Shown: one piece after another, positions 1 through 39,397 of the stretch
Position numbering within the stretch: the stretch's first letter is position 1
Layout of the letters: every line of letters begins with the position of its first letter
NCBI GenBank assembly: GCA_020854215.1
Contig: JADZFY010000233.1
Location: 1 to 39,397, forward strand
Direction of reading: 5' to 3'
Source of the DNA: Chitinophagaceae bacterium
GTDB taxonomy: Bacteria; Bacteroidota; Bacteroidia; Chitinophagales; Chitinophagaceae
Length of the DNA: 39,397 nt
Notes under the pieces: generated by a model
Databases searched by the model: none
The model's input: the letters and a program-made list of their open reading frames with translations, nothing else
Told to the model about the DNA's origin: nothing
Made by a program: the position numbers and the translations under genes

Positions 1-2
1 AA

Positions 3-104
3 GCAGAAGCTATGAACAGCAAAATACAACGATTTATTGCAGCCAATTACGGAGTAAGGGACAAAGACTTCTTCCTGTATAGATTAGCCAGATACTACTC
101 CTAG
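3..104 (+). pseudogene. C-terminal tail of a DDE transposase (ISAon1-like), truncated by window edge
   Basis: Open frame from the window edge to TAG at 102-104 translates to AEAMNSKIQRFIAANYGVRDKDFFLYRLARYYS, resembling the conserved C-terminus (AESFNAKIK..RGVR...FFLFRL) of ISAon1-type transposases. It may be an intact gene continuing to the left rather than a pseudogene. Confidence 0.55.
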
Positions 105-190
105 CACCTCAAATTATTAATTAGCCGCTAAATATTTCAAGACAAAATAAGCTATTACATTGTCTAAATTGGTTAACATATGATGTATTG

Positions 191-221
191 ATACATTTAA
201 TTTTGGTTGAATTAAATGTAT
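191..221. promoter_or_regulatory. 12-bp perfect inverted repeat (ATACATTTAATT-N7-AATTAAATGTAT) overlapping a TAATTTTG -7 element
   Basis: Arms 191-202 and 210-221. TAATTTTG at 198-205 fits Bacteroidota TAnnTTTG. It lies upstream of the secretion-signal start at 273. Confidence 0.5.
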
Positions 222-272
222 AATGTAGATAACGGATTCGTGGGAATTAGATACCACCCCAAAAAATTTGAT

Positions 273-2924
273 ATGCGGGTTAAGTTAAATTTATTGATTG
301 TAAGTTTTGTTTTCAGCCTTTTTAGTTATTCCCAGTCCACCATTAAAATGGCGGTTAACGGGCTCAACCGCTTAAAAACTGTTGACGGCATTGGTGTCAA
401 TATTAATACCAGGAGTTGGAAAGATGATGAACTGAAGCCTGCTATTGATTTACTGGTTGACTCCATGCAGATGAAAATATTCAGGTTGATTGTAGAGACG
501 CCAATTGAGTGGGAAGATGTTAACGACAACGAGGATCCGTTTGTCTATAACTGGAAGTATTACGACAGCGTTTATGCAACACCAAAATTTACCAGCGTTT
601 GGAATACAATAGCGTACCTCAATAAAAAAGGCATTTCTCACAATATCATGATCAACCTGATGGGATACCTTCCTGCCTGGATGGGCGGGGAAACCGTAGC
701 CCCCGGGCGCGAAGATGAGTTTGTGGAAATGTTTGTTTCTTTTTTGCAATATGCCAGATTCAAGCAGCGCCTGAAATTTGGGTTGGTAGCCCCGTTTAAC
801 GAATCTGATATTCAAAAAGAAGGTCCCAGGCTCAATGAATTCAGGTATGTGGCTATACTGGAAAAAATTATAACGCGGGTAAAGCAAAGCGGGATGAATG
901 ATTTGCGATTTGTTGGACCCGATGCAGCCGGTATGGGCAATAGTGTGAACCGCTACATTCCGGCGATGATGAAGGATTTGCTCATCATGTCTCACCTCAG
1001 CCGTTTTGCCGTGCATAGTTACAGCGGTTATCATGCTCCTGTAGATTCTCTTATTAAACATTCCGCATTTCCTGATATGAAATTTTGGGTTACGGAATGG
1101 AATGCCTGGAGAGACGGATTGGATGATGGTATCAAGACAGTGTATAATTATCAGTTTGCTGCGCAGTGCATGGAGTATTTGCTGGATTTTTTGAAAAACG
1201 GCGCCACTGCTGCACTGATATGGGAAGGATACGACAGTTACTACGATCATCATGCCCCCAGCCTGTTTAGCTATTGGGGGATTTTGGAATATGATAAAAC
1301 AAACAAAACCTATACCCAACGCAAACATTTTTACGCCATCTCCCAAATTTCAAAATATGTACCGCCCGGTTCGTGGCAGGTAGCACTGCAAAGCAGCGAT
1401 ACCAAAGCGCCTGCAATTGCATTCTTTGATCCTTCCAGGAATGCTCCTGTAATCGTTGGACTTAATACTTATAATAAATCTGCGAATATTGAAATATCAT
1501 TGGATAACTTTCCGGGTATTGAATCGGTGCAACTCATTTTTACAGACAGTATTAATAATCTCAAAATTCAAAAAACATATCTTCCGGATAAGAACGGTAA
1601 ATTGAAAGTGGTGGTTCCGGCAAATTGTATATATACGCTGGTCGCTGAACCTGCAACTCCATCGGGCGCCGGAACACTCAACAACAAATTAAAAGCTAAG
1701 GGTTGGTACGCGGGTGATATACATGTACACCGGAACTGCGGTGAAAGTACTCCGGTATATTCGGTAGATGCCCTGGCATCTGATATGAAACAAAGCGGAC
1801 TGTCGGTTATTTCTGTGCTGGCAGATATGGGTAACGGGGAAGTGTATAACGCCAAAACAGATTTGAATCTGGTAACGGGTAAAGACGCACCGCAATCCAC
1901 TCCCGATGCTATTGTTCGCTGGGATGCCGAATGGCACTGGGATGCAACGTATACGAATTTTGCTAAACAGGCATTAGGCGGACATCTGGTATTGCTTGGC
2001 TTAAAACAGGCAGAACAAATTTGGGCAGAGTCTCCCTATACCGTATTAGAATGGGCCAAAAAACAAAACGCAGTAAGAGGATTCGCTCACCTGGAGTATC
2101 TCAATGATAATATACCCACGGAGCTGAACTGTTGTATTCCGGTTGACCTGCCGGTGGAAGCCGCGTTGAAGAATATTGATTTTGTTTCAACAGATGTGTT
2201 TGGCTCATATTCTCCCAATTACGGCTCGTATTATGGAAAACAATCTCTTGATGTATATTACAAAATGCTGAACTGTGGGATTAAGTTACCCCTTGCTGCC
2301 GGAACGGATTTCCCATGCAATAATTTGGAGCCACTGGGAACCGTGCGTACCTACGCGCAGGTTCATACAAACCTCACCTATAATAATTGGATTGAAGCGA
2401 TACGCGAAGGGAGAACCGTCATATCGAGATGGGGAGGCAAAGAGTTTCTTGATTTAAAAGTGAACGGCGATCTGTTGCCCGGCGCGTCGATTCAGTTTGC
2501 TGAAAAGAAAAAAATAAATATTGAAGTTACCTGGAATGTAGCAGATCATGCAACCGGTGAAATTGAAATATTGTGCAACGGAAAAGTTATTGCTCATGCA
2601 GGCGGAGCCGCTGCTGCCGCAAAACCTTTGGTATTGAAAACAAGCATGGTAGTGGATAAAAGCTCCTGGATCGCTGCGAGGCGGGTAAGCGGCAACGAGT
2701 ATCACACGCATACGTCGCCGGTTTACGTGTATATTGGTGGTGAAAATATTATGGCGAATAGAGAAGATGCGAAGTATTTTGTTCAATGGATTGATACGAT
2801 ATTGGGTAATATTGCCGATGACGGAAAATGGAAAAAGTTTTTCCCTGAAACCTTAGAGCGCGTGAGAAAGCATTACCGGCAGGCACGGGATTATTATTCG
2901 GGTATTATAAACACCGGTAAATGA
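273..2924 (+). CDS. Secreted clan GH-A glycoside hydrolase-like protein fused to a C-terminal PHP/CehA-McbA-like metallohydrolase domain
   Basis: Start moved from 216 to 273 (MRVKLNLLIVSFVFSLFSYSQS signal peptide). PFNES and VTEWNAW fit GH-A acid/base and nucleophile strands. GWYAGDIHVHRNCG...ISVLADMGNGE and AGTDFPC fit CehA/McbA PHP motifs. Confidence 0.7.
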   Translation: MRVKLNLLIVSFVFSLFSYSQSTIKMAVNGLNRLKTVDGIGVNINTRSWKDDELKPAIDLLVDSMQMKIFRLIVETPIEWEDVNDNEDPFVYNWKYYDSVYATPKFTSVWNTIAYLNKKGISHNIMINLMGYLPAWMGGETVAPGREDEFVEMFVSFLQYARFKQRLKFGLVAPFNESDIQKEGPRLNEFRYVAILEKIITRVKQSGMNDLRFVGPDAAGMGNSVNRYIPAMMKDLLIMSHLSRFAVHSYSGYHAPVDSLIKHSAFPDMKFWVTEWNAWRDGLDDGIKTVYNYQFAAQCMEYLLDFLKNGATAALIWEGYDSYYDHHAPSLFSYWGILEYDKTNKTYTQRKHFYAISQISKYVPPGSWQVALQSSDTKAPAIAFFDPSRNAPVIVGLNTYNKSANIEISLDNFPGIESVQLIFTDSINNLKIQKTYLPDKNGKLKVVVPANCIYTLVAEPATPSGAGTLNNKLKAKGWYAGDIHVHRNCGESTPVYSVDALASDMKQSGLSVISVLADMGNGEVYNAKTDLNLVTGKDAPQSTPDAIVRWDAEWHWDATYTNFAKQALGGHLVLLGLKQAEQIWAESPYTVLEWAKKQNAVRGFAHLEYLNDNIPTELNCCIPVDLPVEAALKNIDFVSTDVFGSYSPNYGSYYGKQSLDVYYKMLNCGIKLPLAAGTDFPCNNLEPLGTVRTYAQVHTNLTYNNWIEAIREGRTVISRWGGKEFLDLKVNGDLLPGASIQFAEKKKINIEVTWNVADHATGEIEILCNGKVIAHAGGAAAAAKPLVLKTSMVVDKSSWIAARRVSGNEYHTHTSPVYVYIGGENIMANREDAKYFVQWIDTILGNIADDGKWKKFFPETLERVRKHYRQARDYYSGIINTGK

Positions 2925-3006
2925 TGGTGGATATAACGAAGAAGTTTAAAACACATAGGAGCACAGAGACATAGTTACACATAGGATACATTCATAATTA
3001 AAACCA

Positions 3007-3843
3007 ATGAGAAATTATTTCCTTTACACGGTAAGCCTTTTATTGTTTAGTTGTAGCAATGAGCAAAAGTCATCATCAAAAACTGAAGCAGAAAATAGTA
3101 TTGCACCCAAAACCGTGATGGCGGTATTTGCCCATCCCGACGATGAGATTGATGTTAGTCCGCTGCTTGCCAAACTTGCGTCGCAGGGACATAAAGTGTA
3201 TTTAACCATTGCCACCAATGGGGATATGGGTATTCGTGAGCATGCCAAAATACCGGCAGGTGATTCGCTTGCTCATGTGCGGGCACTGGAAACCGAATGT
3301 ACCTGCAAAACGCTCGGTATTAATCCGCCAATCATGCTTGGTTTGGGGGATGGTAAATTAACCAACTGGAATGCGTTATCTGTCTTAAGGAAAAGATTAG
3401 ACAGTGTCTTTGCCATCTACAAGCCGGATGTTGTTATTACATGGGGCGCGGAGGGTGGTTCAGGGCATCCTGATCACAGGATGGTGGGTGCGGTAGTTAC
3501 AGAGCTTTTCCAGTCGGACCAGTCTTCATTCAGGATTGGCAAATTATTTTATACGGCCATACCAACAGAGCATTGGATAAATGAACCTGCATACAAAACC
3601 AGCGAGCAAACGAATTATCACGGCATTTATAAATCAGTAGATAAAAAATATCTGCCGGTACGTATCTGGTGCAGCGAAACTGAAAACAAAATTGCCAGGG
3701 AAGCCATGCGTTGCAATACATCTCAGTATCCGCCGGATGAATTAGATGATAACGAACTTTGGATGAATAATATGAATAAGGATACGGTGTATTTACGGCC
3801 TTATATCAATACCGGGCAGGTGAGTGATGATATTTTTAAGTAA
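3007..3843 (+). CDS. PIG-L family deacetylase, lipoprotein
   Basis: Lipobox LLLFSCSN; AHPDDEID and GHPDHR PIG-L motifs. Confidence 0.88.
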   Translation: MRNYFLYTVSLLLFSCSNEQKSSSKTEAENSIAPKTVMAVFAHPDDEIDVSPLLAKLASQGHKVYLTIATNGDMGIREHAKIPAGDSLAHVRALETECTCKTLGINPPIMLGLGDGKLTNWNALSVLRKRLDSVFAIYKPDVVITWGAEGGSGHPDHRMVGAVVTELFQSDQSSFRIGKLFYTAIPTEHWINEPAYKTSEQTNYHGIYKSVDKKYLPVRIWCSETENKIAREAMRCNTSQYPPDELDDNELWMNNMNKDTVYLRPYINTGQVSDDIFK

Positions 3844-3871
3844 CAGAAAAATATAGTATGTTACACTTTTT

Positions 3872-3927
3872 CGGAGATCGAAATCTCCGGAGAACATAGG
3901 GTGTACGTAGTCTGGAGACTACGTACA
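3872..3927. repeat. Two adjacent hairpins between convergent genes (REP-like or bidirectional terminator)
   Basis: CGGAGAT-CGAA-ATCTCCG (3872-3889) and TGTACGTAGTCT-GG-AGACTACGTACA (3902-3927), the latter with a perfect 12-bp stem. Confidence 0.6.
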
Positions 3928-3991
3928 GCAGTTTCCAAATATTATGGCATACTGATTTGGCATTACAAAAAAATTCTGATCGTCATCACTA

Positions 3992-5620
3992 TCATTCTAT
4001 AATAATTTGCCCCGCTTTTGTTCTGTTAACCCTTACAGCATAATCACTGCCTCCAAGTGATCTTATAACATAGCCTGGATTCTCCTTTTGTAAGGAAAGG
4101 CGTTTTTCATTTAGAAGAATATTTTTTGGTTTGAAAGAAAGCCGCAGGAATTCTGTACCCGTTTCATCTGTGGCTGTGTATTTAATTTTCCCAGGCTCAT
4201 AAACAACGTTTTTTAAAATGCCCTGCGCATACAATATATGGTTTTCACGTGGCGGCGCCCATTCAGGGATAGCGGCCAGGGCATGATAGAACATCCTGGG
4301 GCCTTCTCCGTAACAATCCGACCACCAGCTTGACACTCCTTTGCTTACGGGACTTTCGAATGCAAGTCCGATAGAATCGCTGCAATAGGTAACCCAGTTT
4401 AAAGAACGGTAGGCCTTTTCTTTATAGGCCGGATCTCCGGAAACTGCAAACCATTTAGCGCATTCTGCAGCGTACCGGGCAGTTTGATAATCCATTTTGG
4501 GCAAAAAATCATCCTGTTCGCCTACAAGGTTAGCTCCCCATTGCGTAGCGGGTTCGCCCTCGTTGCAACGCGTTACAAAATTTGTTTCCGTCCATTCTAT
4601 CATTTGAGGTATGTGGGTTTTCCATTGCGGATCGAATGATGGATTATCCAGGATATATAGAGCTGTATTGCTTTTACCCATATTACTTTTATAAGTATTG
4701 CTTTTAACATCGGTATCGGTATGTCCGTCGGCCCAGTACCCCGTTTGCATGGGATAGCGAAGCATAAATTCCCTCACCTTTTTCATTGTATTCCGGTATG
4801 CGGCTACGTTACCCGTGTTCGCTTTTACCAGGTGCTCTAACAGCGAATAGGCGCCTATCCAGTTTGCGCCATACGGTGCAGTTACTTCACCGGTATTCAT
4901 CACCACACGATACGGCCAAACCGATTGTTCCGCGTTGCCTGTTTTCGCTTTATCGGATAAAGTATTGGCAATATTGATTGCAGCGGTTTTAAACTTTTCT
5001 TTTCCTGTGTATAAATAAAGCCGGAAAAAAGTTAATCCCATATCGCCGGCATGATCCACCTGCACTTCATGTAATACAAAACGTTTGGCAGCGTCGAAGC
5101 CTTTGAACTCCATGTCGCCCGGGTTAGTGGTGGTGTACGGAAAATTTGGCCAGGCGAATGTAGCGGGCGTTGTACCATGATCAATAGCATACTCCGCGAG
5201 ATTTTCTGCAATGTGCATTACAGTGGTATCGCCGGTATACGCATAATATAAATGAGCCGACTCGAACCAGTTGGGAATTTTTTCACCAATATCGTTCATC
5301 CAGGCATCGGGTTCGTTCAAAATTTTTCCATCAGCTACTTTGTACGCGCAGTAAAAATAATATTGGGGGTACTCAGATCTGGGAGGCGGCCCCGGGCTGA
5401 AAGGCACCGATGTTTTTATAAAATTCCATCGCTGCCGAAGAAATAAATCATAGGCGCGGGATTGCGGCTGAATCCAGGAAATTAATTTTGACTGATCATC
5501 CAGAACAACCTTATGTGTAGCTATTGAGTCGGGCTTATCGGAGTAACGGTTAGATTGATGCTGAGCACACAAAGGGAGTGTGATTAAACAATTGATGATA
5601 ATGAATGCTGTTTTATTCAT
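3992..5620 (-). CDS. Secreted (alpha/alpha)6-barrel-like carbohydrate-active enzyme, family unassigned
   Basis: 542-aa ORF with signal peptide MNKTAFIIINCLITLPLCAQ; repeated helical segments with aromatic/acidic motifs typical of toroid glycosidases, lyases or epimerases. Confidence 0.6.
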   Translation of the reverse strand: MNKTAFIIINCLITLPLCAQHQSNRYSDKPDSIATHKVVLDDQSKLISWIQPQSRAYDLFLRQRWNFIKTSVPFSPGPPPRSEYPQYYFYCAYKVADGKILNEPDAWMNDIGEKIPNWFESAHLYYAYTGDTTVMHIAENLAEYAIDHGTTPATFAWPNFPYTTTNPGDMEFKGFDAAKRFVLHEVQVDHAGDMGLTFFRLYLYTGKEKFKTAAINIANTLSDKAKTGNAEQSVWPYRVVMNTGEVTAPYGANWIGAYSLLEHLVKANTGNVAAYRNTMKKVREFMLRYPMQTGYWADGHTDTDVKSNTYKSNMGKSNTALYILDNPSFDPQWKTHIPQMIEWTETNFVTRCNEGEPATQWGANLVGEQDDFLPKMDYQTARYAAECAKWFAVSGDPAYKEKAYRSLNWVTYCSDSIGLAFESPVSKGVSSWWSDCYGEGPRMFYHALAAIPEWAPPRENHILYAQGILKNVVYEPGKIKYTATDETGTEFLRLSFKPKNILLNEKRLSLQKENPGYVIRSLGGSDYAVRVNRTKAGQIIIE

Positions 5621-5655
5621 GTGAAAAATCTTTATGGATTTTTTTTGAACTCAAA

Positions 5656-5698
5656 CAAACATATCACAATTACAAGGTTATTTTTTACCCTATTTGGT
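5656..5698 (-). promoter_or_regulatory. Putative promoter -7 (TATGTTTG) with upstream AraC-motif copy
   Basis: Reverse-strand TATGTTTG at 5663-5656. ACCAAATAGGGTA (5698-5686, minus) lies just upstream and matches the motif repeated near the AraC gene. Confidence 0.45.
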
Positions 5699-5779
5699 AA
5701 AATCGTTTGCTTATTTTGCAGCGGTTTGACCTTGAGCAATCCATCTCCTTTACAGCAAGGATAATACAAGGCAGAAATT

Positions 5780-6652
5780 CTACACCGGTTGATATGCAGC
5801 CACTTTCTGATAGTTCATGCGGTAGTTTTTAGGTTGACAATCTTTGAATTTTTTAAACTGACGGTAAAAGAATGGAATACTCTCAAATCCGGATGCGTAG
5901 CATATTTCACTTATTTGCTTATCGGTTTCAATAAGCAGTTTGCAGGCGCGGTTAATTTTATATTCATTCAAAAATTCAAAGAAGGGCTTTTTCATGGTTT
6001 TGCTGAAATAGCGGGAGAAGTACTCTTCGCTCATGTTTAGTTTTGACGCGATATCAGCAAGGGAAACTTGATTCTGATAGTGTGTTTGAATATAATTGTA
6101 AACGGCATTGATGCGGGTTTTATCCGTGTCGTCAAAATCGCAGGTGAATTCCTGCTGGCATAAAAACCTGTATTCCTGGTTGTGGGAGAGATATTCAAGC
6201 ACCTGTAACAAAATCATCAGCTTTTCAAAGGGCGATGCATTCAGCAGATCATAAAATTTTTGTTTAAGTTCCGATGCCACTTTGTTGTCAACTTTGATGC
6301 CTTTACTCATGAGTGCCGACAGATTTCTTATCCCTTCAAATTCGATGCTGTGCATCCAGTTCTTATCAAAAAAATCTTCCTTCAGATAAATAACAATGGC
6401 GTTTACCGGCTGTTCCTGGTCTGCTGTGGTATTCCAGGAGTGCGGTAAGTTAGAACCCAGTAATACCAGTTCCTCGTCATAAAAATTCTCAATGGAATTA
6501 CCCACATATCTTACGCCCTGGCCGCTTAAAATATAGGTAAGTTCCAGTTCGGCGTGGTAGTGCCAAGGATAATAGAACTCCTTACTGGTTTTTTGAAATT
6601 CAACCTTGAACAATTTCGATTCCGAAGGTATTGGCTTATAGTGCGGTTTCAT
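5780..6652 (-). CDS. AraC family transcriptional regulator with N-terminal cupin
   Basis: C-terminal double HTH: VSLADIASKLNMSEEYFSRYFSKTMKKPFFEFLNEYKINRACKLLIETDKQISEICYASGFESIPFFYRQFKKFKDCQPKNYR; N-terminal HYHAELELTYILSGQG cupin. Confidence 0.92.
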   Translation of the reverse strand: MKPHYKPIPSESKLFKVEFQKTSKEFYYPWHYHAELELTYILSGQGVRYVGNSIENFYDEELVLLGSNLPHSWNTTADQEQPVNAIVIYLKEDFFDKNWMHSIEFEGIRNLSALMSKGIKVDNKVASELKQKFYDLLNASPFEKLMILLQVLEYLSHNQEYRFLCQQEFTCDFDDTDKTRINAVYNYIQTHYQNQVSLADIASKLNMSEEYFSRYFSKTMKKPFFEFLNEYKINRACKLLIETDKQISEICYASGFESIPFFYRQFKKFKDCQPKNYRMNYQKVAAYQPV

Positions 6653-6700
6653 TGACTAAATATATGGTAATTTGTATTTTTTTTATCAAATAATGTTTAT

Positions 6701-6807
6701 AGTAGAACAAAATAGGGTACTAATAGAACAAAATAAGGTAATAAGAAATTGAAAGAATTATTTTTTCGCACCTGAATTTGCACTTTTTATTGTCATACAA
6801 AATAGGG
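6701..6807 (+). promoter_or_regulatory. Repeated motif ACAAAATAGGGTA: three copies in the AraC/RraA divergent intergenic region
   Basis: ACAAAATAGGG at 6707-6717, ACAAAATAAGG at 6728-6738 (21 bp apart) and ACAAAATAGGG at 6797-6807. Confidence 0.55.
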
Positions 6808-6852
6808 AATTGATTGGTCAATATCAGTTAACAGGACCATAGTGTATAAAAC

Positions 6853-6860
6853 TAAATTTG
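6853..6860 (+). promoter_or_regulatory. Bacteroidota -7 element upstream of module A
   Basis: TAAATTTG matches TAnnTTTG. No good TTTG -33, consistent with an activator-dependent promoter. Confidence 0.4.
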
Positions 6861-6932
6861 TTAATTACAAATGCTTTATAAACCTGAGCCGGTAACGGAC
6901 CAAAACCTTTAAGTAAAAAATGCAATTCGGTT

Positions 6933-7571
6933 ATGAAAGAACTGTACGTAGCTGTAGTATGTGACATACTCGATGAAATGGGTTATCGCAACCAGGCTAT
7001 GCATCAGCGGTTGCGGCCACTGTTGCCGGACATAAAGAATTGCGGGTTTTTTGGCAGGGCCAGAACCATGGAATGGAAGGAAGTGGATTATATTGATGAA
7101 AACAATCCATATGGGTTAGAAATTGAAGCTATGGATGCACTAATGAGAGGCGATGTTGTAGTGCATTCTACCGATCACAATGGTACCAATGCACCCTGGG
7201 GCGAGCTCATGTCAACAATGGCAAAACGGAAAGGCGTAGCCGGTTGTGTGTGCGACAGTCAGATAAGGGATTGCATAAAAATCATTGACATGGGGTTTCC
7301 GGTATATTATGCAGGAATAAGGCCGTTGGATTCAAAAGGCCGCGGCCTGGTTGTTAATTATGATGTACCCGTGCAATGTGGCGGTGTATGGGTTAATCCC
7401 GGCGATTTGATTTTCGCCGATTTTGACGGCATAGTGGTTATACCAAAAAATCTGGAGAATGAAGTAATTGAAAAAGCTAAAGAGAAAGTTGTTGCAGAAA
7501 ACCTGTCAAGAACAGAACTGCTAAACGGAAAAACACTGGGTGAAGTGTTTGAAAAATACAAAGCATTATAA
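6933..7571 (+). CDS. RraA-like family protein (HMG aldolase/RraA fold), candidate 2-oxo acid aldolase
   Basis: NAPWGELMSTMAKRKGVAGCVCDSQIRDC...GIRPLDSKGRG fits the RraA/HMG-aldolase family, with the RD pair at the metal/pyruvate site retained. Confidence 0.85.
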   Translation: MKELYVAVVCDILDEMGYRNQAMHQRLRPLLPDIKNCGFFGRARTMEWKEVDYIDENNPYGLEIEAMDALMRGDVVVHSTDHNGTNAPWGELMSTMAKRKGVAGCVCDSQIRDCIKIIDMGFPVYYAGIRPLDSKGRGLVVNYDVPVQCGGVWVNPGDLIFADFDGIVVIPKNLENEVIEKAKEKVVAENLSRTELLNGKTLGEVFEKYKAL

Positions 7572-7581
7572 CTCAAATTTT

Positions 7582-8352
7582 ATGGATCTGCAAAATCGTT
7601 CAGTAGTAATAACCGGCTCAGGATCCGGAATAGGAAGAGCCTGCGCGCTTGAGTTTGCAAAGGAAGGCGCAAATATAGTTATAGCCGATATACAGCTTGA
7701 TGCCGCCCAAGAAACCGTAAGCCGCATCACCGCAGCAGGAGGAAAGGCTTTTGCCTGCGGGGTTGATGTTTCAAAACCGGATTCTGTAGCTGCATTGGTT
7801 AGTGAAACCATTAAGCAGTATGGAAAGATTGACGTGCTCGTCAACAACGCGGCCGTTCAGGTAAACAAAACAATCGTTGATACTTCTTTTGATGAATGGA
7901 ATAAGCAGATGTCGGTAAACGTTGGTGGCGTTTTTCTTTGCTCCAAATTATTTTTACCGTATTTAAAAAGTACCAAAGGAAATATTGTGAATATGTCTTC
8001 TGTAAATGGTTTTTTTGTTGAGCCTTCCTGTGCGGGATATTGCGCTACCAAAGCGGCTATCACTGGTTTAACAAAAGCAATGGCCATAGATCATGGCCCG
8101 GATGGTATTCGTGTTAATTGTATTTGTCCCGGATATATTGATGCCGGATTGGCCGAAGGTTATTTTCAAAGTCAGGCAAATCCTGCGCAGTCCCGCGCCG
8201 AAGCAGGGAAATTGCATGCACTATGGCGAATTGGAAAACCGGAGGAAGTTGCACAGGTTGCAATTTTCCTGGCAAGCGATCGGGCTTCTTTTGTAACAGG
8301 CTCTGCCTATGTAGTGGATGGTGGTTTTGGTTCCGGACTGCCACCAAAATAA
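7582..8352 (+). CDS. SDR family oxidoreductase
   Basis: TGSGSGIGRA cofactor motif, NNAA, S..YCATK catalytic motif; start at 7582 (MDLQNRSVVITG) preferred over 7540, which overlaps the upstream gene. Confidence 0.92.
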   Translation: MDLQNRSVVITGSGSGIGRACALEFAKEGANIVIADIQLDAAQETVSRITAAGGKAFACGVDVSKPDSVAALVSETIKQYGKIDVLVNNAAVQVNKTIVDTSFDEWNKQMSVNVGGVFLCSKLFLPYLKSTKGNIVNMSSVNGFFVEPSCAGYCATKAAITGLTKAMAIDHGPDGIRVNCICPGYIDAGLAEGYFQSQANPAQSRAEAGKLHALWRIGKPEEVAQVAIFLASDRASFVTGSAYVVDGGFGSGLPPK

Positions 8353-8397
8353 GTACAGCTTTTACCGAAACAGGATAACAAAAACAGTAAACAGGGT

Positions 8398-9375
8398 ATG
8401 CTCAAAATTCAGAAAGCGCGTGATTGGTTATTGGTCGTCTTAGTAAATTTTATTTGGGCAACTCAGGTACCGGTTATACGATTGATAGGAGACAAACTGG
8501 GCCCAATGACTATTGCGTTTGTTCCGATGCTGATAAGTACCTTACTATTTATTCCTTTTTTATGGGCAGAGAATAAAAATAGGAAAGAATCCGGCCGACG
8601 TACATGGAAGGATCTGAGATATTTTATTTTACCGGGGTTGATAGGCATATTTTTAATGCAATACCTCTATACACTCGGTTCCACATTGACGCTGGCGGCC
8701 AACGCGGGTATCATTACTTTAACTATTCCGGTTCTTGTCGTCATCTTCGCCTCTGTTTTGCTAAAGGAAAAATTTAATATTGTAAGGCTAATAGGTTTTG
8801 CAATTGCAATTGGCGGTGTGTTGTTAACTTCTTTATCAGATATTAGGGGAGCCCGATTCTCAGAAAGTATATATTTTAAAGGCAACCTTATTTTTCTTTT
8901 GGCATGCAGTTGCGCTGCCTTTTTTAATACCTACAGCAAGTTACTGGTTGACAAAAAATTTACAGAACTTGAAATACTGGTTTACAGTTCATTGGTAGGC
9001 AGTATAGCATGCATTCCTTTGTTGATTTGGGTGGAACCCTTTAGTTTTTCCGGAATTATCCGTTCGGGCAGCATAGCCCTTTGGAGTTTGCTGGAACTGA
9101 GTTTGATGGTATATGGTGTATCTATGCTGCTGTTTTTTTATATACTGAAGCGCATGGATGTTTCGCAGGCAATACTGGGAAACTATTTATTGCCGTTTTT
9201 TATTTCCATGCTGGGAATTGTTTTGCTGAATGAAAAGCTTACCGTTCCCATGCTTGCCGGTGGTATAGTAATTTTTGCCGGTACGCTTATGGTAACGGTT
9301 TACGAAAAGCAACTTTTGTTGTTTTTCACCGGAAGGACTAAAAGTGCGTCTTTTAAATCCGGAGAAACACAATAA
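8398..9375 (+). CDS. EamA/DMT family transporter
   Basis: About 10 hydrophobic segments in two EamA-like halves (NFIWATQVPVIRL...; ...AILGNYLLPFFISMLGIVLLNEKLT). Confidence 0.85.
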   Translation: MLKIQKARDWLLVVLVNFIWATQVPVIRLIGDKLGPMTIAFVPMLISTLLFIPFLWAENKNRKESGRRTWKDLRYFILPGLIGIFLMQYLYTLGSTLTLAANAGIITLTIPVLVVIFASVLLKEKFNIVRLIGFAIAIGGVLLTSLSDIRGARFSESIYFKGNLIFLLACSCAAFFNTYSKLLVDKKFTELEILVYSSLVGSIACIPLLIWVEPFSFSGIIRSGSIALWSLLELSLMVYGVSMLLFFYILKRMDVSQAILGNYLLPFFISMLGIVLLNEKLTVPMLAGGIVIFAGTLMVTVYEKQLLLFFTGRTKSASFKSGETQ

Positions 9376-9427
9376 ACAACTTCATATCCTGATAAATATT
9401 TGAATAACCGGTAAACATAATAAAAAA

Positions 9428-10549
9428 ATGAAAATTACAAATGTAACAGCTACTGTTCTGCGACTGCCTCAAATTTCAACTGCTGCAGACGGAACGCAGG
9501 ATGATTTGATAATAACAGTTGAAACAGATGAAGGCATTACCGGCTATGGTGAGGTGGATACCGCACCTTTTGTGGGCAAGGCGGTGGTAGACGCTTACAT
9601 GTCTCATGGAACCTGCTATGGACTTCGGGAAGTAGTTGTTGGGTATGACCCGTTTGACTATGAACAAATATGGAACGATATGTGGGCTAAAACGTATTAC
9701 TATGGCCGCAGCGGACCGGTAATGCATGTAATGAGCGGCATTGATATGGCGATATGGGATATAATGGGAAAGGCTGTGGGAAAACCCGTTCATAAATTAT
9801 TGGGAGGTAGTTATGCAGATAAAGTGCGGGCTTATGCCAGCGCCCTGATGCCCGATAGGACTGATGAGGTTAAGAAGATGACGGAGAAATATGTGTCGCA
9901 GGGTTACACGGCTATTAAATTTGGATGGGGCCCTCTGGGCTATGATGTTCATTATGATATTGAGTTGGTTAAAACTGCACGAAAAGCAGCAGGGGATCAG
10001 GTGGATATTATGATAGATATTGGAAAACGCTATCGCTTGAAAGAAGCGGTATACGTTGCCAAAGCATTGGAACAGTTAAATATTTACTGGCTGGAAGAAC
10101 CTTTACCCGCCGAAGATTATATTGGTTATAAAAGGCTCACAGCGTCAACAACGATGCGTATTGCAACAGGTGAGGAAGAAAGTGGCCGATTGGCATTTGC
10201 ACGGTTGATAAATGAAACCCATATTGATGTTGTTCAGCCGGATATGTCGCGCTGCGGCGGATTAACAGAAGCAAAAAAAATTGCGACGATGACAGCAGAT
10301 GCCAACATTCTTTGCGTACCCCATGCTTTTAAAACCGGAGTATTGGTTGCTGCTTCTCTACAATTTATTGCGGCTGTTCAGCATGCCCCATTTCTTGAAT
10401 TTTCTGTAACGGAGTCGGCTATCCGGAAGGAATTGCTGGTTAATCCGTTTGTACAAAAAGATGGGTTTGTTGAAGTGCCCCAAACACCCGGATTGGGTAT
10501 AGCCTTGAACCCCGAAATCATTCAGAAGTATGGTGCAGATATTAAGTAA
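9428..10549 (+). CDS. Enolase superfamily, mandelate racemase/muconate lactonizing enzyme-like (candidate sugar-acid dehydratase)
   Basis: Metal ligands in MIDIG, WLEEPL, ATGEEE; MR-type Asp/His in VVQPDMSRCGG and CVPHAF. Confidence 0.9.
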   Translation: MKITNVTATVLRLPQISTAADGTQDDLIITVETDEGITGYGEVDTAPFVGKAVVDAYMSHGTCYGLREVVVGYDPFDYEQIWNDMWAKTYYYGRSGPVMHVMSGIDMAIWDIMGKAVGKPVHKLLGGSYADKVRAYASALMPDRTDEVKKMTEKYVSQGYTAIKFGWGPLGYDVHYDIELVKTARKAAGDQVDIMIDIGKRYRLKEAVYVAKALEQLNIYWLEEPLPAEDYIGYKRLTASTTMRIATGEEESGRLAFARLINETHIDVVQPDMSRCGGLTEAKKIATMTADANILCVPHAFKTGVLVAASLQFIAAVQHAPFLEFSVTESAIRKELLVNPFVQKDGFVEVPQTPGLGIALNPEIIQKYGADIK

Positions 10550-10642
10550 ATACAAAAATGGTCTCTGCATTAATCTGGCTGTAACAAACGAGGGGATTGA
10601 AATATTGCCAAAATTTGAGCGCAGCTTTGAATAGTAAACAAT

Positions 10643-11566
10643 ATGTTTTACATGCATGAAAAAGTAAATTATAACCGATGGCCCAATTGTATACGGTTGA
10701 GTAATGATGAAATTGAATTAATTGTTACCACCGACATTGGTCCACGGATAATGAAGTTTGGATTTATTAACGGGCAAAACCTGCTTTACGCTGTGCCTGA
10801 ACATGCGGGTAAAACGGGTGGTGCCGAATGGCGTATTTATGGCGGACACCGGTTGTGGCTTGCACCAGAAGCTTTGCCATTCAGCTATAATCCGGACAAC
10901 GATCGGGTTGACTTTGAATTGCAGAATCAATACATCAAACTGGTTCAGGCAAAGGAAGTGCTTTCAGGTATTGTGAAAGAAATGGAAATCACAATGTCGC
11001 CGGTTAAAAACGAGGTGAAGGTTTTGCACCGGCTTGAAAATCGAAATTCACAGGAGGTGGAATTGGCTGCATGGGCTATTACGATGCTTTCCCCGGGGGG
11101 GAGAGCCATAATACCACAGGAACCTTATGGTGAGGGAGATGATTTTTTGTTGCCGGCCCGATCTTTAGCGTTGTGGCAGTATACGAAAATGAATGACCCG
11201 CGCTGGGTTTGGGGTGATAGGTATATTCAGGCTAAACAGAACCCTTTATTTACTTCAGAACAGAAAATTGGTGTAACAAACAAACAGGGGTGGACTGCTT
11301 ATTACCTCAACGGCGAAATATTGATAAAAAAATTCGATTTTGATCCTGCGGCGGTATATCCCGATTATAATTGTAATAACGAAACATACATTAATAAAAA
11401 CTACCTTGAAATAGAAACCCTTGGACCCTTAACAAAGTTGGCTCCGGGAGATAAAGTAGAGCATACAGAACATTGGCTCCTGGCAAAAGCAACACCAGAT
11501 GAAACAGACGAATCTATTGATGCTAATGTTTTACCAATCGCCAGTTCCTTTCAAATAGCAGGTTGA
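10643..11566 (+). CDS. DUF4380-like protein (possible aldose-epimerase-like beta-sandwich)
   Basis: GPRIMKFGF...AEWRIYGGHRLWLAPE motif, shared with the paralog at 32868-33665. Confidence 0.65.
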   Translation: MFYMHEKVNYNRWPNCIRLSNDEIELIVTTDIGPRIMKFGFINGQNLLYAVPEHAGKTGGAEWRIYGGHRLWLAPEALPFSYNPDNDRVDFELQNQYIKLVQAKEVLSGIVKEMEITMSPVKNEVKVLHRLENRNSQEVELAAWAITMLSPGGRAIIPQEPYGEGDDFLLPARSLALWQYTKMNDPRWVWGDRYIQAKQNPLFTSEQKIGVTNKQGWTAYYLNGEILIKKFDFDPAAVYPDYNCNNETYINKNYLEIETLGPLTKLAPGDKVEHTEHWLLAKATPDETDESIDANVLPIASSFQIAG

Positions 11567-11906
11567 AATTGCCGTTAAAACAAATCTACCCACCAGCGTT
11601 AGTATGGTGATTTCGCTGTAACGCGCTTTTATTATTTTCTCTTTTTATTTAATGCTGCTGCGGGTATAGTGACCTTCGTTGGGACTAACAATAAATTTTA
11701 TCCGGCTACATTAACCGGATTGGGAAAGAAAAATACTCATGGCATTTCCTGCACAAAAGAAAAGCAAGATCGGATACGGATTCAACAAGATGGTGTAACG
11801 ATGCTGTTTTGCAGGAAAGTACTTTTATAACATAAAACTGGAATATAGTTTACTGCTGCCGGTTTTAATGATGTTTTTAAGTTTAATACACTACAAAACA
11901 ATTGCT

Positions 11907-14900
11907 ATGAATTTCAAATTGTTAGCATTTTCAACTCCGCAAAAAGCATTCTTACTGCTGGTGGAATTTCTCTTTTTTTTCGGTTGCGTTTTTGCCCAGG
12001 CGGATTTTACGATAACGGGTAAAATCACTGATGAAGGAACACCGTTGGCAAACGTTACCGTTCAGGTCAGGGGCGGCAGTTCGGGTACAAGAACTGACGA
12101 ACAAGGAGCCTTTAACATTAGAGCGGCAAAAGGTCAGGTACTTGTGTTTTCGTATGTTGGGTATGAAACCCGGGAAGTAGTAGTGCGTGATCAGCGCACA
12201 ATTATTCTCAACCTTGCGAAAACGGAAGGTAACCTGCTTGATGATGTGGTTGTGGTAGGCTATGGCACAAGGAAAAAAGCAAATTTAACAGGCGCTGTAG
12301 CAACTATAACATCCAAACAATTGGATGATCGCCCCATTACCAATGTGTCGTCTGCATTACAGGGAACCATGTCGGGGGTTACCGTAGTAAACAATACCGG
12401 GCAACCGGGACGCGACCAGGGATCTCTTCGAATCAGAGGAATAGGTACGCTGGGTAACAGCGACGCTATGGTGGTAGTTGATGGTATGATATCGGATATG
12501 AATGATGTAAATCCCAGTGATATTGAAAGTATTTCGGTATTAAAAGACGCGGCTTCCGCTTCCATTTACGGATCAAGAGCTTCCAACGGAGTTATTCTTA
12601 TCACCACCCGAAAAGGGAAAGCAGGTGAAACACGGGTGCACTACAATACTTATGTAGGAAAACAGAAAGCTACCCGACTGCCCGATTATGTGGATTCGTG
12701 GCAGGCGGCAACGTTTTATAATGAAGCATTGCAGAACGAAGGGAAAAATGCCCGCTACACCGATGAAGAAATTCAGAAATTCAGAGATGGGTCAGACCCG
12801 GATAATTATTCCAATACCGACTGGTTAAAATTATTTTACAATGGCTCAGGTATTCAGCAAAACCACTATGTAGATGTAGTTGGCGGTGGTGAAAAAGTAC
12901 AAACAATGCTTTCCCTGGGGTATATGTCGCAGGATGGCATTGTGGAAAACACCGGGTTCAGCCGTTATACCTCACGATTTAAGATCAGTTCAAAGCTCGC
13001 ATCAAGATTGACGGTGAATGGAAACTTTGCCTATTCGTACGAAAACTTCCAGGAGCCAACCAATCCTTATATTAAAAATTTCGGAAGTGTGGTATGGCAA
13101 ATCAATCGCATCGGAAGAAATGTACCATATAAATATTCAAATGGTTACTATGGTTATTATGATGATGGCAATCCGATGGCATGGCTCGAATCGGGCAGTC
13201 AAACACGCAATCATACCCACAATCTGAATGGAATTGTAGACGCAGATCTCGAAATTGTAAATGGACTTCATTTTAAGCCAATGCTTGGATACAGATTAAT
13301 GCTCGGGCGGTCAAAATCATTTATTAAAGACATTCAATACTATAACTGGCGAAATGGAGAACCTACGTTTTCTCAGGGGCCAAATTCATTAACAGCTTTT
13401 AATGATGACAATTCTGTTATCACATTACAGGCTTTACTTCAATATGATAAAACCATAGGACGACACGATTTCAGGCTGCTGGGTGGCTATTCGCAGGAGT
13501 ATACCAGCTACAATTACCTGAGAGGATACCGGAAAAACTTTTTGAATAATTCACTAAGTGAATTGGACGCCGGCCCGATAGACGGACAGCAATCAAATGG
13601 CTCTTCATCAGAAATAGCACTGGAATCGGTTTTTGGCCGGCTTAACTATTCTTTTAACGAACGCTATTTATTTGAAGCAAACATCCGCTACGATGGTTCG
13701 TCGCGATTTGCAAAAGAGAACAGATGGGGAACCTTTCCGTCTTTTTCAGCAGGATGGCGCATTTCGGAAGAGAACTTTTTTTTACCACTCAGAAATGTGT
13801 TTTCAGAGCTTAAAGTAAGAGGATCATGGGGAAAACTGGGCAATCAAAATCTTGTTGGTAATTACCCGTATATTCCAACCATAGCCTCCGGACAGAATTA
13901 TGGTTTTGGTGGCAGTATTGCTTCGGGCGTTGCTCCTGTAAATGGCGCCAATACTAACATAAAATGGGAAACTACAACATCAACTGACATAGGACTCGAT
14001 GCCGTTTTTCTTAATGGGAAAATAAATTTTACCGCCGATTATTTTGTTCGCAATACAGACCAGGTATTGCTTGATATTCCTGTAGGAAGTGTTTACGGCT
14101 TTAGTCCTCCGGTACAGAATGCAGGATCTGTACAAAACAAAGGCTTTGAATTTGATCTTGGGTATCATGGACAGGCTAAGGATTTTACCTATGATATTAT
14201 GGCTAATGCATCATTCATCAAAAATACGGTAACCGATCTGGCGGGTACAGATCCGATTATCAATGGTTCTACATTTATGAAAGTGGGTTTACCTATCAAT
14301 TCTTTTTATGGTTACCAGACAGAGGGAATATTTCAAACACAGCAACAGGTTGATGACCATGCTGAGCAGAGTGGAGGAGATATTGCACCCGGCGACCTGA
14401 TGTATAAAGATCAGAATAAGGACAATGTGATAGATGGCGCCGACAGGGTTTATCTTGGAACCTATTTTCCCAAAGTAACATACGGGGTAAATATAGCAGT
14501 GGGCTGGAAAGGATTTGATTTGTCGGTTTTGTTGCAGGGAGCAGCGGGCGTAAAAGGTTTTGTAGAAGGAGAAGTGCTGGGATTGGTGAGCGATAAATAC
14601 GGAAAACCTACCAGCATTTACAAAGATCATTGGACTGCAGACCGTCCAACCGATAAGTTTCCCCGCCTTTGGAGTTCCAATACTCAAAATGACGCTGCAG
14701 CCAATCCTTCTTCTTTCTGGATACGCGGTTCGGGGTATATGCGTGTTAAGAATATTCAGTTTGGCTACACATTCAATGGCAAATGGCTGGGCAGAGCAGG
14801 CATTCAAAAGCTAAAAGTTTACTATAGCGGACAAAATACTTTCACCTTCAGCAACTTTTACAAATGGATTGACCCTGAGGCTCCGGCGGCAGAAAGTGGT

Positions 14901-14954
14901 TGGACGCATCCCCAGGTTTTGGTTAACACCATTGGTTTAAATCTTACCTTTTAA
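11907..14954 (+). CDS. susC-like: SusC/RagA family TonB-linked outer membrane protein
   Basis: Signal ending VFAQ, carboxypeptidase-regulatory-like domain, VVVVGYGTRKKANLTGAV plug motif, C-terminal beta-barrel ending LNLTF. Confidence 0.95.
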   Translation: MNFKLLAFSTPQKAFLLLVEFLFFFGCVFAQADFTITGKITDEGTPLANVTVQVRGGSSGTRTDEQGAFNIRAAKGQVLVFSYVGYETREVVVRDQRTIILNLAKTEGNLLDDVVVVGYGTRKKANLTGAVATITSKQLDDRPITNVSSALQGTMSGVTVVNNTGQPGRDQGSLRIRGIGTLGNSDAMVVVDGMISDMNDVNPSDIESISVLKDAASASIYGSRASNGVILITTRKGKAGETRVHYNTYVGKQKATRLPDYVDSWQAATFYNEALQNEGKNARYTDEEIQKFRDGSDPDNYSNTDWLKLFYNGSGIQQNHYVDVVGGGEKVQTMLSLGYMSQDGIVENTGFSRYTSRFKISSKLASRLTVNGNFAYSYENFQEPTNPYIKNFGSVVWQINRIGRNVPYKYSNGYYGYYDDGNPMAWLESGSQTRNHTHNLNGIVDADLEIVNGLHFKPMLGYRLMLGRSKSFIKDIQYYNWRNGEPTFSQGPNSLTAFNDDNSVITLQALLQYDKTIGRHDFRLLGGYSQEYTSYNYLRGYRKNFLNNSLSELDAGPIDGQQSNGSSSEIALESVFGRLNYSFNERYLFEANIRYDGSSRFAKENRWGTFPSFSAGWRISEENFFLPLRNVFSELKVRGSWGKLGNQNLVGNYPYIPTIASGQNYGFGGSIASGVAPVNGANTNIKWETTTSTDIGLDAVFLNGKINFTADYFVRNTDQVLLDIPVGSVYGFSPPVQNAGSVQNKGFEFDLGYHGQAKDFTYDIMANASFIKNTVTDLAGTDPIINGSTFMKVGLPINSFYGYQTEGIFQTQQQVDDHAEQSGGDIAPGDLMYKDQNKDNVIDGADRVYLGTYFPKVTYGVNIAVGWKGFDLSVLLQGAAGVKGFVEGEVLGLVSDKYGKPTSIYKDHWTADRPTDKFPRLWSSNTQNDAAANPSSFWIRGSGYMRVKNIQFGYTFNGKWLGRAGIQKLKVYYSGQNTFTFSNFYKWIDPEAPAAESGWTHPQVLVNTIGLNLTF

Positions 14955-14974
14955 ATTTTGCAAATCAAAAAATT

Positions 14975-16543
14975 ATGAAAAATAATTTCATTGCAGGAAT
15001 AAGTATCTTTTTATTGTTTTGTTCCGCTTGCAACAAAGATTTTCTTGATCGCCAGCCCCTTGACGAGTACAGTGAGTCAAGCCTCTGGTCTTCTGAAAAA
15101 GATGCAACCGCTGCGCTGAATGGCTGCTATAAAAACTGGGAAGACGGTACCTGGCTTACTTATATGGATTGTGCGTCTGACAATGCATATGACCCATATC
15201 CATGGGAAGGGTATATGGAATTGGGAAATATGAAGTTATTAACGCCTACCAATACCGGAAATCATAAATGGAACTTCAACACTATTCAGAAATGCAACTG
15301 GTTTTTAGCCAATGTGGATAAAACACCCATGGATGAGGAACTCAAGACCAGAATGAAAGCAGAAGCCCGGTTTTTAAGGGCATACAAATATTTTCTGATG
15401 TCGCAGTTGTATGGAGATGTACCGTTGGTTACAAATAACATTTCTACGGAAGAGGCCAATGAAATAGAAAGAACCTCAAAACAGGAAGTCGTAAAATTTG
15501 TACTTGATGAGTTGGGTGCAATTGCCGGCGATCTTCCGGATAGCTATTCAGGAAGCGATGTGGGAAGAATTACAAAAGGCGCCGCCTGGTCGTTAAAAGC
15601 AAGAACGGAATTGTTTAATGAGAAATATGAAGATTGCATTTCTTCCTGTAATCAGGTTATAGGAAAGTACAGCCTGTTTCCTGACTATACGGATATTTTC
15701 AGAATACAAAACGAAAACAATTCCGAGATCATACTGGATGTACAGTATATAGCGAACGATCTGCCACTATGGTCGTTAGGAGTTCTTGTAACAGAATCTC
15801 AGGGAGGATGGTGGTCTGTTGATCCAACACAAAGCCTTGTTGATGCTTATGAAATGCAAAATGGCAAACTCATTACTGAACCTGGCTCCGGGTACAATCC
15901 GGATGAACCATATAAAAACAGGGATCCAAGATTTGGGGCAACAATTATTGCACCAGGCTCCTGGTACGAGGGTAGCTATTTTGATCCGTTGAATCCTTCC
16001 GGGATAGACTATTATGCGGTATACAGTTATACAGGATATGCGCCCAAAAAATATACTTCCCACCTTTCTGATATTCCGGATATGTGGAATAGCGGACTGA
16101 ATATTCCGGTTATTCGCTATGCTGAGATATTGCTGACCTATGCTGAAGCCAAAATCGAACTAAACCAGATTGATGAATCGGTTTATAATGCTATAGATGA
16201 GGTAAGGTTACGTGCAGGTATGCCGGCAACAGATAAAAGCGTCTACAATACCCAGGCTAAAATGCGGGAGTTGGTTAGAAGGGAACGAAGAGTTGAGCTG
16301 GCTATGGAAGGACTTCGTTGGTTTGATGTACAACGCTGGAAAATTGGTGAGCAGGTAATGAATGGGCCTGTATTGGGGTCCAGGCTTGGTTCAGTTAATC
16401 CAAGTACCGGGGCACTTTCCCTAACCTCAGAACGGATACTATGTGAACAAAGGACATTTGATGCAAACAAGAATTATTTATGGCCTATTCCGCAGCATGA
16501 GATTGATATAAACAAGAAGCTTGTGCAAAATACAGGATATTGA
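14975..16543 (+). CDS. susD-like: RagB/SusD family nutrient uptake outer membrane protein
   Basis: Lipobox FCSACNKDFLDRQPLDEYSESSLW; RRERRVELAMEGLRWFDVQRW and YLWPIPQHEIDINKKLVQN motifs. Confidence 0.95.
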   Translation: MKNNFIAGISIFLLFCSACNKDFLDRQPLDEYSESSLWSSEKDATAALNGCYKNWEDGTWLTYMDCASDNAYDPYPWEGYMELGNMKLLTPTNTGNHKWNFNTIQKCNWFLANVDKTPMDEELKTRMKAEARFLRAYKYFLMSQLYGDVPLVTNNISTEEANEIERTSKQEVVKFVLDELGAIAGDLPDSYSGSDVGRITKGAAWSLKARTELFNEKYEDCISSCNQVIGKYSLFPDYTDIFRIQNENNSEIILDVQYIANDLPLWSLGVLVTESQGGWWSVDPTQSLVDAYEMQNGKLITEPGSGYNPDEPYKNRDPRFGATIIAPGSWYEGSYFDPLNPSGIDYYAVYSYTGYAPKKYTSHLSDIPDMWNSGLNIPVIRYAEILLTYAEAKIELNQIDESVYNAIDEVRLRAGMPATDKSVYNTQAKMRELVRRERRVELAMEGLRWFDVQRWKIGEQVMNGPVLGSRLGSVNPSTGALSLTSERILCEQRTFDANKNYLWPIPQHEIDINKKLVQNTGY

Positions 16544-16563
16544 TATTGTACAATTGTTTTGAG

Positions 16564-16602
16564 AACAGGATAGCGTTAATGTTTTACCTATCCTGTTTTT
16601 TT
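16564..16602 (+). terminator. Rho-independent terminator after first SusD
   Basis: AACAGGATAG (16564-16573) / CTATCCTGTT (16588-16597) followed by a T run. Confidence 0.75.
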
Positions 16603-16957
16603 ATTATCATAAGTAATGTAAGTAATGCTAAAACAATTTTAAAATCATCCGTTTTTCAAACAACGACCCAGTAAGCATATCTGATATTTTTTTTGAGTAT
16701 TGAAGGGCTTTTATACAGGCATTCATTTATTAAATACGAACCTACCCAACCGTTTATCTTAATTTATAATGCGTGTTACAAAAAAACCTGCGATTTCTCC
16801 AAAAAAGGGTATTCAAATATTTTGAGAGAACAAGATAGGATAGCAATCGATCAATATTGTGTAAAAAAATGAAGGGTTCAGCAAATATTTTTGTAGCATA
16901 GAGCCGGTACACTTTAGAGCCGGATGCTGTTTTAGGCTAAACACAAAAATAATTGCT

Positions 16958-19900
16958 ATGAAATTAAAATCATTACCATTTCCCACCTCAGGAAAAACAG
17001 TTTTGATGCTGTTTGTCGCGCTCCTTCTCGGAGGCGCTGTTTTCGCGCAACCCAATTTTACACTAACAGGTAAAATTACAAACGGTGAATCCGCTTTGGC
17101 TAATGTATCTGTTGTGGTTCAGGAAACGCAGCAAGGTACCACCACCAATGCGGAAGGTGAGTTTTCTTTAAGTGTTTCTTCCGGGCAAACCCTCATTGTA
17201 TCACATACAGGGTTTGAAACGCAAACAATAAAAATTGGAACTCAAAACCGGTTAACGATTGTTATGCAAACCTCGTCCGGAAATGTGCTGGACGATGTGG
17301 TAATCGTAGGGTACGGAGCGCAAAAGAAAACCTCTCTTACCGCGGCGGTATCCACTATGAAAGGAAAAGAAATATCTTCTGTGCCTATTGCCAATTTAAG
17401 TAATGGACTGGGCGGAAGAGTGTCCGGCGTTATTGTTAAACAGGGCTCAGGCGAGCCGGGATATGATGGTTCCAATATCTACATCAGGGGCATATCGTCT
17501 ACCGGAGCCAACCAGCCTTTGCTGATTGTTGACGGAATACCGAGAACTTTTCAGCACCTTGATCCTAATGCAATAGAAACTTTCACCGTGTTAAAAGATG
17601 CTGCTGCCGTAGCGCCTTATGGTGTTGCCGGTGCAAACGGTGTAATTCTGGTTACTACCAAAAAGGGGAAAGCCGGCGCACCGTCGCTTACCTATAACGG
17701 TTATGTAGGGTTTCAGAACCCTGTGACATTACCCAAATTTGTAAATTCATACCAGTATGCTACATTGAGAAATGCAGCTGCAGCAAATGAAGGGCTGCCA
17801 GCGGCCTATACCGACGAAGAACTGCGGAAATTTCAGGACGGGTCTGATCCCGATGCTTACCCGACACATAATGATATATGGGGTACCATCACCAACAAAA
17901 ATGCATTGATAACACAACACAATATTGAGGTTTCGGGTGGTTCAGAAAGAATAAAATATTACGCGGCGCTCGGCTATATGCACCAGGATGGTATGTGGAA
18001 ATCGTCTGGCATAACCAATACCCGCCGTTTTAATCTTACGCTAAATCTTGATGCGCAGGTAACCAATACTACTTCGGTTTCTTTTAACCTGAACGGGCGC
18101 AATCAAAACAGCAACTTTCCTGCAGTATCTACCGGACGTATTTTTGAGCTGATCGGTTACCTGCATCCTTTGTATGGACCGTTACGTTTCAGTAACGGAA
18201 TGCCAGGAACATTCCTTACCGGCAGCCTTTTTAACAGTGGTTACGATAAATACAATATCAACGCACTTTATTCGCAACTATCGGTTGAACAGAGAATACC
18301 TTTTGTTCCGGGTTTAATATTACGGGGTACAATTGCATACGATCCAACCTACACATCACGAAAATTATGGACACTGCCTGTGCATAAAGCAAGTCTTGAT
18401 AAGTCGCAAACACCATATGTCATCAATGATGGTATCTGGGGACAAACCAAGCCTTCACTCAGTCAGAACATAGATTTTGCCACACAGCTTACCTATCAGG
18501 CCGGGTTTAACTACGATGCCTCTTTTGGAAAACATAGTGTAGCAGTGCTGGGTTTGTTTGAAGCGAAAGCCAATGACCTGGCAAGTCTTTCGGCAACGAG
18601 AAGAAATTTCAATTTAACGGTAGATGAGATCAACCTCGGTAGCTCCAGCGCAACCGATATGTCTACAGGCGGTGTTTCGAGTGCTGCAAGGCAGTCCGGA
18701 CTGGTGTACAGGGTTGCCTATAATTATGCTCAGAAATATCTGGTAGAAGCAAGCGGTCGCTACGACGGAAGCTATTATTTTGCTCCAGACAAACGCTGGG
18801 GTTTCTTCCCGGCATTTTCTGTGGGCTGGCGCTTATCTGAAGAAAATTTCTTAAAGAACCGATTCAATTGGCTCGATAACCTGAAGCTCAGGGCATCTTA
18901 CGGTGAAGTAGGTGCACTGGCTGGTAGTGCTTTTCAATATATGAGTACATACAATGTATTGGGTACAAACTATATTTTGGGTGGCAGTGCAGTACAGGGT
19001 ATTAGTGAGAGGGCTGAACCTAATACCGCTATTACCTGGGAGCGGGCCAAAAAAACAGATATTGGTTTGGAAGCTAACTTGTGGCAGGGGTTATTGAATT
19101 TTGAAATAGATTATTTCTATGAAAAAAGATCCAATATGCTCCTTGCCCCCGATGTGATTTTGCCTGTTGAATATGGAATAGGCGTTAGTCAGGTAAATGC
19201 CGGTATCATGGAAAACCGCGGCTTTGATTTTACGATCAGTTCTGCTTATGATTTTTCCAGAGACCTGCAGGTATCATTAGGTGCGAATATGACCTATGCC
19301 CAAAACAAAATGCTACAGATTTTTGAAGGTCCCACCACTTATAATAATCCTAACCGGCGGCTTACGGGCAGACCCCTGGGCACACAATTTGGATACCATG
19401 CCCTTGGGTATTTCCAGGCAGATGATTTTGATGGTAACGGCGCCTTAAAACCCGGTATAGCTACACAACCCTGGGGAGCGGTACAACCGGGCGATATCAG
19501 ATATGAAGATTTAAACAAAGATGGCAAGATCAATAATGATGATTTAACAGTAATAGGCAATCCAACAGCGGTTCCGGGAATTATTTATGGGTTTTCTCCG
19601 GCAGTGAGGTATAAGGCATTTGCACTGGAACTGTTGTTTCAGGGGGTAGCAAAAACCAATTGGTATTATCATGGTTCTTCTATTATGCCTTTCTGGGAAA
19701 CCATGCTCCCCTATGAGCAGAACTTTGACTATTGGACGCCTGAAAATACCAATGCCAGATTTCCAAGGTTAACCTCTTCTCCAACCGTAAACAATGAACA
19801 ACGATCCTCTTTCTGGATGGGCAGTTCCAATTACCTGCGGTTGAAGAGTGCAACACTTTCCTATACCATTCCTTCGGCAGTTATGAGCCGTATTAAACTT

Positions 19901-20062
19901 CAGAGTGCAAGGATTTATTTGTCAGGACAAAATATTCTTACCTGGACAAAACTGATGAACTACGATCCGGAAGTTGGCCCTAATAATTCGTGGATACCCA
20001 ATGGAACCTGGGGTTATCCAAATCAGAAAGCATTCTCGATAGGAGCTAACATTACCTTTTAA
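16958..20062 (+). CDS. susC-like: SusC/RagA family TonB-linked outer membrane protein
   Basis: Signal ending VFAQ, VVIVGYGAQKKTSLTAAVSTM plug, C-terminal FSIGANITF. Confidence 0.95.
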   Translation: MKLKSLPFPTSGKTVLMLFVALLLGGAVFAQPNFTLTGKITNGESALANVSVVVQETQQGTTTNAEGEFSLSVSSGQTLIVSHTGFETQTIKIGTQNRLTIVMQTSSGNVLDDVVIVGYGAQKKTSLTAAVSTMKGKEISSVPIANLSNGLGGRVSGVIVKQGSGEPGYDGSNIYIRGISSTGANQPLLIVDGIPRTFQHLDPNAIETFTVLKDAAAVAPYGVAGANGVILVTTKKGKAGAPSLTYNGYVGFQNPVTLPKFVNSYQYATLRNAAAANEGLPAAYTDEELRKFQDGSDPDAYPTHNDIWGTITNKNALITQHNIEVSGGSERIKYYAALGYMHQDGMWKSSGITNTRRFNLTLNLDAQVTNTTSVSFNLNGRNQNSNFPAVSTGRIFELIGYLHPLYGPLRFSNGMPGTFLTGSLFNSGYDKYNINALYSQLSVEQRIPFVPGLILRGTIAYDPTYTSRKLWTLPVHKASLDKSQTPYVINDGIWGQTKPSLSQNIDFATQLTYQAGFNYDASFGKHSVAVLGLFEAKANDLASLSATRRNFNLTVDEINLGSSSATDMSTGGVSSAARQSGLVYRVAYNYAQKYLVEASGRYDGSYYFAPDKRWGFFPAFSVGWRLSEENFLKNRFNWLDNLKLRASYGEVGALAGSAFQYMSTYNVLGTNYILGGSAVQGISERAEPNTAITWERAKKTDIGLEANLWQGLLNFEIDYFYEKRSNMLLAPDVILPVEYGIGVSQVNAGIMENRGFDFTISSAYDFSRDLQVSLGANMTYAQNKMLQIFEGPTTYNNPNRRLTGRPLGTQFGYHALGYFQADDFDGNGALKPGIATQPWGAVQPGDIRYEDLNKDGKINNDDLTVIGNPTAVPGIIYGFSPAVRYKAFALELLFQGVAKTNWYYHGSSIMPFWETMLPYEQNFDYWTPENTNARFPRLTSSPTVNNEQRSSFWMGSSNYLRLKSATLSYTIPSAVMSRIKLQSARIYLSGQNILTWTKLMNYDPEVGPNNSWIPNGTWGYPNQKAFSIGANITF

Positions 20063-20082
20063 TGAGCAAAAAATATTCACGT

Positions 20083-21723
20083 ATGAACAAGCAATTTTTA
20101 AATATATCATTCAGCGCGATCATTTTAGTTGTGGCATCACTATCTTTTACATCGTGTAAAAAGTTTCTTGATGTGGTACCCAAGAATCAGGTATCAGACG
20201 CCACATTGTGGGCTACTCAGGATAATGCAGATTTATTTCTGAACAATATTTATGCCTCTGTCCCTACATTGGATGTGGGCGATCCCTGGGAAAATTTCTC
20301 GGATAATGCCTTAAATGGTCAGGCTGGTCGTGTAAGTACCAATGTTTACGGCCCCGGTCTCTACACACCTGCCAATACTCCCAGCAGATGGGGGCATTTT
20401 ACCAATATCCGTAAATGCAATTTGTTTATTGAAAGAGTGACAGCTTCAGATTTGCCTGAGAGCTGGAAGAAAGTAAGGCTGGCAGAAGCCCGCTTCCTAA
20501 GAGCCTACTTCTATTCTTTGTTATGGACTTATTATGGCGGAGTGCCTATTATTACCGATGTGCTCAATATCAGCGAGCAGGGCGACGCAGTGTTTCGTGC
20601 AAGAAATACCTCGGAGGAAACGGCTAATTTTCTCATTTCTGAATGTGCAGCAATTGAAGCAGACTTGCCGGTAAACGCCCAATCCGGAAGAGCAACCAGG
20701 GGTGCTGCGTTGGCGCTTCAGGGTAGCATAGAATTGTTCAATGCCAGCCCGTTAAAAAACCCATCAAACGATCTGGCACGTTGGCAACAGGCAGCAGCAA
20801 CCTATCAAAAGGTAATAGATCTGAATAAATACAGTTTGTTCCCGGATTATACTACACTTTTTTATGAAGACAACAACAACAATGAAGAAGTGATATTCAG
20901 CCGCCAGCATATGGGCGGAACCTCCCTTGCCAACTATATCGGACAAATAGGTCCGCGTTTTGTTAACGGCTCTCTTACAGGTTGGGGACATGTTGATCCC
21001 ACACAGGATCTGGTAGATGAATACGCAATGGCTAACGGACGTCCTATTACCGACCCGGCATCGGGGTACAACCCTCAAAATCCTTATGTAAACCGCGAAA
21101 AGAGATTTTATGAATCGATCATTTACGATGGTTCGGTTTGGCTTGGCGCTACCATGATTATGAAGCAGGGTGTGGGTAGTCTCAACGCAACCGACTTAAA
21201 CAACAGCAGCATATCTACAAGAACAGGATACTATGTGATTAAAGGGGTTAATCCCAAATATGCAGGAGCCCAGGACAATGGCAACAGCGCCAACTGGATT
21301 ATATTCCGCTATGCCGAAGTGTTGCTCAGCTATGCCGAAGCAAAAAATGAAGCTTCGGGCCCGGATCAATCTGTTTATGATGCGATAAATGCGATAAGAG
21401 ACAGATCAGACCTGCAGGATCTTCCTTTAGGATTAAGCCAGGCAGAAATGCGTACAGCAATTGCCCGCGAAAGAAGGGTGGAGCTTGCATTTGAAGAAAA
21501 AAGACTGCCTGATCTGCTTCGTCTGAAGCTCGCGGAAACCAAGTTAAACGGAACCGTACACGCAATAAAAATTGATATTGTAGGCGGAAATACCGTTTAT
21601 ACCGTAGTGCCTGCGGGTGGCGGCACAAAAGTTTTTGATCCTGCAAAAAATTATGTTTTACCCATTCCGCAATCTGCAATAGATAGAAACAAAAACCTGG
21701 TGCAAAATCCTAATTACGAATAA
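20083..21723 (+). CDS. susD-like: RagB/SusD family nutrient uptake outer membrane protein
   Basis: Lipobox SFTSCKKFLDVVPKNQVSDATLW; RERRVELAFEEKRLPDLLRLKLAE; YVLPIPQSAIDRNKNLVQNPNYE. Alternative start 20062 overlaps the susC stop (TAATG). Confidence 0.95.
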   Translation: MNKQFLNISFSAIILVVASLSFTSCKKFLDVVPKNQVSDATLWATQDNADLFLNNIYASVPTLDVGDPWENFSDNALNGQAGRVSTNVYGPGLYTPANTPSRWGHFTNIRKCNLFIERVTASDLPESWKKVRLAEARFLRAYFYSLLWTYYGGVPIITDVLNISEQGDAVFRARNTSEETANFLISECAAIEADLPVNAQSGRATRGAALALQGSIELFNASPLKNPSNDLARWQQAAATYQKVIDLNKYSLFPDYTTLFYEDNNNNEEVIFSRQHMGGTSLANYIGQIGPRFVNGSLTGWGHVDPTQDLVDEYAMANGRPITDPASGYNPQNPYVNREKRFYESIIYDGSVWLGATMIMKQGVGSLNATDLNNSSISTRTGYYVIKGVNPKYAGAQDNGNSANWIIFRYAEVLLSYAEAKNEASGPDQSVYDAINAIRDRSDLQDLPLGLSQAEMRTAIARERRVELAFEEKRLPDLLRLKLAETKLNGTVHAIKIDIVGGNTVYTVVPAGGGTKVFDPAKNYVLPIPQSAIDRNKNLVQNPNYE

Positions 21724-21791
21724 TATTTGGATATTGATGTTTAGTTTTAAGGATTTTTTTTGAATCGTGTATTAACAGAAAGGAAGTCATC

Positions 21792-24632
21792 ATGCGCAGG
21801 ATTTTAAATTTGGCATTTGGGGCTATGATTATACCGGGAATAACAGGCGGGGCCATTGTGTCCCAGCCTGTTTTAACCCCGGGGAAATCCAATAACATTG
21901 AGAATATTAAAGTCGTTCTTTCTTTTGGAAATCATGCTCCTTCCCGTACGGCACGTTGGGTACATTTGAAAGCCGGTTCACCCGGGGTTGTGCTATCAGA
22001 AATTTCGGGCCGAAAATCTGAAAAGAAAGATCAGATAGCTGCTTCAGGGTCTGTGCTCCATTGTGGTGCAGGTGATGTGGATGAATTGGTTGCAGGTGTA
22101 AGTTATACTACCCCTATGGCGCCGTTAAGGAAATTAGCCGGTTGGAAGGATGGTTATGCCGTAAATGACGACGCCATGTGGGGTTACCTGATGCAACATG
22201 GTGCTTCCGGCCAGGCAGAACGTCTAAAAGATGATCCGTGGAATAAACCTGATGCGCCTTTACTTACTATTCAGTTAGATAAGGAAGGCGTACAAGGATT
22301 TACCATCGGGCTGGAACAACTCATCCGGCATGGCGCCATGTGGCTGCCTGAGCAGGATGTGTTTGTTACACTGGCAGATAAACCTGTTGATTTTAAAACA
22401 CATGTAGCCTCCTTACCGGGACAGCGCATACTCGATGCCGTTGCAAAACAACCCGATGCGTCACTTGAAACATTCAATAAACTGTGGCCAGATTTTGGCA
22501 ATCCGCTGCAATGGAATGCTTCCTGGCAAACCAGATATATGGGCACCACCGGGCATCTTACCGTAACCGCCGCCGCACACGGGTCTGTTTATAAATTTGC
22601 TGTTGACAGATGGGCCAATGTTCGCCCGGATTTTGCTTCTCCGCATAAGTTTAGGCTTGATTTCGAATGGCCGGGAAATCAATGGAAACGCCAGCATATC
22701 ATTGACGGACTGCCGGTTATTGTTACCAACTTGGAGAATAACGGACAACTTGCTCAAATAGAACAGTTCGCTGCTCCACTGGTTGACCTTTCAACAACCA
22801 TTCGCGGATATGTACCCAGTGTAATGTTTAACAAAGTAAGCATATCCGGAAAAGCAGGTGCGTTCAGCCTGGGTATTTCCCTGCATAACGAATTAAAAGA
22901 TCACGAAGTTCAGGCTATTCAAATAAAGGACAACTGGGCTATTGCCGATAAACAAACCGGAAATGTTTTTTTAGTTGTGGAGACCGGGAAAGATATTTAT
23001 ATAAAAGCCGGAGATCCGGTACCCAATAAAAACGGACAGCAAATTGCATTAACCATTTCTGGTGTGCTTACCGAAGGAGCAAGCCGGGAGTTTGTAGTTA
23101 AGCTGCCTTCTCCCGCTATTGTTCCTGCTGAAATAGCCAGACTCGGAAATCTAAATTACGATGATGAAAGAAAAAAAATTATAGATTACTGGGAGCGATG
23201 GATTGGTAAAGGCGCCCATTTTGAAGTACCCGAAAAGGCGGTGAACGATCTGTTCCGGGCCAATATCTGGCATTCCCTTGTATTGCCACGCCATACATTG
23301 GATATAGACGGGAAAGATCATATGGATTTGCCCTATGCTAATACGGCTTACGGACAAAGAAATGCAGACTGGCCCATTAACCAGTCAGTATACGTAGACT
23401 ATATGATTTATGGTATGCGTGGGTATGATAAAGTGGCGCAGGATGAATATTTGGCCATGTTTAAAAGTCAGCAGCAGAAAGATGGGAGAATAGGAGGGTT
23501 CGCCAACTGGGGCGTGTACTCACCCGGCCAACTGTATGCCATAGCTCAAAATTATTTGTTGTCGGGTAACAGAAAACAATTTGAAGAACTGCTTCCCCAA
23601 TCGCTTAAAACGCTCGACTGGTGCCTGGAACAGGTGGCTAAGGCCAATGAAGGAACAGGTAGAACGGGCTTAATTTTACAGCCACTCAATGATCTTACCA
23701 ACGCCGAAAGAGAATGGGCTTTTAACCAGGCCTATTATGCGGGCGGACTGGAAACATTCGCCAAAGCATTGTTTGCGTTTAACCATGCCCGTGCGGACGA
23801 AGTTCGTAATGTAGCGGCAAAAATGAAAGCAGATATAGTAAAAGAGTTTGCCCGCAGCAGCGTAAAATCGCCGGTAGTGCAGTTAGAAGATGGTACCTGG
23901 ATCAACTACGTTCCAACCGATGCCCTTACGCCCCGGCGCATAATGGATCAATGGTATCCAACCGATGTAGATACCGGTCCGCTTCATCTCACCCGGCTGG
24001 GGGTAATAGAGGCGAACCACTGGCTTACCACTGCCATGTTGCATGACCACGAAGACAATCTGTTTTTTAAAAACCAGGGTGCTGCAAACGAACCGGTATA
24101 TGTGCAGCAGGCTACGGCTTATTTGTTAAGAGATGAACCTAAAGCAGTAATACGTGCGTTCTATAGTTTGATGGCCTGCGGATTTTCTCACGAGCAGTTT
24201 ACTTCATTAGAGCATCGCTGGGCCTGGGGCCAATACTACGGCCCACCAAGTACCGATGGCGCATGGTTTGAAATTTACAGAAGAATGCTCATTAATGAGT
24301 GGGGGAATGATACGTTGATGATCGGTCAGGCTATACCCCGTAACTGGCTGGAGCATGGGAAAAAAATTGAAGTAAAAAATGCGCCTACGTATTTCGGGAA
24401 AGCATCTTTTTCTATAGAGGGATTAAACCAGAACAACGAAATTAAAGCTGTAGTTGAAGTGCCGGATAGAAATGCGCCACGGCAGTTGCTTGTTCGTTTT
24501 CGCCATCCTTCAGGAAAACAGATCAAATCTGTAATAGTAAATGGAAAAGGCTGGAAGCATTTTGATGTTAAAAAAGAATTTGTCAGCATCCCTGTTCCTT
24601 CAGGGAAATATGTTATCTCTGTAAGGTATTAA
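21792..24632 (+). CDS. Secreted glycosidase-like protein with (alpha/alpha)6 catalytic region, family unassigned
   Basis: Signal-like N-terminus; central beta-rich region then FRANIWHSLVLPRHTLDIDGKDHMDLPYANTAYGQRNADWPINQSVYVDYMIYGMRGYDK, resembling GH63/GH78-type toroid glycosidases. Confidence 0.6.
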   Translation: MRRILNLAFGAMIIPGITGGAIVSQPVLTPGKSNNIENIKVVLSFGNHAPSRTARWVHLKAGSPGVVLSEISGRKSEKKDQIAASGSVLHCGAGDVDELVAGVSYTTPMAPLRKLAGWKDGYAVNDDAMWGYLMQHGASGQAERLKDDPWNKPDAPLLTIQLDKEGVQGFTIGLEQLIRHGAMWLPEQDVFVTLADKPVDFKTHVASLPGQRILDAVAKQPDASLETFNKLWPDFGNPLQWNASWQTRYMGTTGHLTVTAAAHGSVYKFAVDRWANVRPDFASPHKFRLDFEWPGNQWKRQHIIDGLPVIVTNLENNGQLAQIEQFAAPLVDLSTTIRGYVPSVMFNKVSISGKAGAFSLGISLHNELKDHEVQAIQIKDNWAIADKQTGNVFLVVETGKDIYIKAGDPVPNKNGQQIALTISGVLTEGASREFVVKLPSPAIVPAEIARLGNLNYDDERKKIIDYWERWIGKGAHFEVPEKAVNDLFRANIWHSLVLPRHTLDIDGKDHMDLPYANTAYGQRNADWPINQSVYVDYMIYGMRGYDKVAQDEYLAMFKSQQQKDGRIGGFANWGVYSPGQLYAIAQNYLLSGNRKQFEELLPQSLKTLDWCLEQVAKANEGTGRTGLILQPLNDLTNAEREWAFNQAYYAGGLETFAKALFAFNHARADEVRNVAAKMKADIVKEFARSSVKSPVVQLEDGTWINYVPTDALTPRRIMDQWYPTDVDTGPLHLTRLGVIEANHWLTTAMLHDHEDNLFFKNQGAANEPVYVQQATAYLLRDEPKAVIRAFYSLMACGFSHEQFTSLEHRWAWGQYYGPPSTDGAWFEIYRRMLINEWGNDTLMIGQAIPRNWLEHGKKIEVKNAPTYFGKASFSIEGLNQNNEIKAVVEVPDRNAPRQLLVRFRHPSGKQIKSVIVNGKGWKHFDVKKEFVSIPVPSGKYVISVRY

Positions 24633-24659
24633 ACCATATAAAAGTATTTTTTACTGAAC

Positions 24660-26786
24660 GTGGATAGAAGAGATTTTTTGAAGCTTAGCTCTGTTGGTTC
24701 TGTTGGCATAACAAAAGAACAATGGTGGAACAAATCTGTAAATGAGATTTATGATGCTCACGTTTTTGAAAAAGCTCCTGATGTATTGATTGATCCGATT
24801 GTTCCTATAAGATTTTTTACCAATCGAAAAGATAAGATACTTCAGCAGCTTATTGAACTTAAGAAGGTTTATGGTTTAAAGCGATTTCTTTTTGCTGCAC
24901 CAATGGAGGATATAAGATTAAGCGGTTTTCCGGGCCGGGAAGTGTATCAGCAAATCGGAGATACCCTGCTTGAAGCAAAACAGGCGCTCGGCTCTCATGG
25001 CATTAGTATCGGTTGGTGGTGCGCTCCTTCAATTCGTTCGGGTTATAATGGCCGGTTTCAATACATAACCGATTTAAGTGGGCTGGTGTCGGATAGTTCA
25101 CCCTGTCCGCTTGATCCTTTTTTCAGAGAGGAGTTTAGTAATAATATTGCTTTGGTTGTACAGATTGCCAGGCCATTTGTTGTTCAGTTTGAGGACGACT
25201 TTGAATTGAGCTGGCAACCTCCCCATGTAAACTTCGGTTGTTTCTGTCCGCTTCACCTGGCTGAATTTTCTAAACGGCAGGGACGATCATACAGTCGGGA
25301 GATGCTGTTGGATATGTTTAAAAAGAACGATGATGAAACGGTTGCCCTTCGGCGTAGTTGGGCTGAATTAAGCCGGGACAGCCTCGCAGGATTTGCAAAG
25401 TTGATAAGAGAGAAGGTAGACGAGATAGCGCCCGAAACCCGGATATCGCTTTGCCAGTCTGGTGTGGCTGATTTCGACGGAGATTTTACCGAAGCCGTTA
25501 CAAGAGCCTTTGCCGGCAAAGCCCGGCCAATGGTCAGGCTTTATGGATCAAGCTATTCTTCAGATGAGCCGGTTTCATTACCCGCAAGTATTTTTCATGC
25601 ATTATACAGCCGGCAACACCTCCCTGCTGATATTGAATGTTTGCATGAATCCGATACCTATCCCCATACCCGATTTTTTATGTCGGCTGCCAAACTCAGG
25701 AGTTTTATGACGGCGGCATTTGCATACGGATTTAACGACTCCTTATTCTATGCAACCCAGTATCTGGATAATTTACTGGAAGAACGGGGCTACCTGGAAA
25801 TGTTTAAAAAAGAGGTAAAACGTTTTTCAGAGATCAAAGAAGAGGTGGCCGATGCACCGGTAGCCGGATGTGAAATGCTGCATCTTCCCTTTGCCCACAC
25901 CGGAGTGCGGTACAAAGCAAGCGGCCCGGGCTGGAATGGAAGACCCGGTGCACCTGAGAATCCCTGGATCAACGTTTTGGGAAGATTTGGAATACCATAC
26001 ACTTCAAAAAATGGAAAAGTTAAAGTAGTTTCAGGTGCATCATTAAAAATAATGAGTAGCGGTGAAATTGAGACACTATTGCGTGCTGCTATTTTATTAG
26101 ACGGTTACGCCGCTTATATACTTTCGCAAAAAGGATATGGAAAATGGATAGGAGCAGAGGTGGAGCCTGGCAAAGACCCTAACTTTTGTTTTGAAGGCAT
26201 AAGAAACGTCAGCAGGCATAAGAATTTGAAAGGAGAATTAATATATAATCTCATTTTTTTTCCCGGAAGTAGTAGTGAGGGAGGGATTTTTTATGAAATG
26301 ACTCCCGATCCTAAAGCTGAGATCATTACAGATTTTTTAGATCCTGAAGAAAAACCGGTGATACCTGGCTTTATCCGGTTCGAAAATGAATGGGGTGGCA
26401 GAGTAGCTATTACGGCGTTTGATTTACATCAAAACAAGTCTTCTGCCGTTTTCAACTATAAGAAAAAAGAATTGTTGAGAGAAACTATAGAATGGTTAGG
26501 GAAAGAACAATTGCCCGTATTTATTAATGATCATCCCAACATTTTTTGCATCTGTAATAAAAGTGCCTCCGGTAAGTACTTAATTGTTACGGCAATTAAC
26601 CTGAGTTCAGATAGTGCTGATTCACTATCCATTGATGTGCCAGCGGGATGGGAGCATGCTGCTGCCTTTCAACTACAGCGTGAAGGGATCTGGGCGGCCG
26701 TTTCTCCAAAACGATCCGGAAGAACAATGAAATTAAATGCAACGCTTCATTTAATGGAACCGGTAGTGATTAAAATAAAAAAATGA
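24660..26786 (+). CDS. Putative TIM-barrel glycosidase-like protein with Tat-like RR motif, GTG start
   Basis: MDRRDFLKLSSVGSVG N-terminus; FVVQFEDDFELSW and ETRISLCQSG resemble family-specific hydrolase strands; family not recognised. Confidence 0.55.
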   Translation: MDRRDFLKLSSVGSVGITKEQWWNKSVNEIYDAHVFEKAPDVLIDPIVPIRFFTNRKDKILQQLIELKKVYGLKRFLFAAPMEDIRLSGFPGREVYQQIGDTLLEAKQALGSHGISIGWWCAPSIRSGYNGRFQYITDLSGLVSDSSPCPLDPFFREEFSNNIALVVQIARPFVVQFEDDFELSWQPPHVNFGCFCPLHLAEFSKRQGRSYSREMLLDMFKKNDDETVALRRSWAELSRDSLAGFAKLIREKVDEIAPETRISLCQSGVADFDGDFTEAVTRAFAGKARPMVRLYGSSYSSDEPVSLPASIFHALYSRQHLPADIECLHESDTYPHTRFFMSAAKLRSFMTAAFAYGFNDSLFYATQYLDNLLEERGYLEMFKKEVKRFSEIKEEVADAPVAGCEMLHLPFAHTGVRYKASGPGWNGRPGAPENPWINVLGRFGIPYTSKNGKVKVVSGASLKIMSSGEIETLLRAAILLDGYAAYILSQKGYGKWIGAEVEPGKDPNFCFEGIRNVSRHKNLKGELIYNLIFFPGSSSEGGIFYEMTPDPKAEIITDFLDPEEKPVIPGFIRFENEWGGRVAITAFDLHQNKSSAVFNYKKKELLRETIEWLGKEQLPVFINDHPNIFCICNKSASGKYLIVTAINLSSDSADSLSIDVPAGWEHAAAFQLQREGIWAAVSPKRSGRTMKLNATLHLMEPVVIKIKK

Positions 26787-26805
26787 GTGTCAAAATAAGA
26801 ATATC

Positions 26806-28191
26806 ATGCTGAACGTAAGGCTTATTTTTTTATGCGTTTGCATCCTGGCAGGAAGTTATGCCTCGTCGCAGGTTACCAGTATTAATGTAGACTTTGGTAA
26901 AGAACTTGGCCCCATGAAAATGGAACAAATGGCACTGGGGCAGGGCGGACTATCGGAAGAGCCAATGCTGGCCGGTCGCGTAACAGAAATCAGGGCATTG
27001 CACCCCGCTATCATCAGACTCTTTGTTAGCGAATATTATAATGTGCTTCCTCAAAAAGGGAAATATCATTTTACAACACTCGACAGTATGGTGAACAACA
27101 TCCTGCAAACAGGAGCGAAGCCATTCATGAGTTTTTGTTTGAAACCCAAATTGTTTTTTCCGGTAATTGACCAGGATATTGTTGAACCCAATGATTACGC
27201 AGCATGGGAACAGTTCGTTCATGATGTGGTAAAACACTATTTGGATAAAGGAGCCGGTATTACCTATTGGGAAGTAGGTAACGAAGTGGATATTGGCGAA
27301 GACGGCGGTACGCCTTACCGGTTCAAACCCGAGAGTTATGCACGGTATTACAAACATACGGTTGCCGCTATTCTTCGTGCCGATCCTAATGCAAAGGTTG
27401 GCGGGCCGGCGCTGGCGTATTATAAATCGCCTATACTTCCGGAGTTACTCCGTGTTTGCTCGGCAGAAAAAATACCCCTGCATTTTGTTTCTTTTCATCA
27501 TTACAACAACAGCCCTACGGTTATTCGCGGACAAATAGAATATGCAAAAAATCTTGTTGCGCAGTATCCCGGTATAAAAGCGGAAACGATAATGAACGAA
27601 TGGAATGTGGATTTGTTCAATCCTATTCTTGATCCGCGGTTTCAGCCCTGCTATATTGCCGAAACCATCTGGCAAATGAAGGATGCCGGACTGGACTGGT
27701 CATGCTATTATCATATCCGCGACTGGTATGTGTCGTATGAAACATTCTCCCGGATCCACTCGGTTGAGGGCACCGCATTTATGACCCGGTGGTGGAACAG
27801 GCAGACCCAGTTCAGCGGATTGTTTGACTATCAAAACCAGATAAGACCCGCATATTTTACGTTCAAACTGTTGTCGAGAATGGCAGGTAATAAACTGGCG
27901 CTCACCTCTTCCAATGACAGGGTACACGGCTTTGCTACGCACGACACGAAGCTGCGGATGCACAATATGATGCTTTGGAATTTTTCGGATCAGCCGGTAA
28001 CCGTTAACATCAGTCTGAACGATCTGCCAAAAGATATGCGGGTTCGTCATATGGTATTGGATGCAAGTGGTGCCGCCTTAGACGAGAACCAGCGTTTGCG
28101 GCCGGACCCTTTTGTTCAGATCAAAAAAGGCACACAATCGTTAACCTTAAAATTAGAACCGTGGGCGGTACATTACTGGTCGTTGGAGTAG
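26806..28191 (+). CDS. Secreted GH39-like clan GH-A glycosidase
   Basis: Signal peptide; YWEVGNEVDIG (acid/base NE) and ETIMNEWNV (nucleophile) in a clan GH-A layout. Confidence 0.75.
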   Translation: MLNVRLIFLCVCILAGSYASSQVTSINVDFGKELGPMKMEQMALGQGGLSEEPMLAGRVTEIRALHPAIIRLFVSEYYNVLPQKGKYHFTTLDSMVNNILQTGAKPFMSFCLKPKLFFPVIDQDIVEPNDYAAWEQFVHDVVKHYLDKGAGITYWEVGNEVDIGEDGGTPYRFKPESYARYYKHTVAAILRADPNAKVGGPALAYYKSPILPELLRVCSAEKIPLHFVSFHHYNNSPTVIRGQIEYAKNLVAQYPGIKAETIMNEWNVDLFNPILDPRFQPCYIAETIWQMKDAGLDWSCYYHIRDWYVSYETFSRIHSVEGTAFMTRWWNRQTQFSGLFDYQNQIRPAYFTFKLLSRMAGNKLALTSSNDRVHGFATHDTKLRMHNMMLWNFSDQPVTVNISLNDLPKDMRVRHMVLDASGAALDENQRLRPDPFVQIKKGTQSLTLKLEPWAVHYWSLE

Positions 28192-28274
28192 CTGTTATTT
28201 GGGCAAATAAAAATTATGAATTTGTTTAATTGTTTTGAAATCCGAACTTGGTTGAATGGACTTTGTTTTTTCTT

Positions 28275-28325
28275 TAAACCGCAGAGAACGCAAAGCAGAC
28301 CGCAAAGGAGCGCAAAGAAATCCCT
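28275..28325. repeat. Degenerate intergenic CGCAAAG-type repeat element
   Basis: ACCGCAGAGAACGCAAAGCAGACCGCAAAGGAGCGCAAAG: four near-copies of CGCA(A/G)AG in the 28192-28371 gap. Confidence 0.5.
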
Positions 28326-28371
28326 GGGGAGCTTTGCCTTCGCCGGGGTGTAATTAAATTGAAAGAGGTTT

Positions 28372-29229
28372 ATGACAATTGATATCCATACACATGTTTT
28401 TGATGCGGCGCAGCATTTTGGGCCAAAGCTCAATGCCGACCTGGTACGGTGTGGCGTTGATCCCGCTGTATGGGGAAACGTGGAAGAACGGCATCTGGAA
28501 ACGACAAAATCTGCGGATGTAGCCGTAGTGTTCGGATTACAGGCATCAGCAACAGATTGGAATATTCCTAACGAAATGGTTGCGGCGCATGTAGCAAAAG
28601 CTCCTGAGAGATTATTGTTTTTTGCATCTGTTGATCCGCTTAGTCCCCACTATATGGATGAACTGGAAAAATGCCACCGCCATCTGGGTGCAGTGGGAGT
28701 TAAACTGGCGCCGTTGTATCAAAATGTACACCCGCAGGATAAAAGGTATTATGAAATATACGCGTACTGTCAACAGCATGGATTGCCTGTACTTTTTCAT
28801 GCAGGTACTTCATTCGTAAGCGGTACGCCGCTTGACTATTCGCGCCCGGTTCATTTTGATGCCGTTGCGGTTGATTTTCCTGATTTGAAAATGGTACTTG
28901 CCCACCTCGGTCATCCCTGGGAAGGTGAAACCATTTCGGTAATTCGCCGGCATGCCAATGTATATGCCGATATATCCGCTTTGTATTACCGCCCCTGGCA
29001 ATTTTATAATTCCATGCGTTTGCTGATAGAGTATAAAGCGCAGCACAAAGTATTGTTTGGCTCTGATTTTCCTTTCACAACCACCGGCGATTCTCTAAAA
29101 AATATAAGGCTATTGAATAGCGTAACCGGAAAAAGTGGTTTACCCGAAGTTCCGTCATCGGTAATTGAAGAAATTATTCATCGCGACGCGTTGCGTTTGC
29201 TAAACCTTCCCAACCCTTTGCAAAAGTGA
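28372..29229 (+). CDS. Amidohydrolase family protein (COG2159/amidohydro_2-like)
   Basis: IDIHTHVFD metal motif, GAVGVKLAP, LFHAGTS, LAHLGHPWEGE, FGSDFPFTT. Confidence 0.88.
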   Translation: MTIDIHTHVFDAAQHFGPKLNADLVRCGVDPAVWGNVEERHLETTKSADVAVVFGLQASATDWNIPNEMVAAHVAKAPERLLFFASVDPLSPHYMDELEKCHRHLGAVGVKLAPLYQNVHPQDKRYYEIYAYCQQHGLPVLFHAGTSFVSGTPLDYSRPVHFDAVAVDFPDLKMVLAHLGHPWEGETISVIRRHANVYADISALYYRPWQFYNSMRLLIEYKAQHKVLFGSDFPFTTTGDSLKNIRLLNSVTGKSGLPEVPSSVIEEIIHRDALRLLNLPNPLQK

Positions 29230-30221
29230 GTACAGTTCCACCATATATGCAGGCATTGCAATTGCAGGGAATTGACCGGCTGGTGCAGGTTTCTGTTCCG
29301 GTACCCGTTCCCTCAGATGATGAAGTATTGATTCAAACAAAAACAGCTACAATTTGTACTTCAGATCTTCACGATATCCAAAGCAACCCATTTGGAATTG
29401 CGTATCCGCGTGTAATGGGTCATGAGGGCGCTGGTGTTATTGTTCAATGTGGCGCTAAGGTTAAAGCGTTACAACCCGGCGACAGGGTTGCCGCTCATCC
29501 CGTTATTCCCTGTAGTGTTTGTGAAGAATGTTTGCGGGGTTTGGAACATTTGTGTTCCAATATGGGTCATTTGGGAATTGACCGCGATGGCTGTTTTGCC
29601 GAATATTTTGTATTGCGGGCGGATAGGGTAAGAAAAATTCCTGCGGATATGCCTTATGCAACAGGAGCTTTGCTGGAGCCGGTGTCCGTTTGCCTGGAAG
29701 CGGTTGCACGTGCCGGAAATTTGAAGGATAAAAAGGTATTGATTGTTGGCGATGGTCCTTTTGGAAATATTATCGCCCGCCTGGCGGTAAAGGCTGGCGC
29801 CGGTTGTACAATGGTTGTCGGTCGCACGCCGTTTCGGCTGCAAATGATTCCCGGGGTGGAAATTGTAGATAAGACGCCTGACAGGTCTGTTGATATTGCA
29901 ATACTGGCGGTAGGAAACTCGGATGCAGCAAACACCTGTATGAAAGCATTGCGGCCGCGTGGCAGGATGGTAGTATTCAGTGCGGTGCATCAACCGGTAC
30001 CCGTTGATCTTTTCAGCGTTCATGTGCTGGAACTGGAAATTGCAGGCGCATGTAATGATGAAAATAAAATAGACGAGGCGTTGCAATGCCTGGGAGAGAA
30101 AGGTTTGGAATTGCAGGATATTATTACGCATCAAATTTCGTTTGATCGTTGGGAGGAGGCATTTGATATGGCACGCAATGGTCACGGCAGGGCACTAAAA
30201 GTTGCCCTGATATTTCAATAA
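29226..30221 (+). CDS. Zinc-dependent MDR alcohol/polyol dehydrogenase
   Basis: CTSDLHD, GHEGAGVI, structural zinc CSVCEECLRGLEHLC; GTG start overlaps the upstream stop by 4 nt (GTGA). Confidence 0.9.
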   Translation: MSTVPPYMQALQLQGIDRLVQVSVPVPVPSDDEVLIQTKTATICTSDLHDIQSNPFGIAYPRVMGHEGAGVIVQCGAKVKALQPGDRVAAHPVIPCSVCEECLRGLEHLCSNMGHLGIDRDGCFAEYFVLRADRVRKIPADMPYATGALLEPVSVCLEAVARAGNLKDKKVLIVGDGPFGNIIARLAVKAGAGCTMVVGRTPFRLQMIPGVEIVDKTPDRSVDIAILAVGNSDAANTCMKALRPRGRMVVFSAVHQPVPVDLFSVHVLELEIAGACNDENKIDEALQCLGEKGLELQDIITHQISFDRWEEAFDMARNGHGRALKVALIFQ

Positions 30222-30241
30222 ATAAGTGTAGAAGTATTTAT

Positions 30242-31393
30242 ATGAAGATTTCCAATGTAGAAGCATTTATTCTCCAGTCGCCTTTTGAAATTACAAACCC
30301 GGCGGGAAGTGATGAAGCGCGTGGTGTAAAGCATTGTTTATTGATTAAGGTAAGTACGGATGAAGGAATCACAGGATGGTCGGATGTGGAAACGTCTCCC
30401 CATGTAGGCGAAGCTGTAGTAAATGCGCCGGAGAGCGGCGCAGGCATGTTTGAAGGATTGAAAGCATTGGTTATGGGAGAAGACCCTTTTGATGTTGAAA
30501 GGCTATGGGATAAGATTTACAAAGGCACCATCTATTTTGGAAGAAGAGGAGTGGCCATGCAGGTACTGTCCGGTTTTGATATAGCCTGTCATGATATTAT
30601 TGGCAAAGCCATCAACCGGCCCGTGTATAAAATATTGGGCGGTGCAAGAAGAGACAAAATTCGTGCGTATGCTTCCACTCTTTTTCGGCCAACAACCGAT
30701 GCTATGAAGGCGGCCTGTGAATATTATAGGCAGCGCGGTTTTACGGCAGTTAAGTTCGGATGGGGTGTATTTGGACAAAATACAAAACAGGATATAAAAT
30801 TAGTGGCAGCGGCAAGAGAAGCGCTGGGGCCTGAGATTGAGTTAATGATTGATGCCGGGTGGATGGTGAACCGGAGCTCCTATGATGCTATTGAATTGTG
30901 CCGTGCGTTGGAACCTTATAATATTTTTTGGCTGGAAGATTTTTTACACCCCGAATCGTATCAGGGTTACAGGAAGGTAAAAGAAGCCGGTGTAAAAACA
31001 CGCATTGCAGCAGGTGAACAGGAAGCAACCGCCTGGGGCTTCCGGCAACTGATCGTTGAGGGCGGTGTAGATGTAGTACAGCCGGATCTTTCACGATGTG
31101 GTGGATTTACCCAGGCAAGGAAAATTATGTGGGAGGCAGAACATGCAGGCGTGGATGTTTGTCCCCATGCATGGCTCACGGATTTATTAACAGCCGCCAG
31201 CCTGCACCTGAATGCTGTTTTGCCCCGCTCCTTATTTCTTGAATACAATGTGAGTGACAACCCGATGCTGAGGGAACTGATTCAAAACCCGGTTCAGATG
31301 GACGCACAAGGGTACATTCCTGTTCCCCAGGGTGCAGGTTTGGGTATTGACATAAATGAAGACGCGATCAAACACTTTTGTATAAATCGATGA
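30242..31393 (+). CDS. Enolase superfamily, mandelate racemase/muconate lactonizing enzyme-like (second paralog)
   Basis: MIDAGW, WLEDFL, AAGEQE metal ligands; VVQPDLSRCGG and VCPHAW MR-type Asp/His. Confidence 0.9.
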   Translation: MKISNVEAFILQSPFEITNPAGSDEARGVKHCLLIKVSTDEGITGWSDVETSPHVGEAVVNAPESGAGMFEGLKALVMGEDPFDVERLWDKIYKGTIYFGRRGVAMQVLSGFDIACHDIIGKAINRPVYKILGGARRDKIRAYASTLFRPTTDAMKAACEYYRQRGFTAVKFGWGVFGQNTKQDIKLVAAAREALGPEIELMIDAGWMVNRSSYDAIELCRALEPYNIFWLEDFLHPESYQGYRKVKEAGVKTRIAAGEQEATAWGFRQLIVEGGVDVVQPDLSRCGGFTQARKIMWEAEHAGVDVCPHAWLTDLLTAASLHLNAVLPRSLFLEYNVSDNPMLRELIQNPVQMDAQGYIPVPQGAGLGIDINEDAIKHFCINR

Positions 31394-31469
31394 TGAAAAT
31401 ATGCCGGAAGTTTACTTGTTACCCGGCAGTTGGTACACCATGAAATAACAAAACAAATAATATTTTAAC

Positions 31470-32150
31470 ATGGAAACAAAAACCAGACTTTACACCGACG
31501 AAGAGAAATTTAAATGGATTAAGGAGAACTTATATGTGGCCATTGTTTGTGATGTATTGGATATCCTTGGATACCGGAACCAGGCGATGCACCAGCGATT
31601 AAGACCGCTTGACGGGGAAAACTGCGTAATGGTGGGACGGGCAAGGACCTACCGTTGGATGGAAACGGACTATATTGAAGAGGATGCTTATAGTCTGGAG
31701 ATTGAGGCCGTGGACTCACTCACAAAGGGAGATGTGGTCGTACATTCTACAGACTATGCAGGTACCAATGCACCCTGGGGGGAATTGATGAGTACCATCG
31801 CCAAACGAAACGGTGCGGTGGGTTGTATCTGCGACAGTATGATCCGGGATTGCAAAAAAATTATGCACATGAAGTTTCCTGTTTTCTATGGAGGCATTCG
31901 CCCGTTAGACAGCCTTGGCAGAGGACGGGTGATGGCCTATGATGTGCCTGTGCGCTGTGGTGAGGTGGTGGTAAACCCCGGCGAACTGGTATTCTCCGAC
32001 TTTGATGGTGTGGTGGTTGTGCCCCGCGAAATAGAAGACAAAGTGCTTCACATGGCTTTTGAAAAAGTGTCTAAGGAAAATCAGTCGAGAACAGACTTGC
32101 TAAATGGTGATTCTCTGCGGGTTGTATATGATCGTTATGGCGTACTTTAA
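31470..32150 (+). CDS. RraA-like family protein (second paralog)
   Basis: NAPWGELMSTIAKRNGAVGCICDSMIRDC...GIRPLDSLGRG; clearly paralogous to 6933-7571 over its length. Confidence 0.85.
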   Translation: METKTRLYTDEEKFKWIKENLYVAIVCDVLDILGYRNQAMHQRLRPLDGENCVMVGRARTYRWMETDYIEEDAYSLEIEAVDSLTKGDVVVHSTDYAGTNAPWGELMSTIAKRNGAVGCICDSMIRDCKKIMHMKFPVFYGGIRPLDSLGRGRVMAYDVPVRCGEVVVNPGELVFSDFDGVVVVPREIEDKVLHMAFEKVSKENQSRTDLLNGDSLRVVYDRYGVL

Positions 32151-32163
32151 TCAATAATACAGT

Positions 32164-32871
32164 ATGAATATTCTTTGTGTAGTTGCTCACCCGGATGATA
32201 CGGAAATTCTTTGTGCAGGTACACTTATCCGTTATGCAAAAGAAGGGCATCAGGTTACTATAGCAGTATTTACGGATGGCAGCATGGGAGATGCCGTAAT
32301 AGTTCCTGATAAACTGGGAAAGATACGGGAAGCTGAAACCCGTGCTGCAGCGGCAATTATTGGTGCAAAGGTAATTTGGGGAGGCGTGATGGATGAGCAC
32401 GTATTCCCCGACCGGGAACAAAGACTCATTATGATTGATATACTAAGGGAAGCAGACCCGGATATTATTTTCACCCACTCGCCTAACGATTACCATCCCG
32501 ATCACCGGTATGTGGAACAACTGGTTTTTGACGCGTATTTTCAAAAAGGACTGCCGCATATCCCCAATCAAACCTTACCCGCCTGCCGCTTTGGTCAATC
32601 GCAATTATATTTTATGGATAATCTTGGAGGAATAGGCTTTTCACCAACGGAATATGTTGACATTACGGAAGTATTTGAAATAAAGAAGCAAATGCTGGCT
32701 TGCCATAGCAGCCAGTTTGAAGCCATGCGCGATTTGGCCAATACCAATTTGTTCGATATGATAGAAGTGCAGGCGCGGTTCAGGGGATTGGCTGCAGGCT
32801 GCAGATACGCAGAAGGATTTACCCGTATGGATGCATTTCAGCGGGGACTAACAAGCCGGGTTTTACCATGA
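32164..32871 (+). CDS. PIG-L family deacetylase, cytoplasmic
   Basis: AHPDDTEILCAGTL, FTHSPNDYHPDHRYVE; no signal peptide. Confidence 0.92.
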   Translation: MNILCVVAHPDDTEILCAGTLIRYAKEGHQVTIAVFTDGSMGDAVIVPDKLGKIREAETRAAAAIIGAKVIWGGVMDEHVFPDREQRLIMIDILREADPDIIFTHSPNDYHPDHRYVEQLVFDAYFQKGLPHIPNQTLPACRFGQSQLYFMDNLGGIGFSPTEYVDITEVFEIKKQMLACHSSQFEAMRDLANTNLFDMIEVQARFRGLAAGCRYAEGFTRMDAFQRGLTSRVLP

Positions 32872-33665
32872 ATTTTACCTTCATCAAATGGAAGAACCGG
32901 GATGCGGTAAAATGCAGCCTTAATCAATACGAATTGATAGCAGGCATATCCGCTGGTCCCCGCATACTTTCGGTTAGTCATGAAGGTGGTAATAATCTTT
33001 TATACGAAGACGATACGGATTTTAGTGTAGGAGAATGGCGTATTTACGGTGGCCACCGGTTTACCGTAGCACCTGAAAGTGCTGATAGTTATTACCCGGA
33101 TAACGAACCCTGTGATTTTAAAGTTATGGAATCAAAATTGCTGATCTCAGCTAAGCAAAGGTCAAATGGGATCCGGCTTTCTTTAGAAATAAGTAAAACA
33201 TCTGACAAAAAAGGATTTGAAATACAGCATATCCTTGAGAATAACGGAAAAGAAGAATGGTGGGGAGCCTTGTGGGCTATAACCTGTGTTCCCCGTTCGG
33301 CGCGGATATTTGCTTCCTGTACTACTGATCGCATTCATTACTGGCCCGGAACCGATCCTGCTCAATGGCAACAGGTAAATAATCAGCTAACGGTAAATGC
33401 CGGAAATTTCAGAGGGAAAATCGGCTGGCACAGCCAACATCCGGTATTAACTGCCATTCAGCAACAGGGAACATTGGTTATTGACAGCCCGGATTTATCT
33501 ATTCCCGAAGCATGTGTTGATAACGGTAGTAATACAGAATTGTTTGTTTGCGCAGCGTATGCTGAACTGGAGACTTTGAGTGAAAGTGTATTGGTAGCAG
33601 CAGGCGAATCTGCCAGCCACATGCAACGCTGGCGATTGCAGCCATCGTTATACTCACATGCTTAA
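32868..33665 (+). CDS. DUF4380-like protein (second paralog)
   Basis: GEWRIYGGHRFTVAPE shared with 10643-11566; ATGA overlap with the PIG-L stop. Confidence 0.65.
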   Translation: MNFTFIKWKNRDAVKCSLNQYELIAGISAGPRILSVSHEGGNNLLYEDDTDFSVGEWRIYGGHRFTVAPESADSYYPDNEPCDFKVMESKLLISAKQRSNGIRLSLEISKTSDKKGFEIQHILENNGKEEWWGALWAITCVPRSARIFASCTTDRIHYWPGTDPAQWQQVNNQLTVNAGNFRGKIGWHSQHPVLTAIQQQGTLVIDSPDLSIPEACVDNGSNTELFVCAAYAELETLSESVLVAAGESASHMQRWRLQPSLYSHA

Positions 33666-33803
33666 CGAATACGCAATTGATTGTGATGTGCCGTATCCTT
33701 TTATGGGAAGTGAGGGGAGAGCAATAAAAGATTTTTTCATTTTGCCTTTTTACCTTTCACCAAAAATCAGCTTTATAACACTTAATAGCTTATCAGTATT
33801 CTT

Positions 33804-35408
33804 ATGGAAAATTTTCATCTTTCACTGGCAGATATACTGATCATTGTTGGAGAAACATTGCTGGTAGTTGTTATTGGATTAATGGCAGCAAGGAAGGTTA
33901 AGCGAACTACAGAAGGCTATTTTCTGGCATCCGGCAATATGCCCTGGTACCTCATTGGCGCCGCATTCGTATCCACCTCTGTATCGAGTGAACAAATTGT
34001 AGGTACTATGGGCGCAGCTTACAAAGGGGGGCTGGCAATTGCCAACTGGGAATGGTGGGTATTACCTACGTATTTACTGATGATGATCTTTTTTATTCCC
34101 ATGTATTTGCGAAATAAAATAATGACGGTACCCGAGTTGTTAAACCGGCGTTTTGGGCCCGCCTGCGGCGCTATTTATAGTTTTGTAATACTAATTGGTT
34201 ATGTTTTTGTTTTCCTTCCACCCGTTATATATGGCGGCAGCATAACACTGAGTGAGCTAACCGGGTGGAATCAGGGTTATGTAATGGCCGGTATTGTGCT
34301 GGTAACAGCCAGTTATACATTATTGGGCGGATTAAGCTCTGTAATGTGGACGGATGCCATTCAGTGTGTGATGCTGATAGGAGGGGGAGTGATATTTTAT
34401 TTTGTGGCATTGGATAAAATTCCCGGTGGCTGGGATGCCATGGTTGCTGCGGCGCCGGAACGCTTTCATCTGTACCAGCCTCCCGGTGATTCCGAAGCGC
34501 CGTTTGCCGGGCTTATCCTCGCATCATTTGGTGTATTTTTATTTTATCAGTCTTCTAACCAGGTTATGATCCAGCGCATTCTTTCTGCCCGCAGTACCTG
34601 GGATGGTATGATGGGACTTATTTTTTCGGGGTTCATTAATATTGTGCGGCCATTAGTAACCTGCCTGCTCGGTTTAATTGTATATCATTGGTTAGATATT
34701 ATGCAACAGGGACCTTCCTTATTACCCGATAACCAGGATAGAGCATTTCCTGTAGCGCTGGAACTTTTTGCGCCATCCGGATTGAAAGGGGTTATTCTGG
34801 CCGGTTTTTTTGCAGCGGTAATGTCCACCGTAAGTGCGCTCTCTAATTCTGTAGCTACTATTTTTTCTCTGGATGTGTACAAAAAGTTTATCCGTAAAAA
34901 TGCTCAGGACAGGGAACTGATAATTACGGGGCAGGTTTCTGGCGGCACTGCATTGTTGATATCTTCTTTGGTGGCCCCTTTAGTGGGGAGAATTGGATTG
35001 TTCAAATATTTTCAAACGGGGGTTACCTATATGGCCACTCCGTTTATTTCCGTATTGCTAATGGGTATTTTCTGGAGAAGAACCAGCTATACCGGCGCTA
35101 TTGCAGGGCTAATTGGCGGTGTGTTTATTCAGATCGGACTTGCCGTTTCTTTATTAGCGGCGGATATACAGCTTCATTGGTTATATGTTGGGGCAATTGC
35201 ACAGGCTTTAACTATGCTGCTGATTGCCGTAGTTTCATTGAACTCCACCCCACCAGCGGATGAACAGGTAAAGCCTTTTTTATGGAGATTGTCATGGCTA
35301 CGTACATTGGAAGACGGTGCAAAAAAACGACCCTGGTGGCAAAGTATTAAACTATGGCTGGCATTGTATACAATAGCGTGGTGTTATATCTACTGGAAAT
35401 TTTGGTAA
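33804..35408 (+). CDS. Sodium:solute symporter (SSS) family transporter
   Basis: Many TM segments; TTEGYFLASGNMPWYLIGAAFVSTSVSSEQIVGTMGAAYKGG and FAAVMSTVSALSNSVATIFSLDVYKKF are SSS signatures. Confidence 0.95.
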   Translation: MENFHLSLADILIIVGETLLVVVIGLMAARKVKRTTEGYFLASGNMPWYLIGAAFVSTSVSSEQIVGTMGAAYKGGLAIANWEWWVLPTYLLMMIFFIPMYLRNKIMTVPELLNRRFGPACGAIYSFVILIGYVFVFLPPVIYGGSITLSELTGWNQGYVMAGIVLVTASYTLLGGLSSVMWTDAIQCVMLIGGGVIFYFVALDKIPGGWDAMVAAAPERFHLYQPPGDSEAPFAGLILASFGVFLFYQSSNQVMIQRILSARSTWDGMMGLIFSGFINIVRPLVTCLLGLIVYHWLDIMQQGPSLLPDNQDRAFPVALELFAPSGLKGVILAGFFAAVMSTVSALSNSVATIFSLDVYKKFIRKNAQDRELIITGQVSGGTALLISSLVAPLVGRIGLFKYFQTGVTYMATPFISVLLMGIFWRRTSYTGAIAGLIGGVFIQIGLAVSLLAADIQLHWLYVGAIAQALTMLLIAVVSLNSTPPADEQVKPFLWRLSWLRTLEDGAKKRPWWQSIKLWLALYTIAWCYIYWKFW

Positions 35409-35978
35409 CAGGTTTTTGCATTACCTTCTAAATACGCTGTAGGAAATGATTTGAAATTTATTCCTTATAGTGACACTCATATATTTGTATGCTGATAGGG
35501 GTTGCTTTGCTTCTGAATTTTTTAGAAAAAAATGGCAACAATTATTGATTGTAAAGTTGATGGTTATCAAAAGAATTAGAATGAACCGGTGAGATCACTT
35601 TATGTTCCATCTTTTTCAATTCCATGTCATTTCTTTCTATTAGGCGCTAATTCGCGATTGCCGCGTTCTGTTATTCTATCATTGAATTGGGGAGGAGAAA
35701 GTAGTGGTAAACCTCTGTTGGAATTGAAAGGGTCGACGTATACTGCTTTGAATGGAGGATATACCCTGCAGGGTGGGGTAACCATTTTTTATTTTTTGGT
35801 TGATTAGAAGAAAATGGAATCAATTTACTTCCTCCGTTGGAGGCGACGGGTTGTTTAAAGATTCTGATTTCGGAGTGAGTAGGATATTCAGGAGGCCTGC
35901 CTGCGTTCTAAACCCGTACAAGCACCAACATAACACTTACTTAATTTTTCTGAATAGAGAATATAACAGAATACCACA

Positions 35979-36013
35979 AAATAAAAAACCCCGGCATAGT
36001 TGCTGAGGTTTTG
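35979..36013 (-). terminator. Rho-independent terminator distal to tRNA-Lys repeat
   Basis: Minus strand AAAACCTCAGCAACTATGCCGGGGTTTTTT. Confidence 0.6.
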
Positions 36014-36222
36014 TGATCCCGCTGGGACTTCCCCTGTCAGGGGATAAACTTCTCGTCCCGGATTTTGCTAACGCAAAAAAAGCGATCCACTATCGTGCAT
36101 CGCTTAGTTATCACTTCGTGATCCCGCTGGGACTTCCCCTGTCAGGGGATAAACTTCTCGTCCCCGATTTTGCTAACGCAAAAAAAGCGATCCACTATCG
36201 TGCATCGCTTAGTTATCACTTC
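36013..36222 (-). repeat. Tandem 105-bp repeat, two units, each with the tRNA-Lys 3' end, a hairpin and a terminator
   Basis: Units 36013-36117 and 36118-36222 differ at one base (36060 g vs 36165 c). Each starts with GTGATCCCGCTGGGACT, matching the 3' end of the adjacent tRNA at 36223-36239. Confidence 0.95.
36185..36210 (-). terminator. tRNA-proximal rho-independent terminator (second copy at 36080-36105)
   Basis: Minus strand AAGCGAT-N12-ATCGCTT followed by T run. Confidence 0.75.
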
Positions 36223-36223
36223 G

Positions 36224-36296
36224 TGATCCCGCTGGGACTCGAACCCAGGACCCATACATTAAAAGTGTATTGCTCTACCAACTGAGCTACGGAATC
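36224..36296 (-). tRNA. tRNA-Lys(UUU)
   Basis: Minus strand GATTCCGTAGCTCAGTTGGTAGAGCAATACACTTTTAATGTATGGGTCCTGGGTTCGAGTCCCAGCGGGATCA folds as a 73-nt cloverleaf with anticodon TTT. Confidence 0.95.
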
Positions 36297-36339
36297 CGCT
36301 GATGTTTTACAACATAGCTCCCTTTCGTTTTTGGGAGTG

Positions 36340-36370
36340 CAAAAATAAGGGAAAAACACATTCACGCAAA
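36340..36370 (-). promoter_or_regulatory. Promoter of tRNA-Lys (TTTG-N19-TATTTTTG)
   Basis: Minus strand TTTG at 36370-36367 and TATTTTTG at 36347-36340, 19-bp spacer, with tRNA 5' end about 44 nt downstream. Confidence 0.7.
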
Positions 36371-36517
36371 TTAAAAAATAATCTAAACGGGCTTCCTGCG
36401 CATCCATAGCTGATCCTTATGAAACTCAACCGTGTTTCAAACTGTAAAAGGCTGCTTATTACGGGTTCAGTCGCTTATTTTTGCACGAATTGCGTTGTAC
36501 CATTGCGAAACGAACTC

Positions 36518-37336
36518 ATGCCCTTAATAACACTAACATCAGATATCGGACAAAAGGACTACCTCGTTGGGGCAATTAAAGGACAATTGTTACAGGCTGT
36601 GCCAGGGTGCACTTTGGTGGATATCAGTCATGAACTTACCCCATTTAATTATCCCAGGGCGGCTTATTTGTGCCGTAATGCCATTAAAAATTTTCCCGAT
36701 TTTACTTTTCATGTTGTTTTGGTGAATCTGTTCGAGAATAAGCAGGAACATCTTCTGCTCGCTTATCACAACCGGCAGTACATTTTATGTGCCGATAACG
36801 GACTGCTCACGATGATTGTGGAAGACAAGCCGGAACTGGTAATCGGACTTCCTATGGCTAAGTTTGTTATCAGGGATGCGCTGCATATGATCCGTGTTTT
36901 CGGAAAGAGTATTCAATCGCTTGTTGAAGGGCAAAGTATTCATACCATTGGGGTGGCGGATATTGAGATTGTTGAGAAGAATCCGTTACGACCGTTGCTG
37001 GGAGAAAACTGGATAGAAGGTCAGATTATTTTTATTGACCATTTTGAAAATGTGGTGATTAATATCACCCGCGAAGCTTTTGAGGAACAACGCAGGGGAA
37101 GAGGTTTTACGATTGCCTTCAAAAGAGGAGAGGTAATTGAAAAAATTTGTGAGACCTATGCTGATGTGCCGGAGGGAGAAAAACTGGCATTGTTTAATGC
37201 GGCGGGCTATCTCGAAATTGCAATAAACAAAGGGAATGCTGCCGGACTGTTAGGTTTGCAGGGTTATTCGGAAAAGCAATCCGCTCATCTGCAGAACCGG
37301 CTCTTTTATCAAACGATTCGTATTTTCTTTGAATAA
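36518..37336 (+). CDS. SAM hydroxide adenosyltransferase / S-adenosyl-L-methionine hydrolase (DUF62 family)
   Basis: ITLTSDIGQKDYLVGAIKG, LVDISHELTPFNYPRAAYL, IFIDHFENVVINI. Start 36518 preferred over 36419; a TATTTTTG -7-like element at 36476-36483 supports this. Confidence 0.9.
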   Translation: MPLITLTSDIGQKDYLVGAIKGQLLQAVPGCTLVDISHELTPFNYPRAAYLCRNAIKNFPDFTFHVVLVNLFENKQEHLLLAYHNRQYILCADNGLLTMIVEDKPELVIGLPMAKFVIRDALHMIRVFGKSIQSLVEGQSIHTIGVADIEIVEKNPLRPLLGENWIEGQIIFIDHFENVVINITREAFEEQRRGRGFTIAFKRGEVIEKICETYADVPEGEKLALFNAAGYLEIAINKGNAAGLLGLQGYSEKQSAHLQNRLFYQTIRIFFE

Positions 37337-37352
37337 GTTTTTGTATTGCTAT

Positions 37353-37580
37353 ATGAGTGCTGATACGGGAAAATATATGATCGCAGCGGGGATACTGCTG
37401 GTAATAGGCGGACTGATTATTTATTTTTTTCACGACAAGCTGCATTGGATCGGGCGATTGCCTGGTGATATCCGGTTTGAACGGAACAACTTTCGCTTTT
37501 ATTTCCCCGTCAGCACAATGATTCTGATTAGCATCATTCTTTCTCTTTTGTTGTGGCTTTTTAAAAATAAGATAGGATAG
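37353..37580 (+). CDS. DUF2905 family small membrane protein
   Basis: GKYMIAAGILLVIGGLIIYFFHDKLHWIGRLPGDIRFERNNFRFYFPVSTMILISIILSLLLWL is characteristic. Confidence 0.85.
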   Translation: MSADTGKYMIAAGILLVIGGLIIYFFHDKLHWIGRLPGDIRFERNNFRFYFPVSTMILISIILSLLLWLFKNKIG

Positions 37581-37695
37581 CCGTTACCGCCAAGCCGATT
37601 TTTTAGCCGGACGTTTACGGCAGTTCTGGTTCGGCTTGTATTTCCACAAATACACGTGTGTTATAGCAACGATAACTGTGAAAAAAAATGAAAAT

Positions 37696-37737
37696 ATTTG
37701 CGCAAGCAAATGCTTTCGTATATATTTGCAAGCAAAT
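37696..37737 (+). promoter_or_regulatory. Promoter/operator of ArsR gene: two ATTTGC-n-GCAAAT inverted repeats over TTTG-N20-TATATTTG
   Basis: ATTTGC-GCAA-GCAAAT (37696-37711) and ATTTGC-AA-GCAAAT (37724-37737); TTTG at 37697-37700 and TATATTTG at 37721-37728. Confidence 0.65.
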
Positions 37738-37748
37738 ACTTGCTCAAT

Positions 37749-38120
37749 ATGGAGGCACGGAGAGACGTTTTTCAGGCAATAGCAGATCCCACACGCAGAG
37801 CAATCATTGGTATGATTGTTCGTCAACCGGTTAGTGTTAACGCTATTGCAGATCATTTTGATGTTAGCCGCCAGGCAATTTCGTTGCACCTAAAGATCCT
37901 GGCAGAATGCGGACTGTTACATATCACGCAACAGGGGCGGCAACGTTTCTGTGAGGTGAAACCTGAACCTTTGCAAGAAGTTCACGAATGGGTTGAGCAG
38001 TACCGTAAGTTATGGGCGGGGCGGCTCAACGCGCTCAAAAAATTTGTTGAACAGGAGGATATTTTTCCTGACCAAAAAATAGTATCTCATAAACGAACGA
38101 CTAAAAAGGTTAAGTCATGA
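37749..38120 (+). CDS. ArsR/SmtB-type winged-helix regulator (SdpR-like)
   Basis: DVFQAIADPTRRAIIGMIVRQPVSVNAIADHFDVSRQAISLHLKILAECGLLHITQQGRQRFCEVKPEPL. Confidence 0.92.
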   Translation: MEARRDVFQAIADPTRRAIIGMIVRQPVSVNAIADHFDVSRQAISLHLKILAECGLLHITQQGRQRFCEVKPEPLQEVHEWVEQYRKLWAGRLNALKKFVEQEDIFPDQKIVSHKRTTKKVKS

Positions 38121-38611
38121 AAAATGATGCTTTTACAAATGAAGTTTTCATCGAAGACAGTTTTAGCGCGCCTGTTGAAAGGGTCTTTCGGGCTTGGACG
38201 GATCCCGAAAAATTGGTGAAATGGTTTGCGCCGGAGGGATGTACCATTCGTTTCAAAATGCTCAATATAGAAGAAGGTGGGCAGTTTCATTCCTGCATCT
38301 CGAACCCTCAGTACGGCGACTGTTGGTGTATCGGCGAATACAAAGATGTTACGCCCAATAGCCGCATTGTGTTTACAATGATTAATGCTGATGAAAATGG
38401 TAAGCCGGTGAATCCGGCTGATATTGGCATGGATCCGGACTGGCCTGGAGAAACGCTGGTTACGGTTACTTTATGGGAAGAAGACGGAAAAACTAAACTG
38501 CAACTGCGACAAACCGTTTTGCAGGAATTAGCAAAAAAAACCGGCGCCTACCCCAGCTGGTTGCAAATGCTCAAAAATATGCGGGCGATGGTTCACGATA
38601 ATAACCAATAA
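38117..38611 (+). CDS. SRPBCC/AHSA1 domain protein
   Basis: FSAPVERVFRAWTDPEKLVKWFAPEGCTIRFKMLNIEEGGQFH is the AHSA1 signature; overlaps arsR by 4 nt. Confidence 0.92.
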   Translation: MKNDAFTNEVFIEDSFSAPVERVFRAWTDPEKLVKWFAPEGCTIRFKMLNIEEGGQFHSCISNPQYGDCWCIGEYKDVTPNSRIVFTMINADENGKPVNPADIGMDPDWPGETLVTVTLWEEDGKTKLQLRQTVLQELAKKTGAYPSWLQMLKNMRAMVHDNNQ

Positions 38612-38612
38612 C

Positions 38613-39397
38613 ATGAAGCATCTTATACTAAATGCCGTTTTGCTTCTGAAGATATGCACATTGTACGCCGCTACAACAAACGTCGCAGAAAAGCAACGAA
38701 CGCGAACAACGATTTTAGCAGATACGGGAGTTTGTAGGAGTGGGTATGCCAACGTAAACGGACTTAAGATGTATTATGAAGTGTATCTTCCTCCGGCACA
38801 CGCAAATAAAACGGATATGCCATTAGTAATGCTTCACGGTGGTGGATCTACCATTCAAACAAGTTTTGGAAGCGTGATTCCATTATTTTCTAAAAGCCGG
38901 AAACTCATTTGTGTAGAACTGCAGGCTCACGGAAGAACAGGAGATCGCGATGCGCCGATTTCATTTGAGCAGGATGCGGACGATGTGGCTATGCTTCTTA
39001 GTATCCTGAACATTGGTCAGGCTGATGTATTTGGTTTTAGCAACGGAGGAAATACTGCTTTACAGATGGCTATCAGACACCCGAAACTTTGTAATAAAAT
39101 TGTTGCAGGATCCGTGTTATTGAAACGCAACGGCGCAATGCCCGGCTTTTGGAATTTTATGCAGCATGCAAGCTTTGAACAAATGCCTCAACCGTATAAG
39201 GATGCTTTTATGAAAGTGAATCCTGATAGCATAAAACTAAAGACGATGTATGAGAAATGCGCCCGCCGGATGCAGATTTTTAATGATTTTACCGACGACC
39301 AACTCAGCACAATTCAATCTCCGGTATTACTCATCAACGGCGATCGTGATGTGGGTACTTCGGAACATATAGTAGCCATGTCGAGATTGATTCCGCA
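38613..39397 (+). CDS. Alpha/beta hydrolase, truncated at window end
   Basis: Open frame to the window edge: VNGLKMYYEVYLPP...MPLVMLHGGGST...DVFGFSNGGNTALQMAIRHP (nucleophile elbow GFSNGG)...VLLINGDRD. Confidence 0.88.
   Translation, partial: MKHLILNAVLLLKICTLYAATTNVAEKQRTRTTILADTGVCRSGYANVNGLKMYYEVYLPPAHANKTDMPLVMLHGGGSTIQTSFGSVIPLFSKSRKLICVELQAHGRTGDRDAPISFEQDADDVAMLLSILNIGQADVFGFSNGGNTALQMAIRHPKLCNKIVAGSVLLKRNGAMPGFWNFMQHASFEQMPQPYKDAFMKVNPDSIKLKTMYEKCARRMQIFNDFTDDQLSTIQSPVLLINGDRDVGTSEHIVAMSRLIP

Follow-up and report, generated by a model that had tools for sequence, protein, structure and literature searches.

The window analysed here, a 39,397-nucleotide stretch of a Chitinophagaceae genome (assembly GCA_020854215.1, contig JADZFY010000233.1), contains one tRNA gene, a tRNA-Lys(UUU). 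The gene lies on the minus strand, so that the two 105-bp units adjoining it are both downstream (3′) of the tRNA (Table 1). The two units differ at one base, as the initial annotation had reported (G at 36060 versus C at 36165), and two copies of 105 bp at 99% identity are, judged from the sequence, far beyond chance. The 17-mer GTGATCCCGCTGGGACT is found in the whole window at 36013, 36118 and 36223 and at no other position, which confirms the spacing of 105 bp described earlier; only the copy at 36223 forms part of a complete tRNA, also as described. The source genome is a 509-contig draft, so that the existence of the unit is better established than the exact number of its copies in the strain. 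We rejected an assembly artefact as the source of the unit itself, because units recur in independent genomes, including the single-contig genome G608. A 90-aa open reading frame on the plus strand (36013-36285) is antisense to the tRNA and the units and was taken as spurious. None of the known RNA families in Rfam matched the unit.

Table 1. Features of the tRNA-Lys locus, in window coordinates.
Feature	Positions	Strand	Evidence
tRNA-Lys(UUU), intact, target of the unit; T-loop nt A58 at 36239	36223..36296	-	ARAGORN; Rfam tRNA 73.1 bits
tRNA-proximal 105-bp unit	36118..36222	-	sequence; covariance model R1/R2 matches
T1, terminator-like hairpin AAGCGAT...ATCGCTTTTTTT, proximal unit	36180..36210	-	sequence and RNA fold
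Left arm GGGAC, proximal unit	36160..36164	-	sequence
Conserved unpaired core GAGAAGTTTA, proximal unit	36150..36159	-	near-invariant in alignments A2/A3
Inner hairpin TCCCCTGACAGGGGA, proximal unit	36135..36149	-	sequence
17-nt copy of the tRNA-Lys 3′ end (A58 to last base), proximal unit	36118..36134	-	sequence
tRNA-distal 105-bp unit	36013..36117	-	sequence; covariance model matches
T1, distal unit	36075..36105	-	sequence and RNA fold
Left arm GGGAC, distal unit	36055..36059	-	sequence
Conserved unpaired core GAGAAGTTTA, distal unit	36045..36054	-	sequence
Inner hairpin, distal unit	36030..36044	-	sequence
17-nt copy of the tRNA-Lys 3′ end, distal unit	36013..36029	-	sequence
T2, hairpin and T run after the last tRNA-end copy	35983..36010	-	homologous sequence directly 3′ of tRNA-Lys in G007
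Decayed N-terminal fragment of a small GIY-YIG nuclease gene	35888..35980	-	HMM match, 25 bits, E 1e-5

Read along the tRNA strand, each unit consists of a spacer, the hairpin T1 with a T run that overlaps the small hairpin TTTTTGCGTTAGCAAAA, the arm GGGAC, the core GAGAAGTTTA, the inner hairpin TCCCCTGACAGGGGA and, closing the unit, the 17 nt AGTCCCAGCGGGATCAC, which are those of tRNA-Lys from A58 to the last base. The arm is complementary to GTCCC in the tRNA copy, and in relatives this pairing extends up to 11 bp (pair counts). The nested hairpin and the AAGCGAT...ATCGCTT hairpin are both present as the initial annotation gives them. A consensus terminator scan did not call T1, because its loop is too long. 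The terminal structure of the inner hairpin is variable, from 3 to about 80 nt among relatives. At positions 7-10 of the core (GAGAAGTTTA or GAGAAGCCTG) the changes are almost only transitions, and they would be synonymous in the frame AGA AGY YTR (Arg-Ser-Leu); for the changes TTTA/CCTG a synonymous-codon reading and a paired-base reading each fit in part.

The locus had been interpreted as a tandem duplication of the tRNA 3′ end with its own terminator. This did not hold, as T1 moves with the unit, while T2 is unrelated to it: the sequence after the last copy and that beside the tRNA are 34% identical over 30 nt. We compared the window by blastn with the corresponding locus (L079) of the same-genus genome G007. 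The two are homologous across the upstream gene and the entire tRNA, and homology resumes at tRNA nt 58, with a jump in offset of 210 bp, or exactly 2 x 105. In G007 the homologue of T2 and a GIY-YIG gene stand directly 3′ of tRNA-Lys, with no units between. A second pair is formed by L045 and a congener of its species (G050), which are syntenic up to the tRNA end, the unit being in L045 only. For 34 loci with a single unit we compared the 30 nt that follow the tRNA with the 30 nt that follow the copy, and the median identity was 0.39. As the two flanks of a single unit are in most cases unrelated, the units have usually arisen by insertion of new sequence rather than by plain or tandem duplication. 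Units of multi-unit arrays are mostly close to one another, the exception being L046, where two units have different inner parts; tandem amplification is secondary to insertion. Upstream of the tRNA-Lys(CUU) of L046 there is also a truncated tRNA-like sequence with the D-loop insert TCCCGATAGCTATCGGGA.

A search with the core, allowing at most one mismatch, found it in no more than 13 of the 399 genomes in the family, in some cases by chance, and yielded loci behind tRNA-Lys of both isoacceptors in several genera. It was in these loci, retrieved by the core sequence alone, that we first noticed the complementarity of the arm. In the best-kept units the arm matches the reverse complement of host tRNA nt 59-69 at all 11 nt, and it follows its tRNA, being CCCGCTGGGAC at Lys(UUU) versus CCCGCAGGGAC at Lys(CUU). 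We used one covariance model made from Lys units (R1) and a general one (R2); the alignments A2 and A3 consist of real sequence with long terminal loops trimmed. R1 matched in 16 of 399 genomes of the family and 32 of 396 of the phylum, in many cases behind other tRNAs, where units had the own 3′ end of each, and R2 matched in 10 of 298 genomes of one order and 21 of 92 of another family. Across the sampled groups of Bacteroidota 3-23% of genomes had matches to the models, the weakest of which, without a tRNA, are probably due to chance.

Altogether 57 distinct units were found behind tRNAs of 12 isotypes (Lys, Leu, Ser, Arg, Trp, Met, Asn, Ile, Thr, Ala, Gln and His). They match the 3′ end of their own tRNA at 14 or more of 17 nt, compared with a mean of 8.8 for other isotypes. 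In G459 tmRNA also has units behind it. A unit unique to this locus, and lacking next to any other tRNA, would have contradicted the initial annotation and is not what we found. Its proposal of a mobile hairpin element targeting tRNA 3′ ends is well supported by the same core and architecture at 12 isotypes and tmRNA, the tRNA-specific arms and the exact pairs of unoccupied and occupied loci. The two helices covary (95 double-change cells versus 39.0±4.7 in shuffled data, reached in 0 of 500 shuffles), in a test somewhat inflated by the fact that the rows of A3 were partly picked for pairing. At two loci (L142 and L148, in G608 and G561), units without a terminator lie behind tRNA-Ile or tRNA-Ala, in clusters resembling rRNA operon spacers; in G608 those of the tRNA-Ile/tRNA-Ala cluster are present in three identical copies. 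Three tRNA-Ser genes of the window's own genome (L028, L031 and L032) have other long tail repeats, which contain inverted repeats and are without the GAGAAG core.

The repeats behind tyrT of E. coli are a decades-old observation, with no annotation beyond that of an RNA. We found that the E. coli repeats behind tyrV and in the tyrT-tyrV spacer have CGGGGAAGGRT-GAGAA, then a variable part, and end in AATCCTTCCCCCACCACCA, which is the end of tRNA-Tyr from A58. Their arm pairs with the tRNA copy at 10 of 11 nt. The juncture is GGGAC followed by GAGAAG in the window and CGGGGAAGGAT followed by GAGAAGC in E. coli; in the layout test on E. coli and Salmonella, none of 20,000 shuffles placed GAGAA behind an equally good arm. 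Units behind proK, in Salmonella as well as E. coli, have a proK-specific end and the arm GAGGAT-GAGAACC, and whole units at E. coli proK are gained or lost between strains. Sequences like the tyrT repeat occur in 4,711 of 5,426 E. coli genomes, at 1-14 places in each. The RtT covariance model (Rfam RF00391) gave no match to the window up to E 5 and none to six Bacteroidota loci up to E 0.01, in contrast to 99-138 bits for the E. coli and Salmonella loci. We, therefore, call the window unit RtT-like rather than a member of RF00391. The tyrT and proK repeats, which share the layout of the Bacteroidota units, appear to be their enterobacterial counterparts. No GIY-YIG genes are annotated next to the enterobacterial RtT loci that we examined.

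The 105-bp units have no GIY-YIG gene between the tRNA and the tRNA copy; the decayed one lies just beyond them. An intact homologue (Pfam PF01541) is found at the equivalent position in L045/L061, and the fragment in the window is the remnant of an older cassette. Genes of another kind were found in G444 (L160:16974-19020), where an ImmA/IrrE-type peptidase (PF06114) and a DUF4411/PIN protein (PF14367) are encoded between tRNA-Leu and its hairpin unit, 1.9 kb away; the pair is a possible toxin-antitoxin cassette. In eight genomes small GIY-YIG genes begin 15-45 nt behind Asn, Ala, Leu, Arg, Glu, Asp, Lys and Met tRNAs. Most of these genes are followed by a copy of the adjacent tRNA in which the anticodon arm or the T-loop is interrupted by a palindrome, often TCCCGC..GCGGGA. 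In a GIY-YIG tree of 42 rows, 13 of which begin no more than 60 nt from a tRNA 3′ end, the nucleases sort by tRNA target and not by host (Asn 99/96, from three genera and two families; Asp 97/95), and the nine GIY-YIGs that are not linked to a tRNA fall into a clade of their own (99/98). Such lineages, tRNA-specific across hosts, are a property of the GIY-YIG cassettes and not of the hairpin units. In G644 GAGAAG units alternate with GIY-YIG cassettes behind tRNA-Asn. GIY-YIG genes are, however, near a minority of hairpin units only, and the cassette tails, unlike the GAGAAG units, mostly have an interrupted anticodon arm; in view of the differing tails, the two could be separate elements with a common target.

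The window's own genome has further tandem arrays behind tRNAs. In one (L011, contig C118) tRNA-Phe (4244-4316) is followed by two tandem GIY-YIG cassettes, each of which closes with a 3′ copy of tRNA-Phe that has the palindrome TCCGAARCTTCGGA in place of the T-loop. In another (L027, contig C357) tRNA-Pro(ggg) at 4513 has at least three tandem units with partial tRNA-Pro copies at the end, the anticodon arm of these copies being replaced by TCCCGCATYAGGGCGGGA. At L239, L221, L225 and L250 a GIY-YIG reading frame enters or reaches an intact downstream tRNA (Pro, Asp or Arg), a mirror of the cassettes. The phage GIY-YIG nuclease SegB cuts inside tRNA genes at the motif RAWTSGAAC and drives tandem amplification (PMC13096335); on our reading of the sequence, this motif would be the complement of the tRNA T-loop. 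In the literature on RtT, on DUF4411 with ImmA and on tRNA-linked GIY-YIG in bacteria we found no paper describing such units or cassettes, and SegB is the nearest published case to the bacterial GIY-YIG cassettes (PMC13096335).

On balance we favour the view that the 105-bp unit is a small, non-coding, mobile RtT-like element that inserts at tRNA 3′ ends by repair of a break through copying, with GIY-YIG nucleases as the likeliest source of the break. Insertion is at T-loop nt 58, and no part of the tRNA is lost, since the stretch from nt 58 to the tRNA end is copied on the far side of the insert. A new spacer, in many cases with a terminator-like hairpin, is added on the near side, and behind the spacer follows the hairpin, made of the tRNA-matched complementary arm, the conserved unpaired core GAGAAGYYTR and the variable inner hairpin. 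Tandem gain and loss of units is seen in the E. coli counterpart. The element, mostly gene-less, thus appears to be, or to have been, mobile; this we infer from comparisons between genomes, a transposition event itself having been observed in none.

An alternative that we think unlikely, but that has to be weighed first, is that the unit is a host-maintained structured RNA (a trailer, decoy or regulator of tRNA-Lys), kept for its function like the annotated RtT RNA. The compensatory pairing between the arm and the tRNA strand, which includes G-U pairs, would fit such a role, as would the near-invariant core and the annotation of the E. coli counterpart as a non-coding RNA. The unit, however, is patchy even within the genus, where it is present at 2 of 13 tRNA-Lys(UUU) loci, one of these being decayed (L082), and it has decayed in G006 and G002 as well. 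Furthermore, it is carried by many unrelated tRNAs, and also lies between tRNA-Ile and tRNA-Ala genes. Its position behind a terminator-like hairpin means that it is probably poorly transcribed, which also counts against maintenance as an RNA.

The block from the T-loop to the 3′ end is a usual identity block for tRNA integrases. The duplication of nt 58 to the end might, thus, suggest scars of tyrosine-integrase elements (ICEs or prophages) that used the tRNA 3′ end as attB, integrated serially and then lost their interior. At the tRNA-Lys loci of the genus (L075-L098), near-identical sequences abut tRNA-Lys(UUU) as well as tRNA-Lys(CUU), in different genomes; several families of integrated elements would seem to use both tRNA-Lys genes. 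These directly abutting sequences, however, are without the GAGAAG core, and the units themselves have no integrase, so that the serial use of an att site in the usual sense, another of the possibilities raised earlier, was not borne out. Among the ORFs listed for L160 and L163 no integrase gene was evident. Random internal deletions, in addition, would not leave the same exact hairpin behind tRNAs of 12 isotypes, each time with arms specific to the tRNA. A phage or plasmid origin was rejected: the unit is unmatched in the collections of either, and the core and 17-mer matches in viral contigs resemble protein-coding sequence, those of the core being without a tRNA end. We consider integrase scars improbable. 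Simple slippage during replication, or a tandem copy of the tRNA gene tail that has since decayed, accounts for the second 105-bp unit and for the copy-number changes at proK, and we accept it for tandem amplification, but as the origin of the unit it is very improbable, as the two flanks of the first unit differ, its core and arm are absent from the tRNA and its surroundings, and the core is common to Bacteroidota and, in part, E. coli.

Insertion of a mobile element at nt 58 would begin with a break in the T-loop that is repaired by copying; this would explain the breakpoint, the duplication and the difference between the near and far sides. The leading candidates for the source of the break are the small GIY-YIG nucleases of the cassettes directly behind tRNA genes, and the disrupted anticodon arm or T-loop in the tRNA copies of these cassettes may serve in self-protection. 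Once a first unit is in place, recombination between the repeated tRNA ends would make and remove tandem copies, as at E. coli proK. To judge from the gene-bearing units (ImmA/IrrE with DUF4411, and the GIY-YIG cassettes), the 105-bp form appears to be the cargo-free version. The left arm corresponds to tRNA nt 59-69 in reverse complement and does not copy the T-stem strand of the tRNA itself; plain copying from an upstream donor fails to explain a matching arm at a new tRNA. More tentatively, we propose a tRNA-anchored cassette system of Bacteroidota and, in related form, of enterobacteria. Its hairpin-ended units, mostly empty and sometimes with nuclease or toxin-antitoxin-like genes, might be placed next to the tRNA, at T-loop nt 58, by a GIY-YIG nuclease that cuts tRNA genes or by another enzyme, the tRNA being rebuilt each time and the complementary arm made during insertion. 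Short gene cassettes parked at tRNA ends are also indicated by these data.

Partial tRNA copies, or tRNA gene fragments, are produced by mobile elements inserting at tRNA genes (PMC9897764). Those fragments mark the end of a large integrated element, in contrast to the tRNA copy described here, which is about 100 bp away from its tRNA inside a conserved hairpin. Integron gene cassettes resemble the units in being short, in having at the end an imperfect hairpin with a variable terminal structure (attC), in forming tandem arrays anchored at one site, and in their occasional toxin-antitoxin-like cargo. The units differ from them in that no integrase was seen, the site is a tRNA end and the array matches its own tRNA; the unit was rejected as an attC, the A2/A3 consensus being without GTTRRRY-type boxes.

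The free-standing GIY-YIG homing endonucleases (for example, T4/T6 SegB) resemble the cassettes in that their small genes are linked to tRNAs of many isotypes, and tandem amplification is common to both. SegB, however, is a phage gene within tRNA arrays, whereas the bacterial cassettes lie directly behind single tRNA genes, mostly with an interrupted tRNA copy at the end, and cleavage by their nucleases is putative. The small tRNA-linked GIY-YIG nucleases are, thus, candidate bacterial homing endonucleases.

The closest likeness is to the 178-bp repeats of E. coli tyrT (RtT, RF00391). They too are tandem units directly behind a tRNA, each closing with the tRNA 3′ end from A58, with an arm complementary to the tRNA copy and GAGAA immediately after it; they vary in copy number and serve more than one tRNA, the proK units having their own ends. 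They differ from the Bacteroidota units in an inner part that is longer and unrelated, and in the core, GAGAA[GC]CTYCG versus GAGAAGYYTR-TCCCG. The same layout behind 12 isotypes and tmRNA in another phylum, with pairs of unoccupied and occupied loci, suggests that the long-known tyrT repeats may be one instance of a widespread, insertable tRNA-tail element, and the origin, mechanism and function of tyrT-type repeats thereby become directly testable.
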